Of a DNA stretch of 64,000 nt, positions 1 to 64,000 are shown in pieces. The notes under the pieces were generated by a model, which made no database searches, was not told the DNA's origin, and worked only from the letters and a program-made list of their open reading frames with translations. Source of the DNA: Spirobacillus cienkowskii. GTDB taxonomy: Bacteria; Bdellovibrionota_B; Oligoflexia; Silvanigrellales; Silvanigrellaceae. The translations under genes and the position numbers were made by a program. The stretch is taken from the NCBI RefSeq assembly GCF_037081835.1, contig NZ_CP146516.1, forward strand, positions 767,501 to 831,500. Direction: 5' to 3'. The first letter of the stretch is position 1; the number at the start of each line of letters is the position of its first letter.

Positions 1-751
1 CATTTTCTTTTTTTATAGTTGATTTATCAGGTAGTAGTAAATGAAGAGAGCGAACACTTTTCCGTGCGCGGTTGGTTGTATGTGATTCGAGTGTTTCGCC
101 AATTAAATATAAAATAATAACAGTTGCAGCTTCTTTGGCTGCACCAATAAATATGGCGCCAAGAGATGAAATACTTATAAGTGTTTCTACGCTAAAAATA
201 TAATTATATTTAATTTGGGTTAATGCTTTTTTTAAAGTTGGAAAAAGTCCATATAATGTAATACAAATAAAAGAAATATAACCAAATTTATTGTTAAATT
301 GTTCTAAAATAAATGCAAATAATAATAAAGTAAATAGTATTAAAATCCCTTTCCAGTGTGAATGTTCACTATGATTTGAATGGTCGTGCAAATGTAATTT
401 TTGGTTGTCAGCATTTTGATTATAATTGTTAATTTTTATAATTTTGTGTAACAATTTTTTGTGTATTTTTTTTCTAAAAATTAAGCCAATATTTTTTAAA
501 TTATTTTTACTATTATTTGATATTTTAACTTCAGAAATAGTATATCCTAAAGATATTAGAATTTTTTTAACTTCTGTTAATGCATTTGTATTTTTTATAA
601 TAAAAATTGTGAGCTCTGATTTATTAAAATTAAATAAAACTGTTTTTATCCCATCAATTTTTTTACATACAGTTTCAATTTTTTTTGTGCAATCAATACA
701 GTGAGCGCCAGAAATTATAAATGTATATGTCGATAATTCATTTTGGTTCAT
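1..751 (-). CDS. Heavy-metal translocating P-type ATPase, N-terminal part (runs off the window)
   Basis: Reading the minus strand from the ATG at 751 gives an open frame that leaves the window at base 1, about 250 residues. It begins with a heavy-metal-associated domain carrying the metal-binding CxxC (HCIDC, about residues 17-21). A His-rich linker follows (HLHDHSNHSEHSH, about 120-132), then hydrophobic segments and the stretch FIGAAKEAATVIILYLIGE, typical of the transmembrane region ahead of the actuator domain in Zn/Cd/Pb ATPases. The catalytic DKTG, CPC/CPX and hinge regions lie outside the window. Known role of the family: ATP-driven metal export across the inner membrane. The His-rich linker suggests Zn/Cd/Co rather than Cu, but this is inference. 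Confidence 0.85.
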   Translation of the reverse strand, partial: MNQNELSTYTFIISGAHCIDCTKKIETVCKKIDGIKTVLFNFNKSELTIFIIKNTNALTEVKKILISLGYTISEVKISNNSKNNLKNIGLIFRKKIHKKLLHKIIKINNYNQNADNQKLHLHDHSNHSEHSHWKGILILFTLLLFAFILEQFNNKFGYISFICITLYGLFPTLKKALTQIKYNYIFSVETLISISSLGAIFIGAAKEAATVIILYLIGETLESHTTNRARKSVRSLHLLLPDKSTIKKEN

Positions 752-865
752 AAAAAACCTCAAGAATATAATTTATAAAAATTAAAAGTTAACTTGAAAT
801 TAATTTTTATGCAAGAATACACATATTGAAGTGGAGTAAAGAAAAGTGATTAATAATAAAAAAAA

Positions 866-1237
866 TTACCCAATAAGTTTTTTTACGGCTTCAACCAAAA
901 TTTCTGGTTTAAAAGGTTTCACAATCCAGCCACTTGCGCCAGCTTGTTTTGCTTTAAGAATCATATCGTTGGCGCCTTCAGTGGTTAAAATTAGAATTGG
1001 AGGTTGTGCTAGTGAAGAATCCCCTTTTATTGAGGCAACCATTTGAAAGCCATCCATGTTTGGCATATTGATATCACTAATAATTGCTTTAATATCTTTA
1101 TTTTCTTTTAATTTGGCGATTCCATCAACACCGTCAACCGCTTCAATGACTTCAAACCCGGCTTTTACCAACGTAAAATTGACTTGTTGACGTATTGTTT
1201 TTGCGTCATCGACAATCAGAATCTTATTACTGGTCAT
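866..1237 (-). CDS. CheY-like single-domain response regulator
   Basis: 123 residues forming one receiver domain. The acidic pair is at D10-D11 (ILIVDDAK), the phospho-acceptor is D55 (ISDINMPNMDG), followed by the conserved Thr (LTTEG, about 85) and Lys107 (IVKPFKP). There is no output domain. A longer frame starts at 1267, but the ATG at 1237 has an AAGGTGG ribosome site just upstream and starts directly at the domain (MTSNKILIVDD), so it is preferred. The gene lies next to the wreck of a chemotaxis operon and may be the surviving CheY of that system; its partner kinase is not visible here. Confidence 0.88.
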   Translation of the reverse strand: MTSNKILIVDDAKTIRQQVNFTLVKAGFEVIEAVDGVDGIAKLKENKDIKAIISDINMPNMDGFQMVASIKGDSSLAQPPILILTTEGANDMILKAKQAGASGWIVKPFKPEILVEAVKKLIG

Positions 1238-1485
1238 ATGTCCACCTTGATTGAAGTAAATATGCAAAACTTAGGATAGTATTGTTTTTTACAAACGCAC
1301 CTACTATTATAAATCATAAACTACATGAAATTCAAAAAATATACAAAAATATTTGACATTAGATTTATCAATATTGACTTTATAAAAAATGAGGATGAAA
1401 ATATTAATGCATATATTATATAAGGATGTGATTTATAATTTTTACTTTGCAATATAATTTTTGAGACATAAATAAGCTGAGCTAA

Positions 1486-1761
1486 TTTATAGATGATAAT
1501 AAAGAAATACTGGATAGTAAACTCACATTTGATGAGTTTTTTGGAATAACGGAAAACTCTCCAATAAGTCTTCTTTATTGTGATTTGAGTTTTATTATTC
1601 CCTATATGAATGTAGCAAGTCGTGAAATATTATTTAAAATAGAAAAACTTTTACCTGTAAGGGTGAATTCAATTGTGGGGTCATTCATAGATATATTTCA
1701 TAAAGTACCAGCTCAACAGCGAAGAATTTTATCGAATGATAAAAATTTAATAAAAATTTAA
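1486..1761 (+). pseudogene. Remnant of a PAS-containing methyl-accepting chemotaxis protein
   Basis: An open frame without a usable start codon runs from the stop at 1483-1485 to the TAA at 1759-1761. Its translation (TENSPISLLYCDLSFIIPYM, then NVASREILFKIEKLLPV, then SFIDIFHKVPAQQRRILSN) matches the PAS domain found near the N-terminus of many methyl-accepting chemotaxis proteins (pattern: NxAS..LxxLE..LPV....GxxIDxFHKxPxxQRxIL). No HAMP, signalling or methylation regions follow, and the frame ends by overlapping the 3' end of the opposing globin-like gene. It is one of several chemotaxis gene fragments between 1486 and 4014. Confidence 0.6.
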
Positions 1762-2396
1762 TTTCTTAGTGCTCTTTCTATCAACTCTTCTGGTTTCATT
1801 GTCTCAATTTCTTGCATTTCTTCTTGAAGAGTTTTTTGGACTTCGATCTTAAGTTGTTTGAGAATTACAGTTTTTACCGCATTTTGAATATACTTTTTAA
1901 AATCATCAGTTAAGAATGGAATTTCTACTTTTATTGCATTGGTTACTTGAGTAGGATTTTTTTGAATATCATCTTGAATTTTTTCTATTTTGATTTGTGA
2001 ACAAGATTTTAGGGTTTGAGAGATAAATTGAAATACTTCAGTCCATTCTTTACTTAATTTTTCATTCCAAGATCTACCAAAAAATTGCGAAAATGTTTTT
2101 AAAATTGAGTTCATCCCGTAGTCAAAGTAACTCGCTTCAATTTTATAGCTAATTAAATTTTGACTAATTTTTTGAAGGTATGTACTCAATAAATCTGGTT
2201 TGTCTAGATAGTCAACTATATTAATTAAAAAGTTAAGAAATGACTCTTTTAACAAAACTGATTCATCTTGAAAGTATGTTTCTTTAATCATTGGGTAATC
2301 GTGGTATATATTTTCAAAAAATCTATTAATTATTTGTCCACCAATTGGTTTTGCTATTTCAAAAGATTCTTTTATTAAAGTAATATCAATACTCAT
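1758..2396 (-). CDS. Globin-fold protein, possibly without haem
   Basis: 212 residues. Residues about 5-140 resemble bacterial globins and globin-coupled sensors: a start like xIKESFxxxxPIGxxIxxRFFxxIxxxYPxI, and a segment (ISYKIEASYFDYGMNSILKT) matching the F-G region. In that region globins normally carry the proximal haem-binding His before Tyr-x-Ile/Val-Lys; here no His occupies that position. The C-terminal 60 residues are charged and helical (LKIEVQKTLQEEMQEIETMK). The start has a good AGAGGAATT ribosome site. It stands inside the decayed chemotaxis region but is itself intact and on the opposite strand. Non-haem globin folds occur in RsbR-type sensors, which is one possible role. Confidence 0.5.
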   Translation of the reverse strand: MSIDITLIKESFEIAKPIGGQIINRFFENIYHDYPMIKETYFQDESVLLKESFLNFLINIVDYLDKPDLLSTYLQKISQNLISYKIEASYFDYGMNSILKTFSQFFGRSWNEKLSKEWTEVFQFISQTLKSCSQIKIEKIQDDIQKNPTQVTNAIKVEIPFLTDDFKKYIQNAVKTVILKQLKIEVQKTLQEEMQEIETMKPEELIERALRN

Positions 2397-2620
2397 TTTT
2401 AATTCCTCTGTAAAATTAAAGAATAGGCTTCTTATATAAACTAATCATTTACTATATTAAAAGTGAGGGAATAAAATTCACTGTTTAAAGAATTGGCATA
2501 AAGTTAATTTATATTTAAATAAACGACGATTTTACTAAGGTTAAATAATATTATCAAATAAACTGATGCGTTAACTTGATAATTGGTTAATATTTTATAT
2601 AATTTTGGGAAAATTTTTAG

Positions 2621-2743
2621 ATGACTAAAACTAATTAAATTAAAGATTTAACGTTGATGGAATATTTTGACGAATGTCAAGAAATTTTGGATTAGTTATA
2701 CAAAATATTGCCTATATAGAAGAAATGGATTTGAGAAAGAAGT
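2621..2743 (+). pseudogene. Remnant of cheA N-terminus (Hpt region)
   Basis: From the ATG at 2621 one frame reads a short N-terminal piece with several stops (at codon 6 and after FDECQEILD) that resembles the start of a CheA histidine-phosphotransfer domain (pattern: xFxxECxExLxxLxxxLxxLE). The same frame continues, across a large deletion, into the CheB piece that follows. The match is short, so the assignment rests mostly on its position ahead of cheB, cheY and cheR fragments. Confidence 0.35.
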
Positions 2744-3006
2744 TTGCGCCCAGATGTGGATAATTTATTTGAGTCGATAGCAAAAATATATCGAAACAAA
2801 TGCGTGGATTTAATCTTACCGGCATGGGTGAAGATGGCAAAGAAGGGGCTCAAGCCATCAAATCTGTGCAAGGACATGTTATTATTCAAGATGAAATGTC
2901 ATCAACAGTATGGGGTATGTCAGCAGAGGTATTTGGTGTGGGCGCATATGACCGTATGGAAAATTTAGATGAGTGTGCCAAGTATTTGGTTCAGCTGATT
3001 CAATAA
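2744..3006 (+). pseudogene. cheB: Remnant of cheB (C-terminal methylesterase domain), frameshifted
   Basis: The first frame (2747 to about 2800) reads RPDVDNLFESIAKIYRN and the second (about 2800-3006) continues with NLTGMGEDGKEGAQAIKS, then VIIQDEMSSTVWGM and ends LVQLIQ. Together they are the C-terminal third of a CheB chemotaxis methylesterase, including the conserved TGMG(x)DG motif, interrupted by one frameshift near 2798-2802. The receiver domain and the catalytic Ser and His upstream are missing. The stop at 3004-3006 overlaps a strong AAGGAGGAGG site that serves the next gene, so the operon layout is still visible although the gene is dead. Confidence 0.75.
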
Positions 3007-3017
3007 AGGAGGAGGTT

Positions 3018-3449
3018 GTGAGCCTTTCGTTTGCTGAATATTCAATTGAACAAAATTTATTGAGCACTGATCAAGTTGTTGAAGCAATGTTAATTCAACT
3101 TAAAAGCCAACCTTCTAATACAGAGCTTATATATGATTTACGTGTTCTTTCAAATGATGATTTTTTGAAAGTTTTATTAAATCAGCAAAATGAAAATTCA
3201 GATTTTATTGAAGAAAAAATTTTAGAAATTTCTGTATTTATGATTAAATTTATTCAAAAAAATATTAATAAAAATTCTAAAAAAGATATTAAAAAAATAA
3301 AAAATACAATTCATATGGCAATAATTATTATAAATAATTATTGCATAAGTTTAAAAAATTCTCAAAATGAATTAGACATAAATGAAGAATCAAAAAATCT
3401 ATTAAAACAACTTATGAATAACCTTACGAAAAGGAATAATTATCTATGA
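3018..3449 (+). CDS. Hypothetical protein inside the decayed chemotaxis operon
   Basis: 143 residues starting at a GTG preceded by AAGGAGGAGG with 5-7 bases spacing; a longer frame from 2973 would begin inside cheB and has no ribosome site. The N-terminal 45 residues (FAEYSIEQNLLSTDQVVEAM and onward to LLSNDD-like text) look like the small helical domain found in proteins of type IV pilus and chemotaxis loci (a pattern of xxLLxxxQVxxAL then LSxxxxxxVLxxQ). The rest is helical and Lys/Asn-rich. The stop codon overlaps the start of the cheY remnant by four bases, showing translational coupling in the ancestral operon. Function unknown; it may no longer have a partner. Confidence 0.5.
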   Translation: MSLSFAEYSIEQNLLSTDQVVEAMLIQLKSQPSNTELIYDLRVLSNDDFLKVLLNQQNENSDFIEEKILEISVFMIKFIQKNINKNSKKDIKKIKNTIHMAIIIINNYCISLKNSQNELDINEESKNLLKQLMNNLTKRNNYL

Positions 3450-3826
3450 AATTTTTAGTTGTAGATGAATCAAAGTCAATCCATAATGTGTTATATGATA
3501 CGTTAAGCAAGTTAAATATCACTTTTTTGCATGCCTATAATTGTCGATAAAATGTTGAAGTAGTTAAATATTATAGTTTTGATGCAGAATTAATTTTATT
3601 AGATTTGGAAATGTCAGAACTTTCGGTTATTGAGGTTTTATCATTATTAAAACAAGAAAGACCTGAGTAAATAATTTTAATGATGACCTCAAAAAATTCT
3701 TTAGATAATATTATTGAAGTTCTAGATAAGGGCGAAAATGATTACATTATGAAACCATTTACGAATGATATTTTATTAGGAAAAATTAATACGGTTTTAG
3801 GGAAGGATATTGAGAAAAATGGATAA
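3446..3826 (+). pseudogene. cheY: Remnant of cheY response regulator with two in-frame stops
   Basis: The frame from ATG 3446 to TAA 3824-3826 reads a full-length receiver domain: MKFLVVDESKSIHN at the start, the phospho-acceptor segment LILLDLEMSELSVIEVL, then ILMMTSKNS and YIMKPF near the end. It is broken by TAA at 3548-3550 and TAA at 3668-3670. Apart from the stops, length and motifs are those of a CheY of about 126 residues. The start overlaps the upstream gene and the stop overlaps the start of the cheR remnant, so the order is cheB, unknown gene, cheY, cheR. Confidence 0.8.
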
Positions 3827-4014
3827 TATAAATGAAGGTGTATTTAAATATTTTTCTTCATTGATTGAAAATGAAATTGGCATACAATATGATGAAACAT
3901 TATATATCCGTAAGGATTTTAATACTTGGTGGTGCAGAAAGTTTAATTCAACTTTCAGAACGGTTTGATGTTATAATTTATAAAAATGCAACGGTATATA
4001 AATTAATTAGGAGC
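3819..4014 (+). pseudogene. cheR: Remnant of cheR: N- and C-termini joined by an internal deletion
   Basis: The ATG at 3819 starts a piece like a CheR N-terminus (VFKYFSSLIENEIGIQYDE). About 25 codons later, in another frame, the sequence reads ILILGGAESLIQLSERFDVI and then YKNATVYKLI, the last segment of CheR methyltransferases (pattern GGYLxLGxxESLxxLSxxFxxIxxxxxxVYxK). The whole S-adenosylmethionine-binding domain between is missing and the two parts are out of frame. An intact cheR is found at 23470. Confidence 0.7.
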
Positions 4015-4017
4015 TAT

Positions 4018-4761
4018 ATGTACTATATAAAAATATTATTTAAAATAATTATTTTATTATTTTTTATTAATTTCAAAATTTACTGTTTAGAGATTAAAGT
4101 CGGTTTAGAACCAATGCCTCCCTTAATTATAGATGAAAATTCTGGATATACAGTTAAACTTCTTAAAGAAATTGAGAAGAAATCAAATTTAAAATTTGAT
4201 ATTCAGATTATGACTTATAGTAGAGCTTCGGAAGAGTTAAAAAAAGGAAGATTGGACTTAATTGGTCATACACCAAAAAATAAAGAAACAAAAGAATTTT
4301 ATACTTTTGCTCAAGAACTTGATTTTTATATACCTACATGCTTGGATTTATATATGACTAAGCCAATTAATATTAAAAATAATGAATTAAAAAAAATTTC
4401 TATAATTGGAACTCCATTAGGAAACAAGGATTTTTTTGGAAATATGTTTGATATTCCTATAAAAAATTTTAAAGAAGGAACAATTGAAAATCTTTTTAAA
4501 ATGCTTTCAGCTGGAAGAATTGATGCGTTTCTTTTTGAACGAGCTTCGTCTATGACAACTATCAAACAGTTAAAAATAAATAATATTTATTACTCTTTGC
4601 TTGATGGTGAGCTTGATGCGAGTTTGGCTGTTAAAAATGATAAAAATGGAAGTATTTTAAAAAAAAGGTTAGATGAAGAAATTAAAAAAATTAATTTAAA
4701 TAAATTGTTTAAAGACTATTATAAATATACCAATTTGCCAAAAAAAGGGTATGTTAAATAA
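4018..4761 (+). CDS. Periplasmic solute-binding protein, family 3 type
   Basis: 247 residues. The ATG at 4018 has TAGGAG eight bases upstream and opens a signal peptide (MYYIKILFKIIILLFFINF); a longer frame from 3865 would read through the dead cheR tail and is rejected. The mature part has the two-lobe amino-acid-binding protein pattern: IKVGLEPMPPLIIDENSGYT near the N-terminus, GRLDLIGHTPKNKE in the first lobe, and GRIDAFLFER in the second. No transporter permease or ATPase genes are adjacent, so it may act alone or with a distant transporter or sensor. Ligand unknown. It is convergent with plsB, with two bases between the stops. Confidence 0.75.
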   Translation: MYYIKILFKIIILLFFINFKIYCLEIKVGLEPMPPLIIDENSGYTVKLLKEIEKKSNLKFDIQIMTYSRASEELKKGRLDLIGHTPKNKETKEFYTFAQELDFYIPTCLDLYMTKPINIKNNELKKISIIGTPLGNKDFFGNMFDIPIKNFKEGTIENLFKMLSAGRIDAFLFERASSMTTIKQLKINNIYYSLLDGELDASLAVKNDKNGSILKKRLDEEIKKINLNKLFKDYYKYTNLPKKGYVK

Positions 4762-4763
4762 AT

Positions 4764-7427
4764 TTAGTATTTATAAGTACACTCAGACCATATTGATAAA
4801 TTTAAAAAACTAGATATACGTGATAGAAAAATAGGATTCACCGAAAATTTTTGATTTTCTTTTGGAGTATAGATCCCATTTTTATAAAATGCATCAAATG
4901 CTCTTGTTGCAAATACTTTTGAAAATATTGGTGGTTGGTGTGCTAATGCTTGAGAATAGGCAACTGTATGTGAGGTGATAGATTTTTGCAAAAGCTCCTC
5001 TCTTGTAAAGTAACCTTTGTTTTTAATCAGCGTCATTGCTGTTGCCACTTGAATTCCATAAAGTTCAATTTCTGGTTCAATTAATTTTGATAAAAACTCA
5101 AGTGCTTTGAGTGCTTTATCATTTTTGCTAAGAATAATTTTTTTACTATTATTAGAATCTATTTGAATTATATTAATTTGATTTAAAATATTAATACAAG
5201 AATTTGCTAGCAACTCACTTGATGTATCAGTGTCCCAAAATAACTCATCATACCAAATTTTTCTAATATTATCTAATATGTACTCAACATTTAAATAATT
5301 TTTATCTTCATTTTTAGTGTTTAATAGAAAATGAGCTATAATGCCAAAAGGAGATAATAAATGAAAAATAGTTCCTCGATACCACCATAAATTCATCACT
5401 TTTTCTGTTTTGATTTTATAATTAATCTCAGAATTTTCATTAGTTATCTTTTCCATTAATTGCCATCTTTCACCCATTTTAAAAGTTTGCTCAATCAAAG
5501 AATTTATTTCTGTTAACTTATTTTTTATTTGAAGATTATTGCTATCTTTATTTTCAGACTCATTAAAATATATATTTAAAAACTCTAAAATATTATCTGC
5601 ATGATGGGTTGTTGATACTTTCCAATTTGTTTCTTTTGCAAAAGAATTAATAAGATGATTAATTAATAATGCCTTGCATTGAAGCTCCTCGCTATTAATA
5701 GTAGCATGAACTGGCTGAGTCAGTAAGCATGTTGCAAGTATAGATGTTGCAGAAGCTGTTGCTGCAGAGTTAATTTTTTGATTGACTCTATTAGCAATGT
5801 GCTTTACAAAGTCTTGAATTTGTGGTTCACGATAATCAATATTATCTGGTATTTCATTAAATAACTGCGGTAAAAAAGCGTTTTCAATAGACACTCCTTT
5901 AGGAATTTCAAGTTTAACTTTATTAATATATTCGCTCCAAATTTTACCAACTTGAATAGGTTCTCCAAAAGATACATCAACGCTACCATAATTAGTAAAT
6001 ATTTTTCTAATCCCATTTAAAAATTGAAAAGCATTTTCTTTTTGCTTTTTTGCTCCTTTTAATTCTTTTGCATAGGTATCGTCTTCCATAACCTTATCGT
6101 ACCCAAAATACACAGGAATAATATATGTATTTTCTGATTTTCTTTTAATGATACTTTGAATACAAATATTTAACATTCCAGTTTTGGGAGATAATAATTT
6201 ACCAATGCGGCTCCGCCCTCCTTCTTGAAAAAACTCTACTGGAAAGCTGTTTTGTAATAAATAATTGACATACTCTGCAAATGTGTGAGCGTAAGCTTTA
6301 TTGCCTGAAAAGCTACGGCGAATAAAAAAGGCACCACCTCTTCTAAGAATAGGCCCAATTGGCCAAAAATTAAGATTGATACCTGCAGCAATATGGGGCA
6401 CAACAAAGCCTTTTTTAAACAGCACATAATTTAAAAGAAGATAATCAAAATGGCTGCGATGGCATGGCATCCAAATAACTTGACCATCTTTTGCACTTCT
6501 TTCTACGCCTTCAAAATTTCTGACTCTGACTCCTTCAAAAATTTTTGTCCAAATAAAGTCAAAAAATTTTTCAAGTGCTCGAATCGTTAGATAATTATAA
6601 TTTGCGCCAATTTCGTGAATGTAACGGACAATATGCTCTTCTGTTTTTATAGGATTGTCGCTTGAAGAAATAAATTTTTTTGAACTTGGTGACGATAAAA
6701 CCCATTGGCAAATTTTATCATTATCATAGAGAGTGGGTCCAAAAGCAGCTGTTCTTTCTTTAGCAAATTCAATATTAAATTGACGACGAATACGCCGAGC
6801 ATGTTCTATTTCGAGATCTTCAATTGTTTGGTTATTTGTTGACTCAAGAAGTTTGTTTTGAATTTGTCCTTCAATATGTGCAGCTGTCATTGTTTTTCCA
6901 AAAGAAACATTAACCTCTCCACGGTGTAAAATGAGCATAAAAAGTTTTTGCAGCGCGTTTCCTGTTCCGTCGTCTGGAAATAATGAACGGAGAAAAAATC
7001 CTTTTTCATTGCGTTCTGGTGCTCTGCTCCAAAAAACGCTAACTGGCATAAATATAATTTTTTCAGATTTGATTCGTGGATCATGACGTAAAAGCTTAAT
7101 GAAGTCATGCAAAAAACGTTCTTTGTGTATTTCAGAAAAATGAAAGCGACCCGATTTTAAAGCGAGTAATGCTGCATGACGAAATCTTTTTGATTTTGCT
7201 TCGGTTTTAATTTTCTTGAGACCATAACTTTTAAGAACCTTATTTAAAACAATCGTATCCATGATTGACATGCGAGGAAAAACATAGATAACTGCTTTTC
7301 CTTCAATTTGATTTAAAAATGTTTCTTTAGTGACTGATTTAGGATAAATTTTTGTTCGCATAAAAAAAGACAGTGAGGTATATAACCAAGCCCAGCGAGT
7401 AAAATGGATTCCCATTATTTTATACAT
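4764..7427 (-). CDS. plsB: Glycerol-3-phosphate 1-O-acyltransferase PlsB
   Basis: 887 residues; E. coli PlsB has about 807. All four acyltransferase blocks are visible: HRSHFD (323-328, catalytic His and Asp), GGAFFIRRSF (364-373, glycerol-phosphate binding), FFQEGGRSRIGKLLSPKTG (about 399-417) and IIPVYFGYDKVMED. The enzyme transfers a fatty acyl group to sn-glycerol 3-phosphate, the first step of phospholipid synthesis, at the inner membrane. The start is supported by GGAGATAATCAAT before the ATG. A second acyltransferase (13036) and cdsA (25835) in this window belong to the same pathway. panC lies 20 bases upstream in the same direction. Confidence 0.95.
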   Translation of the reverse strand: MYKIMGIHFTRWAWLYTSLSFFMRTKIYPKSVTKETFLNQIEGKAVIYVFPRMSIMDTIVLNKVLKSYGLKKIKTEAKSKRFRHAALLALKSGRFHFSEIHKERFLHDFIKLLRHDPRIKSEKIIFMPVSVFWSRAPERNEKGFFLRSLFPDDGTGNALQKLFMLILHRGEVNVSFGKTMTAAHIEGQIQNKLLESTNNQTIEDLEIEHARRIRRQFNIEFAKERTAAFGPTLYDNDKICQWVLSSPSSKKFISSSDNPIKTEEHIVRYIHEIGANYNYLTIRALEKFFDFIWTKIFEGVRVRNFEGVERSAKDGQVIWMPCHRSHFDYLLLNYVLFKKGFVVPHIAAGINLNFWPIGPILRRGGAFFIRRSFSGNKAYAHTFAEYVNYLLQNSFPVEFFQEGGRSRIGKLLSPKTGMLNICIQSIIKRKSENTYIIPVYFGYDKVMEDDTYAKELKGAKKQKENAFQFLNGIRKIFTNYGSVDVSFGEPIQVGKIWSEYINKVKLEIPKGVSIENAFLPQLFNEIPDNIDYREPQIQDFVKHIANRVNQKINSAATASATSILATCLLTQPVHATINSEELQCKALLINHLINSFAKETNWKVSTTHHADNILEFLNIYFNESENKDSNNLQIKNKLTEINSLIEQTFKMGERWQLMEKITNENSEINYKIKTEKVMNLWWYRGTIFHLLSPFGIIAHFLLNTKNEDKNYLNVEYILDNIRKIWYDELFWDTDTSSELLANSCINILNQINIIQIDSNNSKKIILSKNDKALKALEFLSKLIEPEIELYGIQVATAMTLIKNKGYFTREELLQKSITSHTVAYSQALAHQPPIFSKVFATRAFDAFYKNGIYTPKENQKFSVNPIFLSRISSFLNLSIWSECTYKY

Positions 7428-7446
7428 ATTGATTATCTCCGCATAA

Positions 7447-8369
7447 CTAACTTAAGGCCTTATTTACCAAATCAGAAAGATTTTGAGTTGCCGCAGAATT
7501 ATCTGCTAAAATGATATTGTCAATGAGACGTGTTGTCAGTCCTTCAAAATTGATATGTTGAGCAATCGCAACAACTGTGTCGTCAAATAACTGATCGTCG
7601 CATTTTTGAAGAAGATTGTGGGCATTTCTAAATTCAAAATATTGAGGGCTCAAATTTTCTTTGTTTAATTCTTGTTTAGCCACTTCATTGAGTTTTGAGA
7701 CTTGTCTTTCGCCAGAAAGATACAATTTGGCTATCTGTGCGAGTGCTTTGGGAATTGCTGTTGCTTTTTGCCTTGCTTCTGGTTTTAAGTAGCGATTTCG
7801 ACTTGAGAAAGCAAGGCCGTCGGTTTCTCGAATTGTGGGTGCCATGATAATTTTGGTGGGATGCGCCAGATCTGATGCCATTTTTTTAATAATTTGAACT
7901 TGTTGAAAGTCTTTTTGCCCTAAATACATGTTGTTAGCTTGAATGATATTCATGAATAAAAGAACGACGGTGCACACGCCTTTAAAATGTCCAGGTCTAT
8001 AAGCTCCACACAGTATTTCTGAGATTTGAGGGACAGACACTTCGGCTAAAAAATGTTCTGGATACATTTCTTCTATGGTGGGAGCGAAAACTGCAGTGGC
8101 TCCATATCGCTCCGCAGTTTCTAGGTCCTTTTGAAAGGTACGCGGGTATTTTGCAAAATCTTCGTTGGCGCAAACTGTTTTGGATTTACAAAAATTGAAA
8201 CAATTGTAAATTCATTTTCAGATGCAGACAGGGAAATGAGTTTGCCATGTCCTTCATGTAGTGCACCCATTGTTGGAACAAAACCTAAAGACAGTTGTCC
8301 TAAGTGAGATTTTTTTTCTTGTAAAAAAGTACGAAGTTCTTGGCGACGGGTTAATACGACAATTGACAT
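7447..8369 (-). pseudogene. panC: panC, pantothenate synthetase, broken by a one-base frameshift
   Basis: Two frames together make one pantoate-beta-alanine ligase. The first (8369-8121) starts after GGAGGATATTCA and carries the nucleotide-binding block [11 protein letters not shown] and [11 protein letters not shown]. The second (readable to 7447) continues with PHRT-like [44 protein letters not shown] and SSRNRYL. The break is at about 8165-8168, where CCAACG stands in place of the expected CCAAACG: adding one A restores a complete protein of about 307 residues. Either the gene is inactive and the cell takes up pantothenate, or this is a sequencing error in a short repeat. Everything else in the frame is conserved, which suggests the mutation is recent or artefactual. 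Confidence 0.85.
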
Positions 8370-8710
8370 TGAATATCCTCCAGAGCATGTGCAATGAGCA
8401 CATTGTCTATTACATACTCTTCCACTTTAGAATTGTCATGAGCAGGCTTTTAAAGCTTATGGGGATGGGGAAGTAAGACAATTTAAGTCTGATCAAATCA
8501 TGGACAATAAAAAAATAAAATTTTTCTTGAATAAATCTCATAGTTAGGTTTGAACGCTTTAAGAGAACGAGGTCCTTTATACTTGAAGGTGTGTCGTGTT
8601 TTACATTCATTCATTTCTTTTTAAATTATGACTAATTTTTTACAAAATTCAAGTAGAGTGAGATGTGATAACAGTGGAGTGTTTTTTTGAAAAGCATTTT
8701 AGGGGTTTGT
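8370..8710. other. Intergenic region between divergent panC and NAD synthetase
   Basis: 341 bases without a supported gene. It must hold the promoters of both flanking genes. It contains a short imperfect palindrome around 8440-8456 (GCTTTTAAAGC), but no clear -35/-10 pair or conserved RNA structure could be singled out by eye. Confidence 0.4.
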
Positions 8711-10612
8711 ATGAAAATTGCCGTAGCGCAAATTAAAGTTATATCTTCAAATAGTAAAGTTAATTTTGAATTAATGCAAAAACAAGTTGAGATTGCAGTT
8801 AAAAATCAAATTGACTGTATTATTTTTCCTGAAATGTGTTTACCTGGGTACTTTAATGGAGATAAGTGGGAGCAGACTGCTTTTTTAAAAGAATGTGAAT
8901 ATTTTCATGAGAAGCTTTGTAAACTATCTTTAAATATTGTGATTATTTTTGGTTCGGTAGGAATTGATTGGCATAAAAAAAATGAAGATGGCAGAGTGCG
9001 CAAATACAATGCTGTATATTTTGCGGTAAATGGTCAATTTCTGATTAATAAAAAGACAGAGTATCCTTTTTGGATTAAAACTTTACAACCAAATTATAGA
9101 GAATTTGATGATTCTAGACATTTTTATGATTTGCGAAAATTGGCATTTGAAAAGCAATGCTCTCCATGCGATCTTTATCAAGCGGCAGTTTTTAAATTTA
9201 AAAATCGCAAAGTTCGTATTGGAGTTTCAATTTGTGAAGATGCATGGAGTCATGATTATTCCTTTTCTCCGCTCAGCAGTTTTGCACAATGTGATGAACA
9301 TGATTTTTTTGTAAATTTAAGTGCCTCTCCTTATACCTTAAATAAACGAAAAAAAAGAGAAGATGTATTTAATTCTATAGCTAAAAATATAAATATTCCT
9401 ATTTTTTATGTAAACTGTGTTGGTATTCAAAATAATGGTAAAAATATATATGGTTTTGATGGCTCCTCCGCTTTTTATAGTGTGCATGGATCATTAATTA
9501 AGTTGGGTGATTTTTTTAGGGAGTCGTTAATTTTTGGAGAATTTGATTTTAGTAAAAAAGTTTTTTTACCTGAAAATTATAAAATAACTGATGATATTGT
9601 ACAAATTGAAGAAATAAGAATTGCTCTAGAATATATTTTAAGGGAATGTCTATTAGAGTGGAAAATAAATCATGTTGTGATTGGAGTGAGTGGAGGAATT
9701 GATTCGGCTTTAAGTGCAGTTTTGTTTTCAAGAGTATTAGGCTCTGAAAATGTTTATTTAGTAAATATGCCATCGAAATTCAATTCTATTTTAACTATAT
9801 CTGCTGCAAAAAAACTTGCAGAAAACTTGAAGTGTCCATATGCATCATTAGATATTGAAAAGTCAATTTTGTATACGGATTCTCAAATTCGTGAATTAAA
9901 TTTTGAAAGAAGTCAATTAGTTCCTAAATTAACAGAATTAGTATTTGAAAATATACAATCACGTGATCGCGGATCTCGGTTATTAGCAGCTCTTACTGCT
10001 TCGTTAGGAGCAGTGTTTTCATGCAATGCAAATAAAACAGAATTAACAGTTGGTTATTCTACTCTTTATGGTGATTTAGCCGGATTTTTGTGTCCTTTAG
10101 GTGATTTGTGGAAGTTTTATGTGTATGAACTTGCAAAACACTACAATGAAAATATATATCATAAACAAATTATACCAAATGATACTTTAAATGTGATACC
10201 AAGTGCAGAGCTTAGTAATAATCAGAATGTTATGGAAAATAAAGGTGATCCTATTCAGTATTTATACCACGATTTTTTATTTCGTTCTTGGGTAGAGCAT
10301 TGGGATAGAAAAACTCCTGAAGACTGTTTAAGAGCTTATTTAGATAACACATTAGATTCTTTAATTGGGTGTAAGGCTGGCTTAAGTAAGGAGTTATTTC
10401 CAACGGTAGACTTATTTATTTCTGACTTAGAAAGATGGTGGCAAAATTATCAAGGTTTGGCCGCTTTTAAGAGGGTGCAGAGTCCTCCAATTGTTTCAAT
10501 TACTAAACGAGCATTTGGATACGATCATCGTGAGAATATTTGTGGTGCGACTTTCACAGAAACCTATATAAACTTGAAAAAATCACTTTTAAATCCTGAA
10601 AATAATATTTAA
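8711..10612 (+). CDS. nadE: Glutamine-dependent NAD+ synthetase
   Basis: 633 residues from ATG 8711, preceded by TTAGGGG; a TTG 24 bases upstream opens the same frame but lacks a better site. The N-terminal 270 residues form a nitrilase-type amidase: catalytic Glu in IIFPEMCLPGYF, Lys in the INKKTEYPF region, and Cys in GVSICEDAW. The C-terminal part is the synthetase with the PP-loop VIGVSGGIDSALSAVLFSR. Ammonia released from glutamine is passed to deamido-NAD+ to give NAD+. The length and two-domain order fit the eukaryote/Gram-negative glutamine-dependent type rather than the short ammonia-dependent NadE. It stands alone, divergent from panC. Confidence 0.92.
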   Translation: MKIAVAQIKVISSNSKVNFELMQKQVEIAVKNQIDCIIFPEMCLPGYFNGDKWEQTAFLKECEYFHEKLCKLSLNIVIIFGSVGIDWHKKNEDGRVRKYNAVYFAVNGQFLINKKTEYPFWIKTLQPNYREFDDSRHFYDLRKLAFEKQCSPCDLYQAAVFKFKNRKVRIGVSICEDAWSHDYSFSPLSSFAQCDEHDFFVNLSASPYTLNKRKKREDVFNSIAKNINIPIFYVNCVGIQNNGKNIYGFDGSSAFYSVHGSLIKLGDFFRESLIFGEFDFSKKVFLPENYKITDDIVQIEEIRIALEYILRECLLEWKINHVVIGVSGGIDSALSAVLFSRVLGSENVYLVNMPSKFNSILTISAAKKLAENLKCPYASLDIEKSILYTDSQIRELNFERSQLVPKLTELVFENIQSRDRGSRLLAALTASLGAVFSCNANKTELTVGYSTLYGDLAGFLCPLGDLWKFYVYELAKHYNENIYHKQIIPNDTLNVIPSAELSNNQNVMENKGDPIQYLYHDFLFRSWVEHWDRKTPEDCLRAYLDNTLDSLIGCKAGLSKELFPTVDLFISDLERWWQNYQGLAAFKRVQSPPIVSITKRAFGYDHRENICGATFTETYINLKKSLLNPENNI

Positions 10613-10936
10613 ATGAACGTAATTTTTAATTTTCTTATTTTTATTTAAATTGATTTTAGTCCTTGTTTTTTAAGTATTTCTTGATGGTATATATGGAGAT
10701 ATTATCTATGTTTTGTGTAATAGATGGAAATAAATTCTACTTTAAATATAATAAAATTTTAAAATTTTTTTTTAATCTTTATATCTATTAAAGTAATAAA
10801 TTTATTGGCTTATAAAATAATGAAATAAATTTTACTTTTTATTTTACATGAAAAAAGTAGATTCATTTAAAATCATGTAGTAACAAAATTACTTTTGGAG
10901 AAAGGATTCTTCAAATCGTTAAGGAGTAAAAACTTT
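10613..10936. other. AT-rich intergenic region upstream of an XRE-type regulator
   Basis: 324 bases, extremely AT-rich, with no supported gene. It separates the NAD synthetase stop from the next gene and presumably holds a terminator and a promoter, but no strong hairpin or promoter consensus stands out. Confidence 0.4.
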
Positions 10937-11506
10937 ATGGACGAAGTGAAACAAAACAAAGACGAAGATAGACATATTAGGAACTTATCACAGTACCTTG
11001 AAAAATTTCACTTAGCTACCGGCTTTCAAAACAAAGAAGTTGCAGAACTTTTGAAAATGGACAAAAGCTATTACAATAAAATTCGGCTTAAAAAATTTTC
11101 GCCAATTTCTAATAGTATTTCTATTTTAAAAAAATTTGCTTCTTTAAATAATAAAAGTATTATTCAATTTATAGCTGAGATAGAAGAAATCGAATTAGAT
11201 CAAAATATTTTAGATTTAAATGATGAAGATTGGCAGTATATTATTAAAAAAGTATTTATTGATGTAGGACCGGTGGTACGAAAATTACTGATTCAGGATA
11301 GAATTAAAGATATATTAGATAACGATGAAAAATATATCGAAACCCTGGTTAAAAATTTTGTACTACTTTTATTAATAATAGATATATCTAAAAACGAAAA
11401 ATGGCTAAACGTAATTTTAGATTTGATTTTAAATATTCATTATAATCTTGAGGGAGAGATGCCTGAAGACATGAATGTTCTTGTGCAAAGAATTAAAAAA
11501 TCTTAA
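10937..11506 (+). CDS. Helix-turn-helix (XRE-like) protein
   Basis: 189 residues from ATG 10937, which has AAGGAG ten bases upstream; the frame opens earlier at 10895 without a better site. Residues about 13-75 carry a lambda-repressor-like helix-turn-helix (HLATGFQNKEVAELLKMDKS, then YYNKIRLKKFSPISNSISIL). The C-terminal half is helical, with a hydrophobic stretch (FVLLLLIIDI) and no recognised domain. Likely a DNA-binding regulator; target unknown. Its last four bases overlap the end of the convergent TrpR-like gene. Confidence 0.6.
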   Translation: MDEVKQNKDEDRHIRNLSQYLEKFHLATGFQNKEVAELLKMDKSYYNKIRLKKFSPISNSISILKKFASLNNKSIIQFIAEIEEIELDQNILDLNDEDWQYIIKKVFIDVGPVVRKLLIQDRIKDILDNDEKYIETLVKNFVLLLLIIDISKNEKWLNVILDLILNIHYNLEGEMPEDMNVLVQRIKKS

Positions 11507-11811
11507 ATTGGTAGTTGTTCATTTCTAGGAAATACAAGTTGTAAAATATGTTCATTTTCTTGCAGCATTCTGCTACCTCTTGTTACGGTAGCAACTCCTA
11601 CTCCTAATTTTTCGGAAATTTCTCTTTGTGTCACTCCTTTAATAATTAGATTTACAATTTGAAGACGTTGCGCTATTGCGTCTAATTCTGCGGGAGTTAA
11701 AAAAACTTTTAAAATCTCTTCATATTCTTCATGGCTTAAATTTTTTTTGCTTAGTTCTTTTAAAAATACAGTAATTTCTCGAGTAGATGTTTTTATCCGA
11801 GGAGATAACAT
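11503..11811 (-). CDS. TrpR-like (YerC/YecD family) DNA-binding protein
   Basis: 102 residues. The core LTPAELDAIAQRLQIVNLII then KGVTQREISEKLGVGVATV and TRGSRML is the Trp-repressor superfamily fold with its helix-turn-helix. No tryptophan biosynthesis gene is in the window, so a role in Trp control is not supported; many relatives are of unknown target. The start follows AAAGGAACAG. It is the first of a minus-strand group with the thiamine pyrophosphokinase, separated from it by 12 bases on the downstream side of that gene. Confidence 0.82.
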   Translation of the reverse strand: MLSPRIKTSTREITVFLKELSKKNLSHEEYEEILKVFLTPAELDAIAQRLQIVNLIIKGVTQREISEKLGVGVATVTRGSRMLQENEHILQLVFPRNEQLPI

Positions 11812-11823
11812 AAATCTGTTCCT

Positions 11824-12534
11824 TTAAAAATAAATAGTTATTAACGAACCAAGAGGCTTAAATAAAACCTCATTTGCTGTACTTTGATTACTAAGACCAT
11901 GTGAAGGTCTTTCTAGTAAAATATGACCTTCGTATTTTGCACCGCTTATTTCAATTTCACATTTTTTATATTTCGAAAAAACAGAAAAACTTAAATTTTT
12001 TTCTGAGTAGATCATACAGTCTATTGTAGATAAAATTACACCTCCATGAAAATAGCAAAGTCCTCCTTGTGGGAGATCTAATAAAAATTTTTCAGCTTCG
12101 AGTAGATTAGCCATTTCATGATCTTTTCTTCCTCCTAAGCCATAAAATATTTCAATAAAAACTTGATTCTTTAAATTATCTTTTAAAATCAAATCTAGTA
12201 TTGCAGCAAAATCGCTAAAACACTTGTCTTTGTTAAGTGCTGTGAGCTCATTATATTCGGTCTTAGAATTGTAATTGTTGATATTTAAATTTTTTTTGTC
12301 AAGAAATTTTTTAGACTTTCTTGATAAGCTATCGTTATCCCCAATGTAGATAATTTTTTGGGAATTTAAATTGTGTTTAATGACGTAGTTTAGCCCGCCG
12401 TCTGCGGCATATAAAGTTTCATTTTTAATTTTATCTATAGTTGTTGAGTAGGTATTGTGAGATAAAACACGAATATGGGAGCTAGCATAAGTTCCATTAA
12501 GAAAAATAATAAATTTTTTAATTTTATGCCTCAA
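11824..12534 (-). CDS. Thiamine pyrophosphokinase-like protein
   Basis: 236 residues. Motifs of thiamine diphosphokinase are present: TLYAADGGLNYVI near residue 45, IYIGDNDSLS (GDxDS), GLGGRKDHEMANLLEA (GxRxDH) and a C-terminal SHGLSNQ matching the SxGLSN substrate-binding loop. The enzyme transfers pyrophosphate from ATP to thiamine to give the cofactor thiamine diphosphate. The best start is a TTG at 12532-12534 that overlaps the end of the upstream gene by 11 bases, implying translational coupling; no separate ribosome site is seen. No thi biosynthesis genes are nearby. Confidence 0.8.
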   Translation of the reverse strand: MRHKIKKFIIFLNGTYASSHIRVLSHNTYSTTIDKIKNETLYAADGGLNYVIKHNLNSQKIIYIGDNDSLSRKSKKFLDKKNLNINNYNSKTEYNELTALNKDKCFSDFAAILDLILKDNLKNQVFIEIFYGLGGRKDHEMANLLEAEKFLLDLPQGGLCYFHGGVILSTIDCMIYSEKNLSFSVFSKYKKCEIEISGAKYEGHILLERPSHGLSNQSTANEVLFKPLGSLITIYF

Positions 12535-12985
12535 CTTTTAAAAAATTATTTTCTGAAAATTTTGGATTTGCCTTTTGTTCAATCAGCCAAATGTGTCTTA
12601 TTCCTGTTTCAAGTTGCTCTGATTCAAATATCAGATCTCTTGCTTTAAAAATACCAGCAATAAAACCTATCACAAAACATAAAAAGGCTAAACCAAAACC
12701 AATTGAGCACAATACAGCTAAAAAACTTGGAATCGTATGTTCATTAATAATTTCTGAAAATCTGCCATTTTTAGCATTTTCTACAAGGTAGTTTTTTAAA
12801 AATAAAATGACGATAGCGCTACTAGAAAAAAACATAAAAGGTAATAAAAAAGAAACAAACGGGTAAAAAAATCGCACAAAACTTGCATTAGAACGCGATT
12901 TAAGAATACGCCGGGCATGCTCTGGAAAATTGTCTTTTAAATATATTTCAAAGTCATCAACAGACTTTTTGATCACTCTAGACAT
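12524..12985 (-). CDS. Membrane protein with two transmembrane segments, function unknown
   Basis: 153 residues. The ATG at 12985 follows AAGGG at about 11 bases; an in-frame GTG at 12997 overlaps that site. Two hydrophobic segments lie at about residues 38-65 (FFYPFVSFLLPFMFF and onward) and 85-112 (IPSFLAVLCSIGFGLAFLCF). The N-terminus is basic and the loop between the segments is likely periplasmic. No recognised domain. It overlaps the thiamine pyrophosphokinase gene. Confidence 0.6.
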   Translation of the reverse strand: MSRVIKKSVDDFEIYLKDNFPEHARRILKSRSNASFVRFFYPFVSFLLPFMFFSSSAIVILFLKNYLVENAKNGRFSEIINEHTIPSFLAVLCSIGFGLAFLCFVIGFIAGIFKARDLIFESEQLETGIRHIWLIEQKANPKFSENNFLKVEA

Positions 12986-13035
12986 ATTGAAATGCACCCT
13001 TAAGTATAAATATGTTGGTTTTTGTTTTCAAAATT

Positions 13036-14379
13036 TTAATCTTGGATTTTAATTTTTTGGATAACTCCATCAGAGATCTCGCGCCACTCTTTCATGAGCT
13101 CATACCAACCCCGTGGAAAGAAAAAACGAAGTTTGGCAAGTCTTAAAAATCCAGGAAAAAAATTAACACTCTCTTGAACGATAAGGCTCAACGCAAGAAA
13201 CGTTGGCGTTAGAATTAAGAATGCAAACCATAGTACGACTTTATGAACATTTGGTAAATAGTTACCAAGATAAAAAGTAAATAACGACGACATGATAAAT
13301 GCCCAAAGTGGGAAAAACCACATTCCGTGTGCAATTTTCATTGTGGCGCGCACATCCCTGTCTGATGTGCTTTTTTTAGCAAGCCTCTCACATATTTTAG
13401 CAGGAAATCCCCACACAATGGTTCCTAGAAACTCAACTGGCAAAGTAATAAAAAGATAAAACCAACCATGTTTAAACATAATCCAAAAGAAATTTCTTTT
13501 TTTATAGTTGGTATCGCCCCAAACCAATTGGACTGGCGAAACGTTTACAGCTTGCATCATACGGCGCATGGTTTGAATTCTTGCCATCAGGATGGGATCC
13601 GAATCAAAATCGGGACGATGTTTTTCAACGTAATCTCTAAATTCTCGTGAGGAATAAGGTTGCCTTCCATACGCCATTTCAAATAAAAAGCGCCAGTTTC
13701 TTTTTTCATCCCAGCTAAAAAAACTTGCAAAACCAGCCTCCAAAGAATCTCTCACTCCATCCATAATGTCCTTAACAGAATAATCAACGGATGAAATTTT
13801 AACGGGTTCGCAAAAATGCAGATAAAGCTCACTGCGAAATTCGTCTTTTTCAGAATAATCAATCACCGTTGGTTGTACGACCACCGAAAAGTGACCATCT
13901 TTTGCTTTACTCATCGCTTGTAAAGCCATTCGTGCTAAACCTGTTTTAAGTTGATAAATATAGGGATCATCATGACTCACGCCTTCTGGAAAAATAAGGA
14001 TGCAATCGCCAGCAAGTAAAGCATCGCTGACTGTTTGAAATGCTTCGTTATTTGCCTTTGCACGCCAGTCTGGATCAAAGTTTCCTTGTTCGAGCATTTC
14101 TTTTTGTGCCTGAATGTCTTTTTTAATGTCTTGCAAGCGTGTTACTGGAATTGCTCGAGTCCATTGTAAGAACTGTCTCATCACTGGAATATCCCAGAGA
14201 GTGTGTTTCCCTAGGGGACGAATTTCTACTGGGGCTAAACCCAACATCACAGCTGGATCGACAATGCCGCTGGAATGATTTGAAGCCCATATAGCACTAC
14301 CCCCTTTATATGGGGTTCCAGAAATGCTTATTCTTTTAAAAAATATTCGGCATAGGATAAACGCAAGTATCCGAACCAT
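13036..14379 (-). CDS. PlsC-like 1-acylglycerol-3-phosphate acyltransferase family protein
   Basis: About 447 residues from ATG 14379 (MVRILAFILC), which has AGAGG upstream; the frame extends to 14478 but that part overlaps the divergent esterase gene. Motifs: SNHSSGIVDPAVML (His and Asp of the catalytic block, with the five-residue spacing of the NHPNxLLDP subgroup) and FPEGVSHDDPYIYQLKTG (the FPEGxS block). The C-terminal third has two or three membrane segments (about residues 330-420). Likely adds the second acyl chain to lysophosphatidic acid or acylates a related phospholipid. Length is greater than classical PlsC (about 245). Confidence 0.85.
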   Translation of the reverse strand: MVRILAFILCRIFFKRISISGTPYKGGSAIWASNHSSGIVDPAVMLGLAPVEIRPLGKHTLWDIPVMRQFLQWTRAIPVTRLQDIKKDIQAQKEMLEQGNFDPDWRAKANNEAFQTVSDALLAGDCILIFPEGVSHDDPYIYQLKTGLARMALQAMSKAKDGHFSVVVQPTVIDYSEKDEFRSELYLHFCEPVKISSVDYSVKDIMDGVRDSLEAGFASFFSWDEKRNWRFLFEMAYGRQPYSSREFRDYVEKHRPDFDSDPILMARIQTMRRMMQAVNVSPVQLVWGDTNYKKRNFFWIMFKHGWFYLFITLPVEFLGTIVWGFPAKICERLAKKSTSDRDVRATMKIAHGMWFFPLWAFIMSSLFTFYLGNYLPNVHKVVLWFAFLILTPTFLALSLIVQESVNFFPGFLRLAKLRFFFPRGWYELMKEWREISDGVIQKIKIQD

Positions 14380-14471
14380 GCTTTGGCCTCTGTTATTTTG
14401 CTGAGTTCTAAAATTAAGTATATTGCCTGAGTGGGCATTAGAAAATGTCAAATTCATATAATGGAGAAAGA

Positions 14472-15158
14472 ATGTCATTACAGCAAAACGTCAAGTGGCT
14501 TAGCACAAACACAATAAAAAATTTTAAAAGTCCTTTAAAAACTGTCGCAAATTGGAAAGGACAACAAATTAAAAATGTAATTATTGGTTTGCATGGGTTT
14601 GGAGATAATGCGGCAAATTTTTCTTCGCTTTCTAATGAAATCATAAATGATGATTGCCTTTGGATATTTTTACAAGGACCTCGTTTTTATCCTATGGGGC
14701 AAGATGGTGCGCAGTGGTTTCCATTGTTTAGCGACCCTACCGAAGAACGCAGACGATCTGAAGAATTAATCATGCAAACAATTTATAATGTCTGCGAGCA
14801 GTGCCAAATTGCATCCAATCGTGTTTTTATTTTAGGATTTTCTCAAGGCGCAGCAATGGCATTGTTGTGTGCTTTAAAATATAAAGAAAAATTTTGTGGT
14901 ATTCTGTCACTTAGCGGATTTTTAATTCAGTCTCACTTGATCAAAAAAGCATATGCAGGCAGCTCGATTGATACCCCAATTTTGTTAGCACATGGAAATC
15001 AGGATCAAGTTATTTTTCCTGCAATGTATTACGAAACTCTTGATACATTAAGAGATATTGGAGTAAAAAATTTGAAAAGCAAAATTTACCAGATGGGGCA
15101 TACATTGTGCCAGGAAGAGATTCGAGACATAACCAAATTTGTTGAGGAGTATCGTTGA
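14472..15158 (+). CDS. Phospholipase/carboxylesterase, alpha/beta hydrolase
   Basis: 228 residues from ATG 14472, with GGAGAAAG just upstream. Features of the acyl-protein thioesterase/carboxylesterase family: GLHGFGDNAANF (oxyanion region), GFSQGAAMAL with the nucleophile Ser, Asp in LLAHGNQDQVI, and His in YQMGHTLC. A soluble hydrolase acting on short-chain esters or lysophospholipids is expected; the true substrate cannot be read from sequence. The stop codon overlaps the TTG start of hflX by three bases. Confidence 0.85.
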   Translation: MSLQQNVKWLSTNTIKNFKSPLKTVANWKGQQIKNVIIGLHGFGDNAANFSSLSNEIINDDCLWIFLQGPRFYPMGQDGAQWFPLFSDPTEERRRSEELIMQTIYNVCEQCQIASNRVFILGFSQGAAMALLCALKYKEKFCGILSLSGFLIQSHLIKKAYAGSSIDTPILLAHGNQDQVIFPAMYYETLDTLRDIGVKNLKSKIYQMGHTLCQEEIRDITKFVEEYR

Positions 15159-16504
15159 ACAAGTCAAATATGGATATTGAAAAAACATTAGAGCTTGAAA
15201 AATCGCGATTGCAATTTGAAAGTCGCGATCAAGGCGGAATGAACTCTTATTTAGTGAGTCTTGAACTCCCAGAGGATAATCCAGAAGATATTCAAGAGAG
15301 CCTTCAAGAACTTGGCGCATTAGTTCGTACCTTGGGTGATGATTGTTTGGGTGTTACAGTGCAAAAAAAGTCAAAGCCTGTGCCCGCGACTTATATTGGG
15401 TATGGCAAAGCCGAAGAATTAAAAAAATCATGCGCAACGTTAAAAGTAGATTATGTTGTTTTTGATCAAGAGCTCTCGCCAACACAAGTTCGAAATTTAG
15501 AAAATTTAATTGAGAAACCTATCTTAGATAGGACAAGTATCATTTTGCAAATTTTTAAAAAAAATGCCCGTTCAAAAGAATCAAAAACACAAGTCGAGAT
15601 CGCGCATCTCGAATATATTGCTCCGCGTTTATCAAATGCTTGGATTACATGGGAAAGACAGCGAGGAGGTGGCGGTGTTGGAGGCAGGCTTAAAGGTTCG
15701 GGTGAAACGCAAATTGAAATAGATAGAAGAAGAATTAAAGATAAAATCAATTCTTTAAAAAAAGAATTAGAAAAAGTTCAAAAAGAAAGAGAAGTTCAGC
15801 GAAAAAACAGATCTGATGAATGGAATGTTGTGCTTGTTGGATATACAAATGCTGGTAAAACAACGCTTATGAATCAACTTACAAAAAGTCAACTTTCTGC
15901 AAAAGATTCTTTGTTTGAAACACTCGATGCGAGTATAAGACGTATTCGTGGCACAAATAATATGAATATATTAATTACAGATACTGTAGGATTTATTCGT
16001 AATTTACCGCACTCTTTAGTGGCTAGTTTTAGAAGTACTCTCGAAGAAGCCTGTAAGGCTGATTTATTATTAAACATTGTTGATATCTCAAACAAACATT
16101 ATAAAGAACACATAAAAGTCACAGAAGATGTATTAGCACAAGTTGGTGCTTCAGAAGTGCCTAGAATTGTTGTTTTTAATAAAATTGATTGTATTGTAGG
16201 AGAGCCTCGATTACCAAGAATTTTAGCACGAAGTTATCCAAAAAGTATCTGCATTTCTAGTCAAAAAAAAGAAGATATTAAACGTTTTCGAGATTCTATT
16301 GTTCAATTTCTTGCGCAGAATATGGTGGAAAAAATTTTTCATGTTAGTTATGAAGATTCAAAATTGTTATCTTATATTTATTCACATACGCGGGTTTTAG
16401 AAGCAAACTGGACTCAAGATGAAGGAATTTTTAAAGTTCGTATGTCAAAAAGCGTATACCAACGTTATTTTTTACCAGATAAGATCGAGGATGATCAAGA
16501 ATGA
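15155..16504 (+). CDS. hflX: GTPase HflX
   Basis: 449 residues. Starts at TTG 15155, which has GAGGAG at 5-6 bases; the ATG at 15170 is too far from it. N-terminal HflX domain (ATYIGYGKAEEL, VVFDQELSPTQVRNLE, DRTSIILQIF), a Gly-rich linker (GGGGVGGRLKGSGETQIEID), then the G domain: GYTNAGKTTLMNQL (P-loop), DTVGFIRNLPHSLV (G3), FNKID (G4). HflX binds the 50S subunit and splits or rescues stalled ribosomes, notably after heat stress. It overlaps the upstream hydrolase and the downstream small gene by four bases each, so the three are probably one operon. Confidence 0.95.
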   Translation: MNKSNMDIEKTLELEKSRLQFESRDQGGMNSYLVSLELPEDNPEDIQESLQELGALVRTLGDDCLGVTVQKKSKPVPATYIGYGKAEELKKSCATLKVDYVVFDQELSPTQVRNLENLIEKPILDRTSIILQIFKKNARSKESKTQVEIAHLEYIAPRLSNAWITWERQRGGGGVGGRLKGSGETQIEIDRRRIKDKINSLKKELEKVQKEREVQRKNRSDEWNVVLVGYTNAGKTTLMNQLTKSQLSAKDSLFETLDASIRRIRGTNNMNILITDTVGFIRNLPHSLVASFRSTLEEACKADLLLNIVDISNKHYKEHIKVTEDVLAQVGASEVPRIVVFNKIDCIVGEPRLPRILARSYPKSICISSQKKEDIKRFRDSIVQFLAQNMVEKIFHVSYEDSKLLSYIYSHTRVLEANWTQDEGIFKVRMSKSVYQRYFLPDKIEDDQE

Positions 16505-16821
16505 TTGATGCAAAAAACGTTAAAACTATTCCAGAAAGTATTAAAGAGAAAATTTTAGAACTGAAAGCTTTAGAAATGAAATTAGGGCATTTGCCTCCAG
16601 AAAATATTACTGTTGCTGATCTTTATAAAAGAATAGAAGAACAAAGTTCTGAGCAAATGGAAAAGCAAACAGAAATATTATTTGCTGAAATTTGTGAGGC
16701 ATTTATTGAACACAATTATAATGAGTCTGAAATTGTAACAGAAATTAACTCAATTGTTTGTTACGTTGGTGGTCCAAGGTATTGCAATGAACAAGAAGTC
16801 AGAGAAGCTTTAGGAAAATAA
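16501..16821 (+). CDS. Small hypothetical protein downstream of hflX
   Basis: 106 residues, soluble, acidic, mostly helical (ILELKALEMKLGHLPPENIT, then IEEQSSEQMEKQTEILFAEI). The start ATG overlaps the hflX stop (ATGA) and has GAGGATGATC upstream. No domain recognised. The tight coupling on both sides (one base before murB) indicates co-expression with hflX and murB. Confidence 0.65.
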   Translation: MIDAKNVKTIPESIKEKILELKALEMKLGHLPPENITVADLYKRIEEQSSEQMEKQTEILFAEICEAFIEHNYNESEIVTEINSIVCYVGGPRYCNEQEVREALGK

Positions 16822-16822
16822 A

Positions 16823-18496
16823 ATGTCTAAAAATTTTCCTTGTTTTTTAACTACAAACCAGTCATTAAAAGATGTTACTTACTATAAAATGGGCGGTATA
16901 GCAGAATATTTTGCAACCCCCAAAAATATTAGTGAACTGCAAGAACTCCTTTTTTGGTGTGTTACCAATAAAAAACCATGCGCCGTTTTAGGAGCTGGGA
17001 GCAATTCGGTATATGCAGATGGTGTATTTAAAGGTGTTGTTATTTCTCTTGCAAAAATGATTGGTTGGTTTTGGGAAACAGACTCTGTGTTGTTTGTCGA
17101 GGCGGGAGTCACAAATACAGAAATTGCTGAAATTTGCTTAGCTGCAAATCGCGGTGGAGCGACTTGGATGTATCGAATGCCAGGACAATTAGGCGCATCA
17201 ATTCGAATGAATGCCCGTTGTTATGGTGGCGAAATGTCACAAATAGTTCAATCTGTTATCACATTAAATATGGATGGACAGTTAAAAACTTATACTGCTC
17301 AAGAAGTTTTTCAAGGTTATAAAAGTACAAGATTAATGCAATCTCCAGAAATTGTAATTGGTGCAAGATTATTTTTGCCAAATCTTATTTCTCCAGCAGT
17401 TTTGTTTGATGAAATGAGTTTATTTGAGGCAGATAGACATAAAAAGAAACATTTTTATTTACCGAGTTGCGGTTCTACTTTTAAAAATAATTACACTGCA
17501 GGAAAACCGAGTGGACAATTATTTGATTCTTTAGGCTTAAAAGGTAGACGTGTTGGTCATGCAGAGGTGAGTCAATTTCATGCAAACTTTGTTTGGAATA
17601 CAGGAGACGCTTCAACGGTTGATATGTTAACGCTTGCTGCCGAAATGCGTGAAAGTGCCAAAAGTCATTTATCTGTTGATTTAGAGTTAGAAGTTCAGCC
17701 AGTAGGGATATTTTCTTGTGAATTATTTGAAAAATGTGGAATGAAGCAACTAGGACCTCATTATAGTTTTAATCAAAGTAACAAATGGGTTGGTTTATTG
17801 TATCATCCACAAAATCAAAAATTGACCCCAAATTTTCCTTGTTTGTTATATGAAGGACTTTTTTTAGAGTACTTACAAACTCCATTTATGGGCTGTGCAA
17901 CTGTTGGTGTGCAATTTTTGCAAATTGATTCTTTGGAAAACGCAAAAAAGAATCCTTTAAATCCTTTTTTGCGTTGGATAACTTATTCAACCGAAACTCC
18001 AGAGAAGATTTTTTTTCTTAGAAAAAATTATGAATCTAAAATAAATGATAATATTTTTACTGATGAACTGTGGAATTTTAGTGTCAGTGAAATATTTTTA
18101 GCAAATTATAAAAACCCAGAAAATAATTATTTAGAATTTGAAATGACTCCATATGGTGAATGGGTAGCCATAGAGTTTGATGGTATTCGAAAACGGACTG
18201 GACGCAATAAAACTTTATCAATTGATCTTTGGAAAAATGTAAAAATTAATAATTTATGCACAAGTTTTTATAATAATAATGAAGTAAGGTTTGTTTTTGG
18301 TATGAGTTTTAATTACAATCAAATTAAAACTATTATAGATGAAGAAAGTAAATTTATTTACATCCAGTGTGCTTTGAGTTTGGGTAACAATAGATATTAT
18401 TTGTCACCTTACTGGAAATATTTTGCAAAAAATAAAATTAATCAGAAGATTGATTTTCATCAGCCAAAAAAATTCTGGAAATTAAAGTTATTTTAA
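16823..18496 (+). CDS. murB: UDP-N-acetylenolpyruvoylglucosamine reductase (MurB) with an extra C-terminal domain
   Basis: 557 residues; ordinary MurB has 300-340. Residues 1-294 are MurB: YKMGGIAEYF, FAD-binding GAGSNSVYAD (57-66), RMPGQLGASIRMNARCYGGE (118-137), the Ser proton donor in CGSTFKNN (218), and the terminal Glu in LELEVQPVG (290). The usual YRxS arginine position reads YKSTR, a Lys. Residues 295-557 are additional; the part from about 430 (LEFEMTPYGEWVAIEFDGI then RKRTGRNK) resembles carbohydrate-binding family 9-like domains. MurB reduces UDP-GlcNAc-enolpyruvate to UDP-MurNAc in peptidoglycan synthesis. The tail is not expected for a cytosolic MurB; see findings. Ribosome site AGGAAA. 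Confidence 0.88.
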   Translation: MSKNFPCFLTTNQSLKDVTYYKMGGIAEYFATPKNISELQELLFWCVTNKKPCAVLGAGSNSVYADGVFKGVVISLAKMIGWFWETDSVLFVEAGVTNTEIAEICLAANRGGATWMYRMPGQLGASIRMNARCYGGEMSQIVQSVITLNMDGQLKTYTAQEVFQGYKSTRLMQSPEIVIGARLFLPNLISPAVLFDEMSLFEADRHKKKHFYLPSCGSTFKNNYTAGKPSGQLFDSLGLKGRRVGHAEVSQFHANFVWNTGDASTVDMLTLAAEMRESAKSHLSVDLELEVQPVGIFSCELFEKCGMKQLGPHYSFNQSNKWVGLLYHPQNQKLTPNFPCLLYEGLFLEYLQTPFMGCATVGVQFLQIDSLENAKKNPLNPFLRWITYSTETPEKIFFLRKNYESKINDNIFTDELWNFSVSEIFLANYKNPENNYLEFEMTPYGEWVAIEFDGIRKRTGRNKTLSIDLWKNVKINNLCTSFYNNNEVRFVFGMSFNYNQIKTIIDEESKFIYIQCALSLGNNRYYLSPYWKYFAKNKINQKIDFHQPKKFWKLKLF

Positions 18497-18673
18497 TTTG
18501 TTAAATAATTAACGTAATTTTTTATAAAATATATTTGACATTTCTTTTTAATTGCGTAATTAATATTTTGTTATATTTATTTTTTACCATTTTTTTCTTG
18601 TTTATTCACAAAAATTTTAAGTTTTATAAAAAAAATTAATTTTTACATAATTATTTTTATACTAGGAGGTAAC

Positions 18674-19114
18674 ATGTATTTAAAAGTAATCAGTTTATTT
18701 TTTGTTTCAAATTCTTTTTTTTCATTGAATTTGATGGCTCAAGAAAAAAGATATATCACTGAGACAGCTTGGGATTTTGATAAAAATGATATTGGACATT
18801 ACAGTAAAATCGACAACATGTTTAGTGAAAATACAGGGATAGTTTTGGGTTGTAATAGTTTTGAAAATTCTGATAATTTAAATATTTCTTTTGAAATAAC
18901 TTACGATAAAAAACAGCCTAGAATATATATAACTGAAAATAATATAAAAACTCAAATTATTCCAAATGAAATTAAAAATGAAAATGTTTCAAAAATCATA
19001 TTAACTAACTTAAAAAACATAGAGCTTTATTTATTTAACAATACTAATTATAGTATAAAAAATATTAGCGAAAAGGCGGTAAGAAGTAAAGATTGTGATG
19101 TAGGGTTATTTTAA
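18674..19114 (+). CDS. Secreted hypothetical protein
   Basis: 146 residues, preceded by a strong AGGAGGTAAC. The N-terminus is a signal peptide (MYLKVISLFFVSNSFFSLNL, cleavage likely after MAQ at about residue 22). The mature part has two Cys (in VLGCNSFEN and SKDCDVG) that could form a disulphide. It looks beta-rich and has no recognised family. It overlaps the end of the convergent methyltransferase by four bases. Confidence 0.6.
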   Translation: MYLKVISLFFVSNSFFSLNLMAQEKRYITETAWDFDKNDIGHYSKIDNMFSENTGIVLGCNSFENSDNLNISFEITYDKKQPRIYITENNIKTQIIPNEIKNENVSKIILTNLKNIELYLFNNTNYSIKNISEKAVRSKDCDVGLF

Positions 19115-19896
19115 CGTTTGTGATTTCTCCAGTACTCTGCAAGGATAACGCTTGTTGCGCATGCTATGTTTAAACTTTCAACATGTCCTGTGCTCGGTAT
19201 TTTTAGGGTTTTATCTCCAGTTTTAAATAATGCGGGACTAATACCTTGACTTTCTGATCCAAAGATAACAAGAGTTTTTGCCGGCATTTTTTCTTCAAAT
19301 AATGACTTGCCATTATGACTTGATGTTGTAATGGCCGTATATCCTTTTGCCTTAAAATCTAAAACAGATTTTTCTAAGTTTTCAGTTGCAATAAGTTTAA
19401 TAAATTCTGCTCCACCCTCTGCAATTCGAAAAGCAGCTCCTGATAATGCAGGATCAGTATGAGATACAAGTATGGCTTGTGCACCAAAACTTGCACACAC
19501 TCGGATAATTGCACCTAAATTATGAGGATTTTGTACATTTTCTAGTGCAACAACACAATCGGCTTTGTTTTGTTGTGTTTGTGATAAATAATCTGCAACA
19601 TTGGCTACGGGTTGTTTTTTAATTAAAAAACAAACACCTTCGTGATGATTTGATTCTGATACTTTTTCCATTTCTTGGGAATTTAGAACTCTGTAGGCTA
19701 ATTTTTTTTCGGCACAAAATTTAAGTATCTTATTAAAATCTTTAATATTTTCTTCTGTAACGTACACGCGTATAATGTCTTGCGGCCTTTTTAAAAAGAC
19801 TGCTTTGCAAGCATGAACCCCACAAATTTTCATTTCAATTTTTTTGCGAGGTTTTGGAATCTTTCTATTTGCCCCATGCTTTTCTTCTTTTTTCAA
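19111..19896 (-). CDS. SpoU/TrmH-family RNA 2'-O-ribose methyltransferase
   Basis: 261 residues from a TTG at 19896 with CTAGGAGAG upstream. N-terminal substrate-binding part (KICGVHACKAVFLKRPQDII), then the knotted SPOUT domain with its three motifs: ENVQNPHNLGAIIRVCASFG, LVIFGSESQGIS and KIPSTGHVESLNIACATSVI. It methylates the 2'-OH of a nucleotide in tRNA or 23S rRNA with S-adenosylmethionine; the domain order is like RlmB/TrmH-type enzymes, but the target base cannot be told from sequence. Confidence 0.9.
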   Translation of the reverse strand: MKKEEKHGANRKIPKPRKKIEMKICGVHACKAVFLKRPQDIIRVYVTEENIKDFNKILKFCAEKKLAYRVLNSQEMEKVSESNHHEGVCFLIKKQPVANVADYLSQTQQNKADCVVALENVQNPHNLGAIIRVCASFGAQAILVSHTDPALSGAAFRIAEGGAEFIKLIATENLEKSVLDFKAKGYTAITTSSHNGKSLFEEKMPAKTLVIFGSESQGISPALFKTGDKTLKIPSTGHVESLNIACATSVILAEYWRNHKR

Positions 19897-20294
19897 CTTA
19901 CTCTCCTAGATGAAATCCGTATTATGTAAGACGACCTCTGTATATTTGCTTTTACGCTTAAATGCAAAGTATTTTCCTTGCTTCTTGGTAAAGCAGATTT
20001 TTTACCTAATTGATTATGATATGTATTTTTAGGGTTTTTAAAAAAAATGATAAATAATAATTAATTATGCTTAAAAATTTTTAATGCCATAAAAAATGGC
20101 ATACTATTGAAGTCTAGATTTTAACGGCATAAGTCGTTTGTTGCTGGTCAAGTTATCCACTTTCAATGTGGATAACTTATTTAAAATTTATGGTGCCCTC
20201 ATTTTTGCTTTAAATAATAGAAAATTGGCCCAATAAAGATCAATTGACAATTAAAGCATCTCAGGAGAAGGATTGAATTGAGGAGGAGAGAGTT
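19897..20294. other. Intergenic region with two hairpins
   Basis: 398 bases with no gene. It contains a small stem at about 20084-20101 (TGCCAT-loop-ATGGCA) and the perfect DnaA-box hairpin listed separately. The strong GAGGAGGAGAGAG ribosome site of the next gene lies at its right end. Confidence 0.5.
20150..20178. promoter_or_regulatory. Perfect 11-bp inverted repeat made of two facing DnaA-box-like sequences
   Basis: AAGTTATCCAC, seven bases, GTGGATAACTT. The right arm read on the minus strand (20175-20167) is TTATCCACA, the consensus DnaA box; the left arm is TTATCCACT on the plus strand, one base off. No T-run follows, so it is not a typical terminator. It lies 117 bases upstream of the DUF2058-family gene. 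Confidence 0.5.
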
Positions 20295-20822
20295 ATGAGT
20301 TTGAGGGATCAACTTATGAAAGTGGGTCTTGTTTCTAAGAAGCAAGCGCAAAAAGCAGAAGCGACTGGGCGCAAACAAAATCATGATTCCAAAAAAAATA
20401 AGGAACTTGCTAATTCCCTTGATGCTGCAAAACAGGCTGAGCTCGAAAAAATTGAAAACGAAAAAAATACACGTAAAGAGCTTGATAAAGAACTCAACAA
20501 ACAGCGAGATCTTCTTGTGCAACAGCGAGAACAGTTTTATCGAGCAAGACAAATTTTAAATAGCAATTGTTTGAATGACAAAAATGCTGAAGAGAATTAC
20601 TTTTTTGAAGAAAATAAAAAAATTCGTAAAGTACTTGTTACTCCATGGCAACGAGAAATGCTTGCAAGGGGTAAGCTTGGTATTGGGAGACCTCAAGATG
20701 ATATTGATGAGTATTATATTATTCCTTTAAGTGTGGCGAAAATTATTCAGGATATTGCACCGCAAAGACTATTGATGCTGCATTCTGAGCTTGATGACTT
20801 AGAAGAAGTTGATGGATTGTAA
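20295..20822 (+). CDS. DUF2058 (YaiL-like) family protein
   Basis: 175 residues, highly charged. N-terminus SLRDQLMKVGLVSKKQAQKA is the hallmark of this family, followed by a Lys/Glu-rich coiled coil (about residues 25-85) and a C-terminal globular part (LVTPWQREMLARGKLGIGR). Family members are annotated as nucleoprotein/polynucleotide-associated proteins, but the function is not established. Excellent ribosome site (GAGGAGGAGAGAG). It may be followed in the same transcription unit by the DsbA-like gene. Confidence 0.82.
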   Translation: MSLRDQLMKVGLVSKKQAQKAEATGRKQNHDSKKNKELANSLDAAKQAELEKIENEKNTRKELDKELNKQRDLLVQQREQFYRARQILNSNCLNDKNAEENYFFEENKKIRKVLVTPWQREMLARGKLGIGRPQDDIDEYYIIPLSVAKIIQDIAPQRLLMLHSELDDLEEVDGL

Positions 20823-20896
20823 GTTTTTTGTGTTATGTGTTTATTATCAATTATTTAGGATATAATTCACTTTTAAATAAATGGAGCAGACAAATT

Positions 20897-22018
20897 ATGC
20901 AATTCGATAACAGTTCCACTCCGGGATTAAAAAAGATTTTAGGTTTTTTTGTTGGAGGTCTTTTATTAGGAATCATAGGCACTGCTGGAGTCATGATTGC
21001 AAAGAACAATAAAAAAGCACTTGACGTTGTTGGAAATACGGTGAAGCCTGTTATTACAGTTGATGGAAAAACCTGGAGCACAGACTCACTTCCGGGGGAT
21101 TCTATGATGGATTATTATACTCTCCGCAGTAATATATACAATGCCGAAAAGAATTTTATGTCTCAAACTGCAGCTCGTATTGCTCTTGCTAACGATGCCG
21201 GCAAGCCTGTGTCTCAAGAAGCGTTACCGAGACTTGATGAGCTACTCCCCTCATTGTCAATCACCGATGAAGAGGCGAAAAGATACTACGATGAGGTTGT
21301 TGCGCGTATGGGTAGCGCCGTTTTAGGTGGGCAATCATTCGACGCTATAAAGACACAACTTAAGATGCAAATGGCGCAACAAAAAACCGCAGATCTTGTT
21401 ATGAAAAAAATTCATGATTTTGAAGCTGGAGGGCGTATTAAGGTTTTGCTAAATCCTCCTCAATCACCACCAGTAAAGTTAGATGTTCAAGATTATCCAG
21501 CAAGAGGTAATAAAAACGCAGACACCGTATTGGTTGAAGTTGCTGATTATATGTGTGCGCACTGTCGTGAGGCAGAAACAGTTCTCGAAAATATTTATCA
21601 AGAGTTTTCTTCTAAAGTTAAGTTTGTCAGTGTTTCTTATCCACTATCTGTCAATGGTTTGAGTGGGGCATTAACAAGAGGGGCATTTTGTGCTTCGCAA
21701 CAGGGAGAAAAGCAGTTTTGGGATTATAACTCGTTAGCATTTCAAGTTCCATATTCAAAAATGGAAGCCAGTGGTCAGGATCCCAGCAAAGCGTTCCATG
21801 ATGTTGCAATTGAAACGGCAAAGATGGCAAAATTAGATGAAGCAAAGTTTGCAACGTGCTTGAATTCAGCAGAAGCAATTGAGCATATTAAAAAAGTTCA
21901 AAATCAGTTCAATTCTGCAACAGGGTTTAAAGGGACTCCAACTTTTTATTTAAATGGCCGATTGATACAGGTTAGTCCAAGTCAGTTGGAGGCAACTCTT
22001 AAAACTGCATTAAAATAG
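20897..22018 (+). CDS. Membrane-anchored DsbA-like thiol-disulphide oxidoreductase
   Basis: 373 residues from ATG 20897 (TGGAGC upstream); the frame opens at 20828 without support. One N-terminal membrane anchor (FFVGGLLLGIIGTAGVMIA, 17-35), a helical region with parvulin-associated-like spacing (60-180), and a C-terminal thioredoxin-fold domain with redox motif CAHC (220-223, in VADYMCAHCREAE) and the cis-Pro region GFKGTPTFYLNGR. It probably oxidises or isomerises disulphides in periplasmic proteins, and it is followed by a c-type cytochrome whose maturation also needs thiol handling. Confidence 0.88.
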   Translation: MQFDNSSTPGLKKILGFFVGGLLLGIIGTAGVMIAKNNKKALDVVGNTVKPVITVDGKTWSTDSLPGDSMMDYYTLRSNIYNAEKNFMSQTAARIALANDAGKPVSQEALPRLDELLPSLSITDEEAKRYYDEVVARMGSAVLGGQSFDAIKTQLKMQMAQQKTADLVMKKIHDFEAGGRIKVLLNPPQSPPVKLDVQDYPARGNKNADTVLVEVADYMCAHCREAETVLENIYQEFSSKVKFVSVSYPLSVNGLSGALTRGAFCASQQGEKQFWDYNSLAFQVPYSKMEASGQDPSKAFHDVAIETAKMAKLDEAKFATCLNSAEAIEHIKKVQNQFNSATGFKGTPTFYLNGRLIQVSPSQLEATLKTALK

Positions 22019-22067
22019 ATTGAGTTCGTGATTTTTGGTTAGTGGCTTTATTTTGGAGGATTGTTGT

Positions 22068-22580
22068 GTGAAAGCTCCTGCTCGTGTGCTTATTGTGTCT
22101 ATTATTGTGTCATTAGTTGTTGTATTTATTGTGCTTTATCGGTATGATTTGTTGCCAAAAAAATCGCAAGATGCGGGTGAGACCGCTCAACAAACTTCTG
22201 CACCAGCTGCAAATTCAGCAGACAAGCCTTCTGAGTCAGAAAATAAAGAGGCAAAGAAGGAAACGGCTGCAACAGGTTTGCCAAGTGCCGCTCAACTAGA
22301 GAATGGCAAAAAATTGTATGAGACTGCGACATGCATTTTGTGTCATGGAGCGACTGGCAAAGCAGATACTCCTACTGCACAAGCTTTAAAGGCAACAAAT
22401 CTTGTTGAAGGCAAATTTAAGAATAATAAAGATAATCTTCAGTCTGTTGAATATATTCTTAAAGTTATTACAGAAGGTGTTCCTGGTACCGGAATGGCAA
22501 GTTTTAAAGCTCAGGTTCCTAATGAAAGTGACAGACGTGATATTGCTGAATACGTCCATTCATTAGCAGAAAAAAAATAG
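22068..22580 (+). CDS. Membrane-anchored mono-haem cytochrome c
   Basis: 170 residues starting at GTG 22068, eight bases after GGAGG; a longer frame from 22035 would include that site. One membrane anchor (about 5-24), an Ala/Lys/Glu-rich flexible linker (30-75), then a class I cytochrome c domain with haem site CILCH (89-93) and the Met ligand in GTGMASF (Met143). A small periplasmic electron carrier. It is 49 bases downstream of the DsbA-like gene and probably cotranscribed. Confidence 0.9.
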   Translation: MKAPARVLIVSIIVSLVVVFIVLYRYDLLPKKSQDAGETAQQTSAPAANSADKPSESENKEAKKETAATGLPSAAQLENGKKLYETATCILCHGATGKADTPTAQALKATNLVEGKFKNNKDNLQSVEYILKVITEGVPGTGMASFKAQVPNESDRRDIAEYVHSLAEKK

Positions 22581-22586
22581 ACCATT

Positions 22587-23312
22587 TTAAGTATCGCTCA
22601 CTTTAGGGATAATTTCGATGCAATTGAGCTTTGTCAAAAGCTCAATTGCATCTTTTCTTGTAGAGTCATCAAAATATTTAAAACTCATACCTGCATAATA
22701 ATTGTTTGAAGAGTTCATACAATTATTCCAGTTGATCTCGCCAATGCCTGAAATTTTAATATAACTTGAAAAAATGATTTCAAAACCAATTAAACTGCCG
22801 ACTTCATAAACAGTATTTTCAGTAGGAATCAATGCTCCGCCTCTGCCAACGGCAAACCTATTTTTTGAATTTTCATTTTGATTAAATTTAAAATTAATTG
22901 TGGGTTTTGTTTTGGGCATTAATGCATAACGTTCTGGCAATGGCATGGCTAACCAATTTAGTAAACCAAATAGTTCTGGAATATCAAAAGGTTTTTCTAC
23001 AATGCCTTCAGCACCTAACGCAAAAAGTTCTTCAATTGTAATATCAGAATAAGCAGTAATAAACACAAATTGAGGTGATTTTATATTGATAGCTTTTGTC
23101 TTTTTTAAAAATTCGATGCCATTGCCTCCTGGCATGCGAATATCAGAAATTACCAGATCAATATTTTCCTTTTTAATGAAATTAAGTGCTTCTTGCCCAT
23201 TTTTTGCTTCAAATACTGTTGTTTGATAATTTTTTAATTCGAGGGCAAGCATTTCTCTTAAATCTACTTCATCGTCAACAATAAGGACTTGTTTGTTTTT
23301 AAGAAAAATCAT
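22587..23312 (-). CDS. Response regulator with C-terminal PilZ-like domain
   Basis: 241 residues. Receiver domain 1-120: VLIVDDEVDLREML, phospho-acceptor in LVISDIRMPGGNG, and Lys in IVEKPF. The C-terminal part (about 150-241) has the features of a PilZ domain with an RxxxR-like start (NRFAVGRGG) and ISGIGEINWNN then AGMSFKYFD. PilZ domains bind cyclic di-GMP; the first Arg cluster is not a perfect RxxxR, so binding is uncertain. Divergent from the intact cheR 157 bases away. Ribosome site GAGG. Confidence 0.8.
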   Translation of the reverse strand: MIFLKNKQVLIVDDEVDLREMLALELKNYQTTVFEAKNGQEALNFIKKENIDLVISDIRMPGGNGIEFLKKTKAINIKSPQFVFITAYSDITIEELFALGAEGIVEKPFDIPELFGLLNWLAMPLPERYALMPKTKPTINFKFNQNENSKNRFAVGRGGALIPTENTVYEVGSLIGFEIIFSSYIKISGIGEINWNNCMNSSNNYYAGMSFKYFDDSTRKDAIELLTKLNCIEIIPKVSDT

Positions 23313-23469
23313 AATATTGCCTCAAATAAATAAAAAATAAACTTTTGATTTTATTATAAACTAAATTTAAATTGTATTGTGTTAGAATTCCGACAGGAAT
23401 AAATATTTTTTAAATGAAACTCCGATAAGCTAATATGTTTTAATTCAATTTTTTAGAGGTTATTGAGTT

Positions 23470-24342
23470 GTGTCAAACAATGAACCAAAAATAACAGTAA
23501 CTCATGAACAACTTATGTCTGATAAAGAAGGATATGAGCGTTTATCAAAAATTCTTTTTGAAAAAACTGGAATTTACATGGATCCAAGTGAAAAGAGTAT
23601 TTCGTTAATGTCAAATAGATTGCATAAAGTGTTAAAAAAACATTTTTGCAATTCATATACAGAATTTATTCAAAAATTAGATTCTGGAAATAGTTTAATT
23701 TTAAATGAATTTTTAGAAGTTTTAACTACAAATACTACTAATTTTTTTAGAGAAAATGAGCATTTTATTTATTTAAGAAAAAATTTTCAAAAAATAATTG
23801 ATTATTTGATAAAAGAAAAAAGAAATGAAATTAGGGTTTGGTGTGCTGCATCAAGTACCGGAGAAGAACCTTATACTATTTTAATGACAATTTTAGAGAG
23901 TTTAGCTTTTAATCCTAAGTTTACAGTAAAAATTAATGCTACAGATCTCAATACTCAAGTTTTAGACAAAGCCAAAGAGGGAATCTATAAATTAGAACTA
24001 ACAGAAAACATTCCGCAAGAATTAGTGTCTAAGTACTTTGAAAAAAATCAAAATACAACAACTGAAACAATTCAGATTAAAGAAAAATTTAAAAAAATGG
24101 TCGAATTTTCAAAGCTAAATTTGATGAGCGATTTTTATAGTTTTCCATATAAATTTGATATAATTTTTTGTAGAAATGTGCTTATTTATTTTCCACAGCC
24201 TATTGTAGAATCCACTGTTTTAAAATTATCGCAATGTTTACATAAAGAAGGATATTTATTTATAGGTCATACAGAATCAATGATTGGAAATAAAGATAAA
24301 CTTAAATCAGTTCATCCAGCAATTTTTCAGTTAATTGTTTAA
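23470..24342 (+). CDS. cheR: Chemotaxis protein methyltransferase CheR
   Basis: 290 residues, starting at GTG 23470 after AGAGG. N-terminal helical domain (KILFEKTGIYMDPS) and the methyltransferase domain: TTNTTNFFRENEHF, RVWCAASSTGEEPYTI (S-adenosylmethionine binding), INATDLNTQVLDKAKEGIY, FDIIFCRNVLIYF and LFIGHTESM near the end. It methylates glutamates of chemoreceptors. Unlike the broken copy at 3819 this one is intact, but it stands alone between two PilZ-domain genes with no other che gene adjacent. It is convergent with the next gene, three bases apart. Confidence 0.92.
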   Translation: MSNNEPKITVTHEQLMSDKEGYERLSKILFEKTGIYMDPSEKSISLMSNRLHKVLKKHFCNSYTEFIQKLDSGNSLILNEFLEVLTTNTTNFFRENEHFIYLRKNFQKIIDYLIKEKRNEIRVWCAASSTGEEPYTILMTILESLAFNPKFTVKINATDLNTQVLDKAKEGIYKLELTENIPQELVSKYFEKNQNTTTETIQIKEKFKKMVEFSKLNLMSDFYSFPYKFDIIFCRNVLIYFPQPIVESTVLKLSQCLHKEGYLFIGHTESMIGNKDKLKSVHPAIFQLIV

Positions 24343-24345
24343 ATA

Positions 24346-25710
24346 TTAGTTTTTTATTAAACCAAGATGTTTAAAAATTTTATAGTAAACTTTATTCCAA
24401 ATAAATTTATCAATAATGATTTCTCCAGAAATAATTCCTTTAACATCTAACATTAAAATAGTTTCTAATTTTTTTTCATCTCTGATATTTTCATTCCAAG
24501 AAAGTTGCAGTGGTTGAAAACCAACTTTTGTAAATAAAGATTTTAAACTTTCGGGAACGCTTGTTAAAATATGAGTATGGTTAGACTGAATTACAATTCT
24601 AACAATTTGTCTAATCATGTTAATAAATATATCACTTTCGCGAAAATCTTTTTCCCAAGAAAACTTTGAAATTTCTACAAAATTTTTACTCCAGATTGAT
24701 TCAGGAATAGTATCAATATAATTATTAAGTTCACATTTTTTCTTATTCTTATTATTAAAAATAATTCTAATACAAGCAACAGGTCGTTTACCTACTTTAC
24801 AAACAAGTTGTCTAGCAAAAGTATCAAATTCATCTTTGTATGAATTTAGTGAATTATTATTGTCAGAAGAATTTGGAGTTTTTTGAAAAAGACTATTTTG
24901 ACGTAGTAATAAAACTTTTTCGATTTCGTTTGCTTCTATTGCGTAAAAATAAGATAAACTATTTTCAATGATTTCTACAGGAAAATTATCATCTCTCAGT
25001 TCTTTTGGAGTGACTTCAACTCCACAAAATAAAATATATTCAACCATGATTTGAAGAAATCGAGTATTAACACTTTCAAATTGAACCTCAACATGGTATC
25101 TTGTGTTTTCATTTGATTTACTAGAAATCTCAATTTTTAAAATTTTAACATCAATTAAAAATTCTTCGCTTGTAGGAATTGTTATTTTAATTTGGGTTTT
25201 TAAATTTGGAAATAATGTCTTATTTCTTGCAGAAGTAATCAAGGTCATTCCATTCGCATGAAAATTTTTTATTTTAAATAATATTTTTTCTTGGAAAAAA
25301 AATGGATCTTCGCACCAGCAGTGTGAACCAAAAATATCAGGAATTTCGTATATCTTTTTTTTCTCTGGAGGTGTTTGAGACGAATTTTCGTTACCACTAA
25401 TAAATTCTACTCCGTAACGAAGATAATTGACTTCATCAATGACTTTTTCAAGAATATACACAACCCTTCCATAGACAAAACTTGTTTGATTATCCTTTGT
25501 GATATAAAAAATTTTTATACTATCTGCTTTTTTGGGATAAGTAGCAAGCTGTTGGTTAATAATTAAAATATTAACTCCCCAAGGAGATAGATCTGTAATT
25601 TCGCCATGAAAAGAACGTTTTTCTTCAATGTCTTTTACTTTTACTTTAATTCCTTCGCCTGGAAACACAACTCTACGCGTGTCTCGCCTATTTTCAGTAC
25701 CGGTGCTCAT
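24346..25710 (-). CDS. PilZ-domain protein with a C-terminal acyltransferase-like (FeeM/GNAT) domain
   Basis: 454 residues. Residues about 7-110 are a PilZ domain starting with the c-di-GMP motif (NRRDTRRVVFPGEG, later GEITDLSPWGVNI). A second PilZ-like unit lies at about 140-235 (NFHANGMTLITSARN). Residues about 245-430 look like the autoinducer-synthase/FeeM branch of the GNAT fold: an LRQxxL start, YKDEFDTFARQLVCKVGKRP, VACIRIIF, FVEISKFSWEKDFR, and a closing FTKVGFQPL. Such domains move acyl chains to amines. A c-di-GMP-controlled acyltransferase is the natural reading, but it is inference. The ribosome site is weak. Confidence 0.65.
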   Translation of the reverse strand: MSTGTENRRDTRRVVFPGEGIKVKVKDIEEKRSFHGEITDLSPWGVNILIINQQLATYPKKADSIKIFYITKDNQTSFVYGRVVYILEKVIDEVNYLRYGVEFISGNENSSQTPPEKKKIYEIPDIFGSHCWCEDPFFFQEKILFKIKNFHANGMTLITSARNKTLFPNLKTQIKITIPTSEEFLIDVKILKIEISSKSNENTRYHVEVQFESVNTRFLQIMVEYILFCGVEVTPKELRDDNFPVEIIENSLSYFYAIEANEIEKVLLLRQNSLFQKTPNSSDNNNSLNSYKDEFDTFARQLVCKVGKRPVACIRIIFNNKNKKKCELNNYIDTIPESIWSKNFVEISKFSWEKDFRESDIFINMIRQIVRIVIQSNHTHILTSVPESLKSLFTKVGFQPLQLSWNENIRDEKKLETILMLDVKGIISGEIIIDKFIWNKVYYKIFKHLGLIKN

Positions 25711-25834
25711 AAAATGATTATTCCATCTGGTTAAAAAAGCTTAAAGAAATTCAACAATGGAAATACAGATTTTTATCGGCAAGTGAAATTATTCTAAAAA
25801 GCGCATGTCATAATTCTGGCAGAAGGGGGAAAAA

Positions 25835-26722
25835 TTAAAAACAAAACGAAAAAAATGCGTAAGCAATTGGTATGCCCAAAATTAAAGAGTCTATACGATC
25901 TAAAAAACCGCCATGACCAGGAAGTAAGTTGCTGCTATCCTTATAGCCCCCTGCTCTTTTAAAAGCACTTTCAATGAGATCGCCAATTTGTCCCGCAATA
26001 CCCAAAAAAACTCCAATTAAAACAGCATACCATATTGGAAACGAAAGTTTAAATAGATAGGTTAAGGCGATTGCGGTCAGTGCGCTAAACAGAAGTCCGC
26101 CAATAGCGCCTTCACAACTTTTCTTGGGAGAGATTTTTGGGACTAATTTTCTTTTGCCAAAGCGCGAGCCAATAAAATATGCTCCTGTATCTCCCATTAA
26201 AATTGTTGCTAAACAAAAATAAATTTGAGCATTGCGATAAGGACTTTCTATTTGTAGCAAACTCAGTTCAATTAAACATGTAGCAGGGAGTGCTAGGTAG
26301 ATAAAGCCTGCAATTATATTTAAAAGTTTATTAGAAGCAGTATGAAGGTCGGCGGCGCGCCGGTAAATCAAAACAGCAAAAATAAAAAAACATAAGAAAG
26401 TCCAGGCAATGGGAAGGATTAAAACTTTTTCGAGACTATGCGAAAAAATTATTTTTGAAAAGTAATATGTTATAATTATAAAGGCATAAGAAAAACCTAC
26501 GGCAAAGTGCTTTAGCTTAAGTTTGGGACGAGGTTGTTCAAAAGCTGTAGATCCATCCATAATATTCCAGCGAAGTGCAGCAAACTCTGTACCAGAAAGT
26601 AAAATAGCAATGCTTACGATTGTTACAAAAAGTGGGGTAAACAATTTTTCTGGGGAAAAACTAAGAATGTAAATAATAATTGAAGTAAAAACGAACGCCG
26701 TCGCCAATCGAGTTTTAAGCAT
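25835..26722 (-). CDS. cdsA: Phosphatidate cytidylyltransferase CdsA
   Basis: About 295 residues from ATG 26722 (MLKTRLATAFVF, the usual start text of this family); the frame extends to 26845 but overlaps the promoter of the divergent Hsp70 gene. Eight hydrophobic segments; the signature is complete: PKKSCEGAIGG, then DRIDSL in LPGHGGFLDRIDSL, with the metal-binding GDLIESAFKR before it. It makes CDP-diacylglycerol from phosphatidic acid and CTP in the inner membrane, the step after PlsB/PlsC. No uppS or dxr neighbours, unlike in many proteobacteria. Confidence 0.93.
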   Translation of the reverse strand: MLKTRLATAFVFTSIIIYILSFSPEKLFTPLFVTIVSIAILLSGTEFAALRWNIMDGSTAFEQPRPKLKLKHFAVGFSYAFIIITYYFSKIIFSHSLEKVLILPIAWTFLCFFIFAVLIYRRAADLHTASNKLLNIIAGFIYLALPATCLIELSLLQIESPYRNAQIYFCLATILMGDTGAYFIGSRFGKRKLVPKISPKKSCEGAIGGLLFSALTAIALTYLFKLSFPIWYAVLIGVFLGIAGQIGDLIESAFKRAGGYKDSSNLLPGHGGFLDRIDSLILGIPIAYAFFSFCF

Positions 26723-26862
26723 ATATAAAAAACCAACTTTCAAAAATTTAAGATATTTTATCCGGTATGACCGGTTTGCATTCTGTAATATGCCATAGTA
26801 ATCAAAGTCTATCAAATAGACATTTGTGCGGTAGAGAATTCGCATATGTTGGAGTCTAAATT

Positions 26863-28950
26863 ATGAATGTTCTACAATTTAAAAAAAAATCAAAAGAAGC
26901 GGCTTTAAATTTAAAATATAGTTCTGGAGAAATTCGTTCTATTCCTAAAGAAGTTTCTGCTATTGGAATTGATCTTGGTACAACAAACTCTGTTGTTTCG
27001 GTATTTTCATATGGAGCAACACAGCCTGTTACTTTAGAATATGAAGGAGCTGCGTTAGTTCCATCTATGGTCTATTTTGATGCTAAAAACAATAAAGATG
27101 TTGTTGGAATACAAGCAAAAAGAAATTTAGATTTAGAACCTGCTGAAGTTATTAGAAGTACCAAAAGAAGCATGGGAAAAAGTAACAGCTTCTTTTACTC
27201 AAATAAAAAAACATATTCATCTGAAGAAATTGCTTCGCTTGTTTTAAATTATTTAGTTTTACATCCTATTTTACAACAAGAAAAAGAAAAATATGGAGGA
27301 ATTTGGGCGGTTATTACAGTGCCAGCGCATTTTGATGATGCAGCCCGTCTTGCAACAATTGCTGCAGCCGAAAAAGTGGGTATTCATGTACTACGGATTG
27401 TAAATGAACCAACTGCAGCTGCATTAGCGTATAGTATGATGCCAGAAGATAAAACAATTCAAAAAGAAACTCTTGCGGTTTTTGATCTGGGTGGTGGCAC
27501 TTTTGATGTGAGTATTGTAGACAGAGAAGGCTATGTTTTTAATGTATTAAGTAGTGATGGTGATGTGCATCTTGGAGGTGATGACGTTGATGATGCTGTG
27601 GCAAGTTTTTTATTAACAAAAGTGCATCCACAGCTTGTTGCGCGCAGAGCTTCTAAAGATTCTGAGTTATTTAGAAATCTGCTGGTGTGTGCTGAAAATG
27701 CTAAAAAAAGCTTGCAAGTAGATGGTGTTGTGCAAGTTGAGCATCATGATCTTGATGGAAAAGGATCAACATTAAGTTCTGAATTGACACGAGAACATTT
27801 CGAAGAACTTGTGGTCTCTATTTTAGAAAAAACTTTATATTTGACAGAAAGTGCATTGCACGCAGCAAAAAGAAGTCCAAAACACATTTCAAGAATTTTG
27901 TTGGTTGGAGGAAGTACACGTTTAAGTTTAGTGCGACAAATGCTTTCTGAGTATTTTAGTTGTATAGTTGATGCGCGACTTGAGCCTGATCTTGCGGTCA
28001 GTTGGGGCGCTTCATTACAAGCTGCAATTATTTTAGGAATTCAACCGGATACAATTCTTGTTGACGTATGCAGCCATACCTTAGGTATTGGTGTGGTCGA
28101 AAATTCAGAATCTATAAACGAAAATTTTAAAATCGTTGCTAAGAAATTTGGGATTCCTTATCCTGTTTCTGAATCAGAGTTGCACCGCAAACTTGGTATG
28201 CGCATTGAAGAATTTAATATAGAACTGCAAAAACTACTTTCTGTTGCTCCTATTTTGTTTAGAAATAGTGCCTTGCCTGCTAGAAGATCTGAGTTTTTTA
28301 ATACAATTTATAATAACCAACATGCTGTTCATGTGGTTGTTGTGCAAGGTGATGGAAGTACTGTGGGCGAAAATAGGCTAATTGGTGCGTTTTTATTTGA
28401 ATTAGAACAGCCTTGTCCTAAAGGAACTCGTTGTGAAATACAATTGACATATGATGTTAATGGAATGGTTCAGGTTTTTGCCAAACAGCTAGGTACAAAA
28501 AACGAAGCCAAAGCGCAATTTGATAGTAGAACTGGTAAAGTCACAGGTTGGACATCAATTTCTAAAGAAGACTTGAGTATGTTTGGAGACAATCAAGAAA
28601 ATCTACTAAAAGAATTAAATGAGATTGATACCAATGCACCGAGCAAAAAATTAAATCTTACTGAAAACGATAAAAATATTTTAGCTTTTCCTTTTGGTGG
28701 CAAAGCATCTCGTTCAGAAAAAAATATTGAATCTGATAACGAAAAATCTGCTGAAATTATTAATTCATTAGTTTTAAGAACAAAACGTATTTTAGCAAAG
28801 TTAGACTCTAATTCTTTAGAATATTTAAAAATTACTGAGACTTTAAAAAATTATTCTGATTTATTACTAGAATCTCAAAAAGGTTTAGAGAATGATTCTG
28901 AAATTGATCAGATTGAAGGTGATTTGCTTACTTTGTTAGAAGGAAAGTAG
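26863..28950 (+). CDS. Hsp70-family (DnaK-like) chaperone
   Basis: 695 residues. An unusual 33-residue N-terminal extension precedes the ATPase domain: IGIDLGTTNSVVSVFSYG (35-52), VPAHFDDAARLATIAAAEK, VNEPTAAALAY, FDLGGGTFDVSIVD and LVGGSTRLSLVRQML are all conserved. The substrate-binding part is much less like DnaK and has an inserted segment (about 425-490, IVAKKFGIPYPVSESELHRK). It is therefore a divergent, probably specialised Hsp70 and not the housekeeping DnaK. GGAG precedes the ATG. It heads a three-gene operon, four bases before the next gene. Confidence 0.9.
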   Translation: MNVLQFKKKSKEAALNLKYSSGEIRSIPKEVSAIGIDLGTTNSVVSVFSYGATQPVTLEYEGAALVPSMVYFDAKNNKDVVGIQAKRNLDLEPAEVIRSTKRSMGKSNSFFYSNKKTYSSEEIASLVLNYLVLHPILQQEKEKYGGIWAVITVPAHFDDAARLATIAAAEKVGIHVLRIVNEPTAAALAYSMMPEDKTIQKETLAVFDLGGGTFDVSIVDREGYVFNVLSSDGDVHLGGDDVDDAVASFLLTKVHPQLVARRASKDSELFRNLLVCAENAKKSLQVDGVVQVEHHDLDGKGSTLSSELTREHFEELVVSILEKTLYLTESALHAAKRSPKHISRILLVGGSTRLSLVRQMLSEYFSCIVDARLEPDLAVSWGASLQAAIILGIQPDTILVDVCSHTLGIGVVENSESINENFKIVAKKFGIPYPVSESELHRKLGMRIEEFNIELQKLLSVAPILFRNSALPARRSEFFNTIYNNQHAVHVVVVQGDGSTVGENRLIGAFLFELEQPCPKGTRCEIQLTYDVNGMVQVFAKQLGTKNEAKAQFDSRTGKVTGWTSISKEDLSMFGDNQENLLKELNEIDTNAPSKKLNLTENDKNILAFPFGGKASRSEKNIESDNEKSAEIINSLVLRTKRILAKLDSNSLEYLKITETLKNYSDLLLESQKGLENDSEIDQIEGDLLTLLEGK

Positions 28951-28954
28951 CGAA

Positions 28955-30367
28955 ATGAGTAATATAATAATTCAAAAGATTATTTCAGAGTTTGAACAAG
29001 ATTTTGATACGTTTGAAAACTATTTGCTGTTATCTACAGAAATTAACGAATTTAAAGATTATTTATTAAACTATCGAGGAATGCCTGTGAAGTTAAATGA
29101 GTCGTCTTTTCAACTTTCGCAGTTTGCAAAGCAATTTACAGAAAATATTATTAGTTACTTTGTTAATATTTTTTCTAAAAGTGGTTTGTTTTCTTGTCAG
29201 AATCATGAAATAACTAATATTTTGTGTGAAGTTGAAAAATCTGTTAATTTAATTTTGTATTATTGGTTTGGATTAAAAGATAGAAATTATCAATTTATGA
29301 CATTGATTCACTTTTATAATATTAATAATGTGAGTTCTGTATTTTTAACCAAAAATAATCAAGATTTTTCTGTAACATTAACTGAGTACGGTATTAAATT
29401 TGGATCAGCTGATAGTTTGCACGAACCAAAATGTATGCCAGTTTCAAAGGTTTGTGCTTTAACAAATTTTTACACTCCTAATGATGAAAGAGTTCTTTTT
29501 GCTAGAATTCGCACGGTACAACGAGAAATTTGTTTACTTATTGATGACTGGGAGCATTTAAACTCTGTATTAGCGGTTGATTATGGTACTAAGTACCATA
29601 ATTTGCAGCAAAATTATTCTAAAAAATCAGAAGAAGAGTTTGAAGCAGTATCACAAAAAATGAACATCAGACGCGATACTTTGGCATTATGGTGTATGGA
29701 ATCTTTTTGTGAATTTCAAGATTGGATAACATTTTTAAAATCTAAAAATAATTTTAATGAAGATATTTTATCAGAAATTGACGCAGCAGCAGCTCTTTTA
29801 TTGTCTGCAGTACAAAAAATATTTTTACCTGCATCAGTCAGTCGTCACAGGTATTGCAGCGAAATTTTACCTTTATTTAAAAAATTTGCTATGTCACGAA
29901 TTGCTATGAATTCAGATGATTTGTCCTCTCATTTGTTACTTCAGGTAATTCAAAGTAGTGAGGGAAAAAGTTTTTCTAATTTGTTGTTAAGTTTTATTGA
30001 AAAAAAACCTTTTGAATGGAGTTTGACCTTTGATCCTTCTTCTGCTCTAAAGGCATTTAGTTGGAGTTACTCAAGAGAACATCATATTTTATTGTGTTTA
30101 ATTTATACTATTTCTTATTTTAGAAAAATTGTCCCAAATTTTGTTAATAATCATCAATTGTCAGACATTGCAACAACAATTCAAATGCCAGAAACTTTTG
30201 CTATAGATCCTCAGCATAAGATTTTAAATTTTGAAAAGAGTGATCTTTCTCCTGAGTTATTTGAAAAATTATACTTAATTGCCAAAGGATATCTTGAAAA
30301 AAATTTCAAAGTAACAAAAAATAATGAAGAACTTTATATGTTTGTATTAAATGGTTTAAAACTTTAA
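28955..30367 (+). CDS. Large helical protein of unknown function, second gene of the Hsp70 operon
   Basis: 470 residues, no signal peptide and no clear membrane segment, predicted mostly helical from its heptad-like hydrophobic pattern. No domain recognised. It has AAGGAAAG before its ATG and lies four bases after the Hsp70 gene, so the two are translated together. A co-chaperone, substrate adaptor or dedicated client of the divergent Hsp70 is suggested by context only. Confidence 0.6.
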   Translation: MSNIIIQKIISEFEQDFDTFENYLLLSTEINEFKDYLLNYRGMPVKLNESSFQLSQFAKQFTENIISYFVNIFSKSGLFSCQNHEITNILCEVEKSVNLILYYWFGLKDRNYQFMTLIHFYNINNVSSVFLTKNNQDFSVTLTEYGIKFGSADSLHEPKCMPVSKVCALTNFYTPNDERVLFARIRTVQREICLLIDDWEHLNSVLAVDYGTKYHNLQQNYSKKSEEEFEAVSQKMNIRRDTLALWCMESFCEFQDWITFLKSKNNFNEDILSEIDAAAALLLSAVQKIFLPASVSRHRYCSEILPLFKKFAMSRIAMNSDDLSSHLLLQVIQSSEGKSFSNLLLSFIEKKPFEWSLTFDPSSALKAFSWSYSREHHILLCLIYTISYFRKIVPNFVNNHQLSDIATTIQMPETFAIDPQHKILNFEKSDLSPELFEKLYLIAKGYLEKNFKVTKNNEELYMFVLNGLKL

Positions 30368-30387
30368 AATTTATTTGTGAGTTATTT

Positions 30388-30867
30388 ATGATTTTTAATG
30401 AAGATTTTGAAGAAAATATGATTGTACCTCGAAGAAGGGCTGCCAGTGAAATTAAATTATTAAGGCTAGAGCTTATTCCAAAAGGAAAAACGCCATGCGA
30501 AGAAATTGGCAGTGAATGGTCTTCTGCGCAACCAGCAGAAAATCTTTCACCCTCAAAAGCGGCGTTGTGTCTTGGAATTGAGGTGTGGGCGCCCCAATCT
30601 GTTGTCAAAAAGCGGTATAAAACGTTGCAGCTTCGCTATCCTCCGGATCAATTTGTGGAAAAACACATAGAGTGGCGTCCCTCTGCGGAGTTACTTGGAA
30701 ATCCCAGAAGCCGCTTGAATTGGTTTTGGCAAAGCGGTTTTGTGCCGTTGCCAGAGAGCAAGTTAGAATTTAAAGAGGGTTCATTATGGGACAAAAACAA
30801 TGCAGAACCAGAAATTGATAGCAGGCTTGCATTAAAGCGTTTAAAAAATATGTTTAGGATTAATTAA
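30388..30867 (+). CDS. Degenerate J-domain-like protein, third gene of the Hsp70 operon
   Basis: 159 residues. Residues about 48-115 follow the layout of a DnaJ J-domain: SPSKAALCLGIEVWAPQSVV (helix I), KKRYKTLQLRYPPDQF (helix II and loop) and SAELLGNPRSRLNWFW (helix III, compare LLSDPxxRxxYDW). The catalytic His-Pro-Asp tripeptide reads Pro-Pro-Asp. The rest is charged. J-domains stimulate Hsp70 ATPase through HPD, so this version may dock without stimulating or may act with altered chemistry. Its position directly behind an Hsp70 supports the reading. Weak ribosome site. Confidence 0.55.
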   Translation: MIFNEDFEENMIVPRRRAASEIKLLRLELIPKGKTPCEEIGSEWSSAQPAENLSPSKAALCLGIEVWAPQSVVKKRYKTLQLRYPPDQFVEKHIEWRPSAELLGNPRSRLNWFWQSGFVPLPESKLEFKEGSLWDKNNAEPEIDSRLALKRLKNMFRIN

Positions 30868-31020
30868 GTTTCGTGTATTAAAAAAATTATATGCTAAACT
30901 TATTTTGTAATAAATTTTTATGGGAATACGAGTTAAGTTTTGGTACGTAGGTGTGTAACAGTTTTTTACTACCATAAAAAACAATATAACTTTGTTCGAT
31001 TGAAGAGTAGGTAAAACTCG

Positions 31021-32154
31021 ATGAAAATTATCAAAACGCCAATACAAAATAGTTTGAAGTCTTATATAAATTTATCCTATTCTTTAGAAAACGTGAAGCA
31101 TTTTCAGAACTCAGTTGAGAATAAGGATTTTTATTCTATTTTTTTGTCTGTTGTATTTGTAGTGCGCAACCAAGAATGTTATCTAGATAACATTCTTGGT
31201 TGCGCAAATGCATATGTATCATCCCACGTCAGTGATTACGAGTTGATCGTGGTTGATAACGCTTCAGTCGATCAAAGTGTGCAAGTGCTTAAAAAACTGA
31301 CTTCTCAAGAAGGGTTGCCCAATCTTCAGGTGTATGCACTGACCAAGGAAGTCAGTTGTGACACGGCAGCCTGGGTTGGCTTAGAAAATGCACTCGGTGA
31401 TTTTGTTGTTGTAATCGATCCGCTAGTTGAAGATCTTGCATTTTTGTCAATAATGCTTAAAAAAGCAGTTCATGGAGCAGATGTTGTATTTGCTAAAAAT
31501 AAACAACAACCGCGCCAAAGTTTTGTGTACCAATTAGCGAAAGCTACTTTTAATTTATTCTACAAGAGTTTCTGTGGTATTCACCTTGCAAAAGAGGCTT
31601 CAGGCTCCAGGCTTCTTAGCAAACGTGTTATCAATTTTATTCTTCAACATCCACAGCCTTCAATCCAATACAGGCACTTACCTGTCACTGCTGGTTTTGT
31701 GAAGGATCACTTTGAATACAGTTCCAAACCTATTTATAATGACCCAAAAAAACTCGGCGAAAGAATAAATGTGAGCATACGTTTGCTTGTTTCTACCACC
31801 CAAGTACCAATGAGACTGGTTACAAGTTTGTCTCTTTTTGGGGCTACTGCAAACTTATTTTATACTTTTTACGTACTAATTATTGGAATTACAAAAACAA
31901 ATATTGCTCCGGGCTGGATCAGTATTTCACTACAGCAATCAGGTATGTTTTTCCTAATTTCGCTTTTGTTCTTGGTTCTTGGTGAATATATATTGCACAT
32001 GTCGAGTTTATCAAATGAAGGCCCTCTTTATCATGTTGGTCAAGAGTTTACGAGTGTACATATGACTCGAAAAGAAAAACTTAATATAGAGACAAGGGTT
32101 ACTCGCTCTGAGACTTCTGAAGGAGTCTCTCAATCTAAAGGTACAGCATTTTGA
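31021..32154 (+). CDS. Glycosyltransferase family 2, membrane-anchored (polyprenyl-phosphate sugar transferase type)
   Basis: 377 residues. N-terminal GT-A fold: FLSVVFVVRNQECYLDNIL, ELIVVDNASVDQSVQVL and DFVVVIDPLVED, where the usual DxD-like metal site is Asp-Pro-Leu. Two C-terminal membrane segments (about 275-300 and 310-335) place it with GtrB/dolichol-phosphate-mannose-synthase-like enzymes that load a sugar on a lipid carrier. The gene contains a perfect 44-base palindrome near its start (listed separately). It opens the glycan cluster 31021-37009; its stop overlaps the next start. Confidence 0.8.
   Translation: MKIIKTPIQNSLKSYINLSYSLENVKHFQNSVENKDFYSIFLSVVFVVRNQECYLDNILGCANAYVSSHVSDYELIVVDNASVDQSVQVLKKLTSQEGLPNLQVYALTKEVSCDTAAWVGLENALGDFVVVIDPLVEDLAFLSIMLKKAVHGADVVFAKNKQQPRQSFVYQLAKATFNLFYKSFCGIHLAKEASGSRLLSKRVINFILQHPQPSIQYRHLPVTAGFVKDHFEYSSKPIYNDPKKLGERINVSIRLLVSTTQVPMRLVTSLSLFGATANLFYTFYVLIIGITKTNIAPGWISISLQQSGMFFLISLLFLVLGEYILHMSSLSNEGPLYHVGQEFTSVHMTRKEKLNIETRVTRSETSEGVSQSKGTAF
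31163..31206. repeat. Perfect 44-base palindrome inside the glycosyltransferase gene
   Basis: Two 22-base arms without any loop (left arm begins TGCGCAACCAAGAATG, centre ATCTAGAT). It codes for VRNQECYLDNILGCA in frame, so both arms are translated. The symmetry stops exactly at 31163 and 31206 (the flanking bases do not pair). Confidence 0.95.
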
Positions 32155-33272
32155 GTATGAACGAGGTAGATGCCGTGATTATTGGTGGAGGGTTCTATGG
32201 AACAAACATAGCTATCTACTTAGTCAAACAACGCGGATTAAGGAAAGTCGTTGTTTTAGAAAAAGAGTCTAAACTGTTAAGCCGCGCCTCGTATAACAAT
32301 CAGTCACGAGTTCATAATGGTTATCACTACCCTCGTAGCTTCACGACAGCCTTTCGAAGTCGTATTAACTTTTTAAAGTTTGTACGAAACTGGCCTGATG
32401 CAATCACACAAGATTTTACCAAGCTATATGCAATAGCAAGACGAAACTCAAAGGTGACTGCTAGACAGTTCAAGCGTTTTTGTCATGAAATTGGCGCAAA
32501 AATTCAACCTGCAGAAGCAAGTTTAAAAAAAATATTTGAACCTAATTTGATTGAAGATGTATTTCTTGCAGAAGAATATGCTTTCGATGCAAACCGTCTA
32601 GCTTTTTGGATTACAAAAGAAGTACAAGAAAATGGCATAGAAGTTCGTCTCTCTTCAAAAGCTTTGTCTATTTCTCGTTCTCCTAATAACACATTAATTG
32701 TTTCAACCATTAATAACAACGGAAATAATGACGCTCTGCAGTGTCGATACCTGTTTAATTGCGCGTACAGTGGTCTAAAACACATCTGTTCGGAATTTTC
32801 AGTTACAGAGGTTGGTCTAAAACAAGAGGTTACAGAAATGGCTCTGCTTAAAGTGTTTCCTCCTCTTGTTAATCTTGGCATAACTGTGATGGATGGGCCA
32901 TTTTTTTCGCTTATGCCGTTCCCTTCTAAGGGGTTACATACACTATCACATGTTCGTTATACTCCGCATTTCAGCTGGCAGGATGAGTTTGGTATTGAGC
33001 CTTACAAGAAGCTTCACGAATATGAAAAATTGTCGCGCGTAGAGCGTATGATTAGAGATGTTGGGCGATATTTGCCATCAATATTAAATTCCAAGTATGT
33101 TGAATCGCTCTTTGAGATAAAGACAGTCCTACTTAAGAATGAAGTAGACGATGGTCGACCTATATTATTTGAAAAACATAATGATTTACCTGGTTTCTAT
33201 TCTATCTTAGGAGGTAAAATAGATAATATTTACGATGTACTGGAGAAACTTGATGCTGAAAATATTAATTAA
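32151..33272 (+). CDS. FAD-dependent oxidoreductase of the glycan cluster
   Basis: 373 residues. Rossmann FAD-binding start DAVIIGGGFYGTNIAIYLVK and VVVLEKESKLLSRASYNNQS, as in the DAO/glycine-oxidase-like family; GGKIDNIYDV closes the FAD site near the C-terminus. Start: TTG 32151, nine bases after AAAGG and overlapping the upstream stop; ATG 32157 is an alternative. Enzymes of this type occur in O-antigen and other polysaccharide loci where they oxidise or dehydrogenate sugar intermediates; the substrate here is unknown. Confidence 0.8.
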   Translation: MSMNEVDAVIIGGGFYGTNIAIYLVKQRGLRKVVVLEKESKLLSRASYNNQSRVHNGYHYPRSFTTAFRSRINFLKFVRNWPDAITQDFTKLYAIARRNSKVTARQFKRFCHEIGAKIQPAEASLKKIFEPNLIEDVFLAEEYAFDANRLAFWITKEVQENGIEVRLSSKALSISRSPNNTLIVSTINNNGNNDALQCRYLFNCAYSGLKHICSEFSVTEVGLKQEVTEMALLKVFPPLVNLGITVMDGPFFSLMPFPSKGLHTLSHVRYTPHFSWQDEFGIEPYKKLHEYEKLSRVERMIRDVGRYLPSILNSKYVESLFEIKTVLLKNEVDDGRPILFEKHNDLPGFYSILGGKIDNIYDVLEKLDAENIN

Positions 33273-34548
33273 AGCAAAAATTTTTATTTACCCTGTTTTG
33301 TTTTTTTGTTTGTTATTTATGATATATCAGTTCAACTTCTTTGCAACTGTATCTAACAATTTCTTTGATAAATTTCAAAAAGATTCGGAAGCTTTAGTGG
33401 TAGGTGGAATTGTTGCAGATCAATTAGGCCTAGAAAAACAGGGTTGGAATTTAGGTTTTGTTGTTAAAAATGGAAACTTTTCTTCTTCGCAAAATCTTTT
33501 TGATTCCTATGAAATATTTGCAGAAAATAAAAGTTACCCTCAAGCTGTTTTTGTTCCTTATAAATCCCAAATTGGAGGGCAGGGGTGGTTTTATTCATTT
33601 TTAAACAAATATTTTAATACTAATTCGGTAGAAATTCTGCAATTTCTACCGTCAGCTTTACTAGCCCTGCTTGTGGTTCTGTTTCATTATTTGCATACCA
33701 AAGTATATGGGCAAATGTATGCAATGGTTTTTTCTTTTACGTTTACTTTTTCTCCATGGGTGAGCGCTTTTGCTAGAAACCTCTATTGGTCGCCTTTTTT
33801 ATGGTTCCTTCCTTGTTTTTTTGCAACATTAGCTTGCATTACTAAGTCATCATATCTTCGCAATTTTTATTTTCTGCTATTGTTTATTTCATTTTTTGCA
33901 AAATGTCTTGGTGGGTATGAATTTATCACATCAATTACCCTGTTTGCGTGCTCTCCTTTTGTGATAGGACCTTTTTTTAATGGAATAGCAAAGCCAAATA
34001 TAAAATCTGCTGCTATTGTTTTTATTTTATGTATCTTGGGTTTTATTTCAGCTTTTTTGATTCATGCCAATATGCGTGGGCAAACAATAAGTGATGGCAT
34101 TGTGTCAATTTATCAAGATGACATCAAACGCCGCACCTATTCTGATCCCTCTAACTTTGATCCGATTTTGAAAGATTCTTTAACTGTAAGCCCAATCATT
34201 GTTGTGAAAACCTACATCTTTAATTGGGGAAGAAATTTTATTACAGGAGTCAATGGCGTATTCTTTCAAATTATTTTAATACTTGTTGTTATAGGGTTAT
34301 TTATCAGTAAAAAACATTCGCACAAAACATTTGTCCGAGATTTTGTGCTTATTTCTTTTATGTCACTTATTCCATTATCTTGGTATATAATGGCAAAAGC
34401 ACACTCACAAGTACACACAAGTACAAATTATGTGTTGTGGTATTTTGGATTTATTCCAGCATTGTTTTTTGTTGGAATTAATTTTTTAGTGATTTTGTTT
34501 CAAAAAGCCAAGAAACGTTATTCACATTTAAATTCAGAAAAGTTTTAA
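33253..34548 (+). CDS. Multispanning membrane protein of the glycan cluster
   Basis: 431 residues from ATG 33253 (GGAG seven bases upstream), overlapping the end of the oxidoreductase gene by 20 bases. About ten hydrophobic segments, the first at 8-28; a soluble loop after the first segment contains a long periplasmic-like part (about 30-115, SEALVVGGIVADQLGLEKQG). The layout resembles ArnT/PMT-like lipid-sugar-dependent transferases or O-antigen-modifying GtrC-type proteins. It would use the lipid-linked sugar made by the first gene. Family assignment is by topology and context only. Confidence 0.6.
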   Translation: MLKILIKAKIFIYPVLFFCLLFMIYQFNFFATVSNNFFDKFQKDSEALVVGGIVADQLGLEKQGWNLGFVVKNGNFSSSQNLFDSYEIFAENKSYPQAVFVPYKSQIGGQGWFYSFLNKYFNTNSVEILQFLPSALLALLVVLFHYLHTKVYGQMYAMVFSFTFTFSPWVSAFARNLYWSPFLWFLPCFFATLACITKSSYLRNFYFLLLFISFFAKCLGGYEFITSITLFACSPFVIGPFFNGIAKPNIKSAAIVFILCILGFISAFLIHANMRGQTISDGIVSIYQDDIKRRTYSDPSNFDPILKDSLTVSPIIVVKTYIFNWGRNFITGVNGVFFQIILILVVIGLFISKKHSHKTFVRDFVLISFMSLIPLSWYIMAKAHSQVHTSTNYVLWYFGFIPALFFVGINFLVILFQKAKKRYSHLNSEKF

Positions 34549-34550
34549 TT

Positions 34551-35327
34551 ATGAAAAATTGTTTAATTGGACATACTGGTTTTGTAGGAAGTACTTTACT
34601 AAGACAAACACAATTTGATGAGCTATACCGTTCAACCAATATACACGAAATCATCAACAAAAATTTTAATTTTGTTGTCTGTGCAGGCGCACCGGCGCAG
34701 AAATGGATTGCAAACATTAATCCGGGTGAAGATAAAAAAAATATTGATTCTCTCATAGATTATTTAAAAACAATTCAATGCAATATTTTTATACTAATCA
34801 GTACTGTTGATGTTTTTAAAATGCCGATTGAAGTCGATGAAACAACCGCTGTTGAAGAGGAGGGGCTTCATGCCTACGGGCTTCACCGTAGATTTCTAGA
34901 GAAATTTGTGGAAGAACATTTTTCCAAACACTTAATTGTACGTTTACCCGGTTTGGTTGGTCCTGGTTTACGTAAAAACGTGATTTTTGATTTTCTTAAT
35001 AATAATAAACTCAACGTAATCGATAGCCGAGGGGTTTTTCAATTCTATCCAATGGTAAATCTCTGGCATGACATTCAAACATCAATTCGAGGAGGTCTGC
35101 AACTTGTGCACCTTACTGCAGAGCCTGTTAGTGTTGCAGAGGTGTCGCTACGTGGATTTGGGCGCATGTTTACCCAGGAGCTTAAAGGTTTGCCCGCGCG
35201 ATATGATGTGCAAACGTGTTATTCCGAACTGTTTGAAACTCGTGGGCGGCATCAATACAGCGTGCGCGAAACGGTTCAAGCAATACGTGCTTATGTTCAG
35301 TCTGAACCTGTTACTATTAAGAATTAA
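34551..35327 (+). CDS. NAD-dependent epimerase/dehydratase-like protein
   Basis: 258 residues, short for the extended SDR family (usually about 310). Nucleotide-binding start CLIGHTGFVGSTLL (GxxGFxG), FVVCAGAPAQKWIA, ILISTVDVF and an active-site YGLHRRFLE in which the usual YxxxK reads YxxxR. RLPGLVGPGLRKNVIFDF follows the family pattern. The Lys to Arg change may reduce or alter catalysis. Two bases after the preceding gene. Likely acts on a nucleotide sugar. Confidence 0.72.
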   Translation: MKNCLIGHTGFVGSTLLRQTQFDELYRSTNIHEIINKNFNFVVCAGAPAQKWIANINPGEDKKNIDSLIDYLKTIQCNIFILISTVDVFKMPIEVDETTAVEEEGLHAYGLHRRFLEKFVEEHFSKHLIVRLPGLVGPGLRKNVIFDFLNNNKLNVIDSRGVFQFYPMVNLWHDIQTSIRGGLQLVHLTAEPVSVAEVSLRGFGRMFTQELKGLPARYDVQTCYSELFETRGRHQYSVRETVQAIRAYVQSEPVTIKN

Positions 35328-35357
35328 ATGGAGAGATGGGGAGAGGAGGTAGCACCA

Positions 35358-36191
35358 ATGAGACTTGCCATATCTAATATCGCCTGGGATGTCCAAGAAG
35401 ACCAAGAAGTTGCAAACCTTTTACGTAAATTTAATGTTGATGCAATTGATATAGCACCTGGAAAATATTTTTCTGAACCAGCCAATGCCACCAAAGTTGA
35501 TATCAAAAGGGTTAAACACTGGTGGTTGGATCGTGGTATCAAAATCACAGGGATGCAAGCTCTTTTGTTTGGTACAAATGGTTTGAATATATTTGGTTCG
35601 CAAGATATCCAGAATGCCTTACTTGCACATATGGCGACAATTTGCCGTATTGGTTCTGAGCTTGGTGCGACTCGCTTGGTGTTTGGATCCCCAAAAAACC
35701 GCGACCGTTCTGGCTTAAGTGATGAACAGGCTCTAAAAGAGGCTGTTAATTTTTTCAGGCGTTTAGGTGATATTGCCTTCGCACAAGGCGTTGTGATCTG
35801 TTTGGAGCCGAACCCAAAGTCCTATGGGGCGAATTTCATGACAATGAGCGCTGAAACAGCAAATGTTGTGAGGTGTGTTGATCACCCTGCAATTCTTAAG
35901 CATTTAGATACTGGCTCAATAACAATAAATGCAGAATCAATTAAAACAGTGCTTGCGGAATGTTCACACTTAATAGGGCATATCCATGCCAGTGAGCCCA
36001 ACCTTGTGCCACTTGGTGATCTAAATACAGATCACAATACTTTGTGCGATACCATAATGAGCTATCTTCCCAATCACGTGGTATCGATAGAAATGCTTGC
36101 TACTAAAAATGAACCGCATCTTGTCTCTATTGAGCGTGCACTTGCTTTTGCTGTGCAGCATTATCGACCAATAAAAGGCGCTCCAGTATGA
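35358..36191 (+). CDS. Sugar isomerase/epimerase-like TIM-barrel protein
   Basis: 277 residues from ATG 35358, eight bases after GAGGAGG; the frame opens earlier at 35328. Xylose-isomerase-like TIM barrel (AP endonuclease 2 family): MRLAISNIAWDVQEDQEVAN, VDAIDIAPGKY, LGATRLVFGSPKNRDRSGL, VVICLEPNPKSYGANF with the metal-binding Glu, HLDTGSITIN, and GHIHASEPNLVPLG. It probably isomerises or epimerises a sugar for the glycan. Its stop overlaps the next start (ATGA). Confidence 0.82.
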   Translation: MRLAISNIAWDVQEDQEVANLLRKFNVDAIDIAPGKYFSEPANATKVDIKRVKHWWLDRGIKITGMQALLFGTNGLNIFGSQDIQNALLAHMATICRIGSELGATRLVFGSPKNRDRSGLSDEQALKEAVNFFRRLGDIAFAQGVVICLEPNPKSYGANFMTMSAETANVVRCVDHPAILKHLDTGSITINAESIKTVLAECSHLIGHIHASEPNLVPLGDLNTDHNTLCDTIMSYLPNHVVSIEMLATKNEPHLVSIERALAFAVQHYRPIKGAPV

Positions 36192-37009
36192 ATATAGTAA
36201 ATAAACCTGAGAAACTTTTCCAAACAGATTGCGAAGCGTGGCAAGTGCCTAAAATGGATATTTCTTTTTGGTTAGAGAAGAATCATGCTTATTGTGTTGT
36301 CATACCTGTAATAAATGAAGGCGAACGCATTAAAAATTTATTGAAGCGCATGCAGGCATCCAATATTTCTGCAATTACGGATATTATAATTGTCGATGGT
36401 GGAAGTACAGATGGTTCCTTAGATCCAGAGGCGCTAATACAAATAGAAGTTCGAGGGCTGATAGTAAAAAAAGGTTTAGGAAAATTAAGTGCACAATTAA
36501 GATGTGCTTATTCATTTGCGCTTAACCAAGGTTATCAAGGAATCATTACTATTGACGGAAATGATAAGGATGACCCTGAGGCGATTCCGCGATTTGTTGA
36601 CGCGTTAAAAGATGGTATTGATTTTGTTCAGGGATCTCGATTTGTTTCTGGGGGTGTTGCAGAAAACACGCCACTATTGAGAGATTTTGCTATTCGTTTT
36701 ATTCATGCTCCATGTTTGAGTTTAGCCTCGGGATTTAAATGGACTGACACAACGCAAGGGTTTCGAGCGTATAGTCGTAGAATGCTTCTCGATCCCAAAA
36801 TAGCGCCTTTTAGGGACATATTTTATAATTACGAGTTGTTGGCTTATTTGTCATATCGTGCACCTAAACTTGGTTACACATGCAAAGAGTTGGCGACCAT
36901 TAGACGTTATCCTGCTGGTAAGGTTCCAACTAAAATCTCGAGTTTTAAAGGGAATCTCATTGTTCTTAATACTTTATTTTGTGCTTGTTTTGGTAAATAT
37001 AATGTTTAA
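36188..37009 (+). CDS. Glycosyltransferase family 2
   Basis: 273 residues, soluble. YCVVIPVINEGERIKNLLKR, IIIVDGGSTDGSLDPEAL, ITIDGNDKDDPEAIPRFV (metal-binding Asp) and FVQGSRFVSGG are the usual GT-A elements; WTDTTQGFRAYSRRMLLD follows DPM1-like enzymes. It ends the cluster: GT2, FAD oxidoreductase, membrane transferase, SDR, TIM-barrel isomerase, GT2, all overlapping or nearly so, thus one operon for an unusual surface sugar. Confidence 0.85.
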   Translation: MNIVNKPEKLFQTDCEAWQVPKMDISFWLEKNHAYCVVIPVINEGERIKNLLKRMQASNISAITDIIIVDGGSTDGSLDPEALIQIEVRGLIVKKGLGKLSAQLRCAYSFALNQGYQGIITIDGNDKDDPEAIPRFVDALKDGIDFVQGSRFVSGGVAENTPLLRDFAIRFIHAPCLSLASGFKWTDTTQGFRAYSRRMLLDPKIAPFRDIFYNYELLAYLSYRAPKLGYTCKELATIRRYPAGKVPTKISSFKGNLIVLNTLFCACFGKYNV

Positions 37010-37173
37010 AATTTAAATAAATTTTCTTCTTAATGAATACCTGCTGAAAATAGGTTTTTCTCATCCACTTCCAACATCCGATGAGGGTTTCGTTGAACAA
37101 AACAAGGCCGCATTCTTGCTCCTTTAGGTACAAGTTAAGGCCGTCTAAACTGTTGCCAGTGAAGTGGGCGGAG

Positions 37174-37207
37174 GTTTAAAAAAACACGTTAGTGCTTTTT
37201 TAAAACT
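37174..37207 (-). terminator. Probable terminator after tnpA
   Basis: Near-perfect inverted repeat just downstream of the tnpA stop: GTTTAAAAAAACAC, four bases, GTGCTTTTTTAAAAC. Read on the minus strand it forms a stem followed by a T-rich tail. It may also be part of the left-end structure of the element. Confidence 0.5.
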
Positions 37208-37208
37208 A

Positions 37209-37685
37209 TTAGTTCGCTCGCAATCGAACCTTTCTTTCCCGAATAGATTGAGCAACACCTTTTTCGGATGATGGTTTTCTTTGATCGTCAATATATTTTT
37301 TAATAACTTCAAGTGGTGCGCTACCGCAAGTGACAGAACAATAACTAGGGCTCCAAAAATGATCTCCCCATAATTTTTTCTTAACATGTGCCCAATATTC
37401 TTTTCTAATAAAATAAGAAGATTTTCCTTTTAATTTGCTAACAACAATAGCAACAGAATGTTTTGGAGGAATACTGACAAGAATGTGTACATGATCATCT
37501 TCGCCATTAAATTCTATCAGTTCGCAATCAAGTTGCTCACAGGTTTCTTTAAAAATAATTTTTGTGCGTTCAAGAATTTCTTTTATAAAAACATGACGCC
37601 TATATTTTGTAACAAATACTAAATGATAGTAATGTTTATATATTTGACTTCTTCCTGTTCTCCATTGGTAATTTTTATGATCCAT
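37209..37685 (-). CDS. tnpA: IS200/IS605 transposase TnpA (Y1 HUH)
   Basis: 158 residues from ATG 37685 (MDHKNYQW) with TTTGGAGT upstream; the frame extends to 37739 but would overlap tnpB. Catalytic features are complete: HVH at 65-67 (DDHVHILVSIPP) and the nucleophile Tyr131 (VIKKYIDDQ). The enzyme cuts and joins single-stranded DNA at sub-terminal hairpins during peel-and-paste transposition. Slightly longer than IS200 TnpA by a C-terminal basic tail (SIRERKVRLRAN). Confidence 0.95.
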   Translation of the reverse strand: MDHKNYQWRTGRSQIYKHYYHLVFVTKYRRHVFIKEILERTKIIFKETCEQLDCELIEFNGEDDHVHILVSIPPKHSVAIVVSKLKGKSSYFIRKEYWAHVKKKLWGDHFWSPSYCSVTCGSAPLEVIKKYIDDQRKPSSEKGVAQSIRERKVRLRAN

Positions 37686-37732
37686 ATTGACTCCAAAATA
37701 AACGAATGCTAGATTAACATGAAGGAGAAACC

Positions 37733-39097
37733 ATGGCAAATTGTGGTGTAAAATTTAGAGCATACCCAACTGTTGAGCAAGCTCATACACTTTCTCAATG
37801 GATAGGTTGCGCTCGAGTGATTTACAATTGCAAAGTGTCAGAGGATAATCAAAATTATAATATTTTTAAAAATACTGCTGAAAAAATATTTGTCAATCAA
37901 GCTTATTCTCATTTTAAAACACAAGAAAAAGAGTGGCTAAATCAATGTCCTTCACAAATTTTACGCAATGCGTCTGCAACTTGGTACACTGCAAAACAGC
38001 GTTTTTTTAAAGGGTTAGCAAACAATCCTCGTAAAAAGAAAAAAGGAATTAAAGACACTGTTTTATTAACCAATGAGTTATTTAAATTTAAAGACGAAAT
38101 ATGCAATGATGGAGTTGTTTTAAAAAATTTAATTATTGGCACAAAGAAAAATAACTTAGGAGTGTTAAAATTTAAAGCGCATAAGGATTTTGGCAATCCG
38201 CAACAAATCGTAATTGGCAAGAAAAATAATACATGGTTTGTTTCTTTTTGTTACGAAGTCGAAAATAATGTAAAATCTGAGCAAGAATTATTAGATGAAT
38301 ATTCTTGTTTAAACGAAACATCGCTCAATGATTTAACCATGGGGATTGATCGTGGTATTGCAATTCCATTTCAAACTAGTAGCCAAATTAGTTATGATTT
38401 TGATGAAAAATTAAAAAGTAAAATTAAACTCAAACAAAGAAGGCTAAAAAAATATCAAAAAAGGCTTTCTCGGCAAAAAAAGGGATCTGCAAGTCGAAAT
38501 AAAACCAAAATAAAAATTGCAAAAATTCATGCTAAAATAAGAAATATTAGGCATGATTTTTGTCATAAAGTTTCTCACTCTATTGTAAATTCAGAAGCAA
38601 AAATATTTGCAGTAGAAGATTTAAAACTCAAAAACATGACCAAAACTCCTCAACCTAAGCAAAATGCAAACGGCAAATATTTGCCAAATATGCGCAAAGC
38701 CAAAACTGGGTTAAATAGGGAATTGCTATCAAAAGGATTGGCAAAAACAATAGAATTTTTAGAATATAAAGCTAAAAAGTATAATAAACTAGTTGTTAAA
38801 GTTTCACCTCATTATTCGAGTCAAGAATGTGCCCATTGCGGCCACACTCACGCCGATAACAGAAAAACACAAGATAATTTCTTATGTTTATTATGCGGAA
38901 ATCATGACAATGCTGATGTCAATGCAGCAAAAATAATAGCAAAAAGAGGTGTACAATTTCTTTTGTCAAAGCCAAAAGCTAAGACAAGAACTAGGCTAGG
39001 GACTAGCCGAAGTAAAGCTGGACGAGGAGTATGTAAGACGATATTAGAGCAATCTAATCCGCTGATTCCTATGACTTCAGAAGCTCGCTCCCTATAG
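37733..39097 (+). CDS. tnpB: TnpB RNA-guided nuclease of IS605 type
   Basis: 454 residues, preceded by AAGGAGAAACC. RuvC-like catalytic residues are all present: Asp206 (MGIDRGIA), Glu295 (FAVEDLKLKNM) and Asp395 (DNADVNAAKI). The zinc finger has C366, C369, C385 and C388 (SSQECAHCG; LCLLCGN). A basic helix region (about 230-275, KQRRLKKYQKRLSRQKKG) precedes it. Known family role: cleavage of target DNA guided by an omega-RNA made from the 3' end of tnpB and the right end, which helps the element persist. With all residues intact this copy is probably active. Confidence 0.93.
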   Translation: MANCGVKFRAYPTVEQAHTLSQWIGCARVIYNCKVSEDNQNYNIFKNTAEKIFVNQAYSHFKTQEKEWLNQCPSQILRNASATWYTAKQRFFKGLANNPRKKKKGIKDTVLLTNELFKFKDEICNDGVVLKNLIIGTKKNNLGVLKFKAHKDFGNPQQIVIGKKNNTWFVSFCYEVENNVKSEQELLDEYSCLNETSLNDLTMGIDRGIAIPFQTSSQISYDFDEKLKSKIKLKQRRLKKYQKRLSRQKKGSASRNKTKIKIAKIHAKIRNIRHDFCHKVSHSIVNSEAKIFAVEDLKLKNMTKTPQPKQNANGKYLPNMRKAKTGLNRELLSKGLAKTIEFLEYKAKKYNKLVVKVSPHYSSQECAHCGHTHADNRKTQDNFLCLLCGNHDNADVNAAKIIAKRGVQFLLSKPKAKTRTRLGTSRSKAGRGVCKTILEQSNPLIPMTSEARSL

Positions 39098-40025
39098 GGG
39101 TGAGTGGTTCACTAACACTAATACGTTTCAAATCATCATTTTCTCCTCCTGGAATAACGACCCCATCACAATTATCAATTTTACTATAGCAGTGTTCTTT
39201 TATTTTATTAATCTCACTATAAATATTAGTATCGCTTGTTTCTAATTTTTTAAATAAGCAGTCAATAAAACTTTTGCTTTTTGAAATTGATTTTGTTTTC
39301 AAAATTATACTTATTAATTCATATCTAAGCTTTTTTAAATTAACGGGTAAATGCTGTTGTATTGGTATTGTTTTGTTATGAAATTTTTCTTCAATTAAAT
39401 TTTTTACTCTTGGTGTTGTGTATCCATGTTTTTCTGAAATCAATAATAATCCAATATTTAATTTTGGTTTTTGAATATAAAATGTAACATTTTTCCCAGT
39501 TTTCCCATTTTTAAAGGCGTCATTTCCAAAAGTAACTTTATTTTTAATATCAATAAATACTTCTGAAATATATTTTTCATCAATTATAGAATTATAAATA
39601 TTTGCTGGTATTTTTAAAATGTCTGTTAACCATTTTTTAAATAAAATAGTATTTAATTTTTTTATTTCTTTATCATGATTTTCTAGTGTAAAAAATATAT
39701 TTTTATTGGTTTCAAAAGAAATAAAAATAAATGTAAGAAATTTTTGAATACTATTTGGTAAAATTTTTCTAAATAAATAATTTTCATTTTTGTTCAATTC
39801 TGCTATGTTCTTTAAAAAATTTTTGCTAAATAAATTTTCTTCATCTTCTTTCATGCAAAGACAAATAAGAATGATTCTTTTTAAATTTTGAATATTTATT
39901 AGTGATTTTAAAATAAGTTCATTCATTTCATCTATACATTCTTGTAAAATAATTTCCTTTGTTTTTTTATTTTCTATTTTTCTTCCACTTAAAATATGAT
40001 TATAAGACATTCTTAATGAAGGCAT
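39069..40025 (-). CDS. Truncated protein with the start of a glutamine-amidotransferase-like domain
   Basis: 318 residues from ATG 40025 (AAAGGA six bases upstream; ATG 40031 is too close). Most of it is helical, Lys/Asn-rich and unrecognised. The last native segment reads IDNCDGVVIPGGEN, like the CDGxxxPGG strand-loop of class I glutamine amidotransferases (peptidase C26-like). Immediately after it the frame enters the IS right end, so the last 14 or so residues (about VSEPLTPIGSELLKS) come from the element. The amidotransferase nucleophile Cys and His are therefore missing and the product is probably non-functional. Confidence 0.55.
   Translation of the reverse strand: MPSLRMSYNHILSGRKIENKKTKEIILQECIDEMNELILKSLINIQNLKRIILICLCMKEDEENLFSKNFLKNIAELNKNENYLFRKILPNSIQKFLTFIFISFETNKNIFFTLENHDKEIKKLNTILFKKWLTDILKIPANIYNSIIDEKYISEVFIDIKNKVTFGNDAFKNGKTGKNVTFYIQKPKLNIGLLLISEKHGYTTPRVKNLIEEKFHNKTIPIQQHLPVNLKKLRYELISIILKTKSISKSKSFIDCLFKKLETSDTNIYSEINKIKEHCYSKIDNCDGVVIPGGENDDLKRISVSEPLTPIGSELLKS
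39084..39104 (+). other. Sub-terminal hairpin of the IS right end; probable omega-RNA region
   Basis: CTCGCTCCCTATAGGGGTGAG folds into an imperfect stem across the tnpB stop codon. In IS605-type elements the RNA guide scaffold covers the end of tnpB and this terminal hairpin, and the guide is the flanking host sequence just outside the element (after about 39112). Boundaries are inferred. Confidence 0.45.
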
Positions 40026-40427
40026 AATCATTCCTTTTGTATGTATTTATGTTCTTTGTTTTTTATAGAAAAAATATTAAATTTTCTTAATATTTATAAC
40101 ATATAGTTCATTAATATTAAGCAATAATACCAATCAACTATATATCAAAAAAATAATCAAATATGCAAGATATTTTTAAAAATAAGATTAAAAGTGTTAT
40201 ATATTAAATGCTAAACTTTTATATATTTAATTGATAATTTGGTAGAAATAGAGTGTGCTCTTAAGAGCTTAAAAGTAACTTTATCAATCTCTTCAATAGT
40301 GTTTTACCAATTTCTAACTACCCCTTAATTTTTACCCAGTTATCTTTTTTAGCAATTTGCCGATTAGCATTGAGATTTTTAATTTTAATGTTTTTTCTTT
40401 TTGCATTTTGCAACACAGGGGCATTGG
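40026..40427. other. AT-rich intergenic region
   Basis: 402 bases between a divergent pair. No gene, repeat or clear promoter consensus was seen; A+T is very high from 40030 to 40260 and lower after 40300. Confidence 0.4.
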
Positions 40428-41999
40428 ATGGCGGATGGTAAATCAGCACATCTGCGGGTTGTACTTATCGACGACCAGTTAAACATGAGAAAAGCTCTTT
40501 ACCGTATTTTCGACAAAACGGGGCAATACCATGTGGATGATTTTCCAAATGGTCAAGAGGCGATTGCTTGGTTAAAAAGTCATCGGGTTGATCTTGTGAT
40601 CACCGACATCTATATGCCTAATGGCGATGGTTTTGAGGTTCTTGCGTATATTCGTGGGAGAGCCATGCAAAATGATCTTCCTGTTTTGTTTATTTCTGGT
40701 GAAGCCACCAAAGAAGACATTGTGCGCAGCGTCGATTTGGGGGTCAGTGATTACATTTTAAAACCTTTTGAAACTCAGGATATTCTAAATAAAGTTGCAG
40801 CAGTCATTGATAAATATAAAAATCCTCCCGAGAACATTAAAAAATTACGGCACGCAGAAACGCTGTTTTTTAATGGCAAATACGACGATGCAAAAAAAGA
40901 ATTTGAAGCAATTCATGCGAGTTCAAAACCAACTGCGCGTTCTCTAATTGGTTTGGCACAAACCGAAGCAGAATTGGGAAATATTCCAATAGCGTTAGAT
41001 TTGGTAAATAAAGCTATAGAAAGTAATAGTATGTATTATCCGGCATATTCGGCTGGTGCTGACATTTTGATTGCAAATAATAAAAAAGTTGAAGCTATCC
41101 CCTTTTTAGAAAAAGAATTGAGTATTAATGGCAAACAGGCGCAGCGAAGAGCTGTATTGGCAGATATTTATATAGCAAATCAAAAAACAGCAGGTTACAA
41201 AGAAAAAGCCCTTGAACAAATGAAACTTGCTCTGCATGATGATCCAACAAACGAATTTTTACTTTTAAAATTTGCACAAATTTCATGGACTCTTGGCAAC
41301 AAAGAGAAAGCAATTCATTATTGCATGAAAGCCCGGAGGCAAAATCCCCAAAGTACAAAAGCATTGATGCAGATGGCAAATTTTTATATCGATGATGGCA
41401 AACCCAATAGAGCAATCAATGCGCTTTCTGATATTTTAAATAAAAACCCCAATCAGTATGATGTTTATTTATGTAAAGCACGAGTGTATGAAAGAATAGG
41501 TAAAAACGACAAGGCACTCGAAGATTTACGAGAAATACCTAAGACTTTAGTTACGTTACGCCTCGATGTCTTTAAACTTCAGGGGCGCATTTACTCAAAA
41601 ATGGGAAAATATTCTGAGGCTATTGCTGCCTACGAGGAGGTCGTCGATATTGAACCGATTGCAGATAATTTAGCGCGTGTTGGGTTATTGTATATTAAAA
41701 TGAAGAATTATCGCAGTGCATTAGGATGGTATGAACAGGCAACGGATATGGAGCCAAATAATTCAAAGTTTATTTATAATTTAGGCTGCTGCTACGAAGC
41801 CTTGCGTGATAAAAAAAAGGCATTGGAGTGCTATGAAAAGTCAATCCACATTGATCCCAATGCTAAAGAAACCCAAATTGCTTTAGCGCGAATGAAAGGT
41901 TTACCTCTTCCGGTCTTTAAGAATTCAAAAGTGAATACCAAATCTCAAAATAAAGTTGCTTCCGCTGACGGAAAACAAGAGCCACCCAAAGCGAGTTAA
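40428..41999 (+). CDS. Response regulator with tetratricopeptide repeats
   Basis: 523 residues from ATG 40428 (AGGGGC upstream). Receiver domain about 8-130: VVLIDDQLNMRKAL, phospho-acceptor in LVITDIYMPNGDG, LFISGEATKED, YILKPFET. The remainder is a chain of TPR units from about 145 to 480 (ALIGLAQTEAELGNIPIALD, LVNKAIESNSMYYPAYSAGA, AKVYERIGKNDKALEDLREI-type text, FIYNLGCCYEALRDKKKALE). A phosphorylation-controlled scaffold for protein-protein contacts is likely, as in Bdellovibrio-like and Myxococcus TPR regulators. The kinase is not in the window. Confidence 0.88.
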   Translation: MADGKSAHLRVVLIDDQLNMRKALYRIFDKTGQYHVDDFPNGQEAIAWLKSHRVDLVITDIYMPNGDGFEVLAYIRGRAMQNDLPVLFISGEATKEDIVRSVDLGVSDYILKPFETQDILNKVAAVIDKYKNPPENIKKLRHAETLFFNGKYDDAKKEFEAIHASSKPTARSLIGLAQTEAELGNIPIALDLVNKAIESNSMYYPAYSAGADILIANNKKVEAIPFLEKELSINGKQAQRRAVLADIYIANQKTAGYKEKALEQMKLALHDDPTNEFLLLKFAQISWTLGNKEKAIHYCMKARRQNPQSTKALMQMANFYIDDGKPNRAINALSDILNKNPNQYDVYLCKARVYERIGKNDKALEDLREIPKTLVTLRLDVFKLQGRIYSKMGKYSEAIAAYEEVVDIEPIADNLARVGLLYIKMKNYRSALGWYEQATDMEPNNSKFIYNLGCCYEALRDKKKALECYEKSIHIDPNAKETQIALARMKGLPLPVFKNSKVNTKSQNKVASADGKQEPPKAS

Positions 42000-42068
42000 A
42001 TTGCTATTTCTCACATATTAAATTATAATAAAATCTTGTGTTCGCCTCATTTTTTGAAAGGCAAAAGT

Positions 42069-42455
42069 ATGAATTCTTCAAAATCCTCCGAAAAAAATAA
42101 AAAAGAAAAATTTGAAAAACAAAAATCTTCATTTGATGATGAAACTCAAAAGTGGTTTGATCGAGATGACTTGCAAGATCTTGCAAAATTTGGTGGTGAT
42201 ATTTTAAAAAAGACAGTTGCAACCGGTATGGATGTGATTAAAGAAGTGAAAGAAAATTTTCCAAAAGAAGCAACGCAACTTCTTTCTAAAGGTAAAGATG
42301 AGTTGTTAAAAGGGATAAGCCAGGATGTGGCAAAAAATATGATTACTTTTGGTATCGAAAAACTTTTTTCGGTAGCACGACAACACCGTGTTGATCTTTC
42401 GGTGCGTTTGAGAAAAAGCGATGAACCTAAACACACAGATGACGATAAAAAGTGA
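42069..42455 (+). CDS. Small hypothetical protein
   Basis: 128 residues from ATG 42069 (AAAGGC upstream; longer frame from 42036 unsupported). Charged ends and a central amphipathic part (LAKFGGDILKKTVATGMDVI, then KEVKENFPKEATQLLSKGKD). No membrane segment, no recognised domain. It is convergent with tsf; the two share a bidirectional terminator. Confidence 0.6.
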   Translation: MNSSKSSEKNKKEKFEKQKSSFDDETQKWFDRDDLQDLAKFGGDILKKTVATGMDVIKEVKENFPKEATQLLSKGKDELLKGISQDVAKNMITFGIEKLFSVARQHRVDLSVRLRKSDEPKHTDDDKK

Positions 42456-42467
42456 GTACAAGATTTC

Positions 42468-42517
42468 AAGCAACAAAAAAAGGGATGCTTAATTTTGCAC
42501 CCCTTTTTTTGTTGCTT
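42468..42517. terminator. Bidirectional rho-independent terminator between the hypothetical gene and tsf
   Basis: Arms AAGCAACAAAAAAAGGG(A)TGC and GCA(C)CCCTTTTTTTGTTGCTT around an eight-base loop. The A-tract and T-tract on the arms give a U-run after the stem on either strand, as expected for convergent genes. Confidence 0.85.
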
Positions 42518-42535
42518 AAAGCAAAGCTCAAAACA

Positions 42536-43480
42536 TTAAGCTTTAGAAGCCGCTGCAACAGTTGCTGCAACTTCGGCTGCAAAATCTTCAGCCTTTTTTT
42601 CAACGCCTTGACCAAGCTCAAGTCTAATAAAAGAGCTGACTTTAAGGTCGTTGATGCCTAGCTTTTTACCAGCTTCTGCAACGTAGGCAGCAACATTTTT
42701 GCTATCATCTTTAACAAAAAGTTGATCAACTAAACAAATTTCTTTGAACCAAGTTTTCATGCTGCTTGGAACAATTTTTGCAAGAGCCGCTTCTGGCTTG
42801 CCTTGTTGAAGAAATTTATTACGAATGATGTCTTCTTCTGCTTTAATTGTTTCAGCAGGAATTTCTTGTTCATTAAGATATTGAGGCTTCATCGCTGCAG
42901 CTTGTAATGCAACGTCTTTTCCTAAATCATTTAATGTAGAGTTTGAAAAATGATTTTCAATACCAGATCCAGAAAGCTCTACAAGAACACCAATTTTACC
43001 GCCACCATGAACATAAGATGTGACAAAGTTTTTGCCATTGCCAATACGAGCAAAACGGCGAACAGTAATATTTTCACCAATTTGTGCTACAAGAGCCGTT
43101 GCGGCATCGCGGACATTGCTAGAATTGTCATATTTGGTACTGAGTAGGTTTTCTAGATCAGCTGGTTTTGCGTTATTGATTAAAGTTTGCAAATTGTTGA
43201 CAAATGCTTGAAAACCGTCATTTTTAGTGACAAAGTCAGTTTCGCAATTCACTTCATAAATAAAGCCTAAACTGTTGTTATCAACAACAGTGGACACAAC
43301 GCCTTCGCTAGCAGCGCGAGCCGCTTTTTTTGCAGCGCTAGCAAGACCTTTTTCACGTAAAATAACAACTGCTTTGTCCATGTCTCCTTCTGCTGCATCA
43401 AGAGCTTTTTTGCAGTCAGACATTCCAGCAAGAGTCATTTCACGAAGTTCTTTTACCATTTGGGCAGTTACAACAGCCAT
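42536..43480 (-). CDS. tsf: Elongation factor Ts
   Basis: 314 residues. Begins MAVVTAQMVKELREMTLAGM and continues SDCKKALDAAEGDMDKAVVI, the EF-Ts N-terminal UBA-like domain with the conserved TGAG(M)-type Leu-Arg-x-x-T-x-A-G-M-x-D-C motif; VNCETDFVTKN is the TDF core motif. EF-Ts exchanges GDP for GTP on EF-Tu. Start preceded by GAGGAACAC. Placed 64 bases after rpsB in the same direction, the usual order. Confidence 0.97.
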   Translation of the reverse strand: MAVVTAQMVKELREMTLAGMSDCKKALDAAEGDMDKAVVILREKGLASAAKKAARAASEGVVSTVVDNNSLGFIYEVNCETDFVTKNDGFQAFVNNLQTLINNAKPADLENLLSTKYDNSSNVRDAATALVAQIGENITVRRFARIGNGKNFVTSYVHGGGKIGVLVELSGSGIENHFSNSTLNDLGKDVALQAAAMKPQYLNEQEIPAETIKAEEDIIRNKFLQQGKPEAALAKIVPSSMKTWFKEICLVDQLFVKDDSKNVAAYVAEAGKKLGINDLKVSSFIRLELGQGVEKKAEDFAAEVAATVAAASKA

Positions 43481-43544
43481 TGTAGTGTTCCTCGTTTGTA
43501 TTTTTGAATTATAGGTATTCCAGGTGCGGAATACCTTTTAGATT

Positions 43545-44336
43545 TTAGTTATTTTCGTCTTCATCGCGTGATTTTAAACGCTTAACCTTAATTTGTGAGC
43601 GGCCGCTATCTGAAGAAAAAGAAGAGTCTTCTTTTGTTGCTTCAGCTTTACGACGTTGCTTGCCAGCCATTGCTGCATCAGAAATGAGGCTTGCATAAAG
43701 TTTAATTGCTTTAAGGCTGTCGTCATTACCAGGGATAATGTAGTTAACGCCATTTGGATCACTGTTTGTATCGGTAACAGCAATAACAGGAATTCCTAAG
43801 CGATTTGCTTCAGCGATTGCGGTGAATTCTTTTTTAGCGTCAATAACAAAAATTGCAGAAGGCAAGCCAGGCATATTTTTGATACCGCCTAAAGAACGTT
43901 CTAGTTTTAAGCGGAGACGTTCTTTTAGAGCCACTTCACGTTTGGTGATGCTCTCGTAAGTGCCGTCGTTTGCCATTTTTTCAATGCGTTTTAGTTTAGT
44001 AATACTAGAGCGAACTGTTTGCCAGTTTGTCATCATGCCACCGAGCCAGCGGTGGTGAATGTGAAACATTCCTGATCTTTCTGCTTCTTCAACAATAATT
44101 TCTTGAGCTTGTTTTTTGGTTGCGACAAAAAGAATGTGGCCGCCTTCAGCAACAGTTTGCTCAACAAACGCTAGTGCATCTTTAAAGAGTTTTTGTGTTT
44201 TTTGGAGGTCGATAATGTGGATACCATTGCGCTCACCGTAAATAAAAGGGCGCATTTTAGGATTCCAGCGGCGTACTTGGTGACCAAAATGAACGCCAGC
44301 GTCGAGAAGATCGCGCATTTGTACTTCAATAGACAT
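43545..44336 (-). CDS. rpsB: Ribosomal protein S2
   Basis: 263 residues from ATG 44336 (CAGGAGAC upstream): MSIEVQMRDLLDAGVHFGHQ then RRWNPKMRPFIYGERNGIHI, RWLGGMMTNWQTVRSSI, and PSAIFVIDAKKEFTAIAEAN. The C-terminal tail is Lys/Glu/Asp-rich (SRDEDENN). S2 binds the 30S shoulder. A strong inverted repeat lies just upstream in the leader. Confidence 0.97.
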   Translation of the reverse strand: MSIEVQMRDLLDAGVHFGHQVRRWNPKMRPFIYGERNGIHIIDLQKTQKLFKDALAFVEQTVAEGGHILFVATKKQAQEIIVEEAERSGMFHIHHRWLGGMMTNWQTVRSSITKLKRIEKMANDGTYESITKREVALKERLRLKLERSLGGIKNMPGLPSAIFVIDAKKEFTAIAEANRLGIPVIAVTDTNSDPNGVNYIIPGNDDSLKAIKLYASLISDAAMAGKQRRKAEATKEDSSFSSDSGRSQIKVKRLKSRDEDENN

Positions 44337-44350
44337 AAAAAAGTCTCCTG

Positions 44351-44403
44351 CTTGGTTTGTTGGTTTAACCCCTTGTAATACCAAGGGGTTAAACCCCACC
44401 AAG
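44351..44403 (-). promoter_or_regulatory. Hairpin in the rpsB leader
   Basis: A perfect 14-base stem GGTTTAACCCCTTG / CAAGGGGTTAAACC (44362-44375 and 44382-44395) with a six-base loop TAATAC, extended by CTTGG/CCAAG at 44351 and 44399. It sits 15-67 bases upstream of the rpsB start, so it would be in the 5' leader of the rpsB-tsf mRNA. An autoregulatory S2-binding structure or an attenuator is possible; the minus-strand side is not followed by a clear T-run. Confidence 0.55.
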
Positions 44404-44603
44404 CTTTTGGTATTACAGAGAATGCTCTAAATCAGGCACTGCACTTAAACAATTTTTTGCTAATGAAGTCAAGGTTAAATGCATTTTTTGCTCTGTTTTA
44501 TAAGATGATGATTTACCAATAAATAAAATTTGTATAGGCTTCTCAAATTATTTCGCATACCCATTGTGTACTTGGGGAGCGCGTATGAAAAGAGGAGTTT
44601 TGT

Positions 44604-46550
44604 GTGAGTGAAATAAATATTTATTTGCCTGATGGTTCATCCCGGGTAATGCCTGCATCGGCAACCGTTTTTGATGTTGCCAAGAGCATTAGTTCTGGCT
44701 TAGCAAAAGCAGCTATTGTGGGTAGGGTTGATGGTGTTCTTGTTGATTTGGATTTTCCATTAAAAAATGGAGTTAAAGTAGAAATACTCACCGATAGAAC
44801 GTCCGAGGGGCTAGAGGTCATTCGCCATTCAACAGTGCATGTGATGGCAATGGCAATTCAAGATCTTTTTCCTGGTACGCAAATTACAATTGGCCCAGTT
44901 GTGGAAAACCAATTTTACTACGACATATATCCAAAAGAAGGTGTAAAAATTGGGACCAATGATTTTCCAATCATTGAAAAAAAGATGCAAGAAATTATTG
45001 CACAAAATATTTCTTTTATAAAAAGAATTGTAAGCAGAGAAGAGGCAATTGCCCACTTTAATGGTTTAGGCGAAACATTTAAAGTTGAAATTGTTAAAGA
45101 GCTTCCAGAAGATAGTGAAATAAAAATTTATGCCATTGCCCACTGGGACGATTTGTGTCGTGGTCCCCATGTTTCTGCAACAGGAAAATTGGGGGCATTT
45201 AAGCTCATGAGTGTTGCAGGTGCATACTGGCGCGCCAACAAAGACAATGCGCAACTTGTGAGAATTTATGGAACCGCGTGGGCAAATAAAAAAGATCTCG
45301 ATGCTTACTTGCATATGCTTGAAGAAGCAAAAAAACGTGATCATGTTTTGCTTGGCCGCCAGCTTAATCTGTTTACATTAATGAGCGATATTGCTCCAGG
45401 TGCCGCATTCTTTTTTCCAAATGGCGCTAAACTTTTTACGCTGTTGCAAAATTACATTCGCTTTAAATGGGCAAAATTTGGCTTTGAAGAAATTCAAAGC
45501 CCTCAAGTGATGAATGTGAATTTATGGAAAGTCAGTGGCCATTACGAAAAATATCGTGATGATATGTATATTTTTAAAGACGATCACAACGAAGAATTTG
45601 GTATCAAACCAATGAGCTGCCCTGGCCATGTGAGAATGTTTATGGTTGGGCAAAAATCTTACCGTGATTTGCCGTTACGTTATGGTGAATTTGGTGTTGT
45701 GCATCGCAACGAGCTGAGCGGTACATTGCACGGTCTCACTCGTGTTCGCCGTATTACACAAGATGATGGACATATTTTTTGTATGTTAAATCAAGTTCAA
45801 ACCGAAATCATGGCTGCATTGCAGTTTGTGAAGGAAGCGTATGCGGAGCTTGGTTTTCATGAAGTGATTTACATGCTTTCTACCCGCCCCGAAAATCGGA
45901 TGGGCGCAGAAGACGTTTGGGATGTCGCAGAAACAGCGTTGGAACAGGCGTTGAAAGCGAGTGGTGTGCAATTTCAAATCAATCCTGGTGATGGTGCTTT
46001 TTATGGTCCTAAAATAGACTTTAAAGTTAAAGATGCAATTGGGCGTATGCACCAGTGTGCAACAATTCAACTAGATTTCCAAATGCCAACGCGATTTGGA
46101 ATCAGCTATCAAACATCAAATAACTCCCAAGAAACTCCTGTCATGATTCATAGAGCTGTACTTGGTTCTGTAGAAAGATTTATGGGAATTTTTATTGAGC
46201 ATTTTGCAGGACATTTTCCTATTGGTCTTGCGCCAGTTCAATGTCGTATTGTAACAGTCACTGAATCTCACGAAGACTATGCGCGTAAAGTTAAAAACTT
46301 CTTAAAAGAACATGGTGTGCGCATTGAATCTGATTTTAGCAACGATAAACTTGGCGCAAAAATTCGCGATGCGCAGTTGTTAAAAATTCCTTACATGCTT
46401 GTAATTGGCGATAAAGAAGTGCAAACAAGCACCCTAACAGCCCGTTACCGTGATGGCAAAAATTTAGCTCCCATGTCGCCAGAAGAATTTCTTGCGTATG
46501 TTAAGGCTGAAAGTGGTGTATTTTGGGGCTTAGATACCAATCAAAAATAA
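44604..46550 (+). CDS. thrS: Threonyl-tRNA synthetase
   Basis: 648 residues from GTG 44604 after AGAGGAG. TGS domain (1-62, INIYLPDGSSRVMPASATVF), editing domain with the HxxxH pair H75/H79 (RHSTVHVMAMA) and the downstream AHWDDLCRGPHV text, then the class II catalytic core: PMSCPGHVRMF (zinc Cys), HGLTRVRRITQDDGHIFC, and MIHRAVLGSVERFMG (zinc His), followed by the anticodon-binding domain (QCRIVTVTESHEDYARKVKN). Charges tRNA-Thr. Divergent from rpsB, with 267 bases between, and 33 bases ahead of ppiB in the same direction. Confidence 0.97.
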   Translation: MSEINIYLPDGSSRVMPASATVFDVAKSISSGLAKAAIVGRVDGVLVDLDFPLKNGVKVEILTDRTSEGLEVIRHSTVHVMAMAIQDLFPGTQITIGPVVENQFYYDIYPKEGVKIGTNDFPIIEKKMQEIIAQNISFIKRIVSREEAIAHFNGLGETFKVEIVKELPEDSEIKIYAIAHWDDLCRGPHVSATGKLGAFKLMSVAGAYWRANKDNAQLVRIYGTAWANKKDLDAYLHMLEEAKKRDHVLLGRQLNLFTLMSDIAPGAAFFFPNGAKLFTLLQNYIRFKWAKFGFEEIQSPQVMNVNLWKVSGHYEKYRDDMYIFKDDHNEEFGIKPMSCPGHVRMFMVGQKSYRDLPLRYGEFGVVHRNELSGTLHGLTRVRRITQDDGHIFCMLNQVQTEIMAALQFVKEAYAELGFHEVIYMLSTRPENRMGAEDVWDVAETALEQALKASGVQFQINPGDGAFYGPKIDFKVKDAIGRMHQCATIQLDFQMPTRFGISYQTSNNSQETPVMIHRAVLGSVERFMGIFIEHFAGHFPIGLAPVQCRIVTVTESHEDYARKVKNFLKEHGVRIESDFSNDKLGAKIRDAQLLKIPYMLVIGDKEVQTSTLTARYRDGKNLAPMSPEEFLAYVKAESGVFWGLDTNQK

Positions 46551-46583
46551 AACTTTATTTATATATTTATGAGGAGAAATAAA

Positions 46584-47075
46584 ATGATTAATTTACAGAT
46601 GAAAACCAATCATGGTGATATTTTTATAGAACTCGATAATGAAAAAGCACCAATGACTGTTGCGAATTTTGTAGAATACGTAACCGCGAAACATTTTGAT
46701 GGATCAATTTTTCACCGGGTGATTCCTGGCTTTATGATTCAAGGCGGCGGCTTTGATGCCAATATGAAAGAAAAGTCAACCAATCGTCCTATCGAAAATG
46801 AAGCAAAAAATGGTTTGGGTAATGAGCGCGGCACAATTGCTATGGCGCGTACCAACGACCCGCACTCTGCCACAGCACAATTTTTTATTAACTTAACAAA
46901 CAACGATTTTTTAAATAATCAGGGCGCGCAATGGGGCTACGCTGTGTTCGGTAAAGTAACACAAGGTATGGAAACAGTTGACGCTATTGCCAAAGTAAAA
47001 ACAGGTTCAAAAGGCTTTCATCAAGATGTGCCTAAAGAAACTGTGTTGATTGAATCTGTGGTTGTTGTTAACTAA
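46584..47075 (+). CDS. ppiB: Cyclophilin-type peptidyl-prolyl isomerase
   Basis: 163 residues from ATG 46584 (GAGGAGAAATAAA before it; upstream in-frame ATG at 46569 overlaps the site). Cyclophilin core: [45 protein letters not shown], and [17 protein letters not shown]. No signal peptide, so cytoplasmic. The last 25 bases of the gene belong to the repeated junction sequence (47051-47129). The stop TAA overlaps a displaced copy of the lipA stop codon, showing that lipA once converged on ppiB directly. Confidence 0.95.
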
Positions 47076-47129
47076 GAGCTAGGAAAAAGCTCAGACGCTT
47101 TAAACGAACTGCGCACAAGTGGGCCGAAG
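47051..47129. repeat. Junction repeat copy A: ppiB end plus displaced lipA 3' tail
   Basis: The first 70 bases (47051-47120) are identical to 52081-52150, and the next nine match with one mismatch (G at 47121, C at 52151). Read on the minus strand, 47126 to 47072 gives [17 protein letters not shown] followed by a TAG stop, the expected C-terminus of lipoyl synthase. A genuine lipA lies 5 kb away, so this is a detached tail. Confidence 0.92.
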
Positions 47130-47131
47130 TG

Positions 47132-47172
47132 TGGCTCCAAAATAGTTAATTCTGTCGATTATTTTGGAGCCA
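47132..47172. repeat. 13-base perfect inverted repeat at the island edge
   Basis: TGGCTCCAAAATA (47132-47144) and TATTTTGGAGCCA (47160-47172), 15 bases apart, starting three bases after junction repeat A ends. It is ahead of the ParB-like relic. It could be an operator, a partition-type site or a leftover mobile-element end; it does not match the classic parS sequence. Confidence 0.75.
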
Positions 47173-47199
47173 TATCGTTTGCGCACAGAAGTTTTACGC

Positions 47200-47565
47200 A
47201 TGGCAAAAGAAGGCTTAGGGAGTGAACCCAAACTCCAAAAAAAACAAAGAAAAAAAATATCTCAGAATAAAAAACAAAATCTGCTGATAAATCAGGCTGT
47301 TAGATTATGACGTGCGTTAGAAGCTGAATATCAACTAAAACAACAACTTGGCTATCATTGCCGAGTTTCGTTTGCAAAAGATGAAAGTGGTTGGATTACA
47401 ATATTTTTTAAAAATAATAAAGAACTACAAGATATTATCGAAATAACAAAGCCAACTAGTCCGTTATTTAAAATAAAAAAATGCCCACGAGCCCTCTTTC
47501 GAGACCTACCGTGGGACTGCACTTATAGTATCGCTTATTTTTTTAAAAAGTCAAAGAAGAATTAA
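47200..47565 (+). pseudogene. Relic of a ParB-like partition protein
   Basis: The frame from ATG 47200 to TAA 47563-47565 is interrupted by TGA at 47308-47310. After the stop it reads RALEAEYQLKQQLGYHCRVS then FAKDESGWITIFFKNNKELQ and DIIEI, which follows the C-terminal dimerisation domain of ParB/Spo0J (pattern: LxxxLxxxxGxxVxIxxxxxxGxIxIxFxxxxELxxII). The nuclease/CTPase and helix-turn-helix parts are missing. A plasmid or integrative-element origin would fit the setting. Confidence 0.4.
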
Positions 47566-47568
47566 GAA

Positions 47569-48515
47569 ATGGAACAAAAGGAATTTGACGAAATTATTGA
47601 ATGTATATCAGAACCGAGGTTTTCGAGCTATAAAAACGAATCAAATGTTATTATAGAAAACTATATAGAAATCATAAAAAAAAGCCAAAAAATTTATCAT
47701 GCTTTGCATATTATTGAAGTTATTTTTACAAATAAAATACATAGCGCTGTTGCAGATATTTTAGAAGAAAAAAATTGGTTATTAGAATTTAAAAATGGAA
47801 ATCCTTTATTAATAGAAACTTTTACTTTGTTACAAAAAACAACTCAGACAAATGATAAAAAAGATCTATACGAATTCTTTAAAGTTGAAGTAACAAAATC
47901 TTATGATAATTCATTAATTACAGCGAAAAAAAATTCACTATTCTTGTAGAGGACAATAGAGAGTCAGCAATTGAATTTGTAATTTATGCAATTCTAAAAG
48001 CAAAATATGGTAAAGTAACAATATGGATCGGTGAAGCTAAGGAAGATGTAACAGAGGAATTTCTTGTTCTATACAAAACAGGACGAACCAATGCAAATGA
48101 CGGCGGTATTGACTTTGTAATGAAACTACTTGATCGATTCTTCCAAGTGACAGAAGAAATCGATGCAAGAAAATACTTTTTGGATATTGATAAATTTCAA
48201 AGATTCCCAATTTACATTTTTTGTAAAAACGGAAGAACCCTTAGAGCAAATACAAGAGTCAATCAAGGCACGGGCGACATCGAAATATAAAATAAAAGCC
48301 GTTGTGGATTCCTATATGAGTTCAATCGAAGAAATAATTAATGTTCAGTCTGACTCATTGCAAGAAGTTATGGATGAAATCATAATTCAAAGTAAAGTTG
48401 AGTTTAATTATACCAAAGATTACGAGGAAGAACCGCAAGAACATTCTAGCTCATCTATTTACTCATTGGAATCTCGGATTTGTTGCAAAAACCCATTAAT
48501 GGGGCATTCTGCAAA
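47569..48515 (+). pseudogene. Relic of a restriction-endonuclease-like gene with two frameshifts
   Basis: Three frames join into one protein. 47569-47933 reads MEQKEFDEIIECISEPRFSS, SYKNESNVIIENYIEII and HALHIIEVIFTNKIHSAVAD, like Abi-related N-termini. At the A8 run 47926-47933 one A is missing; restoring it leads to KFTILVEDNRESAIEF, TIWIGEAKEDVTEEFLVLYK and TGRTNANDGGIDFVMKLLDR, FFQVTEEIDARKYFLDIDKF, which resembles type II restriction endonucleases. A second shift near 48205-48212 leads to FTFFVKTEEPLEQIQESIKA and on to DYEEEPQEHSS. No methylase gene is nearby. Family call is from remembered sequence patterns. Confidence 0.5.
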
Positions 48516-48590
48516 AGATACAGTGTTGATTGAATCTGTGGTTGTTGTTAATTAAGAGCTTGGAAAAAGTTCAGACGCTTTAAAAGAATG
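48516..48590. repeat. Junction repeat copy B: diverged ppiB/lipA junction
   Basis: On the plus strand it reads [13 protein letters not shown] then TAA, the end of ppiB. On the minus strand it reads [10 protein letters not shown] then TAA, the end of lipA. Compared with copies A and C the changes are Asp for Glu, and otherwise synonymous codons (ACA/ACT, AAT/AAC, GAA/GAG, CCA/CCT, stop TAA/TAG). Similarity ends at about 48581. Confidence 0.85.
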
Positions 48591-48600
48591 GTGACCTGTC

Positions 48601-49000
48601 ATGCAAGTTGCAAAGAGTAGACAAGCAATTGAAAATTTAATTAAAAAAAATCTCATAGAATATATGATAATAGGGGATAAAAATGTAACTCATAATTTTA
48701 TGCTCTATGCAGGGAAAAAAGATGCAACTTGCACAGCAAATAAAAATAAAATTGACTCAAGTGATATAAAAAATGGATTTTGCTCTTGCTAGAGTTGACT
48801 GCAAGCGACTATCTGATTTGCTTGCAATTTGCGAAATAAATTTGGCAAGAACTGAGATAGAATTGGATAAAGAACGTGAAAAAAATTCATTCTTACAACA
48901 TGAAATTCTAACTTTAACAAAAGAATTTAAAGCTATTCTTAATAATGAATTTGGTTTATCCAAAATAATATCAATTTTTAAAAAAAATAAAAATATTTGA
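48601..49000 (+). pseudogene. Fragment of a small helix-turn-helix/coiled-coil protein, probably frameshifted
   Basis: Frame one (48601-48792, 63 residues) begins VAKSRQAIENLIKKNLIEYM, like an excisionase-type winged helix (xxVSRQxIxNLIKxxxIxxxxIG). Frame two (48773-49000, 75 residues) is a coiled coil (KRLSDLLAICEINLARTEIE, LDKEREKNSFLQHEILTLTK). The second has no ribosome site, so it most likely continues the first after a frameshift near 48780. DNA-binding proteins with this order occur on plasmids and phages. They could also be two short independent genes. Confidence 0.35.
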
Positions 49001-49103
49001 TAAAATAAATAATATTTAAAAATTTGTACACAAATTTAGATGAATTTTTAATATATTTATAATAAAAATTTTCATATAGACTTCCATAAATTTTAAAAAA
49101 TAT

Positions 49104-49131
49104 TTGACAATTGAAAATATTCTGTTAATAA
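49104..49131 (+). promoter_or_regulatory. Sigma-70-type promoter of the peptide-hydroxylase-exporter cassette
   Basis: -35 TTGACA at 49104-49109, 16-base spacer, -10 TAATAA at 49126-49131 with an extended TGT just before it. It is about 40 bases upstream of the small peptide gene and fits the downstream gene order. Confidence 0.6.
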
Positions 49132-49171
49132 TGATGTATTTCAACATGCTCAAGAAAGGGAAAATATAATT

Positions 49172-49291
49172 ATGTCATCTGTAATTTTAAATGATGTATT
49201 AGATAATATTGATCAAGAAGAAATTATGAGATTAATAAAAAATATGGAGCTGATAAGTTCTACTCTACAGCATTCTAAATATAACATGATT
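49172..49291 (+). CDS. Small peptide, candidate RiPP precursor
   Basis: 39 residues, too short for routine gene calling. ATG 49172 has AAAGGG about ten bases upstream and the promoter at 49104-49131. The first half is acidic (SSVILNDVLDNIDQEEIMRL), like a RiPP leader; the second half is hydrophobic and hydroxy-residue-rich (ending LISSLLYSILNIT). No Cys. The next gene, 55 bases on, is an HExxH protein resembling peptide hydroxylases, then an MFS exporter. The precursor role is inference from layout; a Met or internal stop check shows the frame is clean from 49172 to the TGA at 49289-49291. Confidence 0.45.
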
Positions 49292-49346
49292 GCTTATGAT
49301 GAGTTAAGTAATTAATTTTTATATATTTTATCTAAGAAAGTTTTTT

Positions 49347-50204
49347 ATGTATTTTCTTTTTGGATTAAAACCAAATTTGAAAAATATTATAACAATTTGT
49401 AAAACACAATTTCAAGATAAAGAAATTAATACTTTAAATTTGAAAGATGTGTTTTACAAAAGTCTGTCTCAATACAGAAATAATGTTTACGTAAATTTTT
49501 CAAATAATAAATTTATAAATAATAGAGTAGTAGAAGATGAGTTTTGTAAAATATTTAAAAGTGAAAGCAATCTTACCGATATAAAAATAGACTTTGTTAA
49601 TGATAGTGCTATAGAAGATATTAATGAGATTAATCGTATAAATGATTTTTATAATTCAGCAATAATGAGGTTGAAGGAATTAAATCAGGAATGGTTTGAT
49701 TTATTTGATTTAGCAATTCACTCAATATTTACTAAGCCATCGAGAAGATGTGGAGGTGGTACTACATCAGCTGCACTAGGTGTTATTTGGTTAGACCCTC
49801 GTCCTCATTGGCAATTATATGATTTAATGGAACTTTTGATTCATGAACTAACGCACAATCTTCTTTTTTATCATGAACTTAACAACCTTATATTTAATAA
49901 TAATGATGATATAACAAAAATTGAAAATTATTCGATTTCTTCAATATTGAAGATAAAAAGACCTTTAGATAAAGTTTATCATAGTATTATAGTTTCTTCT
50001 GAAATAATATGTGCTAGAGAAATATTAAAATTTTTAAAACAAGATAAATATTCAGTACATCCTCCTACAAAAGATCTTTATGATTCAACAATGATAGCAT
50101 TTAAAGAAATTAGGAAATTAAAAAATTTGAAAGAATTATTAACAAAAAATGCTATAGAATTATTAGATAGTACATATAATAAAATTGAAAGAATAAATCA
50201 ATAA
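49347..50204 (+). CDS. HExxH-motif protein, candidate peptide beta-hydroxylase
   Basis: 285 residues, no signal peptide. A metal-binding HELTH (166-170) follows GVIWLDPRPHWQLYDLMELL, and a further His (212) stands in KRPLDKVYHSIIVSSEIICA. This HExxH plus RPLxxxxH spacing is the layout of the HExxH putative peptide-modification family, members of which were shown to be alpha-ketoglutarate-dependent beta-hydroxylases of RiPP precursors. HExxH alone would also suit a zinc peptidase, so the hydroxylase reading rests on the surrounding pattern and on the peptide and exporter genes either side. The ribosome site is weak. DNA is very AT-rich. Confidence 0.6.
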   Translation: MYFLFGLKPNLKNIITICKTQFQDKEINTLNLKDVFYKSLSQYRNNVYVNFSNNKFINNRVVEDEFCKIFKSESNLTDIKIDFVNDSAIEDINEINRINDFYNSAIMRLKELNQEWFDLFDLAIHSIFTKPSRRCGGGTTSAALGVIWLDPRPHWQLYDLMELLIHELTHNLLFYHELNNLIFNNNDDITKIENYSISSILKIKRPLDKVYHSIIVSSEIICAREILKFLKQDKYSVHPPTKDLYDSTMIAFKEIRKLKNLKELLTKNAIELLDSTYNKIERINQ

Positions 50205-50267
50205 TTATAATTTTAAAAAATAATACTATGTAAATTAATGCTATTTTAAAATTAAAGGATGTATTTT

Positions 50268-51482
50268 ATGTTGTTATTTCTAATGAAAAATAAAAATATA
50301 TTATTTTTTTGTATTGCTACATTTTTAACAGAAATAGGTATGGGATTGACACAAGTTTCTGTATATGGGATGTTATCGTCAGAAAAAGTATCTACTTTTA
50401 TTTATGGTGTCGCATTTTTTCTTACATTATTCCCAGGTTTTATAGCTACATTATTTGTTACTAATATTATAAAAAAATTTCCATTACATAGGTTATTTAT
50501 AGTTATTAATACTACTTCATCTTTTTTCTTGTTTTTTCCTCTTTATGGAAGTTATTACAATAATATTTATATAATAATATCGGCTTTAATTGTCTCATCT
50601 TTTTCATCGGGTTTTTTATTTACTATTATTCAAACATACATAAAAAGATCTTGCAAAGAAAATAACCTTATATTATATTCCAAAATAGACAGTTTATTAT
50701 TTACAGCAAATATATTTATAGGAGTTGGTTTAGGTTCATTGTTATACCCATTTTTAGGATCAAGAATATATATAATTATGAATATAATTTTTTATATTAT
50801 ATCTTCAATTTTAGTTTATATATGTTTTAAAGTTAAACCAGAATTTATGGCTGTTAAAGACAATAATATAGAAAAAATCTATAAATTTAATTTGTTAAAT
50901 AGTAAACAAAAAAAATCTCTATTATTTACCCCATTTCTTTGTTTTATTACTACTCCTTTAATAACATTACTACCATTAATTGGAAGAAAATATGGAATTA
51001 ATTTTAATATATTTGAGATATTTTTATCAAATAGTGTGACATCATTTTTGTTTGCAAAAAGTTTAGGTCAATTGATAGGTCCTTCTATCATGAAGAAAAG
51101 TTTATTTCATAATTTATTATTAAATTATAATAAGATTATCTTTTTAATTCTGGTATTTATTTTTTGTTATTTAATATCTTATTTTATTAATAGTTTTTAT
51201 ATATCAATATTATTTATTATTATTGCACATATATCATCAAATATTTTAACAACACTTGGTTTTTATATTTTTCAGAAAGAATTTAGTGAAGAAGAAGTAG
51301 TATATTTTTCTTCTATTCAATATAGAATTACAATAATTGTAATGTCTTTATGCTCTATAATATCTCCAATATTATACGAATTGACTAATTTTATTTTAAT
51401 TTCATTTCTACCTTTATTTATTTTATTATTATTATTTTTAGTTAATAAAAATATTCCGTACAAGAAAAAATATATATTTTAA
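50268..51482 (+). CDS. Major facilitator superfamily transporter
   Basis: 404 residues from ATG 50268, nine bases after AAAGG; an ATG at 50259 directly abuts that site. About 11-12 hydrophobic segments with an MFS layout: FCIATFLTEIGMGLTQVSVY at the first helix, a basic loop (IIKKFPLHRLF) in the position of motif A, and a central loop around 195-215. It resembles drug/peptide exporters of the macrolide-efflux branch. It follows the HExxH gene by 63 bases in the same direction and would export the modified product or protect the producer. Extremely AT-rich, Ile/Phe/Asn-biased. Confidence 0.75.
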   Translation: MLLFLMKNKNILFFCIATFLTEIGMGLTQVSVYGMLSSEKVSTFIYGVAFFLTLFPGFIATLFVTNIIKKFPLHRLFIVINTTSSFFLFFPLYGSYYNNIYIIISALIVSSFSSGFLFTIIQTYIKRSCKENNLILYSKIDSLLFTANIFIGVGLGSLLYPFLGSRIYIIMNIIFYIISSILVYICFKVKPEFMAVKDNNIEKIYKFNLLNSKQKKSLLFTPFLCFITTPLITLLPLIGRKYGINFNIFEIFLSNSVTSFLFAKSLGQLIGPSIMKKSLFHNLLLNYNKIIFLILVFIFCYLISYFINSFYISILFIIIAHISSNILTTLGFYIFQKEFSEEEVVYFSSIQYRITIIVMSLCSIISPILYELTNFILISFLPLFILLLLFLVNKNIPYKKKYIF

Positions 51483-51566
51483 AACAAAGTAGGATATTTC
51501 TTATGCTTTATGAGTTTTTCAGCTTCTGATAACTCTTTTTTACTTGATATTTATTTTTAAGATTTC

Positions 51567-51586
51567 AACTACGCACGAGTGGGCCA
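51567..51586. repeat. Possible junction repeat fragment D (lipA tail)
   Basis: 17 of 20 bases match 47107-47126. Read on the minus strand the fragment gives GPLVRS with synonymous changes (CTC, CGT), as in a lipA C-terminus. It is short, so chance cannot be excluded. Confidence 0.4.
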
Positions 51587-51999
51587 CACCATTTTCACAG
51601 CTCGTATTCGTTTTCTGCTTTTGACGTTGACTTGACTTTTCGACTCCTCATCGGCGGTTTATTTGCGTTCGTCTCCATATTTTGCATTTGACACAATAAA
51701 ATCATCCCTTTTCTCTAACGCTCACCACAATAACTATGAATTAATGCAGCTTAGAGTAGTTTGAAGCATTCTCCTGTAAAACAACTTCGAGGGGGCTACC
51801 CTCATCATGAACACAGGATTGCTGCTAGAATAATCTTGCAATTATTCTTCGCCACATTCGTGGCACACGAAGATGGAATCAACTTTGGGATCAAAAATAT
51901 CGACAGATTCGGTTTGGAACATAAAAATCCTTTAACAAAAAAAGAGTGCTTTTTAATTTCGCCGCATAATTGCAGTTAGTAAAATGCAAATACAACTGC

Positions 52000-52036
52000 G
52001 GCGGGCTTCATGTGCAATTCTCACTTGAAGCCCGCC
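52000..52036. terminator. GC-rich hairpin near the right edge of the island
   Basis: Perfect 11-base stem GGCGGGCTTCA / TGAAGCCCGCC with a 15-base loop. No T-run follows on either side, so a terminator function is uncertain; it may be a mobile-element end. Confidence 0.45.
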
Positions 52037-52080
52037 ACCCTAGTTAGAATGCGGTCACCAGTCAATTAGTGCTATTTTTG

Positions 52081-52159
52081 TGAATCTGTGGTTGTTGTTA
52101 ACTAAGAGCTAGGAAAAAGCTCAGACGCTTTAAACGAACTGCGCACAAGTCGGCCGAAG
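52081..52159. repeat. Junction repeat copy C, at the lipA end
   Basis: Matches 47051-47129 in 78 of 79 positions. It includes the end of ppiB (without the rest of ppiB) and the last 53 or so bases of lipA. It marks the right edge of the inserted segment. Confidence 0.92.
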
Positions 52160-53096
52160 CAACAGCTTTGAAGCCCATTTTTTTTGCAATGTCGCTCCAA
52201 AATGCAAACTCATCCGGATGCACAAAGCGTTTTACAGTGAGGTGCTTTGGAGTTGGTTGTAGGTATTGCCCAATAGTTACAATTTCGGTGCCCACTTCGC
52301 GTAAGTCAGATAATGATTGCTCAATTTCAGAAAAGCTTTCACCAAGTCCAAGCATAATTGCACTTTTGGTAAACATTGTAGTAGGACCAATTTTTTTTGC
52401 GTGTTGTAGAACACGCAAGCTTTGCTCATATTTTGCTCGGGCATCACGAACGCGTGGGGACAACCTACGGACGGTTTCAATGTTGTGGGCAAACACATCA
52501 AGACCGCGTCCTGCATGCACCACGTGCTCAATGCAGGGTTGCTGGCCACTAAAGTCACCGGCTAAAATTTCGAGTCGGGTTTTGGGATTATCAGCATGGA
52601 TGGCTTCAATTGTTTTTGCAATGTGTGCAGCACCACCATCGGGCAAGTCGTCACGGTCTACCATTGTGATCACAGCATATTGTAAATTCATTGTTTTGAT
52701 ACTAAGCGAAACTTTAGAAGGCTCATCGGGATCAAGCAAACCATTGGGGTTGCCTGTTTTAATATGACAAAAGCGGCAACCTCGAGTGCAGGTATCGCCC
52801 ATGATCATAAATGTGGCAGTACCTGTATTCCAGCAGCCCGAAATATTAGGACATTTTGCTTCTTCGCAAACCGTATAAAGTTTTTTTTCTCGCAAATCTT
52901 TTTTTATACTGTAAAGAACTTCTCCTCCAGTAAGTCCAACTTTAAGCCAGCTTGGCTTTAATAGTCTTCCATTTTTAGGATTATATTGCGGCTCAACAGC
53001 TAACGATGCTAATTTTGCATACGTTTTTTCGTTTTCTTCTGAATTAGAAGTAAAAATTGGCTCATAATTTGAGTTTAAAGTATTCTCGTCAAGCAT
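52098..53096 (-). CDS. lipA: Lipoyl synthase, with an altered C-terminal tail
   Basis: 332 residues, start ATG 53096 after AGGGAGCGC. Radical-SAM cluster CTRGCRFCHIKTG (CxxxCxxC) and the auxiliary cluster CEEAKCPNISGCWN are complete; DRDDLPDGGA, FAHNIETV and MLGLGE follow. It inserts sulphur into octanoyl groups to make lipoyl cofactors. The last residues read [20 protein letters not shown], but one extra base at about 52150 would give GPLVRSS-type text ending FPSS and a stop at 52102-52104, as in normal LipA. The normal tail includes the conserved RSS that contacts the auxiliary cluster, so activity may be affected. The shift lies inside junction repeat C. Confidence 0.9.
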   Translation of the reverse strand: MLDENTLNSNYEPIFTSNSEENEKTYAKLASLAVEPQYNPKNGRLLKPSWLKVGLTGGEVLYSIKKDLREKKLYTVCEEAKCPNISGCWNTGTATFMIMGDTCTRGCRFCHIKTGNPNGLLDPDEPSKVSLSIKTMNLQYAVITMVDRDDLPDGGAAHIAKTIEAIHADNPKTRLEILAGDFSGQQPCIEHVVHAGRGLDVFAHNIETVRRLSPRVRDARAKYEQSLRVLQHAKKIGPTTMFTKSAIMLGLGESFSEIEQSLSDLREVGTEIVTIGQYLQPTPKHLTVKRFVHPDEFAFWSDIAKKMGFKAVASADLCAVRLKRLSFFLALS

Positions 53097-53196
53097 ATTT
53101 TGCGCTCCCTAATACTTATGGCACATTGAACATATTGGGCGCCACATAGATTAATCCCTATCAGGGTGAATTCAATTATGCAAATTAAAGGAAAAC

Positions 53197-54306
53197 ATGA
53201 ACATGTCACGTATTTCTAGCTTGGAAGTGCAACTGAGTAATGTCAAATCATTATTAAGAACAATGTGTGACGCTGTGAAAACCGGACTTTTGACTTTAAT
53301 CCATCATTTTGAGCATCCCAATCAAAGCCGTTTGATTAAGGTTGTTGTTCTTGATTCAGAAATTGATAATTTAGAAAGGGCAATTGATACAGCGATATTG
53401 CAAATATTAGCGACACAACAACCTTTAGGTTATGATTTACGATTTGCATACGCGTGTGCAAAAATTGCCCATCATATTGAACGCATTGGTGATGCGGTAG
53501 AAAGCTTGGCGAGACAGCTTGTTAATGGCGATATTCCAGAACAAAAAGAAATATTTTTAGAAATGTTAAATGATACAAAAGATCTTTTTGAACGCTCGTA
53601 TTCGGCGATGTTTGAAAGTGATTTGTCATTAATTCATGAAATTCATAGTTTAGATGACAAAGTCGATTTTAAACAGCGAGAGCTATACCATATTGCTAAA
53701 GAAATTTTAAAAAAAAGAGATAAAAGTCATATTGATAAGGCGCTTAGAATTATTAGTATGAGTACAAAATTAGAAAAAATTGCCGATCTTTGTTGTAATT
53801 GGGCGGCACAAATTGATTTTGCAGAAAATGGAATGGTGCGTCGTAAAATTCAAAAGCGAAAATACCGTGTTGTGTTTATGGATGGAACTGGTGGCATGGT
53901 TGCAAGTCTTGCAGCATCATTTTTATATCAAAATGTAAAAGATATTGTTGATATTTCGGTTGTTGCTATGCAGCCCGTTAAAAATGGCACGATTCTTAAT
54001 TTCACCAGTATGTTAACAGAATACGACATGACACCGCAAATTTTTCCGATTGCCAGAATTACGTCGATGAATTGGAATAAAGTGTTAATGTTAATTATTT
54101 TAGGTAATTTTGAGATTTCTAGGGATGAATTGGAGATCGTTCCATATAAAACTGTGCAAATACGTTGGCCAGAAATAAATTTTAACCCCGAAGAGCTTGA
54201 GAATAATTCTGATATTTTTAAAAAATTTGTAAATTTACTCTTACTTCGTAACAATAACCTAACGCAAATTATTGTGCGCACTAAAGATCAAAGTGAGTAT
54301 CAATAA
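53197..54306 (+). CDS. PhoU-like protein fused to a degenerate LMW-phosphatase-like domain
   Basis: 369 residues. Residues 1-215 are two PhoU-type three-helix bundles with the metal-binding motifs HIERIGDAVESLA (93-105) and KLEKIADLCCNWA (191-203). From about 222 (RKYRVVFMDGTGGMVASLAA) the sequence lines up with the start of low-molecular-weight phosphotyrosine phosphatase/ArsC folds, but the CxxxxxR loop has Asp for Cys and Val for Arg, so no phosphatase activity is expected. PhoU proteins regulate phosphate uptake; no pst or pho genes are adjacent. Two starts (53197, 53203) are possible. Divergent from lipA. Confidence 0.75.
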   Translation: MNMSRISSLEVQLSNVKSLLRTMCDAVKTGLLTLIHHFEHPNQSRLIKVVVLDSEIDNLERAIDTAILQILATQQPLGYDLRFAYACAKIAHHIERIGDAVESLARQLVNGDIPEQKEIFLEMLNDTKDLFERSYSAMFESDLSLIHEIHSLDDKVDFKQRELYHIAKEILKKRDKSHIDKALRIISMSTKLEKIADLCCNWAAQIDFAENGMVRRKIQKRKYRVVFMDGTGGMVASLAASFLYQNVKDIVDISVVAMQPVKNGTILNFTSMLTEYDMTPQIFPIARITSMNWNKVLMLIILGNFEISRDELEIVPYKTVQIRWPEINFNPEELENNSDIFKKFVNLLLLRNNNLTQIIVRTKDQSEYQ

Positions 54307-54478
54307 ATCTGACGTAAGGAATTTTTTTCAAAAAAAATCTCTAATAATTACACTAATAAACAATTTGACACGTCAAAAATTCACATTCTGACAAAAATTA
54401 GACTGCTAATAATAAATAGTGTTCATGTAAGCTACAAGAAAAGGCGGTTATTTTTGTAAAAATTTTTGGAGGAAAAGT

Positions 54479-56728
54479 TTGTTGAAGAAAAATTTCTTCA
54501 CATACAGTTTTGTAGGGTTAATAAGTATAGCTGGAGGAAAATTTTACTCTATCAATAGCTATGCGCAAAATTTAAATTCAAAAAAAGAAAAAAACTCAAA
54601 AACAATTCAAGTGGGTGAAGATAGTTACAGAATGGTTTTTGAGCTTAATGAACCAAGACGCTATGCAACTCGATTTATTAAAGAAACAAGAACGTTACAA
54701 TTAAAAATAATTCCTGCGCGTGCAAAAGAATTTGATGCCTCGTCATATTATGATACCCGTTACGTAAAAAGAGTTATAATTCAAGAAGATAAATCAGAAG
54801 TTACTTTAAATATTCAACTTAAAAATATTCCGGTTGGTTGGGTTGTTGCAACACAAAGTAAACCATGGAGAATTATATTAGACTTTTGGCGAACAGAACC
54901 CGAAGAAAAAAATCTTCAAGCAGATTGGAATTGGCAGCCCGATTACATTGATGGCATGAGTGATTATTTTGAACAAGAAGCACTCCCTGCTGCTATGGTC
55001 AATTCTAGTACTCCTACGGCGGGTAGTGCTGTTGCGTCTTTAAAAGAAAATATTGCCCCTTCACCAGTTGTAGAGCACAATTCCGACAAAAAAGAACAAA
55101 ATACTCACTCACATAATGAGGATAAGGTAAATAAAAGTGACAAGAGCGAAGTTTCTACAGTTAAGCTTGAAAAAAATTATGGATTACCAGAAATTTATGG
55201 AAGACTCGAAAAAGCAATAGTGCTTTCTGATGCAAAATCAGCACATCTTCAAATGGAAATGGGTGCTGGGTTTGGTGGAAAAGATGAAGTTGAAATTGGA
55301 AAAAAAATTGCTGAAGAATTTTATCTTGGTGGTAATGAATTACAATCATTAACTATTTTTAGAAGACTTGCTGCTCTGTCAGATAAAACATTCAAATCAA
55401 ATCCGAAGTATTTATGGTATGCGGGAGAATCCGCTTATCTTACAAAAAATTTTACGTTAGCAAATGATTATTTGCGTTCGTTGTTACTTAATTTTCCAGG
55501 AACATCTTATTCAGAATTAGCCAAATTGAGAATTGTTGATATTGATGAGCTAAGTCATTCAAAAGAAAAAGGTTATGGAAAAACAGGAACAAAAAATTCA
55601 CAAATTTATTCGCAAATGGCGTTGTCAGATAAGTCTCCGCAAATTGTAAAAATTGCAGCAACATTAAGGGCTTTAAATGGAATTATTGATGAAAATCCTT
55701 CAGCTGCAAAAACATACCAGCAAAATCTCGACGCATGTGTTGGATCTCGCAGTGTTCCGTTTGATTTGCTGAAAAATTGTGCATACAATAAAACAAGAGC
55801 ACAAGTTGACAATGAGAGCATCAATGCTTCCGACGCTGCGGTACAGCAATTCAAAAAACTGGCACCCGATGATAAACGCACGGTTGGTCTAGAAAAAATC
55901 ATTGTGCAACGTGTGATCGATCTCTTAAAGAAAACTGCAAGGACCAAGCAGTGGGAAGAATGGATCTCATTTGAAAAGAAAGCGAGACCTTCTTTATTAG
56001 AATTCACCTTTGCAAATGCAGATGCTCTTTTTACAAGGGCAGAAGCTTATGAAGCAGTTGGTGAAAACCAAAAGTCGGCGCAATTATTCAGCGCTTTTTG
56101 GCAAGCATCACAAGACCAAAAAAAGAAAAATGAAGCAGGCGCTCTCGCTGCAAGGCTCTATTATCGAAGTAATAAGCCTAAAGAAGCAGAGGAATTTTTA
56201 AAAAGAGTGGAGCGCGATTCAACAAGAAAGAGTGAAGGCCTAACAGACCTGTCTATTAGCGCCTTTCGAGAACTCTCAGTTGCGCCATATCGCAACAGTA
56301 TAGCCTTACGTTTACTGATGGATGAAATGAAACTGGGTCGTTATGTCGAACGAGATCTTAATACCCTGTCTGAATGGGTGCAACGGCTTCGCAAAACGGT
56401 TGATGCAGAATCTTTATATACCAAGATTCTTGCTTATCCCGCGAAGTCTGCGGATGAAATTCAGATAGTTGAATCGTCAATCTTGCAATTTGCAGAAGAT
56501 TTACGGGACTCAGGTCGGTTTGCAAATTCTGGGGATATGTACCTTGCGGTGGCAAATTTGCCGCAAGGAAACCATCGAGCAGAAAGCGCATACAAAGCCG
56601 GAGTTGTTTATGCGAGAGCGGGGCTGTTTGATAAAGCAAAAAACGCTTGGCTTATCGCTGCAAATGACACCAACGACAAACGTTTTTCATCGCTGGCGAG
56701 TGAAAGACTCGACAGGCTTAGTAAATAA
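54479..56728 (+). CDS. Secreted AMIN-like and TPR-repeat protein ahead of the flagellar genes
   Basis: 749 residues, start TTG 54479 (or TTG 54482) after TTGGAGG. Signal peptide (about 1-30). Residues about 40-140 resemble AMIN domains (SYRMVFELNEPRRYATRFIK, later VGWVVATQSKPWRIILDFWR), which bind peptidoglycan or secretin-like partners. A low-complexity linker (about 160-235) precedes a long TPR/solenoid region (FYLGGNELQSLTIFRRLAAL and repeats to the end). It probably sits in the periplasm and assembles or stabilises an envelope machine. Its position immediately before flagellar basal-body genes suggests the flagellum. Confidence 0.75.
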   Translation: MLKKNFFTYSFVGLISIAGGKFYSINSYAQNLNSKKEKNSKTIQVGEDSYRMVFELNEPRRYATRFIKETRTLQLKIIPARAKEFDASSYYDTRYVKRVIIQEDKSEVTLNIQLKNIPVGWVVATQSKPWRIILDFWRTEPEEKNLQADWNWQPDYIDGMSDYFEQEALPAAMVNSSTPTAGSAVASLKENIAPSPVVEHNSDKKEQNTHSHNEDKVNKSDKSEVSTVKLEKNYGLPEIYGRLEKAIVLSDAKSAHLQMEMGAGFGGKDEVEIGKKIAEEFYLGGNELQSLTIFRRLAALSDKTFKSNPKYLWYAGESAYLTKNFTLANDYLRSLLLNFPGTSYSELAKLRIVDIDELSHSKEKGYGKTGTKNSQIYSQMALSDKSPQIVKIAATLRALNGIIDENPSAAKTYQQNLDACVGSRSVPFDLLKNCAYNKTRAQVDNESINASDAAVQQFKKLAPDDKRTVGLEKIIVQRVIDLLKKTARTKQWEEWISFEKKARPSLLEFTFANADALFTRAEAYEAVGENQKSAQLFSAFWQASQDQKKKNEAGALAARLYYRSNKPKEAEEFLKRVERDSTRKSEGLTDLSISAFRELSVAPYRNSIALRLLMDEMKLGRYVERDLNTLSEWVQRLRKTVDAESLYTKILAYPAKSADEIQIVESSILQFAEDLRDSGRFANSGDMYLAVANLPQGNHRAESAYKAGVVYARAGLFDKAKNAWLIAANDTNDKRFSSLASERLDRLSK

Positions 56729-56764
56729 ACGTGAGTTCTATGTTTCTTGATTGGAGGATGATTT

Positions 56765-57859
56765 ATGAGTGATGTGCGTCCACTGGGACTGTTCGACATT
56801 GATACAACAAATTACGGAACACAACAAGGTAACAATTCGTTAGATGGGCGTAATGTACTCGCCAATAATGTTGCTTCAGAAGTTGATAATCGAATTTCTG
56901 AAGAAGAAATGCTACGTCATTATCCAACAAGGGATGAAAAAGTATATAAACTTCTTGAAGTTGCTCGTACTATTGCGCCAACTAAAGTTCCTGTTTTAAT
57001 TACAGGTGAAAGCGGAGTAGGTAAAGAAACTTTTGCAAAAGCGATTCACATTGCAGGCGGTCGTGAACGTGGCAGATTTATAGTTGCAAATAGTTCTAAC
57101 ATTCCCGCTAATTTTTTTGAAATGGAATTATTTAGTAATCAACGTAACGGTCATGATTATAATCAACTCAACAACAATCGTCCTATTGAAACATGTTCTT
57201 TAATGTTAGACGAAGTCACAGAGCTTGATGCTTCGATGCAATTAAAATTGCTTAGAATATTAAAAGAACAAGATTTAAACAAAGGATCAATTCGCAGAGG
57301 AACAGCGGCTGACGCAAGAATTATTGCCTGCAGTCATAAAAATATTCAAGATGAAGTTAACGCACAAAGATTTAGAAATGATTTATTTTTTAAATTACAT
57401 GTCATTCAAATTGATATACCACCACTTCGTCAAAGGCTAGTTGATATCGACTTTTATTCTGAAATACTACTTCGTGAATTCAATATTCAATTTTCAAAAA
57501 ATGTGCAACTCTCTCCAACTGCAAAGCAAGCGCTAAGAACATACACATGGCCAGGTAATACTCGCGAATTAAGAAATGTGATTCAACGCTCTGTTTTGCT
57601 TTCAACACGCGATTATATTGGTGTCGAAGAATTGCATCTAATGAAAGCAAATAGCAGAACAGAAGTTGCAATGGGCGAACCATTACCGCAAGTGACATTA
57701 ATGGAACTGGAACAACGTCTCATTTTACAAACACTAAGACGCATGAATGGCAATCGAACTCATACTGCTAAAGCATTAGGTATTTCTTTAAGAGCGTTAC
57801 GTTACAAGCTCAATGAGTTGGTTGAATGTGGATACGAAGTTGAAGGAAAAAATGTATGA
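56765..57859 (+). CDS. Sigma-54-type AAA+ regulator lacking the GAFTGA loop
   Basis: 364 residues with no receiver domain. AAA+ core: Walker A GESGVGKE (81-88), Walker B SLMLDEV (145-151), arginine-finger region RFRNDLFFKL (202-211) and WPGNTRELRNVIQR (262-275). The loop that contacts sigma-54, normally GAFTGA after ELFGHExG, reads ELFSNQRNGHDYNQLN (121-136): the motif is absent. C-terminal Fis-type helix-turn-helix (TLRRMNGNRTHTAKALGISL, 323-342). It resembles flagellar regulators (FlrC/FlbD group) and overlaps flgB by four bases, so it belongs to the flagellar operon. GGAGG precedes the start. Confidence 0.85.
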   Translation: MSDVRPLGLFDIDTTNYGTQQGNNSLDGRNVLANNVASEVDNRISEEEMLRHYPTRDEKVYKLLEVARTIAPTKVPVLITGESGVGKETFAKAIHIAGGRERGRFIVANSSNIPANFFEMELFSNQRNGHDYNQLNNNRPIETCSLMLDEVTELDASMQLKLLRILKEQDLNKGSIRRGTAADARIIACSHKNIQDEVNAQRFRNDLFFKLHVIQIDIPPLRQRLVDIDFYSEILLREFNIQFSKNVQLSPTAKQALRTYTWPGNTRELRNVIQRSVLLSTRDYIGVEELHLMKANSRTEVAMGEPLPQVTLMELEQRLILQTLRRMNGNRTHTAKALGISLRALRYKLNELVECGYEVEGKNV

Positions 57860-58287
57860 AGAGCACAGTCATTGGGAACCAAATTTTTGGTAAACCAGAT
57901 GCGGTTCTCGAAGAAAGTTTAAACCAGCGTTTAAAAAGACAAACTGTAAATATTGCAAACATAACAAACTCGTTAACTCCTGGTTACCGATCTTTAGGTT
58001 TTGATTTTGAAAAACAACTTCAAGCAGCTATTGGATCTGATAAAGACTTAATTATGAAAGTGAGTGATTCAAGGCACATTAAAGCACCCGGAATGGGTGC
58101 CGATGGGATTTTAAAGCCTGATATGTATGTAAAACCTACCGAAAGCATAGGTAATGATGGAAATACAGTGGATGTTGATCAAGAAATGACAGAAATGGCA
58201 GGAAATCAAATTTTATATAAAGCAACAATTGAGTCGTTAAATAGAAAACTTGGTATGTTACGTTATGCAATAAACGGTGGCAGATAA
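57856..58287 (+). CDS. flgB: Flagellar basal-body rod protein FlgB
   Basis: 143 residues. LNQRLKRQTVNIANITNSLT then PGYRSLGFDFEKQL is the FlgB N-terminal motif (NxANxxTPGY), and GNTVDVDQEMTEMAGNQILY then KATIESLNRKLGMLRYAING is the C-terminal helix of the rod. It forms the proximal rod in the periplasm. Exported by the flagellar type III system, so no Sec signal. Start overlaps the regulator stop (ATGA). Confidence 0.95.
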   Translation: MKSTVIGNQIFGKPDAVLEESLNQRLKRQTVNIANITNSLTPGYRSLGFDFEKQLQAAIGSDKDLIMKVSDSRHIKAPGMGADGILKPDMYVKPTESIGNDGNTVDVDQEMTEMAGNQILYKATIESLNRKLGMLRYAINGGR

Positions 58288-58317
58288 TTTTAAAAATTTT
58301 CTATCGGAGATCTTTGT

Positions 58318-58755
58318 ATGAGTTTTATAGAAGGATTAAAAATAAGCGCTTCAGGACTTTCTGCCGAAAGAATTAGAATGAACGTTATTTCTTCAAATAT
58401 TGCGAATGTGAATACATCAAGAACAGAAGAAGGTGAACCTTATAAAAGAAAAGACGTTCTTTTTACAGCAAGAAATTCTGGATTAAGTTTTGATAATTTA
58501 ATGCGTTTAGCATTTGATCCGCATTTAAAAGAAGTAAAAGTTGATGGTATTACAGAAGATCGCAGAGCCCCTAGGCTTCTTTATAATCCGAATCACCCTG
58601 ATGCCAATGAAAATGGGTATGTTGCAATGCCGAATATTTCAATCATGGAAGAAATGGTGAATATGATTACAAGCAATCGTTCTTTTGAAAGTAACACTCA
58701 AGCTATTAATGCTACGAAATCAATGGCACAAACAGCCATTGGTATTGGTCGTTAA
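58318..58755 (+). CDS. flgC: Flagellar basal-body rod protein FlgC
   Basis: 145 residues. SGLSAERIRMNVISSNIANV at the N-terminus and NISIMEEMVNMITSNRSFES then NTQAINATKSMAQTAIGIGR at the C-terminus are diagnostic for FlgC. GVTEDxRAPRLLYNPNHPDA matches the central domain. Proximal rod component. Follows flgB by 30 bases with CGGAGATC as ribosome site. Confidence 0.95.
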   Translation: MSFIEGLKISASGLSAERIRMNVISSNIANVNTSRTEEGEPYKRKDVLFTARNSGLSFDNLMRLAFDPHLKEVKVDGITEDRRAPRLLYNPNHPDANENGYVAMPNISIMEEMVNMITSNRSFESNTQAINATKSMAQTAIGIGR

Positions 58756-58772
58756 TAATTTAGGACAAACAA

Positions 58773-59108
58773 ATGATTAATCCAATTTCGCAATCTCAGC
58801 TAGAATATATAAGATTAAAACAAAAATTAATAAACTCTGTTCCACAACAAAGTGGAGGAGGTACGCCTCCTATAAATCCAATGGAGAAAACAGAATTTCA
58901 AGATTTGGTAGAAAAAGGAGTTAAAGAAGTCAACATTGGTGCCCGTGAGGCTGAAAAAGCGAGTATGGATTTGGCGTCTGGTCGTTCAAGTAATATTCAT
59001 GAAACAATGCTTGCTGTTACTAAAGCAGAACTCGGATTTAATATGTTAGTTCAAATGCGAAATAAAGTGATTGAAGCTTATCAAGAAGTTATGAGAATGC
59101 AGGTATAA
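58773..59108 (+). CDS. fliE: Flagellar hook-basal body protein FliE
   Basis: 111 residues. EFQDLVEKGVKEVNIGAREA then ASMDLASGRSSNIHETMLAV, TKAELGFNMLVQMRNKVIEA, YQEVMRMQV is the family pattern with conserved end. FliE joins the MS ring to the rod. An N-terminal Gly/Pro linker (SGGGTPPINPM) is present. Ribosome site is weak (AGGACAAACA). Confidence 0.95.
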   Translation: MINPISQSQLEYIRLKQKLINSVPQQSGGGTPPINPMEKTEFQDLVEKGVKEVNIGAREAEKASMDLASGRSSNIHETMLAVTKAELGFNMLVQMRNKVIEAYQEVMRMQV

Positions 59109-59159
59109 ACTTTTTAAAATGCAATATGATTCAGTTGCGTTAAGAAAGGTTTTTTTATT

Positions 59160-60767
59160 ATGTTTGAAAAAATAAATCAATTTGTATCGCAATTTATCAT
59201 ACAGAGTAAAGCATTTTATGCTGGACTTACTAAAGGAAGAAAAATTGCGATAGGAATTAGTTTATTTGCAATTTTTTTTGTTATAGGGGCTTTTATTTTT
59301 TGGAAACCAACGGTTCGTTACGATACAGCCTACATAAATTTATCTGCAGAAGACAAAACAGGAATTCTCGCTCACTTAAAAAAATCAGGTTATAAAGACT
59401 ATAAATTAGAAGGAGACACTATCGCATTTCCTGAAGATAAAATTATGGAAATCAAAATGTCTCTTGCGCAAGAGGGGTTACCGAGTACTGGTATTGGTTT
59501 GGGTTGGGAAAAATTTGATGACAGATCATTTGGTTTGTCTGACTTTGAGCAAAGAATTAATAAACTTAGAGCGCTGCAAGGAGAGTTATCCCGGACAATT
59601 GGAAAACTTGATTCTGTAGCAAATAGCAGAGTGCATATTGTTATTCCAGATAATGCTATTTTTGCAGAAGATAAAAAGTCTCCTACAGCAAGTATTTATC
59701 TTAAAATTAAAGCAGGCAAAAGCTTATCGCAAAGACAGATTCAAGGTATTATTCATTTAACTGCGAGAGCGGTTGAAGGGCTCGATCCCAAAGGTGTCAC
59801 AATTATTGACCAAGACGGCAATATGCTGACTCAGCCAGATGAAATGGATGGTGGTATTGATAGAATTACCTCTGCCCAACGCGAATTTCAGAGAAAAGTA
59901 GAACGAGAATTAGAGCAAAAAATTCGTGATATTCTTGCCCGTGCGGTTGGCCATGACAAGGTTGTATCAAAAGTTGATGCTTTTATCGAGTTTAAAAAAG
60001 TTGAAACAACAATATCTGATGTTGATCCCGAAAGAACGGCTGTGATTGCGTCGCAACGCAATGAGCAATCTTCTCAAGGTAACGGTTTAAACCCCACAGG
60101 TGTTCCAGGAGCAAAAAGTAACCTTCCTGGTGAACGAGAAGATATGGGAGTGGCTGGGGGACTCACCAATAGCACCAAATCCAGTACAGAAAACTTAAAC
60201 TTTGAAGTTAAAAAAACCCTAAGTAAAATTGTCGAACCCATTGGTAATATCACAAAGTTAAGCGCTTCTATTTTGGTTGATGGCAAAACCATCGATGACA
60301 AATATGTCCCTCGCACACCTGAAGAAATGGCAATGATTACAAAGCTGGTCAAAAACGCGATTGGTTTTCAAGAAGGGCGCGATAACATCACTGTGGAAAG
60401 CACGCAGTTTGAGCTGGATGAGTTTGCATTGGCTGAAAAAGCATCGTTGTCTGCGCGGCAGACAGCACTTATTCAAACTGCGATTTTAGGATTGGTAGCC
60501 ATTGCGGCGATGTTCTTTATTTATTACTCGTTGGTGAGACCATACTTTAGATGGTTAACATACGATCCCGAAAAGCGTTCCAAGGAGCAGTTGGCATTGG
60601 TGGATTATGAGCTAGAACGCACTGGCGCTGGGGCTAGAAGGGTGAAACTTAAGGAAGAAGTGCCATTTGACAAGCTTTCACCTAAAGAGCAAATTTTTTA
60701 CTTGGCTAAAAATGATCCGCAAAAAACAACAGAGGCAATTCGTCAGTTACTTAGCCCTAATCATTAA
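59160..60767 (+). CDS. fliF: Flagellar MS-ring protein FliF
   Basis: 535 residues. Transmembrane segment 1 at about 27-49 (RKIAIGISLFAIFFVIGAFI), then the periplasmic ring-building domains: LPSTGIGLGWEKFDDRSFGL, RALQGELSRTIGKLDSVANS, RVHIVIPD and LTARAVEGLDPKGVTIIDQD. A disordered loop (about 295-345) precedes transmembrane segment 2 (about 437-460). The C-terminal FliG-binding tail is present (KLSPKEQIFYLAKNDPQKTT, EAIRQLL). FliG would be expected next but the following gene is on the other strand, so the operon stops here. Confidence 0.95.
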   Translation: MFEKINQFVSQFIIQSKAFYAGLTKGRKIAIGISLFAIFFVIGAFIFWKPTVRYDTAYINLSAEDKTGILAHLKKSGYKDYKLEGDTIAFPEDKIMEIKMSLAQEGLPSTGIGLGWEKFDDRSFGLSDFEQRINKLRALQGELSRTIGKLDSVANSRVHIVIPDNAIFAEDKKSPTASIYLKIKAGKSLSQRQIQGIIHLTARAVEGLDPKGVTIIDQDGNMLTQPDEMDGGIDRITSAQREFQRKVERELEQKIRDILARAVGHDKVVSKVDAFIEFKKVETTISDVDPERTAVIASQRNEQSSQGNGLNPTGVPGAKSNLPGEREDMGVAGGLTNSTKSSTENLNFEVKKTLSKIVEPIGNITKLSASILVDGKTIDDKYVPRTPEEMAMITKLVKNAIGFQEGRDNITVESTQFELDEFALAEKASLSARQTALIQTAILGLVAIAAMFFIYYSLVRPYFRWLTYDPEKRSKEQLALVDYELERTGAGARRVKLKEEVPFDKLSPKEQIFYLAKNDPQKTTEAIRQLLSPNH

Positions 60768-61198
60768 TTTTCTTTAACAATGTCTAATTGAATTTTATTA
60801 AAAGATCCCTTTCCAGAATATGATGATTTCATATCTTGATTTCCTGTCGTGGGATCGATGGCTTTGAATATAACTTCATAATTTGCTATAAATTGTTGAG
60901 AACCAACATACAAAACTTGTTTTTTATCACAGTGGGCTATTTTGGATAAGTTACTGGAATCTAATGCTTTAATTGTGCATTTTAATGTTCCAGGGGTAAC
61001 AAATGGGGGGGCATTGTAGGGACAAAGGGTGAAATCTGAACTTTGTTGACCATCTCCTTTAACACAAATTTCTTTTGAATTTATGCTTGCACTCGAAGAG
61101 CCTTTTAAAGAAAATTGTGGAGTTCCTAATAAAACGGCACCATCGATGCTATCAAATTTTACCAAATCTCCAGTGGTTAGAACTGATTTTGCTGTCAC
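60764..61198 (-). CDS. Small protein next to the T6SS operon, possible PAAR-like protein
   Basis: 144 residues, soluble, no signal peptide, three or four Cys (in KEICVKG, TLCPYN, LKCTIK, IAHCDKK). Beta-rich with an early SVLTTGDLVKFDSIDGAVLL and VTPGTLKCTIKALDS, then YVGSQQFIANYEV. This Cys and Pro layout is vaguely like PAAR-like (DUF4280-type) spike proteins of T6SS, and it lies just upstream of tssB on the other strand. The assignment is a suggestion from context. Its end overlaps fliF by four bases, showing compact convergent packing. Confidence 0.4.
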   Translation of the reverse strand: MTAKSVLTTGDLVKFDSIDGAVLLGTPQFSLKGSSSASINSKEICVKGDGQQSSDFTLCPYNAPPFVTPGTLKCTIKALDSSNLSKIAHCDKKQVLYVGSQQFIANYEVIFKAIDPTTGNQDMKSSYSGKGSFNKIQLDIVKEN

Positions 61199-61524
61199 CT
61201 TATCCCTTTCTTTAAAAAATTTAAAGGAAAAGCCTTATAACACAGAGAATTTTAGCTGTAAATTATTTAAAAAATGCAAACAAAAAATAGTTTCCTCTTT
61301 TTAAAGAATAAATTTTAGATAATTTTTTTGTATTTATTCTTTAATGGTAATTAGTAAAATAAGATAAAATTAAATAAATAATGTTATAATAACAATAAAT
61401 AATAAATAAATCTGTTTACTTGTTAAAGGTTGGCCTAGAAATTGCTTGTAGTAATTCTATGGGTTGGTTCCTGTTAGTTATTAAAGAGAATTGAACCTAT
61501 GTTTAATAAGAAAGGAAGAGTGAA
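61199..61524. other. Intergenic region between divergent T6SS genes
   Basis: 326 bases, very AT-rich in the middle (61300-61420). It holds the sigma-54 promoter listed separately and, further upstream, presumably a promoter for the divergent small gene; nothing else was recognised. Confidence 0.5.
61431..61446 (+). promoter_or_regulatory. Sigma-54 (RpoN) promoter of the T6SS operon
   Basis: TGGCCTAGAAATTGCT: the -24 TGGC and -12 TTGC are spaced exactly as in the consensus TGGC-N7-TTGC. It lies 79 bases upstream of tssB, in the right direction. T6SS operons are often driven by sigma-54 with a dedicated activator. Confidence 0.65.
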
Positions 61525-62055
61525 ATGGCAAGAGGAACACAACAAAAACTTTCAACTTACAAGCCACCACGCGTGCAAATTACTTATGATTTAGAAGTTA
61601 ACGGAGAAAGAAAAACTCAAGAACTTCCTTTCGTTACTGGTGTAATGGCAAATTTTTCTGGGCATCAACACCAAAAAGTAAAAAAATTAAAAAATCAAAA
61701 ATTTATCGAAGTCAATAAAGAAAATTTTAATAATGTTGTCAGTTCTGTTGCACCAAAATTAAATATTGCTGTTGCAGATAAGGTAAATAACAGAGAGGGT
61801 AAAACCAAAATAGAATTAAACTTTTCTTCTATTGATGATTTTAATCCAGGAAAAATTGTTAATAATGTTGATTTTCTTAACAAATTAATGGATACAAGAA
61901 AAAAATTATTAGAACTTCAAGCTCATGTAGAATGTAATGAAAAACTAGAAGAAACATTAATCCAGTTTTTAAAAGATCCAGCAGCATTAAAACAGCTAGC
62001 ACACGCAAAAAAAAGTGATCTGTCTGAAGCTTCTGCAGAACAATTGAATAATTAA
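61525..62055 (+). CDS. tssB: T6SS sheath protein TssB (VipA/ImpB)
   Basis: 176 residues. RVQITYDLEVNGERKTQELP then FVTGVMANFSGH at the N-terminus and EVNKENFNNVVSSVAPKLNI, SIDDFNPGKIVNNVDFLNKL match TssB. With TssC it forms the contractile sheath in the cytoplasm. The ribosome site is AGGAAGAG. It is the first gene of the operon behind the sigma-54 promoter, 16 bases before tssC. Confidence 0.95.
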   Translation: MARGTQQKLSTYKPPRVQITYDLEVNGERKTQELPFVTGVMANFSGHQHQKVKKLKNQKFIEVNKENFNNVVSSVAPKLNIAVADKVNNREGKTKIELNFSSIDDFNPGKIVNNVDFLNKLMDTRKKLLELQAHVECNEKLEETLIQFLKDPAALKQLAHAKKSDLSEASAEQLNN

Positions 62056-62070
62056 AAAGGAGGCTTTAAC

Positions 62071-63558
62071 ATGAAAACTATTAGCGAAATTCAAGTCGAC
62101 ACAGGCAAAAATATTAATTTAGAAAATCTACAAGAAAATATTCTTGATCAAGCTTTGGTATCAGCAAATTTAAATAAAAGCTCTGAACAAATTGGCAATG
62201 CAAAAGATATGCTTGTGTTATTTGCAGATGAAGTCATTTCTGAGCGTATGTTTTTTAAAAAAAATATTTCAAATATGATAAGTCAACGCATTGCAGATAT
62301 TGATGAAATTTTAACAAACCAAGTAAACGAAATTATTCATCACCCAGAATTTCAAAAGCTGGAGGCTTCCTGGCGTGGCTTGCATAATTTAGTGAAATAT
62401 TCTGAGCCCGATGAAGCTTTAAAAGTTGCGATATTAGACGTTACAAAAGAAGATATTATGAGTGATGCAGATTCTGCGCCAGAGTTTGATGAAACTGGTT
62501 TATTTAAACTTGTTTATGAAAACGAGTATGGCACTTTTGGTGGTACTCCATTTGGTTTATTGGTTGGTGATTATACTTTTGGAAAAGGCTTAGAAGAAAT
62601 TGCTTGTATGAAAGCAATTTCTGCGGTGGCTGCCGCGGCGCATGCGCCATTTGTTGCCGCAGCAGAGCATGATTTATTTAATATTGATAGCTTTGAAAAT
62701 CTTGATAAACCAAAACATCTTGGTAAATTATTTCAAACAGCCGAATATGGTGCTTGGAATAGTTTTCGATCTCAAGAAGATTCAAAATATATAACATTAA
62801 CTCTTCCGCGTGTGATTATGCGTGAGCCATATGGCGGAAAAAATGGAATTCCTGTTAAAGAGTTTTATTTTGAAGAAGATTTAAATGGAACTGAGCACGA
62901 AAAATATTTATGGGGAAATCCTGCGTTTTCTTTGGCAGAGCGCATGGTTGATTCTTACAGGCAATTTGGTTGGTTTTCTAATATTCGTGGTTCAGAAAAT
63001 GGTGGTACAGTTTCGCAATTGCCAATTCATACTTTTATCGATAACGAAGGCAAAGCTAATTTTAAAATTCCGGTAGAAACAGTGATTACGGATCGGAGAG
63101 AAAAAGAGCTGGATGATTTAGGATTTTTACCTTTGGTTTATAAAAGAGGGACAGATACCGCCACATTTTTTGGTTCTAAAACAATTCATAAACTTGAAGA
63201 ATACGATAATGATTTAGCAAATGCCAATGCGCAACTTTCTATTCAGTTACCTTACGTGATGGCGCTTTCTCGATTTGCTCATTATTTAAAAGTTATAATG
63301 CGCGATAAAATTGGTTCTTTTACAAATTTATCGGAAATTAGTTCGTATTTAAATAGATGGGTAACGCAATATGTTATTTTAAATGACGAAGCAAGTAATT
63401 ACACAAAAAGTTGTCACCCCTTAAGAGAAGCTAAAATTGATGTTGTTTCTGTGCCAGGAAAGGTAGGTGCTTATAAAGCAGTGATGTATTTACGACCACA
63501 TTTTTATTTAAATGAACTTACTGTTTCATTACGTTTAGTTACTGACTTAAATAAATAA
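62071..63558 (+). CDS. tssC: T6SS sheath protein TssC (VipB/ImpC)
   Basis: 495 residues. INQRIADIDEILTNQVNEII-type segment, then HHPEFQKLEASWRGLHNLVK, LFKLVYENEYGTFGGTPFGL, AHAPFVAAAEHDLFNI, RVIMREPYGGKNG, and AYKAVMYLRPHFYLNELTVS near the end are diagnostic. Length is usual. It is the large sheath subunit. GGAGG before the ATG; the next gene follows after 15 bases. Confidence 0.96.
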   Translation: MKTISEIQVDTGKNINLENLQENILDQALVSANLNKSSEQIGNAKDMLVLFADEVISERMFFKKNISNMISQRIADIDEILTNQVNEIIHHPEFQKLEASWRGLHNLVKYSEPDEALKVAILDVTKEDIMSDADSAPEFDETGLFKLVYENEYGTFGGTPFGLLVGDYTFGKGLEEIACMKAISAVAAAAHAPFVAAAEHDLFNIDSFENLDKPKHLGKLFQTAEYGAWNSFRSQEDSKYITLTLPRVIMREPYGGKNGIPVKEFYFEEDLNGTEHEKYLWGNPAFSLAERMVDSYRQFGWFSNIRGSENGGTVSQLPIHTFIDNEGKANFKIPVETVITDRREKELDDLGFLPLVYKRGTDTATFFGSKTIHKLEEYDNDLANANAQLSIQLPYVMALSRFAHYLKVIMRDKIGSFTNLSEISSYLNRWVTQYVILNDEASNYTKSCHPLREAKIDVVSVPGKVGAYKAVMYLRPHFYLNELTVSLRLVTDLNK

Positions 63559-63573
63559 TTTATAGGAGAAAAA

Positions 63574-64000
63574 ATGACAGCACGTATTTTGATGAAAATA
63601 AAAAATAAAGAAGGACATTTTTTAAATTCATATAATCAACATAAAGTAACTGAAGTTTTATTACTTACTGATCATAATCGGTTGCTTTTAGCGAATCCTG
63701 CAGATGATTTTCATAATTTTAATGAATATCAGTTTAGCGTAAAATATCACATAGAAGACGATAAATCTATAAATGAACTTTGTGGTGGAAAAACATTGGT
63801 AGATTGCGTTAAAATTGCGAAAGTTAATTTTAAAAATGATCCAAAAAATACAGGTAATGTTATTCCGTTACTAATGACGCAAATTGGATTATATAATTTT
63901 AATTTAAAAGTAACAAAAGATGAAGACTCAAGAACTGCTCTTTTTGTTTTTTCTCACTTAAGTGAATTGGATAGTAATGGTACTTCTACAGTAGTGCAAA
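63574..64000 (+). CDS. T6SS-linked protein, start only (runs off the window)
   Basis: At least 142 residues from ATG 63574, after TAGGAG. It reads TARILMKIKNKEGHFLNSYN, then YQFSVKYHIEDDKSINELCG, KIAKVNFKNDPKNTGNVIPL and FVFSHLSELDSNGTSTVVQ. No signal peptide. No family recognised from this part. The gene normally after tssC is often tssD/hcp; the sequence start does not clearly show the Hcp pattern, so the call stays open. Cotranscribed with tssB and tssC. Confidence 0.7.
   Translation, partial: MTARILMKIKNKEGHFLNSYNQHKVTEVLLLTDHNRLLLANPADDFHNFNEYQFSVKYHIEDDKSINELCGGKTLVDCVKIAKVNFKNDPKNTGNVIPLLMTQIGLYNFNLKVTKDEDSRTALFVFSHLSELDSNGTSTVVQ

Follow-up and report, generated by a model that had tools for sequence, protein, structure and literature searches.

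In the DnaJ-DnaK pair, the HPD residues of the J-domain meet the chaperone through the contacts H33-L391, P34-P419 and D35-R167/Q378, and replacement of the His or of the Asp ended stimulation in every tested system according to PMC8215388. In a simulation study (PMC13012618), DnaJ H33A binds and fails to reach the stimulating state, while binding of D35A is worse. Proteins with a recognisable J-domain, in which HPD is replaced non-conservatively, are classified as type IV (pseudo) J-domain proteins (PMC13254874), and the same review from 2026 calls it enigmatic whether departures from HPD are accidental or selected (section 7).

The three-gene operon of Spirobacillus cienkowskii presented here resembles the HscC system of Escherichia coli with DjlB and DjlC. 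In both cases there is a specialised Hsp70 with a deletion of residues 76-101 of the NBD and without the GrpE signature loop, and it has its own J-proteins with an altered HPD (HPE in DjlB/DjlC). However, DjlB and DjlC are long, have the J-domain at the N-terminus and keep the His, whereas the J-like protein of Spirobacillus has a Pro at this place and a conserved N-terminal arm of 43 residues. Moreover, the Spirobacillus Hsp70 has a 45-residue insertion, unlike HscC, and our tree sets HscC on a separate branch (100/100). With the type IV proteins Pam16 and DNAJB13 the J-like protein shares the recognisable J-domain and the non-conservative replacement of HPD, but it is bacterial, is encoded in an operon with its own Hsp70 and keeps the acid (PPD, PPE, PSD and PLE, not DKE, DKS or HPL).

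Plasmid cassettes of the type J-GrpE-Hsp70-TPR in the cyanobacteria Nostoc sp. UHCC 0302 and Acaryochloris sp. 'Moss Beach' likewise encode, next to an Hsp70, a small J-protein in which Pro has replaced the His (REFPAH), and the Hsp70 of the Nostoc cassette is the best BLAST match of the Spirobacillus Hsp70 in the set compared (35%). These cassettes differ in the presence of GrpE, the loss of the acid (PAH) and the change of R167 to Gln, and no helical partner of the Spirobacillus kind was seen in them. SglK from Myxococcus xanthus (MXAN_6671/6672) is likewise a second Hsp70 with a specialised role and has a GrpE upstream, as has the locus of a distant class-mate of Spirobacillus (G052). SglK is of the DnaK type and can replace E. 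coli DnaK (PMC8265645, PMC11019930); the Spirobacillus Hsp70, in contrast, is not DnaK-type.

The operon and its conservation

The operon occupies positions 26863-30867 of the window, which is the whole stretch of 64,000 nucleotides that was analysed, and its three genes are all located on the plus strand:

26863..28950, plus strand: hsp70, encoding the specialised Hsp70 of 695 aa (ORF, Pfam and NCBIfam profiles, trees)
28099..28233, plus strand: insertion of ~45 residues (~413-457) in loop L1,2 of the Hsp70 substrate domain (alignment)
28955..30367, plus strand: partner gene, encoding a helical protein of 470 aa (ORF, profile and fold searches)
30388..30867, plus strand: J-like gene, 159 aa (ORF, profiles), with a conserved N-arm (residues 14-56), a putative degenerate J-domain (~57-117) and then a variable tail
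30640..30648, plus strand: codons of P85-P86-D87 at the HPD place, inside RYPPDQF (alignment)

The host belongs to the Silvanigrellaceae, which are water bacteria and include a pathogen of Daphnia. The partner ORF begins 4 bases after the hsp70 ORF; in the relatives this gap ranges from -8 to +27 bases, and the starts of partner and J-like gene overlap. Each of the 11 family genomes with a contig spanning the locus has all three genes side by side (in two further genomes, outside this count, the contig stops within the partner gene), and the same gene order was found in all nine complete relative loci read. A preliminary description of this DNA had proposed a dedicated Hsp70 system, and this proposal hung on the three genes travelling together and on a J-like fold of the third protein. 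The genes do travel together, and J-domain homology of the third protein was found by profile comparison, so that the proposal is supported.

Within the family, the J-like protein is best conserved (54-88% identity), compared to 54-76% for the Hsp70 and 29-57% for the partner, and its gene is under purifying selection (dN 0.09-0.18, with dS saturated). Elsewhere in the genome there are genes for DnaK, for four other J-proteins, all of them with HPD, and for one GrpE above the cut-off, while no HPD J-protein is encoded in the operon and its surroundings among the loci read. Predicted promoters (23 versus 18.9 in shuffles) and terminators (1 versus 2.0) were not in excess over chance. A role as defence system and an origin from a phage were rejected, as searches with PADLOC and PHROGs gave no match.

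The 470-residue partner had been described as a large helical protein of unknown kind, and this holds: it has no match in Pfam, PHROG or PADLOC, and its model consists of nearly all helix plus a short beta hairpin (pLDDT 89.8). Foldseek comparison of the model with the PDB gave 446 matches at E<=10 and none at <=0.001; 186 matches were obtained with BFVD, again none at <=0.001. The best Z in VIA was 12.8 over 143 residues, for the long helices of Stat5a, which is within the range for unrelated helical models. The modelled partner is therefore without a confident fold match, and these searches are no proof of a new fold. It shows no recognisable kinship to the large protein of the G052 locus (hhalign probability 2.3), and it is tied to the Hsp70 chemistry by gene order alone.

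An Hsp70 outside DnaK, HscA and HscC

The Hsp70 reaches 326 bits with Pfam HSP70, but stays far below the NCBIfam cut-offs for DnaK (335.7 versus 822.55) and HscA (299.9 versus 708.55), in agreement with its earlier designation as divergent. An insertion of ~45 residues in loop L1,2 is common to 11 of 11 aligned family Hsp70s, all family rows share the deletion of the DnaK 76-101 lobe, and the GrpE signature loop is shortened and lacks GPK. HscC proteins have a length of 550-580 residues and an L1,2 insertion of 4-8 residues, according to PMC8215388. With 695 aa and its much longer insertion, the Spirobacillus protein lies outside both ranges. The 76-101 deletion is, according to the same source, shared by numerous proteins of the DnaK type from outside the proteobacteria and is therefore weak evidence of kinship with HscC.

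In both trees holding the family, the HscC rows form their own branch excluding the family Hsp70s; the support for this branch is 100/100 in the full tree and 100 in both leave-out runs. Membership in HscC was thus rejected by tree, length and insertion, though the shared deletions are real. The full tree grouped the sequences as (Nostoc,(G052,family)) with supports of 96/86 and 99/92, and the program warned of long branches. When G052 was left out, the family, Nostoc, HscC and DnaK/HscA joined without resolution, and when the family was left out, G052 and Nostoc were placed without resolution (for speed, these runs were also reduced by nine rows: five odd Hsp70s, two family rows and two DnaKs). 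Since the grouping was lost, we dropped the claim of a kinship with the cyanobacterial cassettes and limit ourselves to the statement that the family Hsp70s are located outside DnaK/HscA and outside HscC.

All tested DnaK residues that meet HPD are retained in this Hsp70, namely R167, Q378, L391 and P419, and so are K70, N170, E171, T173, T199 and D393. In contrast, the acidic J-contact positions D211 and E217 are missing, as is D477, which counts against the explanation preferred below.

The J-like protein and the loss of HPD

Where J-domains read KYHPDKN, the J-like protein reads RYPPDQF. As a single sequence it obtains 13.4 bits with Pfam DnaJ, which is below the cut-off, but for a family profile built without the distant homologue from the G052 locus, J-domains rank first in the PDB (E=0.0036), and 20 of its 22 matches at E<=1 are J-domains, one of which, 2cug, we take to be such a domain. 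Including the distant homologue lowers the best E to 5.8e-5, and this homologue on its own reaches 18.6 bits with Pfam DnaJ, i.e. more than the Spirobacillus protein. The AlphaFold2 model is poor (pLDDT 47.6; helices at 55-62, 70-83, 99-104 and 106-116), and the assignment of a J-fold is therefore based on the profile matches, the arrangement of helices and the gene neighbourhood. Judged by these, the protein has a real but degenerate J-domain, with sequence homology across helices II-III, and the J-domain layout with PPD for HPD that had been noticed at the outset is confirmed by the profile matches.

All ten family proteins have Pro where the His would stand, and so does the distant homologue, whose locus has the order grpE-like/hsp70/helical protein/J-like and the motif RYPLEQF. 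Within the family, P85, Q88 and F89 are invariant (10/10), the acid is always D or E, and the resulting motif YP[PS][DE]QF gives PPD, PPE or PSD at the HPD place, compared to PLE in the distant homologue. Chance or a sequencing error as the origin of PPD was rejected, since Pro recurs in ten proteins from separate genomes. The N-arm is conserved as strongly as the J-like part (21 of 43 residues invariant).

A similar picture emerges for 13 J-proteins encoded beside HscC-type Hsp70s at 11 loci (E. coli, seven chosen loci, Rahnella, Paracoccus and G033). The seven were chosen for taxon spread from 60 of 90 records before their J-proteins had been seen; Rahnella and Paracoccus had been encountered earlier. 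We found RPD (5), HPE (3) and RPE, DPQ, DQG, DIE and DQV (1 each), so that canonical HPD is absent from all 13 and His is changed in ten. On this comparison, the change in the J-like protein is part of a wider trend. The initial premise of an essential His is valid for pairs of the DnaK type, but it is no safe rule for this Hsp70 branch, because canonical HPD is so often lost beside HscC-type Hsp70s. A general rule that specialised Hsp70s lose HPD was nevertheless rejected: for another odd Hsp70 of the class (G026, L110), an upstream ORF on the same strand encodes a J-domain with HPD, and HscB, the partner of HscA, retains HPD as well.

A proposed docking without the histidine

The J-like protein thus retains the acid that contacts R167 and has lost the His that contacts the linker. 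By analogy with the DnaJ H33A simulation (PMC13012618), a change of this kind is predicted to allow docking without triggering. We propose a dedicated three-part machine, and give it a chance just short of even. The J-like protein, derived from a J-domain protein, would be the private targeting co-chaperone of the adjoining Hsp70. Its docking at the usual NBD/linker/SBD-beta site would involve helix II and the acid in YP[PS][DE]QF, which would meet R167. It would lead the Hsp70 to a single client or complex, and this target would be recognised by the strongly conserved N-arm, the helical partner or both. With Pro in place of the His that contacts the linker, triggering would be partly uncoupled from docking, and ATP hydrolysis might be slow or be finished by the client or the partner.

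It is also conceivable, though rather unlikely, that the protein has the full activity of a J-protein and that its trigger has changed. In this Hsp70 branch, YP[PS][DE]QF would then act in place of HPD with normal ATPase stimulation, for instance through linker contact of either the invariant Gln or the invariant Phe. The operon encodes no other J-like protein, both the motif acid and its Arg partner are retained, and none of the sampled J-proteins beside HscC-type Hsp70s keeps HPD. By analogy, a J-protein lacking a standard HPD may be fully active, because DjlB and DjlC are reported to work with HscC and 10 of the 13 HscC-side J-proteins have changed the His; furthermore, HPE is named as tolerated with HscC, and a designed J analogue without HPD is cited as stimulating Hsc70 (PMC13254874 sections 7 and 8, respectively). 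However, proline cannot donate the hydrogen bond, and the loss of stimulation after His or Asp replacement in all tested systems (PMC8215388) argues against this explanation. An inhibitory role as in Pam16, a protein with DKE that acts as an inhibitor of Pam18 (PMC13254874 section 7), appears improbable. Such a protein would bind a canonical J-protein or fill the Hsp70 site and hold the cycle back; binding without firing, as for H33A in the simulation (PMC13012618), would make it a competitor, and the four HPD J-proteins elsewhere in the genome are candidate active partners. Against this, the loci read encode no HPD J-protein within the operon or next to it, and human Pam16 has lost HPD wholly (DKS) and the yeast protein has only the acid left (DKE), whereas the acid is present in 10 of 10 proteins here. 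Very improbable, finally, is a chance resemblance or a remnant without J-domain function, with the equally conserved N-arm serving another purpose. The Pfam score below the cut-off and the poor model would fit this, as would the 6.7-9.4 bits of the family proteins with a 10-sequence J profile, which one of 450 shuffles exceeded (12.3 bits). On the other hand, almost all PDB matches of the family profile are J-domains, the Pfam DnaJ score of the distant homologue is higher, and the J-like gene adjoins an Hsp70 gene in two families.

Taken together, the J-like protein is, from its sequence and surroundings, most likely a dedicated targeting co-chaperone that docks on the Hsp70 of its operon, while triggering is weaker or has shifted to another place. 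In the wider sense, it is possible, if doubtful, that this bacterial Hsp70 branch outside DnaK, HscA and HscC uses private J-proteins with a lasting His to Pro change, keeping the R167 docking and dropping the linker trigger or moving it to a partner. The acid-Arg contact has changed on both sides in the cassettes of the cyanobacteria, R167 to Gln and the D35 place to His. Suppressor pairs of R167 and D35N have been made in the laboratory, and the joint change in the cassettes, if real, would be their natural counterpart. A His-less J-like protein has been kept through a bacterial family and is better conserved than the products of the other two operon genes. Because the altered motif has been retained for so long, it suggests that bacteria can rewire the Hsp70 switch, and the wider pattern beside HscC indicates that the HPD rule may be one of DnaK-type chaperones and not a universal one. 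With its small Hsp70 machine, the operon makes it testable whether an Hsp70 can use the docking of a J-protein without the histidine.

The three-gene operon and its flanks

The three-gene feature is real and conserved, and our search of the open-access literature yielded no paper on this operon. The window occupies 767501-831500 of a single-contig genome. Its host, Spirobacillus cienkowskii, which also supplies the best named match of the J-like protein (97%), is a red Daphnia pathogen of the order Silvanigrellales with a complete genome of 2.81 Mb; in the text of the genome paper (PMC12321486) the words Hsp70, chaperone and DnaK have zero occurrences.

Operon at 26863-30867 (+):
hsp70 (+), 695 aa, first gene of the operon
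partner gene (+), 470 aa, helical, beginning 4 bases after hsp70
J-like gene (+), 159 aa, beginning 20 bases after the partner gene

The preliminary description had suggested checking whether the three genes co-occur in related genomes, and they do. Among 56 genomes of the class, an Hsp70 ortholog (E=0) is found in 13 of the 14 genomes of the family Silvanigrellaceae, the exception (G010) being 83% complete. The partner is present in the same 13 genomes, although in two of them (G011 and G012) the contig breaks off and leaves just part of the gene. Matches to the J-like protein with E below 1e-70 occur in 11 of 58 genomes searched, every one in this family, and the two Hsp70-bearing family genomes lacking such a match are exactly those with a contig ending inside the partner gene. 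The gene order is unchanged in all nine relative loci read, with tight or overlapping joints. When two J-like peptides were used to scan the species-genome collection, a search that distant forms would have escaped, six loci were retrieved, each such a three-gene operon.

The upstream genes cheR, pilZ and cdsA are common to the compared loci within the genus, and the downstream gt2-oxidoreductase cluster of the window is without match in the nine relative loci. The listed start of the cdsA reading frame, 25835-26845 (-), is probably too early. Since the alignments start only at residue 36-42 in all six relative loci with cdsA, the true start should lie near 26722; cdsA and hsp70 would then be separated by a divergent control region of about 140 bases. 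Adjoining cdsA and likewise kept in the genus, 24346-25710 (-) encodes a PilZ domain (33 bits) fused to a weak, below-cut-off match to a FeeM-like N-acyl amino acid synthase (22.6 bits), perhaps a c-di-GMP-controlled acyltransferase.

The Hsp70 and its partner protein

A separate DnaK is encoded elsewhere in the genome, together with four further J-proteins, each with HPD (one below the Pfam cut-off), and one GrpE above the cut-off. Aligned to DnaK, the operon Hsp70 retains K70, E171, T173 and T199, residues of the ATPase and of coupling, as well as the residues that meet the HPD motif (R167, Q378, L391, P419); D211, E217 and D477, which in DnaK contact other J residues, are absent. A deletion of residues 76-101 is shared with the HscC, Nostoc and G052 Hsp70s (G052 belongs to another family of the class), and a 45-residue insertion in the substrate-domain loop L1,2 is present in 11 of 11 aligned family Hsp70s. 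Between species, dN/dS is 0.13-0.14. Trees place the family Hsp70 outside DnaK/HscA and outside HscC; its link to the cyanobacterial cassettes hinges on the G052 row. Very long Hsp70-like proteins (744-840 aa; L134, L135, L137) from other families of the class form long branches.

The partner (dN/dS 0.28-0.37 between species) is modelled confidently (pLDDT 89.8, pTM 0.89), with predicted helices, among them a pair (178-219, 223-263) each about 41 residues long, and three strands forming a sheet at 126-151. Foldseek against PDB and BFVD, plus a second structural comparison, gave no confident structural relative. Gene order is what supports a tie to the Hsp70, for which the partner may be a client adaptor or an exchange factor. 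In G008 the partner gene, L034:3797-5461 (-), carries a long low-complexity Ala-Glu-Val repeat toward the N-terminus.

The J-like protein

The claimed J-domain layout with Pro in place of His was supported by profile comparisons. Pfam DnaJ matches the single sequence weakly (13.4 bits). A ten-sequence family profile, however, retrieved 22 PDB sequences at E ≤ 1, 20 of them J-domains, and the best PDB J-domain match reached 5.8e-5 once G052 joined the profile. Six family J-like proteins scored 6.7-9.4 bits with a custom profile built from ten canonical J-domains, and 1 of 450 shuffles scored higher. The AlphaFold2 model of the J-like protein is of low confidence (pLDDT 47.6), and its J-fold is putative. 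In the alignment to J-domains, VVKKRYKTLQLRY corresponds to helix II, the motif Pro falls at His33 and [PS][DE] at Pro34-Asp35.

Ten family J-like proteins carry PPD, PPE or PSD as the tripeptide, and P85, Q88 and F89 are unchanged among them. The 52 invariant residues of 159 include 21 in the N-arm (14-56), 14 in segment 90-117 and two in the tail. Between species dS has reached saturation, with dN at 0.09-0.18, therefore the protein is under strong constraint; however, the tails differ between the two strains of the species with a dN/dS of 0.78 (very few changes).

A distant form exists in G052, where four genes share a strand: a GrpE-like gene that stays under the cut-off (Pfam GrpE 20.5 bits), an Hsp70 (587 aa), a large helical-looking protein (676 aa) and a J-like protein (167 aa) carrying RRYPLEQFPEKF. 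hhalign links the latter to the profile of the family J-like proteins (probability 87, E 4e-6), and the hhalign comparison of the 676-aa protein with the family partner gave no match.

Changes of the HPD motif in specialised Hsp70 systems

Of the DnaJ residues, His33 bonds the carbonyl of linker residue L391 of DnaK, Pro34 makes a packing contact with P419, and Asp35, which bonds both R167 and Q378 (PMC8215388), is the one that disturbs R167 (PMC7289447). In simulations, H33A keeps wild-type-like binding but makes the stimulating state less favourable; binding is poorer for D35A (PMC13012618). By analogy with DnaK, a J-like protein that lacks the His and keeps the acid would dock on the Hsp70 without firing. 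This prediction could prove wrong, because the tripeptide also differs in HscC-type pairs: at 11 HscC-type loci not one of the 13 neighbouring J-proteins has HPD, the forms being RPD (five, the commonest in the sample), HPE (three), RPE, DPQ, DQG, DIE and DQV (one each). In our search of the open-access literature, His-less J-proteins of HscC operons went without mention beyond an HPE remark in PMC13254874.

Loci compared:
L131, L142-L149, L109, L129, L130: HscC-type loci with non-HPD J-proteins
L127:2824-5752 and L141:3057-5738: cyanobacterial plasmid J-GrpE-Hsp70 cassettes (Nostoc and Acaryochloris)
L110:1-1887 and L110:4696-6699: a 628-aa protein with an HPD J-domain at its end, lying upstream on the same strand of another unusual Hsp70 of the class (667 aa, hydrophobic N-terminus)

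In the cyanobacterial cassette J-proteins Pro likewise stands in for the His, but in the form PAH, and in their Hsp70s Gln replaces R167, which the family Hsp70 keeps. Both the acid and the Arg that pairs with it have thus been replaced, which may be a natural joint change of two contacting residues; since the cassettes are one lineage, this is suggestive only. The L110 pair is a counter-example to the trend of HPD loss.

Overall, the operon belongs to the known type of a specialised Hsp70 with its own J-protein, in a new form, in which stimulation of the ATPase by the J-like protein is putative.
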